From positions 24,888 through 88,887 of the forward strand of contig JAOABX010000012.1 in assembly GCA_026418175.1 (NCBI GenBank): DNA of 64,000 bases. Reading direction: 5' to 3'. Position 1 is the stretch's first letter; each line of letters starts with the position of its first letter. The position numbers and the translations under genes were made by a program. The notes beneath the pieces were generated by a model. The model did no database searches. It was not told the origin of the DNA and saw only the letters and a program-made list of their open reading frames with translations. Positions 1 to 64,000 of the stretch are shown piece after piece. This stretch comes from Flavobacteriales bacterium (GTDB lineage Bacteria > Bacteroidota > Bacteroidia > CAIKAF01).

Positions 1-1
1 T

Positions 2-592
2 AGTGTAAAAATTACACTTTTTGGTGTACCCACACATCCAGGTTTTGCTAAAGGGAAAATGCAACATTCTATGAAAATTGCTGCAGAAATTATCACCAGA
101 ATTCCGGTAGATAAAACCCCTGAAAAAACAGAAAAAAAAGAACCGTTTATTCACCCTACCTCCATTCAGGGTACTTTGGATAAAACCGAGATTAATTTTA
201 TTATTCGGGCATTTGATACAACAACCTTGCATGTGTTGGAAAATGAATTAAAGCAAATTACTGAAGATGTGATAAAAAAATATCCCCATGCAACATACAC
301 TTTTACGGTTACTGAACAATATAGAAACATGAAAGAAGTATTAGATACTTGCCCTCAAGTGGTTGAGTATGCCATAGAAGCTATTAAAAGAACCGGAGTA
401 ACTCCTGTTTTAAGCAGTATTCGTGGGGGTACAGATGGTAGCCGCTTAAGTTTTATGGGACTTCCTTGCCCAAATATTTTTGCAGGCGAACATGCTTTTC
501 ACAGCAAGCAGGAATGGGTAAGCATTCAAGATATGCAAAAAGCAGTACAAACCATTGTGCATTTATGTAAAATTTGGGAAGAAAAAAGCTAG
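2..592 (+). CDS. pepT: Peptidase T (tripeptide aminopeptidase), C-terminal part; 5' end outside window
   Basis: Open frame from position 2 (SVKITLFGVPTHPGFAKGKMQHSMKIAAEII...) through SSIRGGTDGSRLSFMGLPCPNIFAGEHAFHSKQEWVS, typical M20 peptidase T C-terminus. Confidence 0.9.
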   Translation, partial: SVKITLFGVPTHPGFAKGKMQHSMKIAAEIITRIPVDKTPEKTEKKEPFIHPTSIQGTLDKTEINFIIRAFDTTTLHVLENELKQITEDVIKKYPHATYTFTVTEQYRNMKEVLDTCPQVVEYAIEAIKRTGVTPVLSSIRGGTDGSRLSFMGLPCPNIFAGEHAFHSKQEWVSIQDMQKAVQTIVHLCKIWEEKS

Positions 593-599
593 AATTGAA

Positions 600-2990
600 A
601 TGAAACCTTTATTATTTGGACTTTGTATTTCAATTTTTTCGGTGTTACATGCACAGTATGCAGTGCTTGATAAGTACACCTTACAACCGTTAGAGCATGT
701 ATCTTTAGTTAATAATAAAAAAGATATTTTATACACCAATGAAAAAGGGAAATTTGATTCATCAACTTTACAGGATGGTGATACAATAACATGCTATCTC
801 CTGGGATATGAAAAACAGGTAATCATCTGGCCTCCATTAGATAAAAATATTTATTTACAACCTGTTTACTTTCCATTGAATCAAGTAGTAATTTCTGCTT
901 CAAAATTTGAAGAAGAAAAAAAAGATATACCTTTTCAGATTGAAGTAATAAAAACCCAAGACATTTTCTTTCATAACCCACAAACCAGTGCAGATATGCT
1001 GCAGCAAACCGGAGCTGTTTTTGTTCAGAAAAGTCAGATGGGAGGGGGTAGCCCTGTAATTCGTGGGTTTGAAGCCAGCCGGGTATTGATTGTAGTAGAT
1101 GGGATTCGAATGAACAATGCCATATTTCGCTCGGGACATTTACAAAATGTACTTCGAATTGACCCCTTAGCACTAGAACAAGCAGAGGTAGTATTTGGGC
1201 CATCATCAGTTATTTATGGAAGCGATGCCTTAGGAGGGATAATGCATTTTACTACACGAAAGATAAAATTTTCTACATCAGAACATCCATATGTTTCTGG
1301 CTTAGGAATGATACGACTTTCATCAGCTAACTTGGAAAAAACCATCCATGCACATGTAAATATTGCAGGAAAAAAATTGGGTTCATTTACATCTCTTTCA
1401 TTTTCTCATTTTGATGACTTACGCCAGGGGGCATGGCGAAGTCCCTTTGCTGATAGTTTGTGGATGCGAACTTTTTACGTAGAACGTTTTAACGGGAAAG
1501 ATAGCATGGTGCTTAATCCCAACCCCAACTTGCAACGGCAATCGGGATATTACCAGTACGATATTCTTCAAAAATTCAGTTATAAGTCGAATGAAAAAAA
1601 CCTACATACATGGAATATCCAATTCAGTAATACCGGCAATGTATACCGCTACGACCGATTAACCGAAATTACAAACGCACAAAAACCCCGGTTTGCAGAA
1701 TGGTATTATGGTCCTGAACAACGCTTCCTTGCCTCCTACCAATGGCAACGCTTTAAATCAACCTGGTTTGATCAATCCAATCTTACGATTGCATTTCAGC
1801 GTGTTGAAGAAAGCAGGCATTCCCGCCGGTTTAATCAAACAAATCGAAGATCGCAAATTGAACAAGTGTACATAGGTACTCTTAACTGGGATGTTGCTAA
1901 ACAAATTAAAACACATGAAATACGTTTTGGGGTAGAGTGTGGATACAATTTTGTTTTCTCCCGGGCATTTTTTACAAATGTAGATGACGATACGAAAACG
2001 CCTGCTTCTACTCGCTATCCTGATGGAGGTTCACATTACACCCATGCTGCTTTATATTTTACAAACACGTGGGAAATATTTAAAGAAAAGCTATTGCTCA
2101 CTTTTGGCGGAAGATTAAATTATGTAGGCATTGAAGCCTCTTTTAAAGACACTACATTCTTTCCTTTCCCATTTAGCAAAGCCTCCCAACATCAACTAGC
2201 TGGAAGTGGAAATTTGGGATTGATATATTTTCCTTTCAAAAGACTTCGTGTTACTTTACTCACATCGAGCGGTTTTCGTTCTCCCAACGTAGATGATTTA
2301 GGAAAAGTATTTGATAGCAGCCCCGGTTTGCTTATAGTTCCAAACCCATCCATTAAGCCAGAATACTCTTTGAATGGAGAAATAGGAATATGGGCTTCGA
2401 TCTTGGATAAAGCATTTTTAGAAATTACCGGTTTTGCTTCATGGGTTCCTGGGCTTATTTCAGCTCAAGCCTTTCAACTCAATGGCCAAGATAGCGTTTT
2501 ATATGATGGGGTAATGAGCAAAGTATTGGCCAATCAAAATGCTAATAATGGTTTTATTACCGGTTTTTCTGCACAATGCAAAGCACCCATAAGCGATTTT
2601 CTTTCAATTACTTCAGGAATCTCTTATACTTACGGCAGATTACAAAACGATACCGCCTGGATTCCTTTAGATCATATTCCTCCTTTGTATGGAAGAACGG
2701 GCATCATGGTACATTTCAAAAAAATTCAATCTGAATTATATCTTCTATACAACGGATGGAAATATCTGAAAGATTATAGTCCCAATGGTGAAGACAATTT
2801 GCAGTATGCCACACCCTACGGTATGCCTGCCTGGTACACTTTGAATTTAAAAGCCTCATATCAAGTAAACCGCTGGGTAGGTATTATGATGGGGTTAGAA
2901 AATATCTTAGATATGAATTACCGTACATTCTCCTCTGGTATTAGCGCTCCCGGCAGAAACTTTATTATCTCAATCCGTTCCGGGTTTTAA
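600..2990 (+). CDS. TonB-dependent outer-membrane receptor with N-terminal carboxypeptidase-regulatory-like domain
   Basis: Signal peptide MKPLLFGLCISIFSVLHAQ, plug motif (GGGSPVIRGFEASRVLIVVDGIRMNNA), C-terminal barrel ending in aromatic residue; ATG at 600 preferred over ORF-track start 555. Confidence 0.88.
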   Translation: MKPLLFGLCISIFSVLHAQYAVLDKYTLQPLEHVSLVNNKKDILYTNEKGKFDSSTLQDGDTITCYLLGYEKQVIIWPPLDKNIYLQPVYFPLNQVVISASKFEEEKKDIPFQIEVIKTQDIFFHNPQTSADMLQQTGAVFVQKSQMGGGSPVIRGFEASRVLIVVDGIRMNNAIFRSGHLQNVLRIDPLALEQAEVVFGPSSVIYGSDALGGIMHFTTRKIKFSTSEHPYVSGLGMIRLSSANLEKTIHAHVNIAGKKLGSFTSLSFSHFDDLRQGAWRSPFADSLWMRTFYVERFNGKDSMVLNPNPNLQRQSGYYQYDILQKFSYKSNEKNLHTWNIQFSNTGNVYRYDRLTEITNAQKPRFAEWYYGPEQRFLASYQWQRFKSTWFDQSNLTIAFQRVEESRHSRRFNQTNRRSQIEQVYIGTLNWDVAKQIKTHEIRFGVECGYNFVFSRAFFTNVDDDTKTPASTRYPDGGSHYTHAALYFTNTWEIFKEKLLLTFGGRLNYVGIEASFKDTTFFPFPFSKASQHQLAGSGNLGLIYFPFKRLRVTLLTSSGFRSPNVDDLGKVFDSSPGLLIVPNPSIKPEYSLNGEIGIWASILDKAFLEITGFASWVPGLISAQAFQLNGQDSVLYDGVMSKVLANQNANNGFITGFSAQCKAPISDFLSITSGISYTYGRLQNDTAWIPLDHIPPLYGRTGIMVHFKKIQSELYLLYNGWKYLKDYSPNGEDNLQYATPYGMPAWYTLNLKASYQVNRWVGIMMGLENILDMNYRTFSSGISAPGRNFIISIRSGF

Positions 2991-3001
2991 ACTGCATATT
3001 G

Positions 3002-3832
3002 TTAGGCCTCTTTTTCTTTCATGCTTAACAAGGGAAGGAAGGTACGATGGGCCACCCGCTTGCTCATGCTTGTTTTGAATATACGTTCAAAGAATGAATA
3101 TCTTCTGGAGAGAACGGCTACAATATCCGGTTGAAAATCATACATAAAAATTTCCATTCCAGTATAAATACTTTCGCTGGTAATGACGTGAAACTGCATT
3201 TTTAATCCGTGAAAGTACTCCAATAATGCTTTCTTTTCTTTGATTTCATTTTCATCCATTACAGCATCATCGCTTACATGCACCAAATGCAATTCAGCTT
3301 CCAAAGCAATGCATAAATTTTTAAGCACACGTAGCGAATCTTTTATTTCTAAGGTTTTAAGATCTGCAAAAAAAGCAAAAGATTCGGGTTTACGATATGT
3401 GGTTTTTCCAGGAATTACTAATACAGGATATTCAGAATGATCCAAGGTTGCAGCAGAAACTGTTCCAAATAAAAATTCTCCAATGCCCGATGCCCCTTTT
3501 GTACCCATAATAATAAGATCGGGTTTTATTTTATCGGCATAATTTCTAATTGCAGTAACAGCATCATCTACTTCGGAATGAACATGAATTGTAAAGCCTT
3601 TAGCTTCTTCCCACGATTCTACTTTTTGTTTATAATCAGCCATTAGTTTTTGTGAATCTTCCAATAAAAGGGTAGTAACCGGAACAAATGTATCTCCGGG
3701 ATTTACAGGAACTGAGGTTGCATTAAGTAAATATATTTCAGATAAACCAATTGAACGGCTTAGCTGTAGTGCATATTTCAATGCGGTTTCCGCGTTTTCG
3801 CTTAAGTCGGTGGGCACTAATATTCTTTCCAT
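3002..3832 (-). CDS. Universal stress protein, tandem UspA domains
   Basis: MERILVPTDLSENAETALKYALQLS...IIMGTKGASGIGEFLFGTVSAATLDHSEYPVLVIP motif plus second half-domain. Confidence 0.9.
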   Translation of the reverse strand: MERILVPTDLSENAETALKYALQLSRSIGLSEIYLLNATSVPVNPGDTFVPVTTLLLEDSQKLMADYKQKVESWEEAKGFTIHVHSEVDDAVTAIRNYADKIKPDLIIMGTKGASGIGEFLFGTVSAATLDHSEYPVLVIPGKTTYRKPESFAFFADLKTLEIKDSLRVLKNLCIALEAELHLVHVSDDAVMDENEIKEKKALLEYFHGLKMQFHVITSESIYTGMEIFMYDFQPDIVAVLSRRYSFFERIFKTSMSKRVAHRTFLPLLSMKEKEA

Positions 3833-3906
3833 ACCATCAATTTTTTACAAATGAATGATAGAAAGTTAGGAAAAAACATGATAAATATCAGTATTCCAAA
3901 AATTCT

Positions 3907-4287
3907 TTATTCATAAAAGAAACGTCGGCCAAACCATACCCCAAGCTGAGAGCAGAATAATAATACAACTACGGCCAATATCATAAAAAAAGGCTCCAGT
4001 AGATCGGGGTGCAATATAAATGGCACTAAAGTAATCAATGCATTAGCAGGAGCTGCCCGGCGAAGCGTTTTAAGCGGCAAGCCTGCCACTGACCAAAAAT
4101 AGCCTGCTGCAGACGACATTAAGGTGGTGAAAAATATATGGCCAAAAATAATCAGCGAAATATCTCCATCGTAAGGATCTACTTGCATCCAGGGGTTTAA
4201 TACAAAACCCATAATAAACAAATAAATTAAATTCGATATTACCACCCCTGAAAAAAACAAAGCACGTTCTGAAGCTGCCATAATCAA
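3907..4287 (-). CDS. Hypothetical integral membrane protein
   Basis: 126-aa ORF, several hydrophobic helices; overlaps the upstream ORF by 4 bp. Confidence 0.6.
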   Translation of the reverse strand: MIMAASERALFFSGVVISNLIYLFIMGFVLNPWMQVDPYDGDISLIIFGHIFFTTLMSSAAGYFWSVAGLPLKTLRRAAPANALITLVPFILHPDLLEPFFMILAVVVLLFCSQLGVWFGRRFFYE

Positions 4288-4637
4288 TACGGAATAAAAA
4301 TAAAATTGGCCCGGCCATCACCAGGTACTACAAATAAACACATTTGTTCAGCCGCAGGTTTATACGTTGCAATAAACTGTTTGGCTTTCTCAATCTGTAT
4401 TATGCCGGCTTTTATCAAATCTTCAGCAGTGGTAGCACTTACAGACCATTCGGTATCCAGCTCTTCTGCATTCAAAATCAGCTCGCCTAATGGCACTGGA
4501 ATTTTATGCATAATAAAAACCGGATAATCGGATACTCCATCCTGTATTATTGTTTCACTGGCTTCTCGAATAGAATCTTTGTAGAGTTTTAAATCTCTTT
4601 CCAAGCTTTCGAGATAATCTGGCTTCTCCATAAGCAT
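4284..4637 (-). CDS. Hypothetical protein
   Basis: 117-aa ORF preceded by TAnnTTTG-type -7 element on minus strand (CAAAGCTA at 4660-4667). Confidence 0.6.
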   Translation of the reverse strand: MLMEKPDYLESLERDLKLYKDSIREASETIIQDGVSDYPVFIMHKIPVPLGELILNAEELDTEWSVSATTAEDLIKAGIIQIEKAKQFIATYKPAAEQMCLFVVPGDGRANFIFIPY

Positions 4638-4695
4638 AAACTTGCTGTAATCTAAACAGCAAAGCTACAAGGATTTTGACAAAACCTGATAAAAG

Positions 4696-5661
4696 TTAGT
4701 TGGACTCAATAATTTGAAATAACTCATCCAACTTTGGAGTAAGAATAATTTCTGTACGGCGATTTTTAGCCCGATTATCGGGGGTATCGTTATTTACCAA
4801 CGGCAGATATTCACTTCTTCCTGCAGCAGTAATTCTGGAAGGTTCAATACGAGCACTTCCCAAAATGATTTTTGTTACGGCCGTAGCTCTACTTACACTT
4901 AAATCCCAATTATCTTTATTACAGCCGGTACCACGCAGAGGAACATTGTCTGTGTGACCTTCTACCATCACATTAATATCTTTTTCTTTTTCAAGCACTT
5001 TGGCCAATTCTTTCAAGGCATCTTTTCCTCGCTGATCTACTTCTGAACTTCCCGATGCAAATAATAATTTTTCAGACATTGAAACATAAACCTTTCCGTT
5101 TTTCACCTCCACAGTAAGTCCACTATCCTTAAATCCTTTTAACGCTTCAGCTACTTTATTTTTAAGTGCCTGTACCTGTGCATCTTTTTCGGCTAACTTT
5201 CGCTCCAATTCTTCCAATCGTTTGCTTTTTTCTTCTAACGTTTTCTGCATCAGGTTCAGTTCATCTTCTCTGTTTTGAAGTTTTGCCTGTGCATCGCGAA
5301 GTTCGCTCAAAATACGTTTTGTTTCTGTTTCGCTACCACTCAACAGTTTGCGGTAATTGTCTTCTAACATCCTATTTAACTCCACTAATTCAGCATTTTT
5401 GCCTTTCAAATAACGTAATTGTGTACCCATTTCGGTAGTATCCTGTATTAAACCGTTACGCTGCGACGTAAGCAAAGCATTCTCAGTGCGAGCCTCAGCA
5501 AGCCATCCTTCTAAATTAAGTGCCAGTGTGCGTAAACTGTCGTATTCTTTTTTTAGTTTATTTTTCTGTGCTTCCAGCTCGTTATAACGCTTAGATGTTA
5601 CGCAACCCGAAAAAATAATTCCCAGCAAACCGAAATAAAGAAAAAGATGATGAATTTTCAT
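4696..5661 (-). CDS. OmpA family lipoprotein with coiled coil
   Basis: Lipobox-like N-terminus (LLGIIFSGCVTSKRY), coiled coil, OmpA/MotB motif VEGHTDNVPLRG...NRRTEIILTPK. Confidence 0.9.
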   Translation of the reverse strand: MKIHHLFLYFGLLGIIFSGCVTSKRYNELEAQKNKLKKEYDSLRTLALNLEGWLAEARTENALLTSQRNGLIQDTTEMGTQLRYLKGKNAELVELNRMLEDNYRKLLSGSETETKRILSELRDAQAKLQNREDELNLMQKTLEEKSKRLEELERKLAEKDAQVQALKNKVAEALKGFKDSGLTVEVKNGKVYVSMSEKLLFASGSSEVDQRGKDALKELAKVLEKEKDINVMVEGHTDNVPLRGTGCNKDNWDLSVSRATAVTKIILGSARIEPSRITAAGRSEYLPLVNNDTPDNRAKNRRTEIILTPKLDELFQIIESN

Positions 5662-5675
5662 ATGCTATTTTATTT

Positions 5676-5683
5676 CAAAGGTA
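5676..5683 (-). promoter_or_regulatory. Bacteroidota -7 element (TACCTTTG on minus)
   Basis: CAAAGGTA on plus strand shortly upstream of start at 5661. Confidence 0.5.
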
Positions 5684-5766
5684 ACGGGCTATTGAGCCAG
5701 AAAGCCTTTTTAATAAAGCAACTTTTTAACACTCCCCTGCGTATAAATTGAAAATTTTATGTAAAC

Positions 5767-6474
5767 ATGAAATCGCTCAGTAAAACTTGGCTTACCGACC
5801 CGCTTATTGATGCCGAATACAAGAGTTATGTATTACTTGATTACCTGAAAAATACGCAAGCCGCTTTTGAAAAATTACATTTATTTCCATCACTTTCAGA
5901 ACTAATTGAACATTATAGAGAATTACTGGCTCTTAAAGATTCCAGCGATATGGTTCGCGATTTGTTTCCAAAACAACTTGTAAGTATTAACTGGAAAGAT
6001 AAACAACTTACTTATGAGCAACTCATTAACGATATTTCATTGATGGAAGAAATTATCAATACGCTTGAATTTTCAATTCCAAAACTAAAAGAACAAATAG
6101 AGGCTGGTAAAGAAATTTATGATGAAGCAGAATCTACCATCTACATGAATATCATAGGGCTAATGCCTCTGAAAACTGACGAAGGATATATGCTAATTAA
6201 TACAGGCAAAGAAGTACTGGCATACCAATATCAAGTAACATTGTATGAACAAAGCGAAACAAGGTACAAAGGGCTTCGAACAATACTAATCCAAAATTAT
6301 CCGTGGAATATATCAACAACCTATGTATCAATAAAACATGAACTAATCAAGCAAAACAATACGCTTCCTAATCCTGCCACTTTTGCATTTGAATGCAAGA
6401 AAAAGCTACCCCTCATGGAATGTTATTTACCCATTGCTCGCAGAATGTTATTGCAACAACTGTATGTACAATAA
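5767..6474 (+). CDS. Hypothetical protein
   Basis: 235-aa ORF (MKSLSKTWLTDPLIDAEYKSYVLLDYLKN...), no family recognised. Confidence 0.7.
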   Translation: MKSLSKTWLTDPLIDAEYKSYVLLDYLKNTQAAFEKLHLFPSLSELIEHYRELLALKDSSDMVRDLFPKQLVSINWKDKQLTYEQLINDISLMEEIINTLEFSIPKLKEQIEAGKEIYDEAESTIYMNIIGLMPLKTDEGYMLINTGKEVLAYQYQVTLYEQSETRYKGLRTILIQNYPWNISTTYVSIKHELIKQNNTLPNPATFAFECKKKLPLMECYLPIARRMLLQQLYVQ

Positions 6475-6515
6475 GTTATTGTTGATTTTTTATCATTAAA
6501 AATGGTATCTTCACA

Positions 6516-8036
6516 TTAATGCCTGAAATGGCGCACACCGGTCATCACCATGGCTTGCCCCGCCGCATTGGCTGCATCAATTGAATCCTGATCTTTGATA
6601 CTTCCGCCGGGCTGGGCAATGGCCGTTATGCCTGCATCCCTGGCAATAGTTACACAATCTGGAAATGGGAAGAATGCATCGGATGCCATAACTGCGCCTT
6701 TTAAAACAAAATTGAATTCTGTTGCTTTTTTAATGGCATGTTGCAAAGCATCTACTCTGGAAGTCATACCGCAACCCATTCCGATAAGTTGCTTATTTTT
6801 TACAATAGCAATTCCGTTTGATTTAAGATGCTTCACTGCTTTGATAGCAAACTCCAAATCCGTGAGTTCATCAGGAGTGGGTTTACGTTCTGTAACTACC
6901 CGAAAAACTTCGCGGGTTTCAACGGTCAAATCCGCGTCTTGTACTACTACACCATTCAAAAGATTTTTGAACGTTTTATCACGAGAAATTTCCTTTTTTA
7001 ATCGAAGTAAGATGCGATTCTTTTTCTGTTTTAGTAATTCAAGTGCTTCCGGTTCAAAATCAGGAGCCACTAAGATTTCGAAAAACAGGGAATGCATGGA
7101 TTCAGCTGTTTTGATATCTATGGTGCGATTAACCGCAATTACCCCCCCAAAAGCAGATACCGGATCGCCTGCTAATGCAGCTTTATACGCCTCACAAATG
7201 CTTTTTCTGGATGCTAATCCGCACGAATTTGTATGTTTAATAATTGCTGCTGTAGGTTCTCCGAATTCATCAATCAACTGTAAAGCAGCATCTACGTCCA
7301 CCAGGTTATTATATGAAAGCTCTTTCCCATTTAATACTTCAAATATACTATCAAGGTCGCCATAAAAAACTGCCCGTTGGTGTGGATTTTCTCCGTAACG
7401 CAGCGTACGCGATGGGAGATGCGCAAACAACGCAGCCTGATCATTTCCAGCAAACCACTGATGAATCAAACTATCATAATAGGAGCTGATATGAAATGCC
7501 CGAGTTGCAAAAGCCCGGCGGTCATCCAGGTCGGTTTCTCCTTGTTTTTCTTCAAGTAATTTCAACAATGGCTCATAATCATTCACTGAGGAAACAATGA
7601 GTGTATGTTCAAAATTTTTGGCTGCTGCCCGAATCAGAGAAATTCCACCAATATCAATTTTTTCAATGATATCTTTTTCATTTTTCCCTGATTTAACGGT
7701 TTCTTCAAACGGATACAAATCTACAATTACCAAATCAATAGACGGTATAGCATATTGTTGTTTTTCTTGCAAGTCAGTAACATGATCTCTACGATATAAT
7801 ATTCCACCAAATATTTTGGGATGCAATGTTTTTACGCGCCCTCCAAAAATGGAAGGATACTCTGTAAGTGATTCTACCGGCAAAGCCTTAAAACCTAAGC
7901 TTTCAATAAATGCCTGGGTACCACCGGTAGAGATAAACGAAACCCCACAGGCATGTAGTTTGCGAAGTACCGGTTCGAGCCCATTTTTATTGAAAACAGA
8001 TACCAGGGCTGTTTGAATTTTAATGCGTGAACTCAT
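6516..8036 (-). CDS. purH: Bifunctional AICAR transformylase/IMP cyclohydrolase
   Basis: MGS domain (STGGTQAFIESLG...VKTLHPKIFGGIL) and AICARFT motifs (RYGENPHQRAVFYG, SDAFFPFPDCV, QPGGSIKDQDSI). Confidence 0.95.
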   Translation of the reverse strand: MSSRIKIQTALVSVFNKNGLEPVLRKLHACGVSFISTGGTQAFIESLGFKALPVESLTEYPSIFGGRVKTLHPKIFGGILYRRDHVTDLQEKQQYAIPSIDLVIVDLYPFEETVKSGKNEKDIIEKIDIGGISLIRAAAKNFEHTLIVSSVNDYEPLLKLLEEKQGETDLDDRRAFATRAFHISSYYDSLIHQWFAGNDQAALFAHLPSRTLRYGENPHQRAVFYGDLDSIFEVLNGKELSYNNLVDVDAALQLIDEFGEPTAAIIKHTNSCGLASRKSICEAYKAALAGDPVSAFGGVIAVNRTIDIKTAESMHSLFFEILVAPDFEPEALELLKQKKNRILLRLKKEISRDKTFKNLLNGVVVQDADLTVETREVFRVVTERKPTPDELTDLEFAIKAVKHLKSNGIAIVKNKQLIGMGCGMTSRVDALQHAIKKATEFNFVLKGAVMASDAFFPFPDCVTIARDAGITAIAQPGGSIKDQDSIDAANAAGQAMVMTGVRHFRH

Positions 8037-8160
8037 TTAGTATTTATTAAGTATTATATACAACTAATTATCAATTAGATAAAAAATTAATAGTAAAAGT
8101 CCAAAGTTGCTAAAATTCTGGTAAGAGAAATGGATTATTTTTACACCAGATATCAACAGC

Positions 8161-9405
8161 ATGCTTTACCTGAAACTAATATGGGAAAGTGCAGCTTTTG
8201 CGTTGGGCTCTCTTATCGCTAATAAGCTACGTACGATGCTTTCGCTGCTTGGGGTTGTTATAGGAATTTTTGTAATCATTTTGATTTTAGCTGCTGTTGA
8301 TTCATTGAAAAAGGATGTAAATGATAGTATATCTTCGTTAGGCGATGATGTAGTTTTTATTCACAAATGGCCTTGGGAAGGAGGATTTGACTACCCGTGG
8401 TGGAAATATATGCTTCGTCCACAACCCGAAATTGAAGAAATGGATGATATTGCTAAGCGCAGTGAACTGGCAGAGGTTGTATCGTATCGAACTGTAACCA
8501 ATCGCTCAGTAAAATATATGAATAACACCATCCCTTCGGCTGAAATTAATGGCGTTGGAGATCATTACGATAAGACCAGCACCATTGAAATTAGCAGCGG
8601 ACGGTACTTTACTGAAACAGAAATCAGGGCTGGAAGAAATGTAGCCATTTTAGGCCATGATATTGCACAAGGATTATTTGATAATGAAGATCCAATTGGA
8701 AAAAATATCAAGATTAAAGGAAGAAATTTTGAAGTAGTGGGTATTTTGCAAAAAGAAGGCGAAAGCTTATTAGGCACAGGTGCCGACGAAAGAATTTATG
8801 TACCATTTGTAGCAATGCGCTCGTTAGTGGATTTAAATAATTGGCGGGTACATAAAGAGATTATCATTAAAGCCAAACCTGGTATTTCCAATGCTGAATT
8901 AAAAGATGAATTAACAGGGATAATGCGTTCCATCCGAAAACTAAAGCCCATCGAAGAAGATAATTTCTCGCTTAATGAAGCCAGCATCCTGGCAAATGAA
9001 ACCGCAGGAATCACCAGTATTCTGAATATAGTAGGTTGGGTAATTGGCTTACTGGCCATTTTTGTTGGCGGATTTGGCATTTCAAACATCATGTTTGTTT
9101 CTGTGAAAGAACGAACTAACCTGATAGGAATACAAAAAGCACTGGGTGCAAGAAAATCGTTTATTCTTCTTCAGTTTTTAGTTGAATCACTGGTGCTTTC
9201 GTTAATTGGGGGAGTATTGGGTTTATTGCTGGTATTCTTCACTTCGCTAGCCGTTCAAGCAGTATCTACCTTCAATCTTTCCCTTTCTGCTAGTAATGTG
9301 ATGGTAGGAATCATAATTTCGGGCATTGTAGGATTAATTTCAGGAATTGTACCGGCATGGTCTGCAGCACAGCTTGATCCGGTAGAAGCCATTCGTTCAA
9401 AATAA
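8161..9405 (+). CDS. ABC transporter permease, MacB/FtsX-like
   Basis: N-terminal TM + MacB periplasmic core + three C-terminal TMs; VKERTNLIGIQKALGARKSFILLQFLVES and DPVEAIRSK. Confidence 0.9.
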   Translation: MLYLKLIWESAAFALGSLIANKLRTMLSLLGVVIGIFVIILILAAVDSLKKDVNDSISSLGDDVVFIHKWPWEGGFDYPWWKYMLRPQPEIEEMDDIAKRSELAEVVSYRTVTNRSVKYMNNTIPSAEINGVGDHYDKTSTIEISSGRYFTETEIRAGRNVAILGHDIAQGLFDNEDPIGKNIKIKGRNFEVVGILQKEGESLLGTGADERIYVPFVAMRSLVDLNNWRVHKEIIIKAKPGISNAELKDELTGIMRSIRKLKPIEEDNFSLNEASILANETAGITSILNIVGWVIGLLAIFVGGFGISNIMFVSVKERTNLIGIQKALGARKSFILLQFLVESLVLSLIGGVLGLLLVFFTSLAVQAVSTFNLSLSASNVMVGIIISGIVGLISGIVPAWSAAQLDPVEAIRSK

Positions 9406-9456
9406 CTCAGTATTCTAAAGAATTTCTATTTTTGTGAAATAAGAAAACTTGGCACT

Positions 9457-9723
9457 ATGGCAAAAGATAAATCTGCACCTACGAATACGGGACCTTTAAA
9501 CTCAGGAGCTTTCCCTCTGGGTAAGAAAAACTTCCTGTTACTGGGTGTGGGAATTATTGTTATTATCATTGGATTTTTACTGATGCAAGGAGGCGGCTCA
9601 GCCGACCCCAATGAATTTAATCCTGAAATTTTTAGCTTTCGTCGCATTACTTTGGCTCCTATTGTAGTTCTTCTTGGCTTTGCAATTAACATTGTAGCCA
9701 TTATGAAAAAATTTAACGATTAA
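9457..9723 (+). CDS. DUF3098-like small membrane protein
   Basis: 88-aa, two TM helices, [29 protein letters not shown] pattern; next to uppP. Confidence 0.75.
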
Positions 9724-9733
9724 TTTTCACACC

Positions 9734-10522
9734 TTGAGTTTTGTTGAAGCTATTATTTTAGCCATTGTAGAAGGCCTTACAGAATTTTTGCCTGTTTCTT
9801 CTACAGGGCATATGATTCTTGCTTCTTCTGCTTTTGGCATTGCGAATGATCCGTTTGTAAAAATGTTTACCGTCGCCATTCAGTTTGGAGCTATATTGAG
9901 TGTAGTGTTTTTATATATAAAACGCTTTGTTCAATCCTTTGAATTTTACTTGCACCTGCTGATTGCATTTATACCTGCAGCCATTATAGGTTTTTTGTTG
10001 AATGATGTTATTGACCAACTATTGGAAAGCGCATTAACAGTAGCTGTTTCGTTAGTTACCGGAGGAATTATTTTACTTTTTGTAGATCGTTGGTTTAAAT
10101 CAAATGAAGAATTTTCTCAACCCCTAACCCGTAAATCAGCGCTGGTAATTGGGTTGTTCCAGGTAATTGCCATGATTCCGGGGGTATCTCGTTCTGCAGC
10201 TACTATTGTAGGTGGACTGACTCAAAAATTAAACCGAAAAACCGCTGCAGAATTTTCATTTTTGCTAGCAGTACCAACCATGCTGGCAGCTACCGTTTAT
10301 AAAATGTATAAATACCATAAGGACATTGGATTTGATTACAACGACATGGGCATTCTGGCACTGGGAAATGTGGTTGCATTTGTTGTGGCTTGGCTGGCTA
10401 TCAAAGCATTTATCAATTACCTTACCCGGTACGGATTTAAAGTATTTGGCATTTACCGCATTGCCATCGGATTGATTATCCTTTTGCTGTATGCGCTGGG
10501 ATATAACTTACAAATGGTATGA
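9734..10522 (+). CDS. uppP: Undecaprenyl-diphosphatase
   Basis: [20 protein letters not shown] and [10 protein letters not shown] motifs; apparent TTG start. Confidence 0.95.
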
Positions 10523-11211
10523 AACCCCAATTTGATTTTGAAGCAGGAGAAATTTTATTGTTTGATAAACCCTTTGACTGGAGTTCGTTTGATGTTGTAA
10601 AAAAAATACGCTACCTGCTGAAAAAAAAAGCCGGCAAAGAAATAAAAGTAGGGCATGCAGGTACTCTGGATCCATACGCTACAGGCTTACTTATCTTATG
10701 CACGGGCAAAGCCACCAAAAAAATAGAAGCCATTCAAGCCGCTGAAAAAGAATATACTGGAATTATTCAACTGGGTGCTACTACCCCTTCATTTGATTTG
10801 GAAACCGAGCCCGTGCAGTCATTTCCAACAGCTCATATCACCCAAGAAGAAGTTCAAAAGGTATTAAAAACCTTTATTGGCCCACAAATGCAGTTGGCTC
10901 CAGCTTTTTCTGCCAAGATGATCAACGGCAAGCGTGCCTATGAGTTGGCTCGCAAAGGAAAGGAAGTGGATTTAAAACCCCATGCCGTAATCATCTATGA
11001 ACTGGAGGCATCGCTGAAAGAGGACTTTTCGTTGCATTTCAGGGTGCGTTGCAGCAAAGGAACCTATATCCGTACATTGGCTAACGACATCGGCAAAGCA
11101 TTGCACAGTGGAGGGTATTTATCCCAATTGTCCCGTACAGCCATTGGGCCTTACCAATTAAAAGATGCGTGGAGTATTGAAGCGTTTATTGCGATGATGC
11201 AAGAAGAATAA
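10519..11211 (+). CDS. truB: tRNA pseudouridine(55) synthase
   Basis: [36 protein letters not shown] motifs; 4-bp overlap with uppP. Confidence 0.95.
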
Positions 11212-11386
11212 AAACACATGTCCAAATGATACTCTCTTCGATTTTCGATGCTGAAACGCATACTGAAAACCATCCGAGAGAAATGATTAACCTGAAAATT
11301 AATCCTCCCACAACCTTAAATATAATTTAATTGGCCAAAGATTTCGTCAAAATATTTCAGATTACTTATTCATTGCCTTAAAATAC

Positions 11387-11394
11387 TACCTTTG
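11387..11394 (+). promoter_or_regulatory. Bacteroidota -7 element TACCTTTG
   Basis: Exact TAnnTTTG upstream of queA. Confidence 0.5.
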
Positions 11395-11424
11395 CACGCT
11401 AAATTATTAAAACCCCGTAAGGTT

Positions 11425-12474
11425 ATGAAGTTATCTCAATTCCGCTACAAAGAGCCAGCTGAGCTAATTGCCCAGTATCCAACCCCCAATCGCGATGAAG
11501 CCCGTTTGATGGTAGTGCACCGTAAAACCGGAAAGATTGAACACAAAATTTTTAAGGATCTGGTAAAATATTTTGATGATGGCGATGTGATGATCATCAA
11601 CAATACTAAGGTTTTTCCTGCCCGAATGTATGGCAACAAAGAAAAAACCGGTGCCAAAATCGAAGTATTTCTGCTACGCGAACTGGATCATGAAAGCAAA
11701 TTATGGGATGTATTGGTTGACCCAGCCCGTAAAATTCGCATAGGAAATAAATTATACTTTGGAGACAACGATGCCTTAGTGGCCGAAGTAATAGACAACA
11801 CTACATCCCGCGGGCGGACATTACGATTTCTATACGACGGCTCTCACGAAGAATTTAAAAAACTGTTAGACAGTTTAGGCCATACCCCTTTGCCCAAATA
11901 CATCAAACGAGAAGCAGAACCCGAAGATCGTGAACGTTACCAAACCATATTTGCCAAAGTAGAAGGTGCTGTTGCTGCCCCAACCGGCGGATTGCATTTT
12001 AGCAGAGAGCTGATGAAACGCATGGAAATAAAAGGAGTTAACTTTGCTGAACTCACTCTTCATATTGGCTTAGGGGCTTTCCGTCCGGTAGAAGTTGAAG
12101 ATCTTACTAAGCACAAAATGGATTCGGAAGAAGTAATTATTCCCCAAGAAACTGCCGATATCGTTAATAAAGCCATTGATGCTAAAAAGAAAGTTTGTGC
12201 CGTTGATACATCCGTGATGCGGGCTATCGAAACTTCCGTTTCAACCGACGGACACTTAAAACCATATAAAGGATGGACCAATAAATTTATTTTTCCACCT
12301 TATGATTTTAGCGTGGCAAACTGTATGATTACTAACTTTCACCGGTCAGAATCTACCTTATTTATGATGGTGGCTGCCTTTGCCGGTTTAGATTTGCTGC
12401 AGGAAGCTTACAAAGAAGCTATTAAAGAAAAATACCGTTTCCTTTCATACGGCGATGCTATGCTGATATTATAA
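11425..12474 (+). CDS. queA: S-adenosylmethionine:tRNA ribosyltransferase-isomerase
   Basis: [54 protein letters not shown]; start at internal ATG 11425. Confidence 0.95.
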
Positions 12475-12574
12475 TACCCTGATAAACTGATAACTTTGTT
12501 TGCAAACTAAACAATTCTTGAATGAACTGATTATATTTTTAAATTCGATTGTAAAAACATTAAAAAACTGAGCC

Positions 12575-13753
12575 ATGTATCAAGACCGGTATCAACACCA
12601 CGATTATTATCTAATGGATGAATTACTAACCGAAGAACACAAACTCATTCGGGAAACAGTTCGCAATTGGGTAAAAAAAGAACTCAGCCCCATCATTGAG
12701 GATTATGCACAGCAAGCAAAATTTCCAAAACAGTTGATACCCGGTTTGGCAGAAATTGGAGCCTTTGGCCCTTACATTCCTACGGAATATGGAGGGCAAG
12801 GATTAGACCAGATTTCGTATGGTATAATTATGCAAGAACTGGAGCGTGGTGATTCAGGCATTCGTTCTACAGCTTCAGTTCAGTCGAGCCTGGTGATGTA
12901 TCCCATTTACACCTATGGTACGGAAGAACAACGTAAAAAATATCTTCCCAAGTTGGCTAGTGGCGAATGGATTGGCAGCTTTGGACTAACAGAACCCAAT
13001 CATGGTTCTGACCCCGGAAGCATGATTACCCACATAAAAGATATGGGAGATTATTACGTATTGAATGGTTCAAAAATGTGGATTTCTAATGCCCCAATAT
13101 GCGATATTGCTGTAGTTTGGGCCAAGGATGAAAGCGGAACGATTCGTGGAATGATAGTGGAGCGTGGAATGGAAGGCTTTTCAACCCCTGAAACTCATGG
13201 CAAATGGTCGCTACGTGCATCAGCTACTGGTGAGCTGGTATTTGATAATGTAAAAGTGCCTAAAGAAAATGTATTTCCTGAAATACGAGGATTAAAAGGC
13301 CCGTTAAGTTGCCTTAATTCGGCAAGATATGGTATTGCATGGGGAGCCATTGGTGCAGCATTGGATTGTTATGATACAGCCTTGCGTTATTCCAAAGAGC
13401 GTATTCAATTTGGAAAGCCAATAGCTTCCTTCCAACTTCAGCAAAAAAAGCTGGCTGAAATGATTACTGAAATTACTAAGGCACAATTACTAACTTGGAG
13501 GCTGGGCGTTTTGAAAAATGAAAACCGCGCCACCCCAGCTCAAATATCTATGGCTAAGCGAAATAATGTAGCCATGGCTCTTAACATTGCCCGAGAAGCA
13601 CGTCAAATTCTGGGAGGGATGGGAATTACCGGAGAATATTCAATCATGCGTCACAGTATGAATTTAGAATCAGTAGTTACGTATGAGGGAACGCATGATA
13701 TTCACCTGCTTATTACAGGAATGGATATTACAGGTATTTCAGCATTCAGCTAG
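12575..13753 (+). CDS. Acyl-CoA dehydrogenase, glutaryl-CoA dehydrogenase-like
   Basis: GSFGLTEPNHGSDPGSM, KMWISNAPICDIAVVWAK, ARQILGGMGITGEYSIMRH, YEGTHDIHLLITG. Confidence 0.88.
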   Translation: MYQDRYQHHDYYLMDELLTEEHKLIRETVRNWVKKELSPIIEDYAQQAKFPKQLIPGLAEIGAFGPYIPTEYGGQGLDQISYGIIMQELERGDSGIRSTASVQSSLVMYPIYTYGTEEQRKKYLPKLASGEWIGSFGLTEPNHGSDPGSMITHIKDMGDYYVLNGSKMWISNAPICDIAVVWAKDESGTIRGMIVERGMEGFSTPETHGKWSLRASATGELVFDNVKVPKENVFPEIRGLKGPLSCLNSARYGIAWGAIGAALDCYDTALRYSKERIQFGKPIASFQLQQKKLAEMITEITKAQLLTWRLGVLKNENRATPAQISMAKRNNVAMALNIAREARQILGGMGITGEYSIMRHSMNLESVVTYEGTHDIHLLITGMDITGISAFS

Positions 13754-13826
13754 AAATTGATGCAGCGAAATACTTAGCTAAAAAATCTTACGTTTATACA
13801 AACTCTATTAAATAAAATTTATTTGT

Positions 13827-14276
13827 ATGAAGAATTTGAAACTGTTTTCAATTTTAGGTGCATTAAGTATTATTATTTTTTTAAATAGTTGCGATAAATC
13901 TGAACAATACGCAGTAACATGTCGTATTGATGGCCAGGAATGGCTGAGTAAAGGGACTGTTTTAGCTATAGTAGGCGCTAATGGATTATTAATTAACGCT
14001 ACAAGCAATACCTTGTATCCCATAGCAATAAGTATTAAAAACTACGATAGTTTGGGTGTATATGCATTAGATAGTTTGAATAATGCCTTTTTATATGGCA
14101 GCTCGTTGAGTTCAGGATATTATGCACGATTGGCAAAACCGGGAATCATTGAAGTAACTGAATTTAGTGCAGCTGATAAACGAGTGAAAGGGACTTTTTC
14201 TCTAACAGCTTTTAAAACCAATGGTGATTCTGTAGTAGTTACAGATGGCACCTTTAATGTTTTTTATCAAAATTAA
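13827..14276 (+). CDS. Hypothetical secreted/lipoprotein
   Basis: 149 aa with hydrophobic leader and Cys (IIIFLNSCDKSEQ). Confidence 0.65.
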   Translation: MKNLKLFSILGALSIIIFLNSCDKSEQYAVTCRIDGQEWLSKGTVLAIVGANGLLINATSNTLYPIAISIKNYDSLGVYALDSLNNAFLYGSSLSSGYYARLAKPGIIEVTEFSAADKRVKGTFSLTAFKTNGDSVVVTDGTFNVFYQN

Positions 14277-14287
14277 TGAAGTAGAAT

Positions 14288-15238
14288 CTATGCCTGAATA
14301 AACATAGAACCAAAAGAATATCCTCCCCCGAATACAGCTACCAAAATTTTTTGACCTTTCTGAATAAAGGGTAAGGTTTCTGCAAAACCAATTCCAAAGC
14401 CACAACAACCGGTATTCCCATACTTATGTGTATTAAGCACTAATTTCTCATCCGGCAATTGAAGCTCTTTAGCTACATGGCGAGATATCCTCAAATTTGC
14501 TTGATGGGGGATGAAATAGTCAATGTCATCAATTGAAAGTTTAAATTTCTCCAGCACTTTTATACTTTCCTTATACATGTATTCGCAGGCATGAATAAAT
14601 ACATCACGGCCAATGGGCATAGGAAAAATCCCTTCCCAGGGACGTAAGTACACTGCTTCGGTAGCCTTGCCTACGGTAGCAGCCCCCCCCGTATGAATAT
14701 GTTTCACTTCCATGTCGGTATCATGTTGGCGTTCTTTAGAAATAGAAAAAGCCACTGCACCATCTCCCCAAAGAGGACCAGACACCTTGTCAGTATCATC
14801 AAAATACGCTGTATTATGTTCACTACCCACAATTAAAGCCCTAGTAGCTTTCCCAGTGGCAAAATAACCTTCTACAATTTCAAATGCATTGAGAATAGAT
14901 GAACAAGCTGTAGAAACACTAAGGGTAGGAATGTCAGGAATTCCCAAGTGATGCTGCACAAAATGTGCTAATGTAACCACAGTATCATATGGCGTATAGG
15001 TTGCACCAATAATAAGGTCAAATTGGGGTTTATATCCAAGCTTTTCTATGAGGGCATTCACTGCCTCAACTCCCATGGTATTGGTATTTTCTCCTTCGGG
15101 GCACATGCGACGTTCCAAAATACCAGTACGCTCTACAATCCACTCATTAGATATACCGCAAGTACGGGCAAAATGTTCATTACCCAACACCTTTGCCGGA
15201 ACATACCTTGCTATGGAATTTATGAACATCTTGGTCAA
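14288..15238 (-). CDS. Beta-ketoacyl-ACP synthase III-like protein
   Basis: STACSSILNAFEIVEG active-site Cys, FIPHQANLRI, NTHKYGNTGCCGFGIGFAE; FabH fold. Confidence 0.88.
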   Translation of the reverse strand: MTKMFINSIARYVPAKVLGNEHFARTCGISNEWIVERTGILERRMCPEGENTNTMGVEAVNALIEKLGYKPQFDLIIGATYTPYDTVVTLAHFVQHHLGIPDIPTLSVSTACSSILNAFEIVEGYFATGKATRALIVGSEHNTAYFDDTDKVSGPLWGDGAVAFSISKERQHDTDMEVKHIHTGGAATVGKATEAVYLRPWEGIFPMPIGRDVFIHACEYMYKESIKVLEKFKLSIDDIDYFIPHQANLRISRHVAKELQLPDEKLVLNTHKYGNTGCCGFGIGFAETLPFIQKGQKILVAVFGGGYSFGSMFIQA

Positions 15239-15301
15239 ATATGCGAAATATGTATAAATAAAGTGTCTCTATCACGCAAAAAACTCTACAAAATATAACA
15301 C

Positions 15302-15333
15302 TAATAAAAAGCCCCGGTACAAAACGGGGCTTT
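15302..15333 (-). terminator. Rho-independent terminator downstream of the hppA-yceI gene
   Basis: AAAGCCCCG/CGGGGCTTT stem followed by a T run on the minus strand. Confidence 0.7.
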
Positions 15334-15343
15334 GATGATTAGA

Positions 15344-18106
15344 TTATTTTTTGGCTGTTGGTTCAGTTGGTTTATTCAATTCTACCGAAAATTTGATAGT
15401 TACATTTTCACCCACGGATGCCTTAGCCCCAGAAACCCCATAATCAAAACGATTTACAGTAACTTCTCCTTCAAATGCGGCCAAATCAGTTCCCCATTGA
15501 GTAGTGGTTTTACCAAAATAAGTAAACGGAAGATCCAGGTCTTTAGTAACACCTTTCATGGTTAATATACCTTTAGCTACGTATCCGGTAGTTGCTTTTT
15601 CAATTTTATCAGCCTTAAATTCAATGTATGGGAAATTAGCCGCATCAAAAAAGTCAGGCGAATTCAGATGTTCATCTCTTCCTTTGTTGCCGGTATTAAT
15701 GGTTGCAACAGGTATTTTAACATAAATCTTAGCAGAATTCAAATCGCCAGTGGATTCATAGGTTCCTGAAATTTCACTGAAAGTTCCTTTAGCATCAGAA
15801 AGGAAATGACGAACCCGGAAGTCAACAAAAGCATGGCTGGTATCAATGTACCAACTTCCAGTTAAATCCTGCAAATCAGCCGTTGCTTCAGAAAGCATTT
15901 GTTTGGTCTGATCAAATTGAGCTTGCTTTTGCTCATCATGCTTTCCACCAAGGTTGCTCAGAATTGGAGCAATTACTAATCCTACTAAACAAGTAAGCTT
16001 AATTAAAATATTCATAGACGGGCCGGAAGTGTCTTTAAAGGGATCTCCTACAGTATCTCCGGTAACCGCAGCTTTATGTGGGTCGCTACCTTTGTAATAA
16101 ACTTGGCCTTGAATGGTTACGCCTTTTTCAAATGATTTTTTGGCATTGTCCCATGCGCCTCCGGCATTATTTTGAAATAAAGCCCAAAGCACACCACTTA
16201 CACATACACCCGCCATGTATGCCCCCAAAGGTTCGGGCCCCATGATAAAGCCAATAAGTATGGGCGTAATAATGGTAATTGCACCAGGCAACATCATTTC
16301 ACGAATAGCGGCTTGTGTTGAAATTTCAACGCATTTGCCATATTCTGGCTTCCCGGTTCCTTCCATAATTCCCGGAATTTCACGGAACTGACGGCGAACC
16401 TCATTTACCATATCCATGGCAGCTTTACCAACGGAACTCATGGCTAAAGCTGAAAACACAACGGGAATCATTCCACCTACAAACAAGGCCGCCAATACAT
16501 CTGCTTTAAAGATATTAATTCCATCAATACCTGTAAAAGTTACATAAGCTGCGAACAATGCTAAGGCGGTTAATGCCGCTGAAGCTATTGCAAACCCTTT
16601 ACCAATAGCAGCCGTAGTATTTCCAACAGAATCCAAGATATCTGTTTTAGTACGCACTTCTTTCGGCAACTCACTCATTTCAGCCACACCACCGGCATTA
16701 TCAGCAATTGGCCCAAAAGCATCAATGGCTAACTGCATAGCAGTAGTAGCCATCATGGAGGCAGCAGCAATGGATACGCCATAAAAGCCGGCAAGAACAT
16801 AAGATCCCCAAATAGCTCCTGCAAATAATATTACAGGCATAGCCGTACTCATCATTCCAAGTGATAAACCGGCAATAATATTTGTAGCTGCACCGGTACC
16901 CGATTTTTCTACTACTCCCACTACCGGTTTTTTACCCAGACCTGTATAATACTCGGTAATGAATGAAATTGCGCCACCTACAAACATTCCAACAACCACT
17001 GCGCCGAACACCCGAATGGATGAAATCTCTATCTTCTCTTCCATTCCAAAAAATGACATTTTCATGGTTTCGGGCAACATCCAGTCAATTACAAAATAAG
17101 AAGTAATTAGTGCTAAAATGATTGAACCCCAATTCCCTTTGTTTAGAGCCGCCTGTACTTTATTTTCATTTGTATCCGCACTATCCTTTACACTTACAAA
17201 GAAAAATCCAATCAGTGAAAAAACAATGCCTAAACCTGCTATCACAATGGGAAGAATTACTGGGCCAATACCTCCGAAAGGGTCTGTAATTGAACCTCCC
17301 ATATCTTTAATTACATAATTTCCAAGTACCATGGCTGCAAGAACAGTAGCTACATATGAACCGAAAAGGTCAGCTCCCATTCCAGCCACATCCCCTACGT
17401 TATCGCCCACATTATCTGCAATTGTTGCCGGATTACGCGGATCATCTTCCGGAATTCCTGCTTCTACTTTTCCTACTAAGTCAGCCCCAACATCGGCAGC
17501 TTTAGTATAAATTCCACCACCTACCCGAGCAAACAACGCAATTGATTCGGCACCTAAAGAAAATCCGGCTAATGCTTCCAAAACTTTGGTCATCCCTTCG
17601 TTGCCAGTCCATTCACCCCCCATAAACCAATTATACAAAATAGCAAAGAGCATGCTGAGTCCCAAAACTGCCAAACCTGCAACTCCCATTCCCATTACAC
17701 TTCCACCTGTAAAAGAAACTTTCAAGGCTTTACTCAAGGAAGTACGGGCCGCTTCGGCTGTACGAACATTTGCTTTGGTAGCTATTCGCATTCCGATAAA
17801 GCCAGCCAGGGCACTGAAAACTGCTCCAATAATAAATGCTACTACAATGAACCAGTGAGAATGTTCTGCTTTAATGCCTTCCACTGTTGAGATGAGGCCT
17901 AACAAGATGCCGGCAATCACAACAAAGATTGCCAGAATACGATATTCTGCTTTTAAAAAGGCCATTGCACCGTCGGCAATTGCATTAGCAATAGTTTGCA
18001 TTTTTTCATTTCCGGCCTGTTGTTTACTTACCCAGGCAAACTGAACAAAGGTGTAGATCAGTGCTAATACACCAAACAGAGGAAGCAGGTAATACAAATT
18101 CTCCAT
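15344..18106 (-). CDS. hppA: Membrane-bound (Na+/H+) pyrophosphatase fused to a C-terminal YceI-like domain
   Basis: HppA motifs (GGGIYTKAADVGADLVGKVEAGIPEDDPRNPATIADNVGDNVGD, DAFGPIADNAGGVAEMSELP, GDTVGDPFKDTSGPS); last ~190 aa YceI-like (GSWYIDTSHAFVDFRVRHFLSDAKGTFSEISG...). Start placed at MENLYYLL. Confidence 0.93.
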   Translation of the reverse strand: MENLYYLLPLFGVLALIYTFVQFAWVSKQQAGNEKMQTIANAIADGAMAFLKAEYRILAIFVVIAGILLGLISTVEGIKAEHSHWFIVVAFIIGAVFSALAGFIGMRIATKANVRTAEAARTSLSKALKVSFTGGSVMGMGVAGLAVLGLSMLFAILYNWFMGGEWTGNEGMTKVLEALAGFSLGAESIALFARVGGGIYTKAADVGADLVGKVEAGIPEDDPRNPATIADNVGDNVGDVAGMGADLFGSYVATVLAAMVLGNYVIKDMGGSITDPFGGIGPVILPIVIAGLGIVFSLIGFFFVSVKDSADTNENKVQAALNKGNWGSIILALITSYFVIDWMLPETMKMSFFGMEEKIEISSIRVFGAVVVGMFVGGAISFITEYYTGLGKKPVVGVVEKSGTGAATNIIAGLSLGMMSTAMPVILFAGAIWGSYVLAGFYGVSIAAASMMATTAMQLAIDAFGPIADNAGGVAEMSELPKEVRTKTDILDSVGNTTAAIGKGFAIASAALTALALFAAYVTFTGIDGINIFKADVLAALFVGGMIPVVFSALAMSSVGKAAMDMVNEVRRQFREIPGIMEGTGKPEYGKCVEISTQAAIREMMLPGAITIITPILIGFIMGPEPLGAYMAGVCVSGVLWALFQNNAGGAWDNAKKSFEKGVTIQGQVYYKGSDPHKAAVTGDTVGDPFKDTSGPSMNILIKLTCLVGLVIAPILSNLGGKHDEQKQAQFDQTKQMLSEATADLQDLTGSWYIDTSHAFVDFRVRHFLSDAKGTFSEISGTYESTGDLNSAKIYVKIPVATINTGNKGRDEHLNSPDFFDAANFPYIEFKADKIEKATTGYVAKGILTMKGVTKDLDLPFTYFGKTTTQWGTDLAAFEGEVTVNRFDYGVSGAKASVGENVTIKFSVELNKPTEPTAKK

Positions 18107-18149
18107 GGTTATCTGCGTTTTAGGTTTATTTTGTGTTGTAAAAGGACGG

Positions 18150-18157
18150 CAAAAGTA
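18150..18157 (-). promoter_or_regulatory. Bacteroidota -7 element (TACTTTTG on minus)
   Basis: CAAAAGTA on plus strand upstream of hppA start. Confidence 0.45.
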
Positions 18158-18250
18158 GGAGTTTCCGCCCAAAAAGCAAAAACACCTTACAACTAATTAG
18201 AAATGAGAAAACTATCTAAAATTTAAAGAATATTATTTGGTAACATATTA

Positions 18251-19276
18251 TTATTTAAACAATGCTTTTAAACGGTCAAATTCATTTTTGGTAATTTCAA
18301 TGTTTCCACCCCCAATTCCAAAATTTACATACCCGTAATACTGGCTTCCTAATCGCTCAATGTTATCGTATGGCTTCAACACCACATAGCCGTTGCTTCG
18401 CAGAGCTGCTTTTTCCTGGGTTGACAAGGCATTCAAACGATCCTGTTCAGTAGCAAATTCTTGAATATTATTCAACTTTCGTAATCGTGCTAACTCTTCT
18501 TTCAACCTGCGTTCTGCTTCTTCTTGTTCCCATTTCAACCGGGCTTCTTCCTCATCTTTCAATCGCTTCTCTTCGGCTTCACTTTTCAGCCGGGCTTCTT
18601 CCTCCTCTTTCAGTCTTTTCTCTTCAGCTTCCCGTTTCAACCGGGCTTCTTCCTCCTCTTTCAATCGCTTCTCCTCGGCTTCCCGCTTCAACCGAGCTTC
18701 TTCCTCCTCTTTCAGTCGTTTTTCTTCGGCTTCACGTTTCAATCGAGCTTCTTCCTCCTCTTTTCGCTTGCGTTCCTGCTCCAACTTAGCCAAATATTGT
18801 TCATTCCCCGATTTTATAGCTTCTACTTTTTTCTCTTGGGCTTTAAGCGTTCGTAAATGCTCCTGCTCCAAAACCAGCGAATACTCACGTTCATCAAACT
18901 TAATTCGTCCTGTTTCCTCGGATAAATTATCCATCGGCTTAAATACCAAAACATCCAGATAAAAGGGCATTAAGCCTTCTTCGTAAATTTCTTTAGGTAC
19001 TTTAGTATCTATAACAAACTTACGGGTAACATATCCGTTTAGAATAAACTCTACATCAAATACCGACTGAAAATCCAATTCCAACTTATACCTTCCATCA
19101 GGCTTTGATGTATAATTCTTTTTATTTTTTCCACCTTTTGAAACCGCGATAGTAACGATAGTTGGAGGGCCATCATCAGGTTTTACAAGGCCTTCAACCG
19201 TAATAAATTTATCCTGGGCCGTAAGTGAAAAAATGGCTGAAAAAAATAGAAAAACTAAAATCAATCGAACAATCAT
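18251..19276 (-). CDS. Secreted protein with charged coiled-coil repeats
   Basis: Signal peptide; repeated EEKRLKEEEEARLKREA segments. Confidence 0.75.
   Translation of the reverse strand: MIVRLILVFLFFSAIFSLTAQDKFITVEGLVKPDDGPPTIVTIAVSKGGKNKKNYTSKPDGRYKLELDFQSVFDVEFILNGYVTRKFVIDTKVPKEIYEEGLMPFYLDVLVFKPMDNLSEETGRIKFDEREYSLVLEQEHLRTLKAQEKKVEAIKSGNEQYLAKLEQERKRKEEEEARLKREAEEKRLKEEEEARLKREAEEKRLKEEEEARLKREAEEKRLKEEEEARLKSEAEEKRLKDEEEARLKWEQEEAERRLKEELARLRKLNNIQEFATEQDRLNALSTQEKAALRSNGYVVLKPYDNIERLGSQYYGYVNFGIGGGNIEITKNEFDRLKALFK
18540..18794. repeat. 51-bp in-frame tandem repeat (about 5 copies)
   Basis: CG(G/A)GCTTCTTCCTC register repeats at 18540, 18591, 18642, 18693, 18744, exactly 51 bp apart. 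Confidence 0.88.
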
Positions 19277-19303
19277 GTGCTACCTAACGTCAATACGGGT
19301 TGA

Positions 19304-20353
19304 TTATTTTACCCCGGCCCATTGCAACATGGCATCCATGTGGTAATCCAAAGTAATTTTTTTATCGGTGGCAAAGGTAGTAGAAATTGCAAAATCGGTT
19401 CTTTTAAAATTGTTAACTGCCTCCAACCAGTCAGTTAGTTTTGTTGGTGAAAGGATAATACCTTCTTGTTCGTTAACCAATTCGGAAGCCCCCACCTGAT
19501 CAGAAATAATTACGGGGGTACCACATTGCAAGGCTTCTGCTACAATTTGTCCGTAAGGTTCATACATAGACGGATGCATTAAAGCGTCGCTGGCCACATA
19601 AATTTTTCTGGGCTCTTCAATAAAACCAAGATAATGTACATTGGATAAAGATGATTTTACCTCCGGGTAACCGATAATTACCAAATGTTTTTTTTGATCT
19701 TTTAGTTTTTCAAAGAGTTTAAGCAACAATGGCAATCCTTTTCGGGTATGCCCGGTAGATGCAAATAAAAAATACTGTGAATCATCGTGCCAACCCAACT
19801 CTTTACGAAATTTAATGCGTTCATCACCAGCTGGAGGGTAGAAACGAAAGGTGTTGAGGGGTGGATATAATACTTTTACTTTTTCTGGCTGAACATTGTA
19901 AAGATCAATGACTTCTTTTCTAATCATTTGTGAAGCTGCAAAAATAAGTTGAGAATGATGAAACCCTCTGCGGTCCATACGAATTTGTTCAAAATCGCTG
20001 ATGGAGGTTGGCCTTTTTCCAATTTTCTGTAAATACCCCAAATGATTTCCGGGACAAAGAATAAATTGCTGGTGACTGGTTCTCCCTAATGAAAGGCTAA
20101 AATCAAAAATATGTTTTTGCATGAACCTTCCCAATCGTGCATCAAAACGGCCCTGACGAAAAGGTTTTGGCAACAACCCTGCACCTATTACTTCAACATT
20201 AGTACCCTCGGGTAATACAACATCCGGATTATATTTTGCACAGATTACCTGCACCTCATCTCCCCGATTATGAAAAAACTGGATATAGTTTTTCAGCCGA
20301 GTTTCTAATCCGCCAAAGTGAATCAGCCGATAATGTATCAATGCTACTTTCAC
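19304..20353 (-). CDS. Glycosyltransferase family 4 protein
   Basis: FASTGHTRKGLPLLLKLFEKL, HPSMYEPYGQIVAEALQCGTPVIISDQVGASELV. Confidence 0.9.
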   Translation of the reverse strand: MKVALIHYRLIHFGGLETRLKNYIQFFHNRGDEVQVICAKYNPDVVLPEGTNVEVIGAGLLPKPFRQGRFDARLGRFMQKHIFDFSLSLGRTSHQQFILCPGNHLGYLQKIGKRPTSISDFEQIRMDRRGFHHSQLIFAASQMIRKEVIDLYNVQPEKVKVLYPPLNTFRFYPPAGDERIKFRKELGWHDDSQYFLFASTGHTRKGLPLLLKLFEKLKDQKKHLVIIGYPEVKSSLSNVHYLGFIEEPRKIYVASDALMHPSMYEPYGQIVAEALQCGTPVIISDQVGASELVNEQEGIILSPTKLTDWLEAVNNFKRTDFAISTTFATDKKITLDYHMDAMLQWAGVK

Positions 20354-20365
20354 AGAAAATCATTA

Positions 20366-20824
20366 TTAAAGTTCCTTGTAAAAAGGAATATGTTGTAAAG
20401 ATACAAAACCCGGTTGGTCTGTTTTACGCTGAAAGCAATAATGTGTTATACCATTGGTAACCAGAAGGTAGTTTACATCGGCTGTTTGGTTATAACGAGC
20501 TATTTGCATCAAGGTGTTATTGGTTATCACTACTTCGGGGGCTTTGCACTCAATGAGCATTAAGGGTTTTAGCTGTGCATCATACACCAAAGCATCACAT
20601 CGCAACTTAGCACCATGTACCTGCAACGTCAATTCAACACCCATTCTACCGGAAGGATATCCCAATTCATGAGTTAAATACATCAAAATATGTTGCCGCA
20701 CCCATTCTTCGGGTGTTAGAGCCACATATTTTTTTCGAAATTCATCCCAAATTTCGCGAAGAGAACCCGACTGGCGAATCCGGAAAGAATATGCCGGCAT
20801 GTTCAATTCGGGTAATTCAATCAT
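20366..20824 (-). CDS. Stand-alone HsdR N-terminal-like (PD-(D/E)XK) domain protein
   Basis: RQHILMYLTHELGYP...LRCDALVYD...PLMLIECKAPEV, D...ExK nuclease-type motif. Confidence 0.75.
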   Translation of the reverse strand: MIELPELNMPAYSFRIRQSGSLREIWDEFRKKYVALTPEEWVRQHILMYLTHELGYPSGRMGVELTLQVHGAKLRCDALVYDAQLKPLMLIECKAPEVVITNNTLMQIARYNQTADVNYLLVTNGITHYCFQRKTDQPGFVSLQHIPFYKEL

Positions 20825-21606
20825 TTCGTTCCATTTAGTATGTCAAAAAACTCTCGAAGATTGGGGGATAATACAATTTCTGTTCGCCTGTTTTTTGCTC
20901 TGCCTTCTTCAGTATCATTTGAAGCTACAGGTAAAAACGGCCCCCGGCCAGAAGCCGTGATTCGCTTCGGATCAACTTTTTTATCTGTGAGTATCCGAAT
21001 GATGGAAGTGGCACGCATTACACTCAAATCCCAATTGGAAGGATCTGTGCCTACATTATCGGTATGACCTTCTACGGTTATTTCAATTTCAGGATTATTA
21101 TTTAGTACAGTAGCTAATTTACCCAATGCATCAATTCCCAATGGATCAACTTTGTAACTGCCCGATTTAAACAATAACTTTTCTGACATGGAAACATAAA
21201 CTTTTCCATCTTTTATCATCACCGAAATATCTTCTGATTTAAAACTTTCCATAGCTGCGTTGATGGTGTTTCTTAGCTTTTCTACCTTCCCATTCAACGC
21301 GGCAATTACTTCTTGCAATTCTTTAAGTTTCGCTTCTTTAGCGTTTATTTCTGCTTCTTTTTTTCTAAGTTCTTCCCCCATATTTTGTTTCAACCTTTCT
21401 ATGTCTTCGCTAAGGCCTACCTGAATAGATTCGAGTTCTGCGATGCGCTGATTGGCCTGATTTAATTCAATGTTCAATTTTTCTTCCCGATTCAAACAGG
21501 CTGCAAGCTCTGATTCTTTGATTAAATATTTTTTCTTAGAAATACATCCGGAAAACCCGATGATGAATAAAATGGCTGTAATAACTACCAATCTAAACCG
21601 CTTCAT
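20821..21606 (-). CDS. OmpA family lipoprotein (paralogue of 4696-5661)
   Basis: Lipobox FSGCISKKKY, coiled coil, VEGHTDNVGTDPSNWDLSVMRATSIIRIL...NRRTEIVLSP. Confidence 0.9.
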   Translation of the reverse strand: MKRFRLVVITAILFIIGFSGCISKKKYLIKESELAACLNREEKLNIELNQANQRIAELESIQVGLSEDIERLKQNMGEELRKKEAEINAKEAKLKELQEVIAALNGKVEKLRNTINAAMESFKSEDISVMIKDGKVYVSMSEKLLFKSGSYKVDPLGIDALGKLATVLNNNPEIEITVEGHTDNVGTDPSNWDLSVMRATSIIRILTDKKVDPKRITASGRGPFLPVASNDTEEGRAKNRRTEIVLSPNLREFFDILNGTK

Positions 21607-21631
21607 AGTAAGAGTGAAATAAAATTATTAT

Positions 21632-21639
21632 CAAAAGTA
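21632..21639 (-). promoter_or_regulatory. Bacteroidota -7 element (TACTTTTG on minus)
   Basis: CAAAAGTA upstream of start at 21606. Confidence 0.45.
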
Positions 21640-21692
21640 CCTTGATTTGGTGGCACCCACTACAATTCATGTCTTAAAAAAAATTAAGGTTA

Positions 21693-23408
21693 TTAAATTC
21701 CAAAGGTTAAACCACCTATCACATTGAATTGTTGGGTTGGAAATCCATACCAGCGCTGGTATCTCCATGCAGCCACATTATTAAAGTTTACCCAAAATGA
21801 GAGCATTTTTGTGAGCCTGTACTCTGCACCGATATTAAAATCAACTAATATCGGTATTTCATACACATAACGCTCTTTTATTAAAGGATTGGCCGGATCA
21901 TAAACAAACGTTTGTGCTTTTTGTGGCCCTATAAAGTAAAAATCTGTTCGCAAAATGATTTTATCCCGCAAATTATAGTAGCCACTCAAGGTAGCATCTA
22001 CCGATGGGCGATGCCAAGCAACATCAAGGTTTGTTGTGTTATAAAGATAATAATTTGCTTTAGCAGCCAACCAGAATTTTTCACTCATGTTATATGATAG
22101 TTCGCCAAATACCTGAAAAAGATTGGTTTGATCATAAACTACCTGAAAACCTCGCTGATGAAATGAAATTGTATCATTTACAAAGTATGCATAATTACCA
22201 ATGATAGAATAATGCACCCCGGCATTGTAAGAAAGATTCGAAGTAAATGAACCCTTTACACCTCCGGTAATTCGCAGAAACTCATTTATATTTGTTATAC
22301 GTGCCGTTGGCAAAATAAATGGATTTTGGAGAGAAAGGTTAAGAAAACTGTTTCTGCGGTACTGGCCCGTAAAACTTCCATATGCGATGATGTAATTACG
22401 GAAGATATTAAATCGCAAATGTACATCCGGATATACATTAAAACGGGTTGAATCATCAGTTCCCAAAGTAAGGTCAACTCCCAGATGTAAATTCCACCAA
22501 TTACCACCAAAACGCATGTAAGGAGTCAAGTTCCCAATAAATCCGTGATTAGAAGTGATCGAATCGTTTTGATACTGAATATATTGAAAACGCATTTTGC
22601 CTCCGAAAAATTCACGGGCAAATAAATCGGTAAATTTATTCAGGTCAGCACTTAACACCACGCTGTTCTCCATGGTTCCCCAGCGATCTGTCATGTGATA
22701 AAAATTCAAATCGATTTTATGATTGAACTTAATTGAATCGGTACGGTGTGTGCTGTATAATGAAGCGTCAAAATTCACTCTGGAATAGCGTTGCCTGGCT
22801 GTATCTTCACTTACCAGCGTATCAAGTACCGGATTATAGTTATAGTATCTTACAACATTACGCAAATACGATGCGTTTAAATCGAGTGTTTGGGAACGAA
22901 ACATATGCGAATAGCTGCCATAAATCTCATTATCACTTACTGCAGGATTGCCTCGATAACTAATATTTCCCTGCGAAGAAAAATGTTTAAACCGTAATGC
23001 ATAACTATTTTTACGATTACGCAAACTCATGAAATTTATATCTGCATAGGGGGTAAGATAATTACCAAATCCAGCTTTAATATAGAGGCGATGAAGTTTG
23101 TTCAATGGTTCAGTTTTCATGCGTAAAGCTGAAATGGTATCAGGCTGATATTTGGTTTCGACTGTAGAAGATTGTATGGGGTATTCTAAATTAGTAACTA
23201 CACGGAAAGTATCTTGTATAGTAGGTTGAAATGATAATTTCTCCACTTCTGCTAAACGAGGCTCAAAACCTGTATATACATTGATGTCTTCTGTTAACTG
23301 AGTATTTTGTGAAAATACTGATACCTGAACAAACAGGCAAAACATTAATATTGCCAACAGCTTAAAAGAAAAATCAATGGGAGATAGTATGTTTATTTTA
23401 TTCTTCAT
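21693..23408 (-). CDS. TonB-dependent-receptor-like outer-membrane beta-barrel protein
   Basis: Signal peptide (LAILMFCLFVQVSVFSQ), alternating amphipathic strands; start set at MKNKINILSP, overlapping the upstream gene end. Confidence 0.75.
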   Translation of the reverse strand: MKNKINILSPIDFSFKLLAILMFCLFVQVSVFSQNTQLTEDINVYTGFEPRLAEVEKLSFQPTIQDTFRVVTNLEYPIQSSTVETKYQPDTISALRMKTEPLNKLHRLYIKAGFGNYLTPYADINFMSLRNRKNSYALRFKHFSSQGNISYRGNPAVSDNEIYGSYSHMFRSQTLDLNASYLRNVVRYYNYNPVLDTLVSEDTARQRYSRVNFDASLYSTHRTDSIKFNHKIDLNFYHMTDRWGTMENSVVLSADLNKFTDLFAREFFGGKMRFQYIQYQNDSITSNHGFIGNLTPYMRFGGNWWNLHLGVDLTLGTDDSTRFNVYPDVHLRFNIFRNYIIAYGSFTGQYRRNSFLNLSLQNPFILPTARITNINEFLRITGGVKGSFTSNLSYNAGVHYSIIGNYAYFVNDTISFHQRGFQVVYDQTNLFQVFGELSYNMSEKFWLAAKANYYLYNTTNLDVAWHRPSVDATLSGYYNLRDKIILRTDFYFIGPQKAQTFVYDPANPLIKERYVYEIPILVDFNIGAEYRLTKMLSFWVNFNNVAAWRYQRWYGFPTQQFNVIGGLTFGI

Positions 23409-26400
23409 TGGGATCATTTGTTTCCATTTGTTGTTCAAACTTGCGCTGATTTTTTTGACGTTCTCTGGCAAGAATTGCATCCAATTTTTCTTTTGCTACA
23501 TTAATAAGATCTTGTCCGTCATGACGATTTATTACAGTATTCAACATACTCTTCGCTTGCGGCAAATCATCCATAGCCACATAAATATCAGAGAGCAAAA
23601 TAAAACTTAACGCTAAGCGGTGTTTATCAGCACCCATGGTTTTAATAGCAGCCCGTAAATGTTTTTCTGCATCTTTGTATTTTTTTTGCTTGTACAATAT
23701 TTCTCCTATTTGGTAACCTGCTTCAATATCATATTCAGAGGCAATTTGCGAGTAAACCTTTCTATATTCAGCCAGTGCTTCTTCCAATAAATTTTGTTTT
23801 AGATAACATACCGCCTGAAAGTAATGTGCCTCTTCTTCAACATATTCATTAAGCTTATCATAAGTTAAAACCTTTTTAGCGTATTCAATGGTTTTTTCGC
23901 AATTATACGTCTTGTAATAATTTTTCATCAACCCAATTCTAGCCCGCTTTAATACATCCGGTGATTCGGCACTTTCTTCCATTAAATTATATACTTCAAT
24001 GAGTGCAATTGAATCAGCTCTTTGTTCAAGAATAATTGCAGCCCTGTTAAGTGCATTTTCTGTGTACATATTTTTCCGTTGACGATAAATGTATTGGTAA
24101 TGAGGCAACGCCTGCGAAAATTCTTTTTGTGCATAATGGCATTCGGCTTTGTAATGATTTGCATCCAATAAATAAACTCCTTTCGGAAAATTTCGGATAT
24201 ATTTATCAAAAGCCTCAATAGCCTTGGCACAATTTCCAGCCTCCACGGCATTTGCTCCTGCTTCATAGCTGGCAGAATCTAATGAATTCATAGAGATTTC
24301 CACATTGCTTAACCCCTGCACATACTTTGTATAAGCATCTATATCCCCCATATCTACATAAATCGTACGAATATATTTCAGTGCTTTAGCAGCATGTTGT
24401 GAGTTGGGGTATTCATCAACCACACGTTTATACCATCCCAGAGCTTCGCGATCATTATCGGCATTGAAATAAATTAATCCCAGTTGCAAATACGCACTAC
24501 TTAGATATGCGCTGGATGACCCGCTGTTTACAATATCTTCAAAATTCTTCACAGCATCGTTGGTTTTTCCTAATCGAATGTTGGCCATACCCAGCTCATA
24601 TAACATTTCTTCACGGAAGGCGGACTGTGGGTATTCATTCAGGGTTCGCTTGAGTGTAGCTGCTTTTCCTTCATGATTTCCCATCAATCCCTGCATCAAC
24701 GATTTTTGATACAAAGCATAATCATTTTTAAACTGTTTTATTTCGATGGCTTGATCATAAAATTCAATGGCTTTGAGATAGTTCCTTATCATGAAATAAC
24801 AATCGCCAAGACGAAGGGATGCGTCATGCCTTTTACGCAAATCATTTTGACCAGGAGCTGTTACAAAATTTCTGAATTCAGTGGCAGCTTCTTGATACTG
24901 TTTCATTTTTAGGTGTGCATATCCCAAATTGTAATATGCATCATTGTAAAATGAGAGCGATTTTGCAGCAGGTGAGGTAAGAAAATCTTCGTAAAGATAT
25001 TGAGCCCTCTTATAGTCTTTAGAACGGTAGTGGGCCTCTGCTTTCCAGAATTTACTTTCAGCGGTAATTCTAGTATCAAAATTTCGAGAAATAGCTTCTT
25101 CAAAATGGCGTATAGCTTCCGCATATTCGAGGTTATTAAATAACTCTATTCCTCTGAAAAAGTAGATACGCTGCTCAGCAATTTTCAAACGTGTATTTTT
25201 ATTTTTAATTTTTTGAAGTGATGCCAATGCATCCTTATAATTTTGTGTATTGAGGTAAATATTAACCATCAATTCATAGGCTTCTTCTATGTTTTTGGCA
25301 TCAGGATATTTTTCAATATACTGTTGTATAGCATCAATCGCTTCGTTATAAGGGTTATAACCTAATTCATACGATAGTTTGGCAAAATTAAATAACGCTT
25401 CGCGGGCTATTCGTTTGTCATGATTCATACCAGCGGCAAGCTTCAATACATCCAGCGCAATACGCTTGTGGTCTGATTTTAAAAAACAATCAGCCATGTA
25501 ATAATAGGCTGTTTGCGTCATCAAATCATCTTCGCTGGTGGCATTTTTTAAATACAATGCAGCATCTTCAAAACGATTCAAACGATAATAGGATATTCCC
25601 AGGCGATAATTTCCCTGACGATCAAGAGTAGAACCGGTAGCCATATATGCTTCGTAATTTCTCACGGCCCCGGCATCATTCTTCAATTCAAAATATGATT
25701 CGGCGAGTAGGCGGCGAACTATGGGGAGGTTTTTACCTTTTAAAGTGTCAGCGATCGGTTCAGCATAAGTTACAGCCTCTTTATATTTCCCTTGCACGAA
25801 ATAAATCTGTGCAACATAAAATGGAATAATCCGAGAAAAAGCCTTCTCGTGCTGTATCCGCAAAAAATGCTGCAATGCCACCTCGTAATTTTTGTTGATA
25901 TACGAGATATGAGCAAAGTAATAAATGGCAGGAACTTGATAGGGATTCTTTATATCTTTTATTTCAGCAAAATCTTTTAATGCCTTTTCATAATCTTGAA
26001 TAATAAAACGGCTATACCCGATTTTATAATAATATTCAAAAACTTGGTCACGATTCAATTGATATACATCCGTTTTCAAAAAGTAAGCAATTGCCTGAGA
26101 GTACTCTTTTTTTCTGAAATACAGCTTCCCTAATTGAAAATAAGCCTGCACCACTTTATTACTATGCGGAAACTGTTGAATAAATGAAAGCATCAGGAAT
26201 TCTGCATTATCATGAAAAAGTTCTACTGCAGAAGCCGCATAATAATAAGTTGCAGTACTTAAGGCATAATCCGTTTTGTGATGATTACTCTTCAAAAACT
26301 CTTCAAAACGAAGCTGGGCTGCACCGTATTTTTGTTTTTGAAACAAATCAATTCCTTCTTTAAAGCTTCTCTCCGTATCAGTGTAATACTGCGTCCGCTG

Positions 26401-26481
26401 AGCAGATAGAAAAGCAGGCATAAACACTAAAAAAAGCCCGCAAAAAAAACCAAAAACCCATTTACTCGTTTTGGGCATCAC
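23398..26481 (-). CDS. Tetratricopeptide repeat protein (periplasmic, ~1027 aa)
   Basis: Signal peptide and many TPR-like helices (AYFQLGKLYFRKKEYSQAIAYF etc.). Confidence 0.88.
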   Translation of the reverse strand: MMPKTSKWVFGFFCGLFLVFMPAFLSAQRTQYYTDTERSFKEGIDLFQKQKYGAAQLRFEEFLKSNHHKTDYALSTATYYYAASAVELFHDNAEFLMLSFIQQFPHSNKVVQAYFQLGKLYFRKKEYSQAIAYFLKTDVYQLNRDQVFEYYYKIGYSRFIIQDYEKALKDFAEIKDIKNPYQVPAIYYFAHISYINKNYEVALQHFLRIQHEKAFSRIIPFYVAQIYFVQGKYKEAVTYAEPIADTLKGKNLPIVRRLLAESYFELKNDAGAVRNYEAYMATGSTLDRQGNYRLGISYYRLNRFEDAALYLKNATSEDDLMTQTAYYYMADCFLKSDHKRIALDVLKLAAGMNHDKRIAREALFNFAKLSYELGYNPYNEAIDAIQQYIEKYPDAKNIEEAYELMVNIYLNTQNYKDALASLQKIKNKNTRLKIAEQRIYFFRGIELFNNLEYAEAIRHFEEAISRNFDTRITAESKFWKAEAHYRSKDYKRAQYLYEDFLTSPAAKSLSFYNDAYYNLGYAHLKMKQYQEAATEFRNFVTAPGQNDLRKRHDASLRLGDCYFMIRNYLKAIEFYDQAIEIKQFKNDYALYQKSLMQGLMGNHEGKAATLKRTLNEYPQSAFREEMLYELGMANIRLGKTNDAVKNFEDIVNSGSSSAYLSSAYLQLGLIYFNADNDREALGWYKRVVDEYPNSQHAAKALKYIRTIYVDMGDIDAYTKYVQGLSNVEISMNSLDSASYEAGANAVEAGNCAKAIEAFDKYIRNFPKGVYLLDANHYKAECHYAQKEFSQALPHYQYIYRQRKNMYTENALNRAAIILEQRADSIALIEVYNLMEESAESPDVLKRARIGLMKNYYKTYNCEKTIEYAKKVLTYDKLNEYVEEEAHYFQAVCYLKQNLLEEALAEYRKVYSQIASEYDIEAGYQIGEILYKQKKYKDAEKHLRAAIKTMGADKHRLALSFILLSDIYVAMDDLPQAKSMLNTVINRHDGQDLINVAKEKLDAILARERQKNQRKFEQQMETNDPNEE

Positions 26482-26638
26482 ATTTAAGTTTTAGTGTACA
26501 GATGTATATATTCTGGTCAAAATTACAGGGTGGTAATGGATAGTCTATCTATATCTAATTTGAATTATTAACGTGAATGTCTTAATAATTATTTCATCAT
26601 GTACCATAATTACCATGTGTAATCATGAATTTTGTAGC

Positions 26639-27328
26639 ATGGTACAACACAATCCGGTGATTCGATTTTATCAGGTTTCAGTTTTACAAAACAAGAATCT
26701 GGTGCTTCGCAATGTGAGTTTTGAAGTTCATGCCGGAGAATTTGTTTATCTGGTAGGACGAACCGGAAGCGGGAAAAGCAGCCTGCTAAAAACCATGTAT
26801 GCTGAATTACCTTTAGCTGAAGGTCAAGCAGAAATTGTAGGAATGGATTTGGATGCCATTAAACCCAAAGAAATTCCATATTTAAGAAGAAAACTGGGAA
26901 TTGTGTTTCAGGATTTTCAGCTACTAACTGACCGAAGTATTTCAGACAATTTAATGTTTGTACTTAAAGCAACCGGATGGAAAAATAAACATGAAATGGA
27001 ATCACGAATAGAAGAGGTCCTGTCCATGGTTGGTTTAAGAACGAAAGGGTTTAAATTTCCACATGAACTATCAGGAGGAGAACAACAACGGGTGGTGATA
27101 GCCCGTGCATTGCTAAATCATCCTGAACTCATTTTGGCCGACGAACCAACAGGCAACCTGGATCCGGAAACTTCAATCGAAATCATGCAATTATTGCGAC
27201 ATATCAATCAAAAAGGAACAACTATTTTGATGGCTACTCATGATAAGTATATTCTGGACATGTTTCCCCAACGTACTTTACGCTGTGAGCATGGTACTGT
27301 TATTGACCTTTCTCAAGCAACTGCATAA
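26639..27328 (+). CDS. ftsE: FtsE-like ABC transporter ATP-binding protein
   Basis: Walker A GRTGSGKSSLLK, LSGGEQQRVVIARALLNHPELILADEPTGNLDP. Confidence 0.85.
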   Translation: MVQHNPVIRFYQVSVLQNKNLVLRNVSFEVHAGEFVYLVGRTGSGKSSLLKTMYAELPLAEGQAEIVGMDLDAIKPKEIPYLRRKLGIVFQDFQLLTDRSISDNLMFVLKATGWKNKHEMESRIEEVLSMVGLRTKGFKFPHELSGGEQQRVVIARALLNHPELILADEPTGNLDPETSIEIMQLLRHINQKGTTILMATHDKYILDMFPQRTLRCEHGTVIDLSQATA

Positions 27329-28427
27329 GACGAATAGCAGCTTTTTGGTTTGAATAATTATCCTCTAATATCGCTTTTCTTTTCTCTAGTTCTGTTTCGC
27401 TAAATGTACGTTGACTTAGTTTTTCAATCCATGTAATCCATTCATCGGCTGTTTCTGCCTGATGGCAAAGCAAATCCAGGCCAGTTCCTTGAATCATTTT
27501 AGGATTGACCAAGCAATGGCGGCCTGTATATAATGCATGTAATAATTTAAGCTTAATTCCAGTCGCTTGAAATGTAGGCAAAACATGAATTTGCGCCTCA
27601 CGAATTATTTTTTTCATTTCATCATTACTTACTGGTGTAATGAGCTTTACATGAGCCAGAGAGCCTGCCATTCGTATTAATTCTTGGCGTGGATTTTTTC
27701 CGGCAATAATTAACGGATAGTTTATTTTACTAAACACATGTTTGAGCAGATAAATGGCTGCTAAGTGATTTTCTGCAATCTGCAAATTGCCGTGATATAG
27801 AGCATAGTTACCAATACCTGGTTTCACTTCCACAACATCCTCCGGATGAAAAGGAGGAATAAATACGGTATGTTGATTTATAGTTTGATAGTATAAGGCA
27901 TCTTTAGGTGAAATAGCAGCAAGCGCATAGGCTTGTTGAAGAACCGGTTCATAACGCCTTAATTTAAAAGCTTCACGACGCAAATACCATCTTGAAAAGG
28001 GGTTCGACTCTGCCTCTGCTAATTGTTCGTAATACTCGTGTTCTATGTTATGTGTACGAACTACACATTGCTTTTCTCTCAATAGTTCATGGGTAAGAAA
28101 TCCGGAAGTATGAATTCCTTCAAACAAAATAGGTGCATCATCTTTTATAAGTGAATTGAGCAGGTCTTTGTTTTTTCTAGTAGCCACGATAAAAGGCTCA
28201 TTGCTGAAAATATATTTTATAGATCGTTCGCGGGGATAATACGTAACTTCTTCACATAATGGATTTAGTTCATGAGCGGGCTTTCGATGATACTGAAAGC
28301 AATGCAAATGAATTTTTACTCCTAAAGCATGCAAATGACGAATTTTATGATACACATCCATCACTCCCCCATAATCGGCCGGGAAAGGAATATCAAAGGA
28401 AACAATATGTAATTTTGAAAGGTTCAT
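27300..28427 (-). CDS. Glycosyltransferase (group 1-like)
   Basis: FDIPFPADYGGVMDVYHKIRHLHALG..., HVLPTFQATGIKLKLLHALYTGRHCLVN. Confidence 0.78.
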   Translation of the reverse strand: MNLSKLHIVSFDIPFPADYGGVMDVYHKIRHLHALGVKIHLHCFQYHRKPAHELNPLCEEVTYYPRERSIKYIFSNEPFIVATRKNKDLLNSLIKDDAPILFEGIHTSGFLTHELLREKQCVVRTHNIEHEYYEQLAEAESNPFSRWYLRREAFKLRRYEPVLQQAYALAAISPKDALYYQTINQHTVFIPPFHPEDVVEVKPGIGNYALYHGNLQIAENHLAAIYLLKHVFSKINYPLIIAGKNPRQELIRMAGSLAHVKLITPVSNDEMKKIIREAQIHVLPTFQATGIKLKLLHALYTGRHCLVNPKMIQGTGLDLLCHQAETADEWITWIEKLSQRTFSETELEKRKAILEDNYSNQKAAIRLMQLLEKGQ

Positions 28428-29116
28428 TCTTGCGTAAATAACTTTTTTTTCATCCAGCGATCAATTACTCCAATATCAATCAACAATTCTGCAACAATCA
28501 AATTAGGCACCCAGCTCAACCAGGCAACCGTAACATAAATTTCTTGTGGTTTAGCTTGTATCCATCGGGTAGATATAAACAAAAAAACAAGCAATCGAAG
28601 AGTTACAGCTGAAAATGTCAATGCATAACTACGCAGCATAAATCGGGCATGCAATATCCATTTTTTTTTCATTGCAAAAATAAATGCAGCTATAGTAAAC
28701 ACATACCATAAGAATGTAAGTAATGTAAAGCTGGCTTTTGCCGGCAATCCACCATTAGCATACAAAGCCATAACTGCTGCACCAGGGCCACTGATCAATA
28801 ACAATACGATTACATATATCCAGCCCATGATACGATGCAAGCTTGGGTAACGATGTAAAATAAATCCACTGAACTGAGTTCCTCCTGCAATTAATAATAA
28901 CACGCTGCTGAATACATGCATATAAAAACCAATTCGCCATACATCAAGGTGATAAACATCTGTTTTTGTTTTAAGGAAATCAATGCCGGGTTTAATTGCC
29001 AAATATGGGATGCTAAGACGAAGCATCAACCATGAAAAAAAAAGTATCAGAACTGCTATAATCACAGTTCCTGCAATTTGAAAGGAATAAGTAGTTATTT
29101 TTTTTTGCATCACCAA
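28424..29116 (-). CDS. DUF2306-like multi-pass membrane protein
   Basis: Multiple TM helices; SGFILHRYPSLHRIMGWIYV pattern. Confidence 0.7.
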   Translation of the reverse strand: MVMQKKITTYSFQIAGTVIIAVLILFFSWLMLRLSIPYLAIKPGIDFLKTKTDVYHLDVWRIGFYMHVFSSVLLLIAGGTQFSGFILHRYPSLHRIMGWIYVIVLLLISGPGAAVMALYANGGLPAKASFTLLTFLWYVFTIAAFIFAMKKKWILHARFMLRSYALTFSAVTLRLLVFLFISTRWIQAKPQEIYVTVAWLSWVPNLIVAELLIDIGVIDRWMKKKLFTQE

Positions 29117-29832
29117 AACCGGTACCCTCGCTCTTCTTTATTCTTATCAATTAGTACAGGCTCTCCGTATTCAGTAGTATCCACAAACAATTCCAGTATC
29201 TGGTATTTGAAAAGCGTATTTTTAGCCCATTCAATGGTGAGTTTATTATCTTTTTCTACCCAGGTTCCTTTTACCGGTACACCCACTTCTGCATTTTCGT
29301 CCCATCCCTGGTATATACAGCTTCCATCCGCTTTTAATTCCAGACGCATTCCGTCAAGATACCAATAGCCGGTAACATCAGAATTCTTTAACGAAGTGCG
29401 CTTTTCCAATCTGAAATCTTTGGCTGCCAGCGAGGTCGTATTATTGGGGGTCCATATACCTTCTGCCACGAAGGTTTTAGGGTCTATACTAAATACAAAA
29501 CTCCCGTCAGTAGGATCACTTCCCGGTTCATACAATTCAAACTTAAACTGATTGTTTTCTTCAGATATAAAGCCTTTTACGTTTCTACGTTTACCTTTAA
29601 CGATATTATAACCAGATACATTTTTTCCGTTAATATAATTGATTGAAAGAATCAGTGTATTATTTTTCCCAAACCTACCTATGTATTCTCCCACCAATTG
29701 TTGCGTGTCAAACTTCTCAATTAAATGTTTATTATCGGCAGGGTGATTTTCTGAAGGAGTAGCAGGTGAATGTTTTTTCCCACAGGAAATTGTAATAAAA
29801 GCCACCAAAAATAAAGCTAGATATTTTTTCAT
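29110..29832 (-). CDS. Hypothetical lipoprotein
   Basis: Lipobox LVAFITISCGKKH; beta-rich. Confidence 0.7.
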   Translation of the reverse strand: MKKYLALFLVAFITISCGKKHSPATPSENHPADNKHLIEKFDTQQLVGEYIGRFGKNNTLILSINYINGKNVSGYNIVKGKRRNVKGFISEENNQFKFELYEPGSDPTDGSFVFSIDPKTFVAEGIWTPNNTTSLAAKDFRLEKRTSLKNSDVTGYWYLDGMRLELKADGSCIYQGWDENAEVGVPVKGTWVEKDNKLTIEWAKNTLFKYQILELFVDTTEYGEPVLIDKNKEERGYRFW

Positions 29833-29853
29833 GCCAGATTTATTTGAATGAAT

Positions 29854-30552
29854 TTAAACTTCAATCGCCTGTTTTGATTTTTTTTTTACCCAATCCAGCG
29901 CTAGTTTCAATTGTTCATCAGGAGATAGCGCCGAATTATCTAAAACCAATGCATCGGCAGCCTGGCGCAATGGATCTTCCGTACGATGAGTATCTTCATA
30001 ATCACGTATTGCCTGATTATTTCTTACTTCATCCAACGAAATTTCCTTACCAGCAGCTTTTAATTCTTCAAACCTTCGCTTTGCTCGAATCTCAGGATCT
30101 GCCGTCATAAAAATTTTTAATTCTGCATCTGGCATGATCACTGTTCCAATATCTCTGCCATCCATCACCACTCCTTTTTTTTGGGCAATAGCCCGCTGTA
30201 ATTGTTGTAACTTATTTCTTACAGCCCGAAGCTGGCTGATACGACTGGCTAATTCTGCTACCTGTATATTTCGGATTCGAGACTCTACCGATACGCCATT
30301 GAGAAGCACATCTGATTGGCCAGAATCCTTGCTATATTCAAAATCAATATGCAATGATGGGAGAGCGTTAATCAATCCTTCTTTATCCATGGTTCCATCC
30401 GGATGAATTAACCCATGATCTAACGCATACAAGGCTACAGCACGATACATAGCTCCAGTATCAATATAAATATAGCCTAACGTACGAGCCAAAGCTTTAG
30501 CCAATGTACTCTTTCCACAAGAAGAATAACCGTCGATAGCAATATTAATCAA
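29854..30552 (-). CDS. cmk: Cytidylate kinase
   Basis: INIAIDGYSSCGKSTLAKALA, YIDTGAMYRAVALYAL, VMDGRDIGTVIMPDAELKIFM. Confidence 0.95.
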   Translation of the reverse strand: MINIAIDGYSSCGKSTLAKALARTLGYIYIDTGAMYRAVALYALDHGLIHPDGTMDKEGLINALPSLHIDFEYSKDSGQSDVLLNGVSVESRIRNIQVAELASRISQLRAVRNKLQQLQRAIAQKKGVVMDGRDIGTVIMPDAELKIFMTADPEIRAKRRFEELKAAGKEISLDEVRNNQAIRDYEDTHRTEDPLRQAADALVLDNSALSPDEQLKLALDWVKKKSKQAIEV

Positions 30553-30801
30553 GGAAAAAATTTTGAATAAAATTACATTATAATCCTGAATTTCCTATCT
30601 GCATTATTTATTGTAGTCTTAATTATATTACAACCATAGCTTTAATATAACTTATAAACTTAATTTTATATCATGGTTGTGTTATAAATCATTATTAGTT
30701 CTTTAAATATAGTTCCAATCATGTGTTAAAATACAAATTATGATTTATCTTTTTATTCAACCCAGAATAAAATACCTTGACATCATTTTCTTAAAGTTCA
30801 T

Positions 30802-32931
30802 CTAATCAACCTTTTGGTTAAATAGGGCCTGTTTTACCTTTCGGTGAATTCCAAAACGATAGCGAACTTGAACTTTTACTTCCGTACGTGTATTGCCATC
30901 AATTTCATCCAGTCCGCTGCCAATGGTTTGACGATTAAGAAAATATGATTGCGCTATGCGAAACCAAACGCTTAACCCTTTTATAATTTCATACTTCGCC
31001 TGTATATAAAATCGCATGCCCTGATAAAAATATGCAGGCACAGAAAAACTATATAACACATCGTTTTCATATGCATACAATCGGGTATCAAAATCATCGG
31101 TATTAAAAACCGCAAGGCGTGCTGAAACATCCAGTGGAACAATGTCAGGTTTATAAACTACATCTTGATAAATCAAAAACCCCCATCGAAAAGGTTTATC
31201 CGGCTGTTCAAGAGTAATCAATTCAATACGATTTTTTAGTTTGAGTTGTTTACTAACTTCAAAAGTAAAATTAAACCGATAATTTGTCCTCACAACATCA
31301 ATGATAGGCTCAATAAATTCATCCTGAATGGTTGAATTTTGCTGCGTATTACTTCGCCGAATTCGTAAATACGTTTCCGTTCGACGATTAGGTGCATACG
31401 TGGCTTGCAATAAAAATTCATAGCCGGTTGATGGTGCATCTACATTGTATCGCAACCATGGAAATTGAAAAACATCCACATATCCCATCAAATTAAATTT
31501 TTGTATTGGATTGGCTGTAAACCCAAGATATACACCACGTTCATTTTGTGCTTCACTGCGTTCGCCAAACGCATTGGAATTCATGTTTTGATATTTCTTT
31601 GAATACTCTCGGATTACAAACGACAAACCAAAATTTCCCGATAAATTGGCTTGAACTCCTTGTAAAAATGCATGTGCCCCATGTTGATCCAATGCCAATT
31701 CACCAAAGAGATAAAATTTTCCAACGAGCCAATTGTAATCTATTCCAATATTAAACAACCTATCTCCCCGAAAACGATATAAATTATACAACTGATTATC
31801 AAGCACCAATTCTGCTGAATAGTGAGTATACACGCCCGTTATACCAACATTCCACTTTTTGGCTCTATACATAATATTTCCCCCTGTAAGTAATTCATAT
31901 ATTCTATTTTTTTTATTCAATTCATTCAAGGTACGATGCAAGCCTGATTCGTAAAAAGATGAAAATTGAAGAGCGGCCCCGGTCAGGCTATCAACGTTAG
32001 TAATAGTTGCACTTAGCGGCTTGTATGATACAAATCCTGTTACAGTTACGGGGCCAATTTTGGCTTCAGCTGCAGCCCCGCGGTTAAAAAAGGCTTGGTT
32101 TGTTGCGGTGTATGGCCGTATGCCCGACGGGAACCGTTTGATGTTCATGGCCAATGCTGTACGCCGAAAACCAAATCCTGTCCAAAGTGTTAGTCCTTGT
32201 CCGAATTGCAAATTATAATCTCCTATTGCAATTTTTTTTAATATACCGATATCTTTCAGAAAAAGGTGTCCAGCATAAAAATCAAAACCATAGGGCTGCG
32301 TACCTGAAAAAAACTCTTCTCCACGGTCTTTTTTAGCCACAAAACCCACGCTCACTCGATCTCGATAGGTAAAACGATAACGAAAAAAAACTTGTGACGG
32401 GTCACCCAAATATCCGGCCGTATTGTTTGTATCATTCATCAAAAAACCTTTTGACTTTTCTAAAATTTGAGTGTATCGGGCAACTAGCTCATGTTTACCA
32501 TATTGAAATATATCTTTAAGTTTAAGTGATTTTTGCTGTTTGGGAGGATACACATCAATAAAAGGCAGTATAGAATAAATGGTTTCATCATTCCAACCTG
32601 GAATAAACTGAATTTCATAAATACTTAGCAAAGGTCCGTGTCGATGGATATATTCAAACAAACTGTTTATTTGTAGTTCATTTAGCAAATACAATTGTTT
32701 CAACTCTTCGGGCTTGGTTTGATTCAGGTTTATTGGATGATCATAGTAATAATTCAAATCTTCAAGCAACGCTGTAAAATCAATTTCTTGTTCGGTAGTT
32801 TCAGAAATGGTTTCAATGAATCGTTCAATGATATTCTCTTTCACCGGATCTGATTTTCCTGTTTGGCCGTTTGATGTAAAACAAACCATCATTAAGGCCA
32901 TCACATAGAATATGGCTGCCAGTTTCTTCAT
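30802..32931 (-). CDS. Helix-hairpin-helix-containing putative outer-membrane protein
   Basis: Signal peptide, N-terminal HhH-like INLNQTKPEELKQLYLLNELQINSLFEYIHRHG, then long barrel-like region. Confidence 0.72.
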   Translation of the reverse strand: MKKLAAIFYVMALMMVCFTSNGQTGKSDPVKENIIERFIETISETTEQEIDFTALLEDLNYYYDHPINLNQTKPEELKQLYLLNELQINSLFEYIHRHGPLLSIYEIQFIPGWNDETIYSILPFIDVYPPKQQKSLKLKDIFQYGKHELVARYTQILEKSKGFLMNDTNNTAGYLGDPSQVFFRYRFTYRDRVSVGFVAKKDRGEEFFSGTQPYGFDFYAGHLFLKDIGILKKIAIGDYNLQFGQGLTLWTGFGFRRTALAMNIKRFPSGIRPYTATNQAFFNRGAAAEAKIGPVTVTGFVSYKPLSATITNVDSLTGAALQFSSFYESGLHRTLNELNKKNRIYELLTGGNIMYRAKKWNVGITGVYTHYSAELVLDNQLYNLYRFRGDRLFNIGIDYNWLVGKFYLFGELALDQHGAHAFLQGVQANLSGNFGLSFVIREYSKKYQNMNSNAFGERSEAQNERGVYLGFTANPIQKFNLMGYVDVFQFPWLRYNVDAPSTGYEFLLQATYAPNRRTETYLRIRRSNTQQNSTIQDEFIEPIIDVVRTNYRFNFTFEVSKQLKLKNRIELITLEQPDKPFRWGFLIYQDVVYKPDIVPLDVSARLAVFNTDDFDTRLYAYENDVLYSFSVPAYFYQGMRFYIQAKYEIIKGLSVWFRIAQSYFLNRQTIGSGLDEIDGNTRTEVKVQVRYRFGIHRKVKQALFNQKVD

Positions 32932-33755
32932 TATTTACCAAACTTATAACTTAACGAAGCCTGAGGCGAAAATCCCAATATTGGTTGCCAGGCAGCAGCA
33001 GCATCTAACTTAAATCCTTTAATCATCAACCCAAATCCAAATGTGGGCGAAACTGGATTGGAGCTAAAGCCTATGCGAAAAAATAATTGTTCAATAGCAT
33101 GATATTCTACCCCTAAACGAATAATGGGATGAAAATCCAAGTCTGCCTGTAATTCAGATGTGGCCAATACTTTTTCATGAAACGCATACGAAGTTCCCAA
33201 TCGAAAAATGGTAGGAATTTTTTCTCGATTATAATCAGCCAGCGGGGTTCGGGTGGGATTAAACACATGTGCTGCGATGACCCATCGAGACAGCGGCTTC
33301 ACCTGAAATGAAATTTCGCCAGATGCTGTAACCAAATCACCATATCCCTCACCAATGTGAATCCAATGTATATTAAATTGAATGCCAGCAGAAAAAATAG
33401 GGCCAAAGTTTCGGGCATAGGCTAATCCAAATTTATTTTCATTGTATTGTGAATATCCAAACCGGTTGAAATTTAAGTCAAAACACCCAATTTTTTTTAT
33501 TGGTATAACTAATGCTAACCCTTGGCTGCTTAATTCAGGAAGCAAAAAACGATTTTCATAATAGACTGCGGCTTCCATTTGATTGAGCCATGCCAGTCCA
33601 GCTTGATTATTAAAAGAAGACCAAACATCACTTAATGAAACGGATGCATTTCCTAAAGCTGCTGACCGGGCACCCACCGGCGAATTTTGTGCAATAGATA
33701 CACCTGATAAAATGAAAGTACAATAAACAATATGAATAAACTTGGGTTGGCTCAT
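32931..33755 (-). CDS. PorQ/PorV-like outer-membrane protein
   Basis: GARSAALGNASVSLSDVWSSFNNQAGLAWL pattern. Confidence 0.7.
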   Translation of the reverse strand: MSQPKFIHIVYCTFILSGVSIAQNSPVGARSAALGNASVSLSDVWSSFNNQAGLAWLNQMEAAVYYENRFLLPELSSQGLALVIPIKKIGCFDLNFNRFGYSQYNENKFGLAYARNFGPIFSAGIQFNIHWIHIGEGYGDLVTASGEISFQVKPLSRWVIAAHVFNPTRTPLADYNREKIPTIFRLGTSYAFHEKVLATSELQADLDFHPIIRLGVEYHAIEQLFFRIGFSSNPVSPTFGFGLMIKGFKLDAAAAWQPILGFSPQASLSYKFGK

Positions 33756-33781
33756 ATTAATTATTTGAAATACCCGGTGAA

Positions 33782-34294
33782 CTACTTCACCTGATAATGG
33801 TATTCCAAATTATCAAAATCTTTCACAGTTTCCAAAACTTTTTGTGTCAATTCTTTCTTAAACGACTGAATGCGTTGATAAGTATCTGGATGATGAAGAG
33901 CAATGATTTTAGCTGCCAGGATGCCTGCATTTTTAGCAGCATTTAATGCTACCGTAGCAACTGGAATACCGTTTGGCATTTGTAGGATAGAGAGGATTGA
34001 ATCCCATCCATCAATTGAATTGCTGGATTTAATGGGCACACCAATTACCGGAAGGGGTGTTATGGAAGCAACCATGCCAGGCAAATGGGCAGCGCCACCG
34101 GCACCCGCAATAATTACCTGAATGCCCCGATCCGCTGCCTGTTCAGCATATTGCATCATTCGGTGTGGAGTACGATGAGCTGAAACAACTGTAATTTCAA
34201 ATGGAATCTGCATTTCTTCCAAAAAATCAGCGGCATCCTTCATTACCGAAAGATCGCTTTTACTGCCCATGATGATTCCAACCAGTGGTTTCAT
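33782..34294 (-). CDS. purE: N5-carboxyaminoimidazole ribonucleotide mutase
   Basis: GIIMGSKSDLSVMKDAADFL, SAHRTPHRM, IIAGAGGAAHLPGM. Confidence 0.95.
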   Translation of the reverse strand: MKPLVGIIMGSKSDLSVMKDAADFLEEMQIPFEITVVSAHRTPHRMMQYAEQAADRGIQVIIAGAGGAAHLPGMVASITPLPVIGVPIKSSNSIDGWDSILSILQMPNGIPVATVALNAAKNAGILAAKIIALHHPDTYQRIQSFKKELTQKVLETVKDFDNLEYHYQVK

Positions 34295-34311
34295 TGTATG
34301 TGTATTTAAAC

Positions 34312-34332
34312 AAAAAACCCCCGGAACGGGGG
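34312..34332 (-). terminator. Rho-independent terminator
   Basis: CCCCC...GGGGG stem with T run on minus strand, between 34337-35134 CDS and purE. Confidence 0.65.
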
Positions 34333-34336
34333 AGAA

Positions 34337-35134
34337 TTATTTTACCATTTTCTTGATTTTTTCTTCTTCTTCCGAAGCCAAAACTGCATCTACAATAACT
34401 CGTCCACAATGCTCACAAACAAGAATCTTTTTCCGCTGTGCAATATCAATTTGGCGTTGTGGAGGGATCTTGTTAAAGCAGCCACCGCATGAATCACGCT
34501 CGATAGATACTACTGCTAGTCCATTGAATGAATTAGAACGAATACGCTTATACGCTGTGAGGTAACGCTCTTCAATGTACTTTTCAAATTCTTTTGATTT
34601 CTCTATTAATACTTGCTCTTCTTTTTCAGTTTCAGCAATAATATCGTCAAGTTCACCTTTTTTATGTTTTAAATCTTCTTTACGATCGGACAACTTCTTC
34701 TCAAGTTCTTCAATATTTTTTTTAATCATTTCAATCTTCGCCTTATACTCCTTAATGCGTTTTTCAGCCAGCTGAATTTCTAAATTTTGGTATTCAATTT
34801 CTTTTGAAAGAGAATCAAATTCTCGATTATTTCGTACGTTGGCTTGCTGCTGCTCATACTTCTTAATCAGGGCCTGACTTTCTTTGATCGCATTTTTTCG
34901 ATTAGAAATTTCAGCTTCAACCGATGCCTGTTCGTCTTTCATTTTATTTATTCGGGTTTCCAGACCGGCTATTTCATCTTCCAAGTCTTGAACTTCCAAG
35001 GGTAATTCTCCGCGTACAGTGCGAATTCTGTCAATTTTTGAATCAATCAACTGCAAGTCGTAAAGTGCTCTCAGTTTATCTTCAACTGACATTTCCTTTG
35101 GATCCACAACTGTTGCTGATGCTTTTTTAGTCAT
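34337..35134 (-). CDS. C4-type zinc-ribbon coiled-coil protein
   Basis: Long coiled coil then RDSCGGCFNKIPPQRQ...ILVCEHCGRVI. Confidence 0.88.
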   Translation of the reverse strand: MTKKASATVVDPKEMSVEDKLRALYDLQLIDSKIDRIRTVRGELPLEVQDLEDEIAGLETRINKMKDEQASVEAEISNRKNAIKESQALIKKYEQQQANVRNNREFDSLSKEIEYQNLEIQLAEKRIKEYKAKIEMIKKNIEELEKKLSDRKEDLKHKKGELDDIIAETEKEEQVLIEKSKEFEKYIEERYLTAYKRIRSNSFNGLAVVSIERDSCGGCFNKIPPQRQIDIAQRKKILVCEHCGRVIVDAVLASEEEEKIKKMVK

Positions 35135-35136
35135 AA

Positions 35137-36228
35137 TTACAGGTAATTAACCGGATTTGTATTGGTATTTGAAATTAGGACGGCAAATGTAGGAAATTTT
35201 TTCTGAATTTCATGCGCCAGCAAATCTTTTGTAAATTGTTCAGTTTCAAAATGTCCTGCGTCTACCAGGAGAATTTTACCATCGGCTTCAAAAAAGTCAT
35301 GGTATTTAATATCTGCCGTTATAAAAACATCGGCACCGGCTTTTATTGCATCTTTCAAAAGAAAAAATCCGGCTCCACCACATACAGCTACTCGTTGAAC
35401 CTTATGTTTTATCGGAGCAGTGTATCGTAACATAGGAATACTCAATGAATTTTTCACATTTTGTAATAAATCCATTACCTCCTTGGGTTCGGGCAAATTT
35501 CCTATCATACCAGAACCTACCATTTGATAGCTATTTTGCAATTCAATAACCTCATATGCTATTTCCTCATAGGGGTGAGAATTCCGCAACGCTTGTAGAA
35601 TTTCTGTTTGAAGATATGCCGGGAAAACAACTTCTAGTTTTCTTTCAGGCTCTGTATGCCGTTTTCCAATTTGACCAACAAACGGATTGGCCTGGTCGTT
35701 TGCTTTGAATGTACCTAGTCCTTCCGTAGTAAAACTACATTCTGAGTAATTACCAATATTCCCTGCTCCGGCAGCAAATAATGCATTACTTACATGCTCA
35801 TGGTGCGAAGCAGGTACATATGTGTATAATTTACATAATAATTTCGTTTTGGGCTGAAGAATCTGTGGATTTTGAATATTTAATCTTCTGCATAATTCAG
35901 CATTCACACCATAATGTACATTATCCAGGTTGGTATGAAGTGCAATAATGCTAATGTTATTTCGTATGGCTTTAAGCAAGGCACGCTCAATATAATTAGC
36001 ACCAATGATGCGTTTAATGCCTTTAAAGAGTATGGGGTGATGAGCAATAACGGCATTACATTTCTTTTGGATAGCTTCTTCAATGACTTCTTCTGTACAA
36101 TCTAGTGAAACCAAAATACCGGTTAGAAATTCCTCTCCTTTCACTAACAAACCAACATTGTCATATTCTTCATGGTATTCTACTGGAGCAAATTCTTGCA
36201 CCCATTTAAGCAAATCCTGTAATTTCAT
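35137..36228 (-). CDS. Nif3-like dinuclear metal centre hexameric protein
   Basis: EYHEEYDNVGLLVKG, VIAHHPILFKGIKRI, HTNLDNVHYGVN, DAGHFETEQF; internal YqfO-like insertion. Confidence 0.92.
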   Translation of the reverse strand: MKLQDLLKWVQEFAPVEYHEEYDNVGLLVKGEEFLTGILVSLDCTEEVIEEAIQKKCNAVIAHHPILFKGIKRIIGANYIERALLKAIRNNISIIALHTNLDNVHYGVNAELCRRLNIQNPQILQPKTKLLCKLYTYVPASHHEHVSNALFAAGAGNIGNYSECSFTTEGLGTFKANDQANPFVGQIGKRHTEPERKLEVVFPAYLQTEILQALRNSHPYEEIAYEVIELQNSYQMVGSGMIGNLPEPKEVMDLLQNVKNSLSIPMLRYTAPIKHKVQRVAVCGGAGFFLLKDAIKAGADVFITADIKYHDFFEADGKILLVDAGHFETEQFTKDLLAHEIQKKFPTFAVLISNTNTNPVNYL

Positions 36229-36252
36229 TGCATTTTTTTATGATAATAAAAG

Positions 36253-36260
36253 CAAATGTA
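36253..36260 (-). promoter_or_regulatory. Bacteroidota -7 element (TACATTTG on minus)
   Basis: CAAATGTA upstream of 36228 start. Confidence 0.45.
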
Positions 36261-36369
36261 ATATTCAAGACCAGCATTATTAATAAATGAAATTGTTAAA
36301 AAATATTTGCATTTTAAAAGTAAAAATATAATTTTGAAGACAATCGACCCTTGGCTATGAAAAACCCCT

Positions 36370-37446
36370 TTGAAAGCTATTAAAATAATATTACTCCCTC
36401 TATCATTTGTATATGAAATTATTATACAAATCAGAAATTATTTATTCAATGCTGGTATTTTTAAGTCACATTCATTTTCCCGTCCAGTTTTGTTAATTGG
36501 CAACCTAACATGCGGAGGAACTGGCAAAACCCCACATGTAGAAACCTTGATTCGTATTTTACAGAGTGAAAAAATTCCTTGCGCTGCTATTAGTAGAGGA
36601 TACGGTAGAAAATCACATGGATTTCAGTGGGTTGAAGTAACAGATGATTATTTAAAAACAGGTGATGAACCATTGCAGGTAAAACAAAAATTTCCACAAA
36701 TTCCGGTAGCTGTAGACGGGAATAGAATTCGAGGCATTACCCGTATTTTACAAGAACATCCGGATGTTAAAGCAATTGTAATGGATGATGGGTTTCAACA
36801 TCGAAAAGTAAAACCATCACTATCCATCTTATTAATGGATTATGAAGAATTAGATAAAAAGAATTTTCTATTGCCCGCCGGAACACTTCGAGAGCCCCTC
36901 TCATCAGCTTCAAGAGCTGATATAATAATTGTAACAAAAACGCCGGCATTTTTTACTCCACTAGAAAAGCGTTTGTTAAAAGACCGCATGAAATGTTACG
37001 CTTCACAACAGGTATTTTTTACAACCATGCAAAATGGAGAATTACTTTCGGTGGTTGAATTGGGAAAACCTGCCTTGTTTAATAAAGAATATTATAAAGA
37101 ACGAAAATATCAAGTACTTTTGGTTACCGGTATTGCCAATCCTGCTCCACTAGAACAATATATCAAAGAAAATTTTATATTGGCCAAACACTTGCGTTTT
37201 GCTGATCATCATTGCTACACTAAAAATGATATCGAAAAAATTAAAGAATCTTTTCATCAAATAACCGATGAAAAAAAACTTATTATTACCACTGAAAAAG
37301 ATGCCATGCGCCTCAACAGTGCCAGTTTGCGAACTCTTTACAATGATTTACCTTTGTTCTACCTGGGGGTAGATGTAAAATTTCATCAGCAGGATTATGA
37401 ATCTTTTAAAAAAATCATTGTAGATCATGTGGCCAAGTTTCGATGA
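36370..37446 (+). CDS. lpxK: Tetraacyldisaccharide 4'-kinase
   Basis: VLLIGNLTCGGTGKTPHVETLI, SRGYGRKSHGF, GDEPLQVKQKFP, MDDGFQHRKVKPSLSILLMDY; TTG start. Confidence 0.93.
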   Translation: MKAIKIILLPLSFVYEIIIQIRNYLFNAGIFKSHSFSRPVLLIGNLTCGGTGKTPHVETLIRILQSEKIPCAAISRGYGRKSHGFQWVEVTDDYLKTGDEPLQVKQKFPQIPVAVDGNRIRGITRILQEHPDVKAIVMDDGFQHRKVKPSLSILLMDYEELDKKNFLLPAGTLREPLSSASRADIIIVTKTPAFFTPLEKRLLKDRMKCYASQQVFFTTMQNGELLSVVELGKPALFNKEYYKERKYQVLLVTGIANPAPLEQYIKENFILAKHLRFADHHCYTKNDIEKIKESFHQITDEKKLIITTEKDAMRLNSASLRTLYNDLPLFYLGVDVKFHQQDYESFKKIIVDHVAKFR

Positions 37447-38245
37447 AGCAGTAGCATATATTCAATCAAAAACCAAAATTCATCCGGTAACTGGGATTAT
37501 TCTTGGTTCTGGCTTAGGGGGGCTGGTACATGAACTGCATGTTGATGTTTCGATACCTTATGCAGAGATTCCAAATTTTCCGATTTCAACAGTAGAAGGT
37601 CATAAAGGAAGGCTAATTTTGGGATATTTAAACGACATCCCTGTAGTAGTTATGCAAGGGCGTTTTCATTACTATGAAGGATATACGATGCAACAAGTTT
37701 GCTTTCCGGTTCGGGTAATGAAATTGCTAGGAGCGGAAAAGCTTCTAGTATCTAACGCCGCCGGTGGCATGAACCCTAATTTTCAAGTAGGCGATTTAAT
37801 GCTTATTCGTGACCATATCAACCTATTTCCTGAAAATCCGCTACGGGGAACTAATGATTCAACCTGGGGGCCGCGATTTCCTGATATGAGTCATGCCTAT
37901 AACAAACAATTCATTGAGCATGCCGAAAATATCGCTCATTCACTTTCCATTGCTATCCATAAAGGAGTATATGCCGGAGTTCCCGGCCCATGCTTTGAAA
38001 CTCCGGCCGAATACAAATACTTACGAATTATTGGTGCAGATGCTGTAGGAATGAGCACCGTACCTGAAATTATTACTGCCGTTCATGCCGGAATGCAATG
38101 TTTTGGTATTTCAGTAATTACTGACTTGGGGCTTGAAGGTGAGGTACACCGTGTTACTCACGAAGAAGTAATGAAAGCAGCACATCAGGCTGAAAAAAAA
38201 ATGACTGCATTATTCAAAGAATTGATCAAAAAAATAAATAATTAG
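37427..38245 (+). CDS. Purine-nucleoside phosphorylase
   Basis: GIILGSGLGGLV, GRFHYYEGYTMQQVCFPVRVMKLLGAEKLLVSNAAGGMNPNF, GPCFETPAEYKYLRIIGADAVGMSTVPE. Confidence 0.95.
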   Translation: MWPSFDEAVAYIQSKTKIHPVTGIILGSGLGGLVHELHVDVSIPYAEIPNFPISTVEGHKGRLILGYLNDIPVVVMQGRFHYYEGYTMQQVCFPVRVMKLLGAEKLLVSNAAGGMNPNFQVGDLMLIRDHINLFPENPLRGTNDSTWGPRFPDMSHAYNKQFIEHAENIAHSLSIAIHKGVYAGVPGPCFETPAEYKYLRIIGADAVGMSTVPEIITAVHAGMQCFGISVITDLGLEGEVHRVTHEEVMKAAHQAEKKMTALFKELIKKINN

Positions 38246-38309
38246 ATTTTTAGTATGAGTAATTAAACCGTGAGGATGCAGTGTAAAACTTACATTTTTT
38301 TAATACATC

Positions 38310-39230
38310 TCATCGTTTTTTTCGTGTTTCGGCGTGGCGAATACTCACATTTAGCTCAAAACCAATAATCAACGAAAGAGAATTAAGAAACATCCATACT
38401 AAAATAATTGGAAATGTTCCTAAAATTCCAAATAGTTTGTTGTAATTATTAAAATTATTGATGTACACAGATATTAAATAAGTAAATAAAATACAAAACA
38501 AAGTAGAAACCAGGGCACCAGCTGAAAAATACCGCCAACGCATGCTGGGTGCCGGGGCAAAATAAAATATCGTTGCAACATAAAAAAATACTACCGTAAA
38601 AACAATCAACCATTTTACCATGGAAAGCAATGAAAAAACAAATTTGGAAATATGATGTGCCTTTAACATTCCAACTAATAATTTATTGCTAAACACTAAG
38701 AATGCTATACTGAACATTAATGTAAAAATGGCAAATAAAGTAAGCCAAAGTGCTACCCAACGATGTCTTAACGGGCTACGAGTTTCTGTGATAAATGCTG
38801 AATCATTAAATGCCTTCATTAAGCCACTCATCCCATTGGTTGAAAAAAAAGCTGCGATTATAAAGCCTAAAGATAGGAGACCAGTCTTACGATCATGAAT
38901 AATATCAATAATGGTTTTTTCTAATAAGTGATAAATTTCTGCAGGGATAAACCCTTCAATGGCAATAATTAGCCGATGATGAAAGTTAGGAATAGGAATA
39001 TAGGGTATCAGGGTTAAAATAAAAATTAATCCGGGGAACAAGGCCATAAAAAACTTAAACGATACCGCTGCTGCCCGATTAGTAAGGGATGATTTCTGAA
39101 TTCCCATGGCATAAAACCGAAATACTTCTCCTAAGGGCATACCCGCAAATCCCGGCAAGTGAATACGATTTAGCAGCTTTATTAGCTGTTCAATTGGCAA
39201 AAGCTTTTTTATGCGTTCACCTAAGGTCAT
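38310..39230 (-). CDS. YihY/virulence factor BrkB family membrane protein
   Basis: Multi-TM, LTNRAAAVSFKFFMALFPGLIFIL, FATIFYFAPAPSMRWRYFSAGA-type segment. Confidence 0.88.
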   Translation of the reverse strand: MTLGERIKKLLPIEQLIKLLNRIHLPGFAGMPLGEVFRFYAMGIQKSSLTNRAAAVSFKFFMALFPGLIFILTLIPYIPIPNFHHRLIIAIEGFIPAEIYHLLEKTIIDIIHDRKTGLLSLGFIIAAFFSTNGMSGLMKAFNDSAFITETRSPLRHRWVALWLTLFAIFTLMFSIAFLVFSNKLLVGMLKAHHISKFVFSLLSMVKWLIVFTVVFFYVATIFYFAPAPSMRWRYFSAGALVSTLFCILFTYLISVYINNFNNYNKLFGILGTFPIILVWMFLNSLSLIIGFELNVSIRHAETRKKR

Positions 39231-40072
39231 TTATACATTACAGCTTTAAGGCTCAAATCTAAACTCTGCACTTGGTGTGTAAGTGCACCCACTGATATAA
39301 AATCTACACCTGTTTCAGCATATTGCACAATATTATGCTCATCTATACCTCCGGATGCTTCGGTTTCAAATCGGCCTGCAATTTGACCTACCGCTTGTTT
39401 CAATATCTCGGGCGAAAAATTATCTAACATTATGCGATGAACTCCTCCACATGCTAAAACTTGATTTAGTTCCTCTATATTCCGAACCTCAATTTCAATT
39501 TTCAAATCTCGACCCGTTTTTGTTAGGTATTGCTGTACGCGATGTATTGCTTGAGCAATTCCTCCGGCAAAATCCACATGATTATCTTTAATCATAATCA
39601 TATCATATAATCCCATACGGTGATTATACCCCCCTCCTATTCGTACTGCTTCTTTTTCAAAATACCTAAACAAGGGCGTAGTTTTTCGGGTATCCAATAA
39701 TCGAGCTTGCGTATGGCTTATCTTTTTTACCAACCGCGAAGTATGGGTTGCAATACCACTCATGCGTTGAATAATATTTAGCACCAGCCGTTCAGCACCC
39801 AACAAAGCATGCACTCGGGCTTTGACATAAAATGCTATATCACCTGGCTGAACAGATGAACCATCAGCCAGCAAAACTTCTATTACAGCATTTGGGTCAA
39901 AACGTTTAAATATTTCCCTTGCAATTTCTACACCGGCAATTATTCCGGCTTGTTTTACTAAAAGCCTGGCTTCACCTGTTGCCTCCGCAGGAATGGTTGC
40001 CAACGATGTATGATCTCCATCGCCAATATCTTCTTCGATGGCTCGCTGAATAAACGTATCAATGGAAAACAT
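39227..40072 (-). CDS. nadC: Nicotinate-nucleotide pyrophosphorylase (carboxylating)
   Basis: EEDIGDGDHTSLATIP, LDTRKTTPLFRYFEKEAVRIGGGYNHRMGLYDMIMIKDNH, ASGGIDEHNIVQYAETGVDFISVGALTH. Confidence 0.95.
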   Translation of the reverse strand: MFSIDTFIQRAIEEDIGDGDHTSLATIPAEATGEARLLVKQAGIIAGVEIAREIFKRFDPNAVIEVLLADGSSVQPGDIAFYVKARVHALLGAERLVLNIIQRMSGIATHTSRLVKKISHTQARLLDTRKTTPLFRYFEKEAVRIGGGYNHRMGLYDMIMIKDNHVDFAGGIAQAIHRVQQYLTKTGRDLKIEIEVRNIEELNQVLACGGVHRIMLDNFSPEILKQAVGQIAGRFETEASGGIDEHNIVQYAETGVDFISVGALTHQVQSLDLSLKAVMYK

Positions 40073-40086
40073 GGTCCGTTTTGAAG

Positions 40087-40094
40087 CAAAGGTA
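40087..40094 (-). promoter_or_regulatory. Bacteroidota -7 element (TACCTTTG on minus)
   Basis: CAAAGGTA just upstream of nadC start. Confidence 0.45.
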
Positions 40095-40117
40095 GGTATA
40101 AAAGTGTGAAATCAACG

Positions 40118-40504
40118 CTACTCAGATACTTCGAAACGAAGGGTTTGAATTAGTTCTTTGCCTCCAATGTTCTTAAATAATAGATATACCCGAAAAGAAC
40201 CGTTTTGCGTTTCAAGCCGACCGATAACATATTTAGAGCCGTCACTGCTCGATCCGTTATGATTAGTTTTGTAGCTAACCGGTTTATGTGATGAGAAAAA
40301 ATTCTGAATCATTTGTTCTGCTTGCGATTTGCTGTATGTGCCTTCTGTTTTCTGGATGGTAAGGTCTAAATTGTTATGAAAGTATGCTGCTAATGTTTTT
40401 GCATTACCAGCTTTTAATGCATTACTTACCTCTGCCATTCCATCTTGAGCTTGCAAATAAGAAATTGAAATGAGAAAAAATGCGGCAACCAAAAACTTTT
40501 TCAT
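40118..40504 (-). CDS. DUF4783-like secreted protein
   Basis: Signal peptide; NALKAGNAKTLAAYFHNNLDLTI...GTYSKSQAEQMIQNFFSSHKPVSYKTNHNGSS. Confidence 0.75.
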   Translation of the reverse strand: MKKFLVAAFFLISISYLQAQDGMAEVSNALKAGNAKTLAAYFHNNLDLTIQKTEGTYSKSQAEQMIQNFFSSHKPVSYKTNHNGSSSDGSKYVIGRLETQNGSFRVYLLFKNIGGKELIQTLRFEVSE

Positions 40505-40567
40505 GTTTTTTTAAAAATTAATCAAACTTTTCCTGCAAATTGCACGCCAAATTCTTAATGTAAATAT

Positions 40568-41041
40568 ATGCAAATTCGTATAATCTGTATCGGCACCCTC
40601 AAAGAGACCCGACTGTGGCCATTGCTGGAAGAGTATATAAAGAGGGTAAAAAGATATAATCCTACTGAGTTATTAGAGGTTGCCGAAAAAAAGGATTGGA
40701 AAAAACTAGACCAGGATGCCAGAAAAAAAGTTGAAGCAGAAGCATTTTTATCGGTAATACGACCTGGAGACCTTACAGTGAGGCTTGATGAACGGGGAAA
40801 AACCTTCAGTTCTGAGGAACTGGCAGCACAACTTCAAAAATGGATGAACAGTTCTCCTAAGTCATTAAATTTTTTAGTAGGGGGGGCATTCGGATTTTCA
40901 GACGAACTGAAAAAAGCTATCCCTGAGGCTGTTTCATTGAGCAAACTTACCTTTACTCACGACATGGTACGTTTGTTTTTGTTAGAACAACTTTATAGAG
41001 CATTCACCATCCTGCATGGTGAACCATATCATCATGAATAA
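40568..41041 (+). CDS. rlmH: 23S rRNA (pseudouridine1915-N3)-methyltransferase
   Basis: RLDERGKTFSSEELA, FLVGGAFGFSDELK, LTFTHDMVRLFLLEQLYRAFTILHGEPYHHE. Confidence 0.95.
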   Translation: MQIRIICIGTLKETRLWPLLEEYIKRVKRYNPTELLEVAEKKDWKKLDQDARKKVEAEAFLSVIRPGDLTVRLDERGKTFSSEELAAQLQKWMNSSPKSLNFLVGGAFGFSDELKKAIPEAVSLSKLTFTHDMVRLFLLEQLYRAFTILHGEPYHHE

Positions 41042-41068
41042 TCTTTTATCGGTTAGTAATTGGGGGAT

Positions 41069-41515
41069 TTATTGTACAACTTCACGTTTTACCATAGTGC
41101 CATCTGGATTGAAATAAATGGTGATGGTTCCACCTCCTTCCATAAAAAAACGTGCAGCTTCAAACATACCGCCTGGCGTTTCAATCTCCAATGCCTTATC
41201 AAGTGAATAACGACTGCCTTCTCCTAAAAAACGCTTATTAATTTCAGTACGTATTGCTTCTTTCAATGATTCAAAACTTACAACCTTTTCTGTTTTGGCC
41301 CAAGTCCCATCTTCTGCATAATAGGCTGCCAAGTTTACCCCTTTATCAATAAATTCAGCAACATATAAATTCCCTCTTTTCCCAAAAGTGGCTTTAGCAA
41401 CATATTTCGAAGAATATGCATTTTTTACTGCATTAGGAATTTCAACGTGTTGGGCATATACTAAAGCCCCTCCCAAAAAAGCAATCAGTAAGGCGAAGAA
41501 ACGGTTCATAAACAT
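41069..41515 (-). CDS. Hypothetical secreted protein
   Basis: Signal peptide; 148 aa; possible PepSY-like/DUF2874-like repeat. Confidence 0.6.
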   Translation of the reverse strand: MFMNRFFALLIAFLGGALVYAQHVEIPNAVKNAYSSKYVAKATFGKRGNLYVAEFIDKGVNLAAYYAEDGTWAKTEKVVSFESLKEAIRTEINKRFLGEGSRYSLDKALEIETPGGMFEAARFFMEGGGTITIYFNPDGTMVKREVVQ

Positions 41516-41639
41516 GATTTTTTAAATAATGGGCAAATTACAAAAATAATTCCAATTTTAATAAAAGAATTAAAAACTAAGCTAGGGCTAAGAATAAAGA
41601 GTAATAATGAAAGAATTTTAGATTAATTAATAAAAAAAA

Positions 41640-42704
41640 TCAGAGTTCTTTTAAAAATTTCATCACATCTACTCCGTCTGGATAATCGGTAAGGGATGGT
41701 TGTTGAGTATTACCCGGCTGTATGGTTTGAAGCGGAGGCATCGGATGTGCAGAAACTATACACTGTATATTTTCTGCATCACGCAAAATAGTGGACAGCA
41801 CCTGCTGCAAAGTTGAGTAAAACGAAAGATTTATAACAGATACCGGGGCGTGCAACGATTCATCTTCCTTTAGCAATACAAAGCCCCCATCGAAAAATGA
41901 TTGATTATTAATAAGCAGAATGGCTTTTTGATAATCGTAATTATTATGGTATTTATGATGTAAAATAATATTTGCATACGGTTGAAACTGTTCAATAAGA
42001 CGAAAAACTGGAAACCCATGAGGCAAATAAATCTTTGATACATTGCGACAACCAAGTCCGAAATAACTAAACACATCAGCCCCAAGAGCTTGAAGTTGTT
42101 CATCGGTTTCATCCCCTGCTAAAATGGCAACGGAAGTGCGGTTACGACGAATAATATGCGGATACCTTGAAAAATAATAGTCGAAATAACGGCTGGTATT
42201 ATTACTGCCCGTTGCGATGAAAGCATCGGCTTTTTCTATTCTTCCCTCCGTAAATGTAATATAAGACTGCCAATTAGGGTTTACATCTATTAGCTCATTT
42301 GCTATGTATGGTAATAAATGTGGGTCTGAAGAAGAAAGTTTTCCCAAAAAACGATTCCCGCTAACAAGCACCGCCAAAAAGTCATGAAAATTAACCATCG
42401 GGATATTCCCCGCCATGACCACTCCAATGATTTTGGGCTGCAAGTTTTGCTCGGGCAATTGGTAAGTTGAAGCCCAATACTGCAAACCTTCGCGAGTAAG
42501 CCAAGGCAGCAGTGATTGAAATGCGTGTATTATATTATCCGGGGTAAACCATCCATTGGCTGCACTAGCCCGTTGAATCACATCAGAAAAAGGAGATAGA
42601 TTATTTTGTGTCTTAGAATCCTCTTGAACAAATTCATTTACATGCTTTTGCAATTTATCGCCAAGCATAGACAATGATTCAATACGTTGTTGCAACGTAA
42701 GCAT
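41640..42704 (-). CDS. Acyl-CoA reductase (LuxC-like)
   Basis: GVVMAGNIPMVNFHDFLAVLVSGN, ATGSNNTSRYFDYYFSRYPHIIRRNRTSVAIL, GLGCRNVSKIYLP. Confidence 0.82.
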   Translation of the reverse strand: MLTLQQRIESLSMLGDKLQKHVNEFVQEDSKTQNNLSPFSDVIQRASAANGWFTPDNIIHAFQSLLPWLTREGLQYWASTYQLPEQNLQPKIIGVVMAGNIPMVNFHDFLAVLVSGNRFLGKLSSSDPHLLPYIANELIDVNPNWQSYITFTEGRIEKADAFIATGSNNTSRYFDYYFSRYPHIIRRNRTSVAILAGDETDEQLQALGADVFSYFGLGCRNVSKIYLPHGFPVFRLIEQFQPYANIILHHKYHNNYDYQKAILLINNQSFFDGGFVLLKEDESLHAPVSVINLSFYSTLQQVLSTILRDAENIQCIVSAHPMPPLQTIQPGNTQQPSLTDYPDGVDVMKFLKEL

Positions 42705-42752
42705 TCGTTGTTTTAATTACTTTTGTGCAAATATCAGTATAAAATATTAGCC

Positions 42753-43100
42753 ATGGCTATTAAAATTACAGAAGAATGCATTAACTGCGGGGCCTGTGAG
42801 CCAGAATGCCCTAACAATGCTATATACGAAGGAGGGATTGAATGGAGAATGTCTGATGGGACTTCTGTATCAGGCAAGTACACTTTGTGGGACGGTAAAG
42901 TTATTGATGCTGATGAAAAACAAAAACCCCTTTCAATGGATGTTTATTATATAGTTACCGATAAGTGTACCGAATGTGTGGGATTTCATGATGAACCTCA
43001 GTGCGCTGCCGTTTGCCCAGTAGATTGCTGTGTGGATGATGAAAACCATCGCGAAACCAAAGAGGAATTGCTCAAAAAGAAAGACCGATTACACCTCTGA
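42753..43100 (+). CDS. 4Fe-4S dicluster ferredoxin
   Basis: MAIKITEECINCGACEPECPNNAIYEGG ... CTECVGFHDEPQCAAVCPVDCCVDD. Confidence 0.93.
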   Translation: MAIKITEECINCGACEPECPNNAIYEGGIEWRMSDGTSVSGKYTLWDGKVIDADEKQKPLSMDVYYIVTDKCTECVGFHDEPQCAAVCPVDCCVDDENHRETKEELLKKKDRLHL

Positions 43101-43130
43101 ACATTTTTTACTGGCAACGTTTTTGATACA

Positions 43131-44015
43131 ATGGTAATTATGAAACTTGCCAAGCTTATAGTTATTTTATCAATTACAGGTATTATTCATGCCCAGTCAC
43201 ATTCTTTAGCATCATATGAAGATAGTCTAGTAGCTTTATCAACAAATTTTCTTCACCCCGAATATCCAGAAGAATTAAAAAAAGAAAAACTTACCAGATT
43301 TGAATCGTTATTACATGCCGTACTGTTAAATACAGAAAGTGTAGATTACCCGTTTAGCCAACTTACACAGGTTTCTAAGTTGCAACCACCCAATAAGCGA
43401 TTTCGACTTTTTACATGGTTTACAGTACATCCTTGGGGATATAAGGCCCATGGAATGGTTCAAATTACAGATAGCAAAAGAAAAAAAAACCGAGTGATAA
43501 CCTTGTCTGAACCCACTGAAACAATAAAATCAATTTCAAATAAATCACTGGATGCCTCACATTGGTTAGGGATGGTGTATTATGATTTGATACCGGTAAT
43601 TCAAGGGAAAAATACGTATTATGTTTTACTTGGCTTTCATGGAAACGATGGATTAACCCATAAAAAATTCATTGATGTGATTACTGTTTCATCAAATGGT
43701 ACTATAAAATTTGGAGCGCCTGTATTTATTCAAGATCAACGTACATCTCATCGTGTAATATTTGAATACCGGGCCAATGCAAAAATGAGTTTGCGGTATA
43801 ATGAAAAAAATAAAATGATTGTGTTTGATCATCTATCTCCAGAAAATCCAAGCCTGAAAGGGCAATACCAGTATTATGTTCCGGATTTTAGTTATGATGC
43901 TTTTAAGTTAGAAAAGGGGAAGTGGATATATAAACCAGATATTTTTACTAAAAACGAATCAGAAAATAAAGGAAACGAAGGCAAAAAATATGATTTGATT
44001 TTGCCGGAGAAGTAG
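43131..44015 (+). CDS. Hypothetical secreted protein
   Basis: 294 aa with signal peptide; no family recognised. Confidence 0.7.
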   Translation: MVIMKLAKLIVILSITGIIHAQSHSLASYEDSLVALSTNFLHPEYPEELKKEKLTRFESLLHAVLLNTESVDYPFSQLTQVSKLQPPNKRFRLFTWFTVHPWGYKAHGMVQITDSKRKKNRVITLSEPTETIKSISNKSLDASHWLGMVYYDLIPVIQGKNTYYVLLGFHGNDGLTHKKFIDVITVSSNGTIKFGAPVFIQDQRTSHRVIFEYRANAKMSLRYNEKNKMIVFDHLSPENPSLKGQYQYYVPDFSYDAFKLEKGKWIYKPDIFTKNESENKGNEGKKYDLILPEK

Positions 44016-44230
44016 TCATTGATGATTCAGAAATAAAGAATTAATATACATTAGCTCTTTATAATTTTAGCTAACATTCATTTCTTTTGCCACCTTTTCC
44101 AACCTTATTTCATTGACAAAATAATGCAAACAATAGTTAACACACAACCTATTTGTTCACTCTGCAATAGAATGAGTGCAAACAGCCTTCAGTAAAATAA
44201 TTAGTAATATGACAATAAAAAAATTATTAA

Positions 44231-46621
44231 TTACTGATACAATACCAACTCTATCCTTCTATTTTCACGAGCCTGCCAATCTTGAATTTCCATCGGGTGA
44301 ATAGGATATTTTTTTCCACAAGGTTTTACCATAATCCGGGAAGCATCCACCCCATGCTGAAGGAAAAATTCGCGTATGGTATTAGCTCTTCGTTCCGAAA
44401 GTTTCATACAATATGCATCACTTCCTACCAAATCAGTATGTCCATAAATAACCACAACAGCCTGTCGATCGTTACGAAGCTGCTCAACATAGCTTTGCAA
44501 AGTGGGTACATATTGCGGTTGTAAAACATCATCATCAAAATCAAAAAAAGCAATGGCTTGTGGAGACGATGTAGGTTTCTTTCCATTAAATTCACTAATT
44601 ACATATGGAAACTTTGTTTCTATTTCATTTAACTCTTTGATATCTGTAAAATCATTGGATGTATATACCTGATCACGTACAGTATTTTTTTCTTCTCCTT
44701 TATTATTGTCATAAACCAATTCTATACTTCGCCCACCAGTTTTTTTCACCGGAGTATATTCAATTTCGTAGTAAGTTCTCATTACTCGCGGTATTTCACT
44801 CATTATCTCTTCAATTTCCAGGTGAGATTGTATGGAATAATAATATCCATCTCCCACGTTGGCCATGGCCTGTAATAAGTTTCTATCAACACTATTACCG
44901 AGTGATACAAAATGTAAACGCACCCCCAATGCACGTGCTTTATTAAGCAATTGGATGGGATTAACCAATCGTCTGCCAGCATAAAATCCTGAAGAATTTT
45001 CATATCCATCAGTAAAAACAATGAGCATTTTTTGCTGCGTAGCAAAACTATCCATCAAACATAGGCCTTCATCTATGCCTGCATACAAAGCTGTAGCCCC
45101 CCCCCAATTATTATAATAATCATCATAATACTGTTTGTTGAGCAACACTTGTTTGTTGGCTGTAAATTTAAAATACGTTTTAATTCTTGAATCAAACTTG
45201 GTCATACTAATCCGATCGTTGCTTTTTTTCAATTCGATGAGTTTTCTAACAGCCTTTTCCATGAATTTAATATTGATTATACCCATACTGCCACTGTAAT
45301 CCAAGACTAAGCCAATGTCATAGGGCTTTGAAATTTGTTCATGAATTTCACGAACAGTAAAATCTTTCGCTTCTGTTTCTATCCCATCAACACGTTCTAT
45401 TACTTTTTTAAAAAATTTTTGTCCATTGTTATTGTCGGCTAATCCAGAGATAAAATTTCCTATACTATCATATGCCAATACACCTATCTTAATTTTATTG
45501 GGATAATCAGACCGATCCACATGAATTATATCCATTTCTATTTCAGCTTTTGAAGATAGGTTTGAATAATTAATTTTATTTTTAATATTATTTCGTTTTA
45601 CGACGTTTACATTGACAGAAGCAAATTCTTTTTTATTACCTAGCTCTGCACATAATATGTAATCTGTGGGCTGAGTGGGAAATACTTCAAGGGATCCTTT
45701 CAAAGGTAATTTCTCGTTCATCCCAACTATGTAAAGATTATCAGCATTTTTTACTTCCCATGCTAGCTTTACTGGTTGCCCTACTTTGATTTTAAATTGA
45801 GAAGAGGAAAAAAACACAATATTTTTTTCCTCTTGTTTTGGGATAACTAACATGGAGTATTTGAAAGTATCAATTTTTCCAGTATTACGATACGCTATCA
45901 AATGAAACGTTATATTATCAAGTGGTATGTATGAAATTTGTTCTTTGGGTTTAAAGGTTTTGCCTGGAATCTCTAAGATTTTTACAGAGTCAGCCAAGCC
46001 TATCCTCCATGAAAGTTTTACAGGTTCTTGTTCATTTGCTTTCGATGGAATCTTGACTGTATCAGCCGGAATAACCAAGAAATTTTTTTCTACTCTAACA
46101 GGTTCATTACACCCATTGATAAGTGCAAAAACAAATTTCGCAGGTTTATTAAGGGTAAAAGTTTCAACCCCTTGAAGCGGCAATTCTCTATTTTCTGGCA
46201 TTTCTAGATAGAATTTTTTAGTATTTTGTGCATCCCATTGAATAGAAACGGTTGCCCCTTCACGAATTTGTGTTGGATAATATACAAGATTAAGTTGGGG
46301 CTGAAGCGTATCTACGTACACTGATGCTTTGCGCTTAATTATTCGCGACTCTTTTTTAGAAATATAAGTACCACTCAGAATAAATGTTTCAGTATTTTTT
46401 ACAAACTGACGAGCAGAACCTTGAAGTGGCAAATCATCACCTATTCCGGTAATACTGATCTTTTCAAGCCCGATTACATTCCAGCTAATGGTAACCTCAC
46501 CCGGACATGTGAGAGTTGCCGGTTGAACTTTGAATGAAACCTTATAATCAGCCGTATTGGATTGTGCATGTGCAATTGATTCAATAAAAACAATAAGAGC
46601 TAAGAAGAGTAAACTTTTCAT
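44231..46621 (-). CDS. vWA domain protein with C-terminal OmpA domain and N-terminal Ig-like repeats
   Basis: DIGLVLDYSGSMGIINIKFMEKAVRKLIE (MIDAS) and VVIYGHTDLVGSDAYCMKLSERRANTIREFFLQHGVDASRI...NRRIELVLY. Confidence 0.88.
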   Translation of the reverse strand: MKSLLFLALIVFIESIAHAQSNTADYKVSFKVQPATLTCPGEVTISWNVIGLEKISITGIGDDLPLQGSARQFVKNTETFILSGTYISKKESRIIKRKASVYVDTLQPQLNLVYYPTQIREGATVSIQWDAQNTKKFYLEMPENRELPLQGVETFTLNKPAKFVFALINGCNEPVRVEKNFLVIPADTVKIPSKANEQEPVKLSWRIGLADSVKILEIPGKTFKPKEQISYIPLDNITFHLIAYRNTGKIDTFKYSMLVIPKQEEKNIVFFSSSQFKIKVGQPVKLAWEVKNADNLYIVGMNEKLPLKGSLEVFPTQPTDYILCAELGNKKEFASVNVNVVKRNNIKNKINYSNLSSKAEIEMDIIHVDRSDYPNKIKIGVLAYDSIGNFISGLADNNNGQKFFKKVIERVDGIETEAKDFTVREIHEQISKPYDIGLVLDYSGSMGIINIKFMEKAVRKLIELKKSNDRISMTKFDSRIKTYFKFTANKQVLLNKQYYDDYYNNWGGATALYAGIDEGLCLMDSFATQQKMLIVFTDGYENSSGFYAGRRLVNPIQLLNKARALGVRLHFVSLGNSVDRNLLQAMANVGDGYYYSIQSHLEIEEIMSEIPRVMRTYYEIEYTPVKKTGGRSIELVYDNNKGEEKNTVRDQVYTSNDFTDIKELNEIETKFPYVISEFNGKKPTSSPQAIAFFDFDDDVLQPQYVPTLQSYVEQLRNDRQAVVVIYGHTDLVGSDAYCMKLSERRANTIREFFLQHGVDASRIMVKPCGKKYPIHPMEIQDWQARENRRIELVLYQ

Positions 46622-47332
46622 GGCATAAGGGATTTAAATGGTTAATGACTTCCTGATCAAACCGGCCCTGATGCCTTCGCATGGTTGGTTAACGAAGATG
46701 TTGAGGTTTTTCGTATGTATTTTAAAAAAAATTATTGCTTTTGTTCATCCTGGTTATACGGCTTGTTTACAGCCTATCTCCTTGTACGCGTAAAAAAGCA
46801 AATTTCTTCCGATGGAAAAGTAACACATATCAGTCTGTGTTTCAAATTCATCATAAAAACTATAACCAAAGGTTGGTGAAAGAAAAAAAATCTTACTGCT
46901 GGAATTCTTCGGCTCCTGATCTGCCAATTACAACATCATATCAATAAAGCTGAGATTATTCGGTAGTTCATAATACGTTTGTTATCATGCAATATAGTTG
47001 TTTATGAAGAAGAAAAATTTATCATTTCAACCCATGTTCACAAATCCAATAATCAATTCAAAAATAAATCGCAATCTTTTTGAACATTCAGGTAAAGACA
47101 GGTTAAACATACTGGCAACAGCGTGATATAACCTCTGATTCTTTGATTTTTAATTTTTTCAGGAGTCTGCATTACCATGCCCCCATTGAGAGCCAACTAT
47201 CGGTTGGCAACACCCATAAAAGGGACACGCAGAATACAGTAATTACGAAATAAATAATTTGAGATTGCAAATAATTGCTATGTAATAAAAATAAAAAAAG
47301 GACAAATCAATATAAAATCAATTTGTCCCCAC

Positions 47333-47700
47333 TGGTGGAGCTGGTGGGAGTCGAACCCACGTCCAAACATGGAATAAACGGGCTTTCTACATGCTTAGTG
47401 ATTCTATGGTTTTCGTGGTATGATAAGGAGAACCACGTCCAATCATACCCTTAGTTCCTAAGTCTTTGGCAAAAGCCGGAACTTCTTTTGCCGCAGCCTG
47501 AATTACTGATGCTTTTATCCCTTCCCTCAGGCAAGGAAGAGTAAAAGCAGCTCACTGCGTAATCGCTTGATTAGGCAGCCAGAGCGTAGTTGTAAGTGTT
47601 GCCACTTAAAGGTTTGAAGATTGATATTTACGAGGTACTTCTTCAACCCTCGGCATGCTTACCTGTTTACCGCTCATGCTGTCAAAACCTGGACAGCCCC
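47333..47700 (-). ncRNA. ssrA: Transfer-messenger RNA (tmRNA)
   Basis: Minus strand begins GGGGCTGTCCAGGTTTTGACAGCATGAG and ends ...GGACGTGGGTTCGACTCCCACCAGCTCCACCA (T-loop + CCA); tag frame 47603->47571 encodes GNTYNYALAA*. Confidence 0.95.
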
Positions 47701-47874
47701 ATGATTATTATATTAAAAGGCTTAAACGGCCACGATAAACAGATTGAATTCAAAGAACAACCACGATTTTTACGCAAATTGTTATACAAAGTTACAAAAA
47801 GGCCGAATTATTTTTAAATCTCTGTTTCATTCAATTATGCTTTCAATTCATAAATTCCGCAAGAGGATTTTAGG

Positions 47875-47882
47875 TACATTTG
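47875..47882 (+). promoter_or_regulatory. Bacteroidota -7 element TACATTTG
   Basis: Exact TAnnTTTG about 36 bp upstream of the ATG at 47918. Confidence 0.5.
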
Positions 47883-47917
47883 TAAAACAGTCGTTTGACT
47901 TGCATTGTTACTTGATT

Positions 47918-49018
47918 ATGAAAAAACCGGAAATACATATTACACCAATCGAGCAATGGCATACCGATGCTGGTCGTCTGCTAGTAATGGCTGGACCCTG
48001 CAGTGCTGAAACTGAAGAACAAGTACTGGAAGCTGCCCATGCGATTGCTCAGACAGGGCGTGTACAAATTTTTCGGGCAGGTATTTGGAAACCTCGTACT
48101 CGCCCCAACACATTTGAAGGAATAGGAATTAAAGCATTGCCTTGGCTTAATCGTGTACAAAAAGAAACCGGCCTAAAAACTGCCATTGAAGTTGCTAATG
48201 CTGAGCATGTTCAATTAGCATTGAAATATAACATTGACATGGTTTGGATTGGTGCCCGCACTACGGTCAATCCGTTTTCTGTACAGGAAATTGCAGATGC
48301 CTTGGCAGGTAGCGATATTCCGGTATGGGTTAAAAATCCAGTAAGCCCAGATTTAAATTTATGGATTGGAGCGTTGGAACGAGTAAATAAAGCCGGGATT
48401 ACTAAATTAGGGGCAATACACCGTGGATTTTCGAACTATGAAAGTACCCGATTTAGAAATTCGCCCCGGTGGGAACTACCAATACAATTAATGACATTAT
48501 TCCCGGAGTTACCGATAGTATGCGATCCCAGCCACATTAGCGGAAAGCGCGACTGGGTAGGTGAAATAGCACAAAAAGCCATGAATTTGGGAATGCATGG
48601 GCTCATGATAGAAACCCACCCGAATCCGAAAGAAGCCTGGAGCGATGCTGAACAACAAATTACGCCTATTGAATTACACGAATTGCTCGCATTGCTGCAA
48701 CTTCCAGACCGTACAAGTTTTGACCCCGAATTTAATAACCGTCTGGCCCAATTACGTCGTATTATTGACAGTATTGATGAAGAAATGTTGCAAATTCTTG
48801 CAAAGCGAATGCAGATAGTAGAAAAAATCGGTGAATACAAAAAAGAAAACAATGTAACCATCTTTCAGCTGGAACGCTGGAATGAAATTATGCATACGCG
48901 TACAACCTTAGGAGAAAACTTGCAACTCAATCCGGAGTTTATACAACGAATATTACAGGAGATTCATAAAGAATCTATACAAATTCAAACCGATATTTTA
49001 AACAGAACAGAAGCCTAA
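47918..49018 (+). CDS. Bifunctional DAHP synthase / chorismate mutase
   Basis: MAGPCSAETEEQV, FRAGIWKPRTRPNTFEGIG, CDPSHISGKRDWV, then CM type II helix LAQLRRIIDSIDEEMLQILAKRMQIVEKIGEYKKENN; ATG at 47918. Confidence 0.93.
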   Translation: MKKPEIHITPIEQWHTDAGRLLVMAGPCSAETEEQVLEAAHAIAQTGRVQIFRAGIWKPRTRPNTFEGIGIKALPWLNRVQKETGLKTAIEVANAEHVQLALKYNIDMVWIGARTTVNPFSVQEIADALAGSDIPVWVKNPVSPDLNLWIGALERVNKAGITKLGAIHRGFSNYESTRFRNSPRWELPIQLMTLFPELPIVCDPSHISGKRDWVGEIAQKAMNLGMHGLMIETHPNPKEAWSDAEQQITPIELHELLALLQLPDRTSFDPEFNNRLAQLRRIIDSIDEEMLQILAKRMQIVEKIGEYKKENNVTIFQLERWNEIMHTRTTLGENLQLNPEFIQRILQEIHKESIQIQTDILNRTEA

Positions 49019-49023
49019 AAGGC

Positions 49024-49050
49024 CACAAAAAAAGCCCCAATTGGGGCTTT
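49024..49050 (-). terminator. Terminator hairpin between converging DAHP synthase and sod genes
   Basis: AAAGCCCCAATTGGGGCTTT perfect palindrome with T run on minus strand. Confidence 0.7.
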
Positions 49051-49080
49051 ATATACTGCTTATAAATTATTTGCTTTTAT

Positions 49081-49692
49081 TTACTTTTTCAATGCCTGGT
49101 TGTAGTTATCAGCTACCTGGTCCCAATTAACTACATTCCAAAAATTATTTACATAATCCGGACGCTTATTTTGGTATTTCAAATAGTAAGCATGTTCCCA
49201 AACATCCAGTCCTAAAATCGGAGTACCTTTTACATCGGCAATATCCATCAATGGGCAATCTTGGTTGGGAGTAGAAGTAATCACCAAGGTACCATCATGT
49301 ACTACCAGCCAAGCCCAGCCTGAACCAAAGCGGCCTACCGCTGCTTTGTTAAATTCTTCTTTCATTTTATCTACTGAACCGAATGCTTTTTCAATGGCCT
49401 TGAGCAACTCTCCGGAAGGGCCTTGACCATTATTCACTTTTAAAAGCTTCCAGAAAAAGGAATGGTTCCAATGCCCACCACCGTTGTTTCTCACTGCTAC
49501 AGGATATTTGGATACCTGTGCTAAAATTTGTTCAATGGATAGTTTATCCGCTTCGGTATCTTTAATAGCTGCGTTCAAATTATTTACATACGCAGCATGA
49601 TGCCTGTCGTGGTGAATTTCCATGGTCAAAGCATCAATGTATGGTTCCAGTGCGTTAAAGGCATACGGTAATGCCGGTAATTCAAATGCCAT
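49081..49692 (-). CDS. Fe/Mn superoxide dismutase
   Basis: [75 protein letters not shown]. Confidence 0.95.
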
Positions 49693-49735
49693 AGTGTATA
49701 ATTTTTAAGTGGTTAATATTAAATTATTTGTAAGC

Positions 49736-49743
49736 CAAAGATA
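49736..49743 (-). promoter_or_regulatory. Bacteroidota -7 element (TATCTTTG on minus)
   Basis: CAAAGATA upstream of sod start. Confidence 0.45.
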
Positions 49744-49797
49744 AACAAATGGAACTTGAAAATGTTCGTAGTAAATTTAAATAAACATAAACAATAA

Positions 49798-50406
49798 CTA
49801 CAAGGAATAATAAGCTTTTATGCCCGCCAATATGCTCTCAATTGCTACCGCTGCCAGAATAAGACCCATTATCTTACTTATTACTATAATTCCAGTATCG
49901 CCAATTTTTTTTTGTACCCGGTTGGCTAGTAATAACAACAGCAATGTAGCACCTAAAATCACCATCATCAACACAGAAGTAATTAACTGCTCAATAATGG
50001 TATAGCGATTATTGTCAGTTAATAGTACTATTGCAGTAATAGCACCGGGAGAAGCAATGGATGGAATGGCAATAGGAAATACAGTAACATGTTTATAATC
50101 TCTGATCATATTTTTTTCTTCTTCCGGTTTTCCTTGTCCAAAAATCATAGTAAGTGCGAAAACAAAAAGCACAAACCCTCCTGAAATTTCAAAAGCAGGT
50201 AATGAAATTTGCATATATTCTAGTAAAAACTGCCCGGCTATTAGAAAAAAAAGCAAGATTCCCGAAGCTATAAGCACTGCATTTATAGCCACTTTTTTCT
50301 TGGTAGAAGTATTGAAATTTTTAGTTGCTTCCAAAAACACCGGTATAGTACCAATCGGGTCTATTACCGCCCAGAGAATAATCAGTGTTTTTAGAATTGC
50401 TTCCAT
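49798..50406 (-). CDS. MarC family membrane protein
   Basis: LWAVIDPIGTIPVFLEAT, FPIAIPSIASPGAITAIVLL; start at MEAILKTL. Confidence 0.88.
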   Translation of the reverse strand: MEAILKTLIILWAVIDPIGTIPVFLEATKNFNTSTKKKVAINAVLIASGILLFFLIAGQFLLEYMQISLPAFEISGGFVLFVFALTMIFGQGKPEEEKNMIRDYKHVTVFPIAIPSIASPGAITAIVLLTDNNRYTIIEQLITSVLMMVILGATLLLLLLANRVQKKIGDTGIIVISKIMGLILAAVAIESILAGIKAYYSL

Positions 50407-50410
50407 TGTA

Positions 50411-50443
50411 AAAAAAAATCCTGCACCAATTAACAGATGCAGG
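50411..50443 (-). terminator. Rho-independent terminator downstream of frr
   Basis: CCTGCA...TGCAGG stem then T run on minus strand. Confidence 0.6.
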
Positions 50444-50465
50444 GCTGTATTTATCTCCAATTAAA

Positions 50466-51023
50466 TTAAACTGTCATAATTTCTTTTTCCTTTTTAGCTA
50501 CATGCTCATCTACCTTGGCAATATATTCATTGGTAATATTTTGAATTTTAACTTCAGTGTCTTTAGCAATATCTTCACTTAAGCCTTCTTTCTGTAATTT
50601 TTTAATTTGTTCCAAGGCATCGCGGCGGGCATTTCTAATTCCTACTTTGGTATCTTCTCCTTGAGCTTTGGCTATCTTAACCATGTCTCTTCGACGTTCT
50701 TCGGTAAGTGGTGGAACGGTAATACGTATAATCGAACCATCATTTTGGGGAGCCAATCCCAAGTTAGAGTTAATTATTGCTCGTTCAATATCTTGCAATT
50801 TATTTTTTTCCCAAGGTTGAATTACAATAGTTCGGGCATCCGGAGTATTTATATTGGCAATTTGGTTAAGGGGAGTCATTGCCCCATAATATTCCACCAT
50901 CACACTATCCAGCATGTTTGGGGTAGCTTTTCCGGTACGAATTTTCACCAATTCGGCTTCCAGGTGATTAATGGCCTTATTCATCATTTCTTTGGCTGAT
51001 GCAATCGTTGCTTCTACACTCAT
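50466..51023 (-). CDS. frr: Ribosome recycling factor
   Basis: LVKIRTGKATPNMLDSVMVEYYGAMTPLNQIANI, VPPLTEERRRDMVKIAKAQGED, IRNARRDALEQIKKL. Confidence 0.96.
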   Translation of the reverse strand: MSVEATIASAKEMMNKAINHLEAELVKIRTGKATPNMLDSVMVEYYGAMTPLNQIANINTPDARTIVIQPWEKNKLQDIERAIINSNLGLAPQNDGSIIRITVPPLTEERRRDMVKIAKAQGEDTKVGIRNARRDALEQIKKLQKEGLSEDIAKDTEVKIQNITNEYIAKVDEHVAKKEKEIMTV

Positions 51024-51057
51024 AGTTTAATAATTATGCAGGTAAAACTACAAAATA

Positions 51058-51249
51058 TTAATTTTTGCACTGTTCAGTGGGCTTTGCCCCACACAAACTG
51101 CAAGCTTCGCCACTTTCGTTTAAATATGGACTTTGGCTGGCACAAGTGCCGGCAAATTTTCCATCTTTTTTAACTAATAATTTAATAGCTAATCCAGCTA
51201 CCATTAAGCCCATTAGGCCTACTGAAAGTAAAATAATTTTCCATTCCAT
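51058..51249 (-). CDS. Small membrane protein with Cys-rich tail
   Basis: 63 aa, N-terminal TM, CASQSPYLNESGEACSLCGAKPTEQC; -7 element CAAAGTTA upstream (51291-51298). Confidence 0.65.
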   Translation of the reverse strand: MEWKIILLSVGLMGLMVAGLAIKLLVKKDGKFAGTCASQSPYLNESGEACSLCGAKPTEQCKN

Positions 51250-51278
51250 CGTTTTCAGTTGTTTGGCAAGTAAAACCT

Positions 51279-51298
51279 TACATTTGTTTGCAAAGTTA
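51279..51298. promoter_or_regulatory. Divergent promoter region: TACATTTG (+, 51279-51286) and TAACTTTG (-, 51291-51298)
   Basis: Two TAnnTTTG elements on opposite strands between divergent genes. Confidence 0.45.
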
Positions 51299-51305
51299 GT
51301 AAAGT

Positions 51306-52067
51306 ATGATGGAAAAGAAACTGGCAGCCTTTGAAAGATTGTTAATCATTATGGATGAGCTGCGGGAAAAATGTCCTTGGGACCGAAAACAAACCATGGA
51401 AAGCCTTCGCTACTTAAGTATTGAAGAATTGTATGAACTTTCTGATGCTATTTTAGAAGGAAATTATTCAGAAATAAAAAAAGAATTGGGCGATCTGATG
51501 CTGCACCTGGTGTTTTATTCAAAAATAGCCTCTGAACAAGGGTATTTTGACGTGGCAGATGTATTGAATGGGGTATGTGATAAGTTAATTGAACGCCATC
51601 CGCATATTTATGGCAATGTGCAGGTTACCAATGAAGAAGAAGTAAAACGAAATTGGGAATCCATTAAATTAAAAGAAGGTAAAAAATCAGTGCTGGAAGG
51701 TGTTCCGAAAAGCCTACCGGCTTTGGTCAAAGCTCACCGAATACAAGAAAAAGCCAAGGGAGTGGGTTTTGAATGGAAGCATACCGAAGATGTATGGCTG
51801 AAAGTAGAAGAAGAATTGCAGGAGTTTAAAGCTGTAGCAAAAGACGATCAAAAAAAAGAAGAAGAATTTGGCGATTTATTGTTTTCTCTTATTAACTATG
51901 CCCGATTTATGGGAATCAATCCGGAAGATGCATTGGAGCGAACCAATAAAAAGTTTATTCGGCGGTTTCAATACATGGAACAAAAAGCATCCGAACAGCA
52001 ACGTAATCTCCAAGATATGAGTCTGGAAGAAATGGATGTATTATGGAATGAAGCTAAAAAAATATAA
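51306..52067 (+). CDS. mazG: Nucleoside triphosphate pyrophosphohydrolase
   Basis: LREKCPWDRKQTMESLRYLSIEELYELSDAI, KELGDLMLHLVFYSKIA, EEEFGDLLFSLINYAR. Confidence 0.95.
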   Translation: MMEKKLAAFERLLIIMDELREKCPWDRKQTMESLRYLSIEELYELSDAILEGNYSEIKKELGDLMLHLVFYSKIASEQGYFDVADVLNGVCDKLIERHPHIYGNVQVTNEEEVKRNWESIKLKEGKKSVLEGVPKSLPALVKAHRIQEKAKGVGFEWKHTEDVWLKVEEELQEFKAVAKDDQKKEEEFGDLLFSLINYARFMGINPEDALERTNKKFIRRFQYMEQKASEQQRNLQDMSLEEMDVLWNEAKKI

Positions 52068-52079
52068 CACTATAAGGGA

Positions 52080-52538
52080 ATGAATAAAAATTTTAAAAGC
52101 ATTCATTTTTTAGAAAATCTGCATATTCCTTTATGGCTGGTTAAAGATATTAGTTGGCTGATGATATGGAAACCACTAGGAATGATGATGATAGTTCCAA
52201 CAGTTTCGGTTGCAGTGATGTTAGTGTATTCAACACGTAAAATTCCACATCGCTTGTTGTTAAATTTGGCAACATTATGCTGGATTCTGGCTAATTCAAA
52301 TTGGATGGCCGGTGAATTTTACACATATAATTTTCGCCCCTTTTCATTCACACTTTTTATTCTTGGAATTTTTTTTTCCATCATTTACTTTATTTTATTC
52401 TTTCAAAAAAAGCAGTTCAGAATCTGGAGAAAAAAAACAATGGTTAAAAAATCTATTTCCCCACCTAATACAAAAAATGGTTGTACGGATACCGCTCCCG
52501 ATGGATGGCCGCTACCCGATGATAAAGTTTCTCCCTAA
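52080..52538 (+). CDS. Hypothetical membrane protein
   Basis: 152 aa with several TM helices; 3' end overlaps hflX convergently. Confidence 0.6.
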   Translation: MNKNFKSIHFLENLHIPLWLVKDISWLMIWKPLGMMMIVPTVSVAVMLVYSTRKIPHRLLLNLATLCWILANSNWMAGEFYTYNFRPFSFTLFILGIFFSIIYFILFFQKKQFRIWRKKTMVKKSISPPNTKNGCTDTAPDGWPLPDDKVSP

Positions 52539-53679
52539 ATTCATCCAAATTAATTTTTTTTGCGGCTGAAATAAAAATACAGTCATCTCCTAACTTGCTC
52601 ATCCAAGTTCGTTTTAACTCTTCCAGCGTTTGTTGCCTTGGTGCATCGCTTAAATCATGCGGATCAATTTCCGGATTTTTGTAATTATCAATTTTATTAA
52701 AAACCACAAGGGTAGGTTTATTACCAGCACCTATATCTGCTAAGGTTTGATTTACTACTGCATAATGATCCTGAAATTGCGGATGAGATATATCTACCAC
52801 ATGCAAGAGCAAATCCGACTCACGTAATTCATCCAGTGTACTCTTAAACGATTCAACCAGCTGCGTAGGAAGCTTTCGAATAAATCCTACCGTATCACTG
52901 AGCAGAAACGGAAGATTTCCCAATACTACTTTTCGTACTGTAGTATCTAAGGTGGCAAATAATTTATTTTCTGCAAAAACCTCGCTTTTACTAATCAAGT
53001 TCATCAATGTACTTTTCCCAACGTTGGTATAACCAACTAAGGCTACACGAACCAACTCCCCCCGGTTTTTACGCTGAACAAGCATTTGTTTATCAATCTC
53101 TTTCAGCTTTTCTTTCAGTAAGGCAATACGTTCACGAACTATCCGGCTATCGGTTTCAATTTCTTTCTCTCCGGCTCCGCCACGTGTTCCCGTGCCTCCC
53201 CGCTGTCGTTCCAGGTGCGTCCACATCCCTTTTAACCGGGGCAGCATGTATTGGTAATATGCCAGCTCTACCTGCGTTTTAGCATGCGCTGTGCGAGCAC
53301 GTTGTGCAAAAATATCGAGGATTAAATTGGTACGATCTAAAATTCGTACTTTTTTATCGTACTCTTTTGGATTAAAAATCTTATCAATGTTTCGTAATTG
53401 GGCAGGCGAAAGCTCATCATCAAAAATTACCAACTCTATTCCATGCTCTTCCACATATTGTTTTACTTCCTGAATTTTTCCTGATCCAATAAAAGTTCCT
53501 GGAATTGGTTTATCCAATCGTTGGCTAAAACGTTTTACCGATTCTATACCGGCTGTTTCTGCCAAAAAAGCAAGTTCATCCAAATATTCATGCAGCTTTT
53601 CTTCTGTTTGATGCTGGTATATGATACCTACCAGCACTGCCCGCATTTTTTTCTCAGCAATTTTCTTGATTTCTATCAT
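52465..53679 (-). CDS. hflX: GTPase HflX
   Basis: ERQRGGTGTRGGAGEKEIETDSR, ALVGYTNVGKSTLMNLIS, LFATLDTTVRKV, LLSDTVGFIRKLPTQLVESFKSTLDE. Confidence 0.95.
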   Translation of the reverse strand: MIEIKKIAEKKMRAVLVGIIYQHQTEEKLHEYLDELAFLAETAGIESVKRFSQRLDKPIPGTFIGSGKIQEVKQYVEEHGIELVIFDDELSPAQLRNIDKIFNPKEYDKKVRILDRTNLILDIFAQRARTAHAKTQVELAYYQYMLPRLKGMWTHLERQRGGTGTRGGAGEKEIETDSRIVRERIALLKEKLKEIDKQMLVQRKNRGELVRVALVGYTNVGKSTLMNLISKSEVFAENKLFATLDTTVRKVVLGNLPFLLSDTVGFIRKLPTQLVESFKSTLDELRESDLLLHVVDISHPQFQDHYAVVNQTLADIGAGNKPTLVVFNKIDNYKNPEIDPHDLSDAPRQQTLEELKRTWMSKLGDDCIFISAAKKINLDEFREKLYHRVAAIHRERYPYNHFLY

Positions 53680-54015
53680 CTACCTTTTTAGCTCTTGCGT
53701 ATAGCGTGCTACAGCTTCTATTTCGCCGGGGGTGAGTTTATTTTTAAACGGTTGCATAATGCCTCTACCATTGCTAATTACATAAATCCTCTCTTCCAAT
53801 GTAAGACTTGATTGGGTTAAATGGGCCGAACCGGCAACACCTTTATCTCCCTCTTCACCATGACAAAGTACACACTCTCGTTGGTATATATTTTTACCAT
53901 CTATTGTGGCTTCTTGCAATTTATCAATGGCTTTAGAATTTGATTGTTGCTTGGAACCACACGCCCAAGCCAGGAAAATTCCCACAATCAGAAACAATAC
54001 ATTTTTTCGATTCAT
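53680..54015 (-). CDS. Cytochrome c (single heme)
   Basis: NIYQRECVLCHGEEGDKG (CxxCH) and MQPFKNKLTPGEIEAVARYTQEL. Confidence 0.9.
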   Translation of the reverse strand: MNRKNVLFLIVGIFLAWACGSKQQSNSKAIDKLQEATIDGKNIYQRECVLCHGEEGDKGVAGSAHLTQSSLTLEERIYVISNGRGIMQPFKNKLTPGEIEAVARYTQELKR

Positions 54016-54023
54016 ATAATTTT

Positions 54024-54491
54024 TTAAAACCAGGTTCCCCAACTTTTGAAAAAAGGCCAAGGTATAGCCGCAAAAATAATTACTAATCCCAAAGTGAAGA
54101 ATATAGCAAGCCGCATGTATTTCCCCTGGTCTGTCAGTGCACGCTTGCTCATGCTATGCCCCACGGTTATTAATATAATAGCTAATAACATCATGCTCAG
54201 GTGTTCAATCGTCCAAAATCGAACAACAGCGGATAGATCAGCCTGCCCGGCAGCTTTTAGCTCCTTCATGTGTGCAAAACCATTGTAATGTTTTTTAATT
54301 ACATATAATACCAATCCAATCAATAATTGAATATGTGTTAAACCCATCGCCATGGCCCCCAGTTTTCTATCTGACGATTGAAATGGTTTTTTCCCTAACC
54401 AATTGACCCATGACTTAATAGCCACAAAAATCAGCATCCCTAAAATAAGATAGCGTAACGCAGAGTGAATATGCAACAGGCCTGTTTCCAT
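54024..54491 (-). CDS. Cytochrome b-like membrane protein
   Basis: Four TM helices with conserved His residues (LLHIHSALRYLILGM..., EHLSMMLLAIILITVGH). Confidence 0.65.
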   Translation of the reverse strand: METGLLHIHSALRYLILGMLIFVAIKSWVNWLGKKPFQSSDRKLGAMAMGLTHIQLLIGLVLYVIKKHYNGFAHMKELKAAGQADLSAVVRFWTIEHLSMMLLAIILITVGHSMSKRALTDQGKYMRLAIFFTLGLVIIFAAIPWPFFKSWGTWF

Positions 54492-54513
54492 TTTTTTAGC
54501 AAATTTGTTTGCA

Positions 54514-54521
54514 CAAAGGTA
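54514..54521 (-). promoter_or_regulatory. Bacteroidota -7 element (TACCTTTG on minus)
   Basis: CAAAGGTA upstream of 54491 start. Confidence 0.45.
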
Positions 54522-54564
54522 GCTTAAAAGCCTAGTTTTACAACATGTATTAATTGATATACAA

Positions 54565-57500
54565 ATGAAGAAAATAAATTCTAAACCAGAATATTACAGA
54601 TATCTGTTACTTTTTGTTTTAATTTGGGGAAAAGGCTATGCGCAACCTTTAAAATATAATTCAGTCCGTGATGAACGAAATCCGGTGTATGCGTTTACAC
54701 AGGCAACTATCCATGTAGATTATGAAACTACCCTACACAATGCTACATTGCTTGTTGAAAAAGACCGGATTTTGAGTTTTGGCAATAGTGTAGCAATTCC
54801 TAAGGAAGCCATTGTAATTAACTGTACTGGAAAACATATTTTCCCATCATTTATTGAAATGTATGGTTCCTATGGAATGCCCGAAGTAAAGCACGGACAA
54901 CGCGGAGGGACACCTCAATACGAGTCTTCTAGAAAAGGTGCCTTTTACTGGAACGATGCCATAAAGCCTGATGTAAGTGCATCATTGCTATTTAACTATA
55001 ATGAACAAGCCGCAGCAGAGCTGAGAAATTATGGATTTGGAATGGTGAATACCCATCAAAAAGACGGCATTATTCGGGGAAGCAGCACAGTAGCATTGCT
55101 GGGCAGCGATAAAGAAAACAAGCAAATCATTAAAGAAAAAGCGGCCTTGCACTTTTCGTTTAACAAAGGAGTTTCACAACAGGAATATCCCAGTTCACAA
55201 ACCGGTGCAATAGCACTTATCCGGCAATTTATGTACGATGCCGAAGCCTACAATAATGCAAAAGAAAAAAATGAAATCAATTTATCCCTGCAGTCGTTCA
55301 ATGAATTGAAGAACCTGCCATTTATCATGGAAACAACAGATAAGCAGGAAATTTTCAGGGCTGCATCCATTGCAAAGGAATTTAATACCTCATTCATTTA
55401 TAAAGGCAGCGGAACTGAATATCAACGATTGCAAGAATTAGCCGAAATAAAAGCCAGACTGATTATCCCAGTTGTTTTCCCACAAGCTATGGATGTAAGT
55501 AATCCTTACGATGCTGACATGGTATCGCTGGCTGATTTAAAACATTGGGAATTGGCACCATCTAATGCAGCATTTCTTCAAAAGCAGGGTATTGAATTTG
55601 CCATTACTGCCGATGGATGCAAATCATCCAAAGAATTTTTTGATAATCTTTACAAAGTCGTTCATCGTGGCCTCAGCAAGCAAGCGTTACTCAAAGCACT
55701 TACCTATACACCGGCAAAAATGTTAGGTATTGATAATAAAGCAGGATGTTTGAAAAAAAATTTCCTGGCTAATTTTATAATTACAGAAGGAGAACCTGGT
55801 GATAAAGAATTTAAAATTTATGAACATTGGATTGCCGGTAAACAATACGTTAACGATTTTCAGGCATTCCTTGCTGACCTACGTGGTAATTATCGAATTT
55901 CAGCAAAGGACGTACAATTTATTGATGGGAAAAAACTAACTATAACCGGTAAAAAAAATCAGTACAAAGCAACTTTACATATTACTGATTCCACCAAACT
56001 CATTATTGACTTAAAGCAAGAAAAAACAACGGTGAATGGGAATATGTATTCTCGGGCATTGGGAGGCTTTGTGCGTTTTAATTTTCAATATGATACGTCA
56101 GGTATATGGAATGGTTGGATGATACACCCAAACGGAAAAATTTTTCCGGTTAGTGTAGAAAAAACACATCCATTTGAAGAAAAAATAGAAGAAAACAATG
56201 ATGATGATACTATCCTACCCGGACCAATATTGCTTCCATTGCGAGCTTATGGATTTTTACAGGAAGAACTAAATGGTTTATCCAATAAATCATATCTCAT
56301 TAAAAATGCTACCGTTTGGACGTGTGAAAAAGAAGGAATTTTAGAGCAAACTGACATATTACTTGAAAATGGAAAAATAAGTAAAGTAGGAAAAGGCATT
56401 TCTGCTGGAAAAGAAACGATAATAATTCAAGGCACGGGCTTGCACGTAACACCCGGTATTATTGACGAACATTCTCACATTGCTTTGAGCAAAGGTGTAA
56501 ATGAAGCTGCCGAATCAAGCACTGCCGAAGTTCGAATGGCTGATGTTGTGAATGCTGATGATATAAATATATACCGACAACTTGCTGGCGGCGTAACCAC
56601 TGCACAGTTGCTTCATGGCTCTGCCAATGCAATAGGAGGCCAGTCAGCCATCATCAAGCTCAAGTGGGGAAGAACTGCTCCTGAAATGCTGTTTCCCAAT
56701 GCACCGGGGTTTATCAAATTTGCATTAGGCGAAAATGTGAAACAATCCAATTGGGGAGACAATTACAGCATTCGATATCCACAAACACGAATGGGGGTTG
56801 AGCAATTTTATTATGATATGTTTTACCGGGCACGAGAGTATGGTAAAAATAAAGATAAAAATAAACGCAAAGACTTGGAACTAGAAGCACTATGGGAAAT
56901 ATTGAATAACAAACGATTTATTACCTGCCATTCATACGTTCAGTCTGAAATTAATATGTTGATGAAAGTAGCAGATTCCCTTGGATTTACCGTGAATACA
57001 TTTACACACATTCTGGAGGGATATAAAGTAGCCGATAAAATGAAAATACATGGCGCCAACGCTTCAACGTTTGCTGACTGGTGGGCTTATAAAATGGAAG
57101 TAATGGAAGCCATTCCTCATAACGCTGCCCTGCTTACCCGAATGGGTGTAAATACATCCGTAAATTCTGATGATGCAGAAATGGCAAGAAGGTTAAATCA
57201 GGAAGCTGCTAAAGCTATTAAATACGGGAATCTCAGTCGTGAAGAAGCGCTGAAATTAGTTACGCTTAATCCGGCTAAAATGCTACATATTGATCATAGA
57301 GTTGGAAGCATTAAACCCGGAAAAGATGCAGATGTAGTAATTTGGTCTGCCGACCCGCTTAGTATTTATGCTAAAGTACTATATACATTTATTGATGGAG
57401 AATTATACTTTAGTAGAGAGCGGAATAATGAGCTCACCGAACGAGACAATAAAGAGAAAAATAGGCTGATTCAAGCCATGCTAAAAGCTAAAAACGACGG

Positions 57501-57597
57501 TGAGCCTACTATACCCGTGATGCGAAAAGAATATTGGCTGTATGATTGTGAAGACATCCATGTAGATGAAGTTGAACTTTTACAAATTGAACCATGA
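54565..57597 (+). CDS. Tandem amidohydrolase-like protein (two domains)
   Basis: C-terminal domain has TPGIIDEHSHIALSKG and HRVGSIKPGKDADVVIWSADPL; N-terminal domain amidohydrolase-like but lacks HxH. Confidence 0.85.
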   Translation: MKKINSKPEYYRYLLLFVLIWGKGYAQPLKYNSVRDERNPVYAFTQATIHVDYETTLHNATLLVEKDRILSFGNSVAIPKEAIVINCTGKHIFPSFIEMYGSYGMPEVKHGQRGGTPQYESSRKGAFYWNDAIKPDVSASLLFNYNEQAAAELRNYGFGMVNTHQKDGIIRGSSTVALLGSDKENKQIIKEKAALHFSFNKGVSQQEYPSSQTGAIALIRQFMYDAEAYNNAKEKNEINLSLQSFNELKNLPFIMETTDKQEIFRAASIAKEFNTSFIYKGSGTEYQRLQELAEIKARLIIPVVFPQAMDVSNPYDADMVSLADLKHWELAPSNAAFLQKQGIEFAITADGCKSSKEFFDNLYKVVHRGLSKQALLKALTYTPAKMLGIDNKAGCLKKNFLANFIITEGEPGDKEFKIYEHWIAGKQYVNDFQAFLADLRGNYRISAKDVQFIDGKKLTITGKKNQYKATLHITDSTKLIIDLKQEKTTVNGNMYSRALGGFVRFNFQYDTSGIWNGWMIHPNGKIFPVSVEKTHPFEEKIEENNDDDTILPGPILLPLRAYGFLQEELNGLSNKSYLIKNATVWTCEKEGILEQTDILLENGKISKVGKGISAGKETIIIQGTGLHVTPGIIDEHSHIALSKGVNEAAESSTAEVRMADVVNADDINIYRQLAGGVTTAQLLHGSANAIGGQSAIIKLKWGRTAPEMLFPNAPGFIKFALGENVKQSNWGDNYSIRYPQTRMGVEQFYYDMFYRAREYGKNKDKNKRKDLELEALWEILNNKRFITCHSYVQSEINMLMKVADSLGFTVNTFTHILEGYKVADKMKIHGANASTFADWWAYKMEVMEAIPHNAALLTRMGVNTSVNSDDAEMARRLNQEAAKAIKYGNLSREEALKLVTLNPAKMLHIDHRVGSIKPGKDADVVIWSADPLSIYAKVLYTFIDGELYFSRERNNELTERDNKEKNRLIQAMLKAKNDGEPTIPVMRKEYWLYDCEDIHVDEVELLQIEP

Positions 57598-58898
57598 AAA
57601 TAATACTAATTGTACTATTTACACTTTGTAATTTTTATTTATCCCTTTTTTCACAGAGGCCGGCACCTGCCCCACCTCAACAAAAAGGCATTTTGATAAC
57701 CAATGCCTTTATACACACCGGTAAAGGCGATGCATTTATAGGGCACGTAGGGTTTCAAAACGGTAAAATAGAGTTTTTGGGAACAGCTAATACTAAGCCA
57801 CCTAAATATGATACCCTGATTGATGCAGCAGGTCAACATTTATATCCAGGTTTTATATTACTAAATACAACACTTGGGCTACGCGAAGTTGATGCAGTTC
57901 GTGCAACCCGAGATTATGCAGAAACCGGCGAAATAAAACCCGAAGTTCGCACTGTAATAGCCTTCAATACTGATTCAAAAATTATTCCTACAGTAAGAAA
58001 CAATGGTATCTTGATTGCTCAACCCACTCCACGAGGGGGAATTATACCTGGACAATCGGGTGTAATACATTTAGATGCCTGGAATTGGGAAGACGCAGTA
58101 ATTCGAATGGAAGATGGATTGCATGTAAATTGGCCTTCGCGTATTCGCAAGTATTATCCCTGGGATGAACAAAATGAAAGTAGTAATTATTTTCAAAAAG
58201 AGCGTCAGCTAAAACTTCAGGAATTGCGAAAAATTTTTGAAGATGCACGTGTATATCATGTTAAGCAACCCGTAGTTTTCAATCAAAAACTTGCTGCCAT
58301 GAATGGATTGTTTACCGGAGAAAAAAAATTGTTCCTACATGCAGATTTTGAAAACGATATCATAGAAGGTGTAATGTTTTTTAAGGAATTGGGAGTTAAA
58401 GAAATTGTATTGGTAGGTGGCTATGAAGCTTATAAAATTTTATCATTTATGAAAAACCATCAGCTACCTGTAATTTTAAAACGCACCCACAGCCTTCCAG
58501 GTTATGAAGACGATCCGGTAGATCTTCCATTTAAAATGCCATTTATCCTGGATACAGCCGGTTTGCTTGTTAGTATTGATTACTCCGGAGATATGGAGGC
58601 AATGGGCAGTCGAAATCTTCCGTTTACCGCAGGAACCTGTGTAACCTATGGACTGCCATATGAAAAAGCTGTACAGCTCATCACGCTGAATGCTGCTAAA
58701 ATTTTAGGTATTGATCAACGTGTAGGAAGTATTGAACCTGGAAAAGATGCCACTTTCTTCCTATCCAATGGCGATGCACTGGACATGAGTACCAATAAAC
58801 TTACCCATGCTTTTATTCAAGGACGAAGCATCAACCTCGATTCTCATCAAGAAGCTTTGTACCGGATGTACATGAGTAAATTTGGATTAAAAGAATAA
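57594..58898 (+). CDS. Amidohydrolase-like protein
   Basis: LITLNAAKILGIDQRVGSIEPGKDATFFLSNGDAL; 4-bp overlap with upstream gene; no HxH after YPGFILL. Confidence 0.82.
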   Translation: MKIILIVLFTLCNFYLSLFSQRPAPAPPQQKGILITNAFIHTGKGDAFIGHVGFQNGKIEFLGTANTKPPKYDTLIDAAGQHLYPGFILLNTTLGLREVDAVRATRDYAETGEIKPEVRTVIAFNTDSKIIPTVRNNGILIAQPTPRGGIIPGQSGVIHLDAWNWEDAVIRMEDGLHVNWPSRIRKYYPWDEQNESSNYFQKERQLKLQELRKIFEDARVYHVKQPVVFNQKLAAMNGLFTGEKKLFLHADFENDIIEGVMFFKELGVKEIVLVGGYEAYKILSFMKNHQLPVILKRTHSLPGYEDDPVDLPFKMPFILDTAGLLVSIDYSGDMEAMGSRNLPFTAGTCVTYGLPYEKAVQLITLNAAKILGIDQRVGSIEPGKDATFFLSNGDALDMSTNKLTHAFIQGRSINLDSHQEALYRMYMSKFGLKE

Positions 58899-58969
58899 AT
58901 AACTTACTACAGAGGGAAACAAAGCTCACAGTTTTTTTCTGGGTTACATTTGGGTTATTTTCAGTTAAC

Positions 58970-59833
58970 TCATTCTTTAAAATAATCAAAAACAAAACGA
59001 GCCAACGAAGAAGAACGTGTTGAAGCAAGTGTTAACGTATCATGTTGGATGGAATAACGTGTACTTTGTGCCAATGCATCCATAAACTTACTCTCAATTT
59101 CCATTCTGTAATTATCACTACACGCCATTTTCGTAGCAGCTATTGGCAAAAAGGCAATACTATGATTTGTTGGTGTAATTTTTACACTACCAGAAAATGA
59201 GTTACATCCACCATTGCCTGAAACTTCTTTACTGGTAAATATCATATAAGGATAAGGAGTTTGTAAACTGATTTTCTGATTCATTACTTCTATAAGCTTC
59301 CAGTATTTATTTACTATTTCATCATCAGGATAATATTTTAATAATACTGATTCCTGCTCATTTGTACCTTTCACTCGCTTCCCCTGAGCATCCAATAGAA
59401 ATACTTTTTCTTCTCCAACCTGAAAATGCCGTACCCCTTCTTCTTCTGCAATATCTTTTAATTGAATCTTATTTCCTGTTTTATCCCATTCAAATTTTCC
59501 TTCACGCACCAATGGAGTTGTTTTCTTTTTGCCAAGATGCAATGTCTTCAACTGATAAGTACCACTAGGGTCTAATGTTAATTCAGTTTTTATTCCTTTG
59601 CAATCAGTACAAGGCAAAATACCCCGATAAGTTCCCGCCCAATCTAGTGCAAGACGACTATTGTCAGCAGTAGGAATAAGTGAATCTGTGTCAAGTGAAT
59701 CGTGAGTTACCAAAGTATCTTTCTTTATAGAGCTTTGATGAAATTTATCCTTAGAAGAATTGTTTCGGTTTGTGCATGAAAAAAATAGATACACAGATAA
59801 AATTAAAAACGTAATACATCTCATCGTTAACAA
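58970..59833 (-). CDS. Lipoprotein with NlpE N-terminal-like and META/HslJ-like domains
   Basis: AGTYRGILPCTDCKGIKTELTLDPSGTYQL (NlpE CxxC) and GGCNSFSGSVKITPTNHSIAFLPIAATKMAC (META). Confidence 0.85.
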   Translation of the reverse strand: MLTMRCITFLILSVYLFFSCTNRNNSSKDKFHQSSIKKDTLVTHDSLDTDSLIPTADNSRLALDWAGTYRGILPCTDCKGIKTELTLDPSGTYQLKTLHLGKKKTTPLVREGKFEWDKTGNKIQLKDIAEEEGVRHFQVGEEKVFLLDAQGKRVKGTNEQESVLLKYYPDDEIVNKYWKLIEVMNQKISLQTPYPYMIFTSKEVSGNGGCNSFSGSVKITPTNHSIAFLPIAATKMACSDNYRMEIESKFMDALAQSTRYSIQHDTLTLASTRSSSLARFVFDYFKE

Positions 59834-59872
59834 AAAATTTAAAAAATTGGTACAGAATTTGTAATTTTAAAA

Positions 59873-60916
59873 GTGAACCCAAAAATATTTAATCCTATGA
59901 AAACACCTATATTTTTATGGATTATCACATGCATATTAATGCAAATCCAATTATTTGGACAAAAAAATCTTCCACCCCAATCATCTGGAAATAATCAAAA
60001 TAACTATGATGGGAGAATCAACGCTATTCCGGGTACAACTAAGCCACGCGGAGCAGCCGGAAAAGATGATTATCAAAACCTTAGCAAACCAAGAAGTATC
60101 AGAGGAAATACCCCATCGTCTAACTTTCAAAGTAATAACAATTCTTCTGGGTTAAACTTTAATTTACCCTTTTTCATCTTTTCTAAGCCAAACTTTTTAT
60201 CCACTACACAAGACAATCCACGCACTGAAAATCCAAACTGCCAAACCTGTGTAGGTTCACGGTGGGTATTGGGTGCTGGCGTAAATGCATCTATCCCCTT
60301 AAGTACTTTTAATATTGACCATCCACAAACACGAGGTTTTTCAAAAACAGGCATTAATGTAGAAATAGATGCACATTATTATGTTGTTCCCAGATTTTAT
60401 ACAGGCATTACGTTAAGCTTACACAAAAACGCATATAATAATCCATTTTACTCAATGGTAATTGAATCTCGTATTCGTAATAATGCTACCCAAATAAATA
60501 CACAAATCAATCCCTGGGATAATTACAACATCATGTGGAGCCTGGGATATTCACAACCCATTGCAAATCGTTTGTCTTTACAATTTCGGGGCAATATAGG
60601 TGTAAATATTTCAGAATTTCCCATTGGTAAATCAGAATATTGGATTAACACCAATTACTACCGTTCTGAATACAAATCTACCGGCGTAGGGATTGTGGGC
60701 GGAGGAGGCATTTCATTAAACTATTACCTTAGTCCATGTGCTGCCTTGTTCATCAATGTAAATGCATATTATGCCAACCCTCATTTTAATGGACTAAAAG
60801 AAAAATTATTCGAAAATGAACAAAAAATCAGTGAAGAAAGAATAAGCGATAAATTCCAGCATGAACTTTCCTGGTTGGTTGTGGGAGGTGGTGTAAAATT
60901 TACCATTGGTAGATAA
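59873..60916 (+). CDS. Hypothetical outer-membrane beta-barrel protein
   Basis: Secretion-like N-terminus, C-terminal barrel-like strands (GVGIVGGGGISLNYYLSPCAALFINVNAYY). Confidence 0.65.
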   Translation: MNPKIFNPMKTPIFLWIITCILMQIQLFGQKNLPPQSSGNNQNNYDGRINAIPGTTKPRGAAGKDDYQNLSKPRSIRGNTPSSNFQSNNNSSGLNFNLPFFIFSKPNFLSTTQDNPRTENPNCQTCVGSRWVLGAGVNASIPLSTFNIDHPQTRGFSKTGINVEIDAHYYVVPRFYTGITLSLHKNAYNNPFYSMVIESRIRNNATQINTQINPWDNYNIMWSLGYSQPIANRLSLQFRGNIGVNISEFPIGKSEYWINTNYYRSEYKSTGVGIVGGGGISLNYYLSPCAALFINVNAYYANPHFNGLKEKLFENEQKISEERISDKFQHELSWLVVGGGVKFTIGR

Positions 60917-60949
60917 TACATATAAATAAAATTCGTTTTTTTACGAAAG

Positions 60950-60980
60950 TAAGCTCAGCTATATGAGCTTATTTTTTTTT
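60950..60980 (+). terminator. Rho-independent terminator
   Basis: TAAGCTCA-GCTATA-TGAGCTTA stem followed by T run. Confidence 0.7.
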
Positions 60981-61013
60981 AAATGCTAAATCTGATTTTA
61001 AAAATAATTACAT

Positions 61014-61802
61014 GTGAAAGCAACCATACGCTTCATTCTATACTTGTTTTTTTCAAGCATGGTATTGGGACTGGCAGCCATTATTGGATATTGGTATTAT
61101 ACCCATCAGCCCGCCAAACGCTATAAAAAAAACAAAGGAAAATATGAAAGTCATGTACCGCCTTCTACCTACAATAAGTATAGCATACCCAGCGGTTTTG
61201 AAAATTATCCGCTGGGCATGGATGTATCGCATTATCAAGGAAAAATTGATTGGCAACAAGTAAAAAAAGATGGAAAAATTCAATTTGTATTCATCAAAGC
61301 TACAGAAGGGAAAAGTATTACCGATTCCTTGTACTGGAAAAATTATTTTAATTGCAAAAATTATAACATTCCTTGTGGTGCATACCATTATTTTATTCCC
61401 GGTGTAGATGGAGCTAAACAAGCACATCATTTTTTATCCAATTGTAAAATTGAGAAAGGCGACTTGCGTCCTGTTCTGGATATTGAAGTTATGCACTGGG
61501 AAGGCGCTACTGCCTTGCATAGAGAAATTGATCGTTTCATGCAGGTGGTAAAACAAAAAACCGGCCAGGAAATTATTTTATATACTGGAAATAATTTCTA
61601 CAAAAAATACCTTAAAGCGTATTATCCCAACCATACCATCTGGCTAGCCCATTACAACATTCCAAACATTCACCACCGAACCAATAAATGGCATATTTGG
61701 CAATATACCGAAACCGGGAAAGTAAAAGGTGTTCCTGGATTTGTGGATTTAAATTTATTTAATGGAACATTAAGCGATCTGGAAAAATTAAAAGTAAAAT
61801 AA
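61014..61802 (+). CDS. GH25 (lysozyme-type) glycoside hydrolase
   Basis: PLGMDVSHYQGKIDWQQVKKDGKIQFVFIKATEG, GAYHYFIPG, PVLDIEVMHWEG; GTG start. Confidence 0.93.
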   Translation: MKATIRFILYLFFSSMVLGLAAIIGYWYYTHQPAKRYKKNKGKYESHVPPSTYNKYSIPSGFENYPLGMDVSHYQGKIDWQQVKKDGKIQFVFIKATEGKSITDSLYWKNYFNCKNYNIPCGAYHYFIPGVDGAKQAHHFLSNCKIEKGDLRPVLDIEVMHWEGATALHREIDRFMQVVKQKTGQEIILYTGNNFYKKYLKAYYPNHTIWLAHYNIPNIHHRTNKWHIWQYTETGKVKGVPGFVDLNLFNGTLSDLEKLKVK

Positions 61803-61860
61803 CTTTAATGCAACCATCAAATTAATTCTCATGTAGTTCCTTTTTCAATCAGAAAAAAAT

Positions 61861-62868
61861 TCATACCCAACGGCGAAGTGCTTTTTCCAACCGTTTTTTT
61901 ATTGATTTTCGCAAGTTTATGGGTTCTACAACTTCCAAACGATCTGCATATTTCATCAGTAAAAATTCAAATTCGGCATTTGGAATAATTTGCAATTCAA
62001 TACGTTTTATTTTCCCCGAAGTATCTAAAGGCCGTTGACTGGGATGTAAGGGTTTGGTTTCCAGATACGGATAAAGTTCTTCATTTACATCCAGCACTAT
62101 CCGCTCAATATGACCATCGCGTGGAAATGACACTCCTATAATATGATCAAAATAATGCAGGAGCAATTCCTTTCCTTTTTTGTAAAAACTACATTTACAT
62201 TTCTTAATTTGTTGAATACGGTCTAAAGCAAAATTATAAATCAATTTTTCCTCCTCATTCCAACCTAATAAAAACCACCGATTATTATACTCCTTTAACA
62301 AATACGGATGCACGGTATGTTCAATTTCTTTTTCTTCTATGAAAGGTTTGTAGGTTAATTTCAGGCATTGTTCCTTTCGAATAAAACCATGCAAAGGTTC
62401 AATCCACCGAATACCGGCGTAGGCATCATTTTTATCGAACAAAATTACCGGTGAAGCCGGGAAATGATAGGTAGCCATTTCGGCTTTGAGTTTTCCTAAT
62501 ATTCCATACAAACTTTCCAGATGAAGCAATCCTTTAAACTGTTCTAACAAATTGATGGCTTCTTGCAATGCAGCTAAATCGTCCTCATTGTAGGGCGAAT
62601 GCATGATAGAAAACTCAGGGTCTTCATACATATAATATCCGTTCTTACATACAATGGGGGCATCAAATCCTCTCGGATATGGACTTCGCATTACATTAAT
62701 ATCATTAAAAAACGTACGACGCGAAACCCCTTTATCAATGCCAAATTGTTCGTATAGTTCTTTGGATAATACATGCAATAAATCTTCCAGCGTATATTTT
62801 CGATACTTATTACGCAGGCATTTATCAATCACCCGATAACGAAAGGAAGCTAATTTATTGGTAGGCAT
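61861..62868 (-). CDS. WYL-domain transcriptional regulator
   Basis: N-terminal HTH-like region and WYL core (EQCLKLTYKPF...HTVHPYLLKEYNNRWFLLGWNEEEKLIYNFALDRIQQI). Confidence 0.88.
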   Translation of the reverse strand: MPTNKLASFRYRVIDKCLRNKYRKYTLEDLLHVLSKELYEQFGIDKGVSRRTFFNDINVMRSPYPRGFDAPIVCKNGYYMYEDPEFSIMHSPYNEDDLAALQEAINLLEQFKGLLHLESLYGILGKLKAEMATYHFPASPVILFDKNDAYAGIRWIEPLHGFIRKEQCLKLTYKPFIEEKEIEHTVHPYLLKEYNNRWFLLGWNEEEKLIYNFALDRIQQIKKCKCSFYKKGKELLLHYFDHIIGVSFPRDGHIERIVLDVNEELYPYLETKPLHPSQRPLDTSGKIKRIELQIIPNAEFEFLLMKYADRLEVVEPINLRKSIKKRLEKALRRWV

Positions 62869-62968
62869 AAGTAGTGCAAATAGATTGCACAAGGTAATAA
62901 TAATTTTGGAAATTAAAAATTATTAACTACTTTTAAAACAATTATTCTTTTATAAAATTAATTATATT

Positions 62969-63328
62969 ATGATAACAATTGCAAGGATAATAAAAAAATT
63001 CGAGCCTGAAATTGTTAGCAATGGGCTAAAAAAACAAGGTTGGCTGATCAGTGAAATGCAAGGGAATGAAAAAGAAATTTATATTAATGTATGGGGTAAT
63101 AAAATTGAAAAATATAAAGATATACATGACGGAGTCTTTTTATTTTCATTATCAGTAAAATCATCAGTTAATAATGAAAAGTATTACACAAATATATCTC
63201 TTCTTGAAGTGATTGAATTAATTGATAAAGAAAATAGGGTAAATAATTATCCTACTAAAAATATTGAATCTAAAAAAAATTTAAATAATGATTATTTAAA
63301 CAATTTGATAGAAAAGTATTTAAAATAA
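62969..63328 (+). CDS. DUF3127-like OB-fold (putative ssDNA-binding) small protein
   Basis: 119 aa; IARIIKKF...LKKQGWLISEMQGNEKEIYINVWGNKIEKYKDIHDG...NNEKYYTNISLLEVIEL resembles the DUF3127 pattern (KKQ.fvi...vwGdK.......G......Y.di.....i). Confidence 0.6.
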   Translation: MITIARIIKKFEPEIVSNGLKKQGWLISEMQGNEKEIYINVWGNKIEKYKDIHDGVFLFSLSVKSSVNNEKYYTNISLLEVIELIDKENRVNNYPTKNIESKKNLNNDYLNNLIEKYLK

Positions 63329-63382
63329 AGTATATTAATTTAAAATTATAAACTTATGCAGAATAATTGCACTTTATAATTG

Positions 63383-63390
63383 TAGATTTG
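63383..63390 (+). promoter_or_regulatory. Candidate -7 element TAGATTTG for the retron-like ncRNA/RT transcript
   Basis: Exact TAnnTTTG immediately before a1; a convincing -33 element was not found at normal spacing. Confidence 0.45.
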
Positions 63391-63398
63391 TCAAAGTT

Positions 63399-63637
63399 CT
63401 TTGAAACACCTGCCCAAGATATTGATTCGTGGGTGCTGGGAGTAGCTGGGTAACCAGTAAAACAATGATCGGCATCTTATCCCAACCTCTGGTTGGGATG
63501 AATGTCACTGAGGCATTTGTAACAACAGTTATTGATTTCAAAGTCAATAATATGAAGTTGTTATTGATGTAATTATTAGTGATGAATGGGTATTGATTTA
63601 TACATACAAAAAGAGTATCCGGCAGGTGTTTTCAAAG
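63399..63637 (+). ncRNA. Retron-like msr-msd non-coding RNA
   Basis: Terminal inverted repeats CTTTGAAACACCTGCC (63399-63414) / GGCAGGTGTTTTCAAAG (63621-63637), internal hairpins at 63446-63457, 63473-63504 and 63519-63564, TAGC at 63443-63446; directly upstream of an RT ORF. Confidence 0.78.
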
Positions 63638-63655
63638 TCCTTCAAAACACCATAC

Positions 63656-64000
63656 ATGAAAATTGAACAGGCACATATTGATCAAATAAGGAAGCAATTT
63701 GCAGAACTGCAAAGCAAGGAGGACTTAGTGAAACTATTAAGTGAAGCCAAGAACATGCTTTACGGTGAGAAATGTAAACCGGTTCAATTAAAATCATTGA
63801 CCTATTACGCTAATCCTTTACTTTGCAAAAAGCGTTATCAGACCTTTACCATCAAAAAAAAGTCGGGTGCAGACAGAACCATCCATGCACCCGTGAAAGG
63901 TTTAAAATCTATCCTTCGCTCTCTCAACTTTGTACTGCAATGTGTATATGAGCCCCATGAAGCAGCAACAGGTTTTGTTTTGGGCAGGTCAATTGTTGAC
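63656..64000 (+). CDS. Retron-type reverse transcriptase (RVT_1), N-terminal 115 aa; truncated by window end
   Basis: Open frame from ATG 63656 to window end: ...YQTFTIKKKSGADRTIHAPVKGLKSILRSLNFVLQCVYEPHEAATGFVLGRSIVD, matching the RT motif 0/1 pattern of retron RTs (IpKKsGg.R.I.AP...LK.i...l...l......a.GF...rSI). Not in the ORF track, presumably because no stop lies in the window. Confidence 0.88.
   Translation, partial: MKIEQAHIDQIRKQFAELQSKEDLVKLLSEAKNMLYGEKCKPVQLKSLTYYANPLLCKKRYQTFTIKKKSGADRTIHAPVKGLKSILRSLNFVLQCVYEPHEAATGFVLGRSIVD

Follow-up and report, generated by a model that had tools for sequence, protein, structure and literature searches.

At the right-hand end of the window, a stretch of 64,000 nucleotides corresponding to G000:C3:24888-88887, a structured non-coding RNA (ncRNA) is followed by the start of a reverse transcriptase (RT) gene, and both are preceded by a small gene and a divergent regulator gene. 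Retrons are bacterial RT systems with a known role in anti-phage defence, and we regard it as close to certain that this locus is one. The RT gene is truncated because the assembly contig, C3, is 88887 bases long and ends at window base 64000. The features are listed below.

61861..62868, minus strand: WYL/WCX-domain transcriptional regulator, divergent (Pfam WYL 1.9e-12, WCX 9.2e-6)
62874..62890, no strand: predicted palindromic operator GTGCAAATAGATTGCAC before the regulator gene, with the same motif as before the ncRNA
62969..63328, plus strand: small OB-fold protein of 119 aa, divergent DUF3127 family (Pfam DUF3127 E=0.00054, under the curated cut-off)
63356..63372, no strand: second predicted operator, the palindrome ATGCAGAATAATTGCAC, 39 nt before the conserved ncRNA start GTTCTTTGA
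63383..63390, plus strand: predicted promoter -7 element TAGATTTG
63396..63637, plus strand: retron ncRNA (msr-msd), from fold, covariation and covariance model
63399..63414, plus strand: a1 arm CTTTGAAACACCTGCC, pairing with a2 (97.7% of cells paired, 24 loci)
63431..63477, plus strand: msr hairpin with a constant base (base helix 99.5% paired, 24 loci) and a variable tip
63480..63498, plus strand: second msr hairpin, TCCCAACC to GGTTGGGA (98.8% paired)
63504..63590 (approximate ends), plus strand: long A+T-rich hairpin in the minimum-energy and centroid folds, presumed msd template
63621..63637, plus strand: a2 arm GGCAGGTGTTTTCAAAG, the perfect complement of a1 (16 bp) save one bulged T
63656..64000, plus strand: retron RT, first 115 aa (retron profiles; identity to L004 and L005)

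The folding energy of the ncRNA region was -90.3 kcal/mol, compared with -62.5 ± 4.8 kcal/mol for 200 shuffled sequences, none of which was as low (z -5.8), in agreement with the structured RNA proposed in the initial annotation. The inverted repeats and their single bulge were found exactly where that annotation had placed them, and the spacing of 18 bp between the end of a2 and the ATG of the RT at 63656 was likewise as given. Relatives of the locus were gathered by a scan of GTDB genomes, which yielded 41 loci, nearly all labelled as Bacteroidota. A consensus ncRNA structure from 24 loci comprises 34 pairs with 96% of cells paired, and two-sided compensatory changes occur at 15 of the 34, including three pairs of the a1 helix, 6 of 6 in the tip of the first msr hairpin and 5 of 7 in the second. 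Cells with two-sided changes numbered 54, against 14.2 ± 3.3 after shuffling (0 of 500 as high) and 4-15 in slid controls; the shuffles leave the kinship of the loci in place, and the slid controls retain it too, yet lie far below the observed count. The 5' half of the ncRNA from 21 loci, including the window, served to train a covariance model. With E<1e-4 as the limit, the model recovered the ncRNA in 22 held-out loci, a short distance before the RT, and gave no further match in the 307 kb scanned; the match in the window, itself a training row, scored 103 bits (E 1.6e-24). The a1/a2 repeats and hairpins are thus conserved among homologous loci, on which the earlier reading had been made to depend, and the covariance-model search that it had recommended recovered the ncRNA. 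A scan against Rfam returned no retron family and a single chance-level match. The A+T-rich 3' half of the ncRNA, presumed to be the msd, is its most variable part, and the long hairpin shows little sequence conservation from locus to locus.

Two relatives depart from this layout. In L012 (4654-4998) the ncRNA reaches about 345 nt owing to duplication of a hairpin segment (ATCGGCATCTTCTCCC is repeated), and in L018 (4096-5001) it begins 905 nt ahead of the RT, a gene of unknown family (187 aa) being inserted between the two, and both the operator and the ncRNA are still intact.

The RT reading frame (63656-64000) is uninterrupted over its 115 aa, starts at the position previously assigned and has its best profile matches among retron RTs (RT-TIR_XII 7.6e-19, RT-Protease_XI 1.5e-17). 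This portion is 96% and 93% identical to the RTs of L004 and L005, respectively, the range over the 41 relatives being 42-96%. No contig of the same genome was found to carry the rest of the gene. Complete RT genes in the relatives encode 388-886 aa, the longer ones having an insertion or a C-terminal domain; the proteins either stop near 396 aa or bear a HisKin-conflict domain. The catalytic motif YADD and the motif (V/A/T)TGL were each present in 39 of 39 complete RTs and NAxxH in 38 of 39, the exception being L044 with N-S-x-x-H. Profile searches placed these RTs far closer to retron RTs than to group II intron, DRT2 or other RTs, and the solved structures nearest in sequence were those of retron-Ec67 (6.6e-33) and retron-Ec86 (5.5e-29). 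The assignment to a retron-type RT therefore stands, the alternative of a group II intron or other non-retron class was not borne out by the profile ranking, and the msr-msd-RT order claimed for the window is conserved in the relatives. No relative was found among the viral contigs searched with the query used.

Broken RT copies also exist (L040), and some copies come from bins labelled as Atribacteria (L006, 94% identity over the 115 aa), Bacillota (L014, 89%), an archaeon (L021, 83%) and Phycisphaerales (L037, 59%); these labels reflect either misbinning or horizontal transfer.

In most of the 41 relatives, the RT has a homologue of the WYL regulator gene upstream, at a distance of no more than about 2.2 kb. 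We took the ATG at 62868 as the start of the regulator, since a longer TTG-initiated ORF would overlap the operator. Nearly all relatives have the pattern TGCAN7TGCA 38-39 nt (in a few loci, 42-52 nt) upstream of the ncRNA, and the palindrome GTGCAN7TGCAC precedes the WYL regulator gene in many loci. As the exact palindrome has a chance expectation of 0.34 per window, the weight of this observation rests on its fixed place in the relatives. The predicted -7 element fits the Bacteroidota promoter consensus TAnnTTTG, and a TAnnTTTGC-type sequence is present upstream of the ncRNA in relatives too. On these grounds, the WYL regulator probably autoregulates the system through the shared palindromes. 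For the small ORF at 62969-63328, a model built from six DUF3127 proteins of retron loci ranked it first of the 231 window ORFs (E=4.8e-7), and clear DUF3127 genes lie inside or next to about nine related loci; its product is a candidate single-strand-DNA-binding partner.

The source genome has a further contig, C16 (L052), which begins within a helicase gene, i.e. in the middle of an operon, and carries the following features.

C16 1-1335: RecD-like helicase with a TBP-TOTE domain, 5'-incomplete (TBP-TOTE 1.3e-28)
C16 1325-2881: TPR-OB TOTE protein, 518 aa (S1CSD-TOTE-1/2 1.3e-23, 1.3e-26)

TOTE stands for TPR, OB, TBP and Effector, a name used in PMC12458937 following Aravind 2022. A TPR-OB protein and a TBP-domain protein in one operon, a feature of such systems, are found on C16, where PADLOC identifies the two genes as PDC-M16A/B. 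In the relatives, the gene order is RT, effector, helicase and TPR-OB. The only close RT match of the genome is the right end of C3, its only close helicase match is the left end of C16, and the two ends are compatible in orientation; C3 and C16 are thus probably adjacent, with the rest of the operon on C16. The genus relatives checked for this join offered no informative synteny. The order we infer would be WYL regulator, DUF3127-like gene, ncRNA, RT, gap, helicase-TBP and TPR-OB, in which the gap of about 2.6 kb would hold the rest of the RT, the effector and the N-terminal 292 aa of the helicase. Many of the related loci also lie on short contigs, which suggests that near-identical copies in a metagenome break the assembly.

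Across the class, 6 of 395 genomes have a helicase that scores more than 300 bits, with 41-83% identity. The same RT is present in four of these (G000, G012, G217 and G227), with both at one locus in three, G000 being the source genome; in the other two (G083 and G118), contig ends adjoin the helicase operon. The remaining helicases, among the matches listed, are about 33-41% identical and mostly resemble general helicases. In two relatives a DUF1016/YhcG PDDEXK nuclease gene is inserted in the interval between effector and helicase (L022 7293-8291, L025 7044-8042).

The effector adjoins the RT in the relatives, and the copy of the source genome would fall in the assembly gap. Two modules were distinguished. 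The first consists of a HisKin-conflict protein and an iREC-receiver protein, usually together with a protein of about 200 aa; 12 loci have the HisKin-conflict protein as a fusion to the RT, and 11 have it as a separate protein. The receiver domain matches the folds of PleD and NtrX and retains the acidic pair, the phospho-acceptor D and the K. An R[NS]-x-H motif lies near the C-terminus of the receiver protein in 22 of 23, and two of these proteins gave weak matches to HEPN_RiboL-PSP (0.002 and 0.041). On complete Chryseobacterium plasmids, this module is found with the helicase and the TPR-OB gene, adjoining type I restriction genes. In the second module a single helical protein, 237-335 aa long, stands alone. 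All of about 20 such effectors examined, one of them split, contain R[ND]x(2-3)HR, which corresponds to Rx3-4H where the HEPN criterion is Rx4-6H, and in a structural model of the protein, which is helical, the R of the motif lies at a helix end. The stand-alone effector gave no match to the Pfam HEPN models, its model gave no significant match to PDB folds, and a profile comparison with the receiver protein found nothing; as neither the Pfam nor the fold search backs it, the HEPN reading rests on the motif. We suggest that the stand-alone effector and the receiver C-terminus are HEPN-type RNases, and hold this function to be moderately probable.

Mapped on the RT tree, the label of the second module needs 11 changes, at least five of them forced by well-supported branches, a total that many random labellings (110 of 500) do not exceed. 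The effector is thus swapped on a stable RNA-RT chassis, and the module has been exchanged repeatedly while the ncRNA and RT stayed nearly constant.

Among known systems, the closest RT profiles in the PADLOC and NCBIfam models were those of types XI (RT-protease) and XII (RT-TIR), the PADLOC ranking of the RT being XI 336 bits, XII 317, I-C 293, XIII 265 and IX 153. The relatives differ from both types in carrying HEPN-like or kinase-receiver modules and TOTE genes instead of a protease or TIR domain; neither fusion was met among them. In the solved type IX retron Kva2, the RT-msDNA complex holds a HEPN dimer, and the phage protein D5 frees its tRNA cleavage (PMC13405049). The arrangement proposed here, a HEPN RNase effector held by an RT-msDNA complex, is similar, but the type IX profile reached 153 bits where the best profile reached 336, no winged-helix partner (a type IX feature) was noticed among the neighbouring genes, and the effectors here contain a form of the linear R-x-H motif, which the HEPN protein of Kva2 lacks. 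By the features tested in the relatives, the system is not of type XI, XII or IX, and no PADLOC retron type fits. The TPR-S1/CSD protein and the helicase with a TBP-TOTE domain resemble TOTE systems and PDC-M16, except that these genes sit downstream of a retron RT and ncRNA. Retron-Ec67 and retron-Ec86, whose RTs are the nearest solved ones, use Toprim and nucleoside deoxyribosyltransferase effectors, neither of which was found here. The retron is ordinary in kind and unusual in company: the combination with TOTE genes was absent from the classification library searched, and no retron accompanied by TOTE genes or by a histidine-kinase module emerged from a literature search of incomplete coverage, on which no priority can be claimed.

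The RT scores for types XI and XII would suit an ordinary retron of either type whose fused effector domain was lost in the assembly gap. We consider this very improbable, as no protease or TIR architecture occurs in the 39 relatives with readable RTs, the nearest of which are 90-96% identical over the shared part, the NCBI RT-TIR model gives 273 bits against a cut-off of 600, and TOTE genes open C16 in the source genome itself. Even less credible is a degraded, non-functional remnant. The RT is incomplete in the assembly and a broken copy is known, but the frame is intact to its last base, as are the ncRNA pairing, the promoter and, as far as they were read, the helicase and TPR-OB genes.

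The choice of effector is closer. L004, which has the nearest RT start, is a kinase fusion, module and RT phylogeny are poorly linked, and the helicase and TPR-OB genes come after the kinase module as well. A kinase-receiver module in the source genome is nevertheless unlikely: it would need a gap of about 5 kb rather than 2.6 kb, the C16 helicase is 83% identical to that of L005, a locus with the HEPN-like module, and the kinase family PF22561 was not detected in the assembled contigs, in a search run without a positive control. This last result favours the second module, though the gap could hold a kinase, and we regard the HEPN-like module as rather probable in the source genome. Whether the retron and the TOTE pair belong together may also be questioned: PDC-M16A/B is a candidate in its own right in PADLOC, effector and helicase often stand a short interval of about 50 bp apart, and some relatives have an RT and effector with no helicase near. 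Two independent neighbours with no functional tie nonetheless seem a somewhat doubtful reading, given that close helicases were found only in genomes that carry the same RT or on contigs that stop short of where it would lie, and follow both effector modules. A functional tie of the retron to the TOTE genes is, on balance, what we favour. The loci with RT and HEPN-like effector but no helicase beside them (L120, L123, L124 and L125) are a possible minimal form; from the compact L120, L124 and L125, the TOTE part may be optional or a separate system.

We propose, with a fair degree of confidence in the whole, a Bacteroidota retron in which a constant ncRNA-RT sensor chassis holds a HEPN-like effector silent, with TOTE partners and under WYL control. 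The RT would make msDNA by copying the msd part of the ncRNA, and the RT-msDNA particle would keep the toxic effector silent. In the source genome, this effector is most likely a HEPN-like RNase encoded in the gap of about 2.6 kb, and is expected because such a gene follows the RT in relatives that have the same helicase and no kinase. A phage product would alter the particle and free the effector, which would then cleave RNA and bring the cell to a stop. The RecD-like helicase-TBP and TPR-OB proteins, as TOTE-type partners, would probably either contribute to the trigger or target nucleic acid that is foreign or damaged, and the WYL protein would control the promoter through the palindromes. 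A broader generalization is put forward tentatively, as a possibility we rather doubt: a single retron chassis, its ncRNA and RT reaching about 96% identity, that drives exchangeable effectors, signals in some genomes by a phosphorelay through an RT-histidine-kinase-like fusion and receivers with HEPN-like ends, and works with the TOTE helicase and TPR-OB protein.

If the proposal is true, retron sensing by RNA, RT and msDNA is separable in nature from the killing step, because nearly the same sensor bears different effectors, and the loci provide matched natural pairs for testing what the RT and RNA recognise. A true link between retron and TOTE genes would unite two defence families that have been studied apart, and the palindrome shared with the WYL regulator would make it directly testable how a retron is switched on or held in the off state.

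C16 also carries a second, different retron-like RT (8330-9660, 388 aa, with YVDD and VTG), about 5.6 kb after the TPR-OB gene. It was considered as the missing part of the window RT and rejected, being about 30% identical and a complete gene of its own. The RNA ahead of it is strongly folded (z -4.95), with the ends CCTGTGCTGC and GCAGCACAGG.
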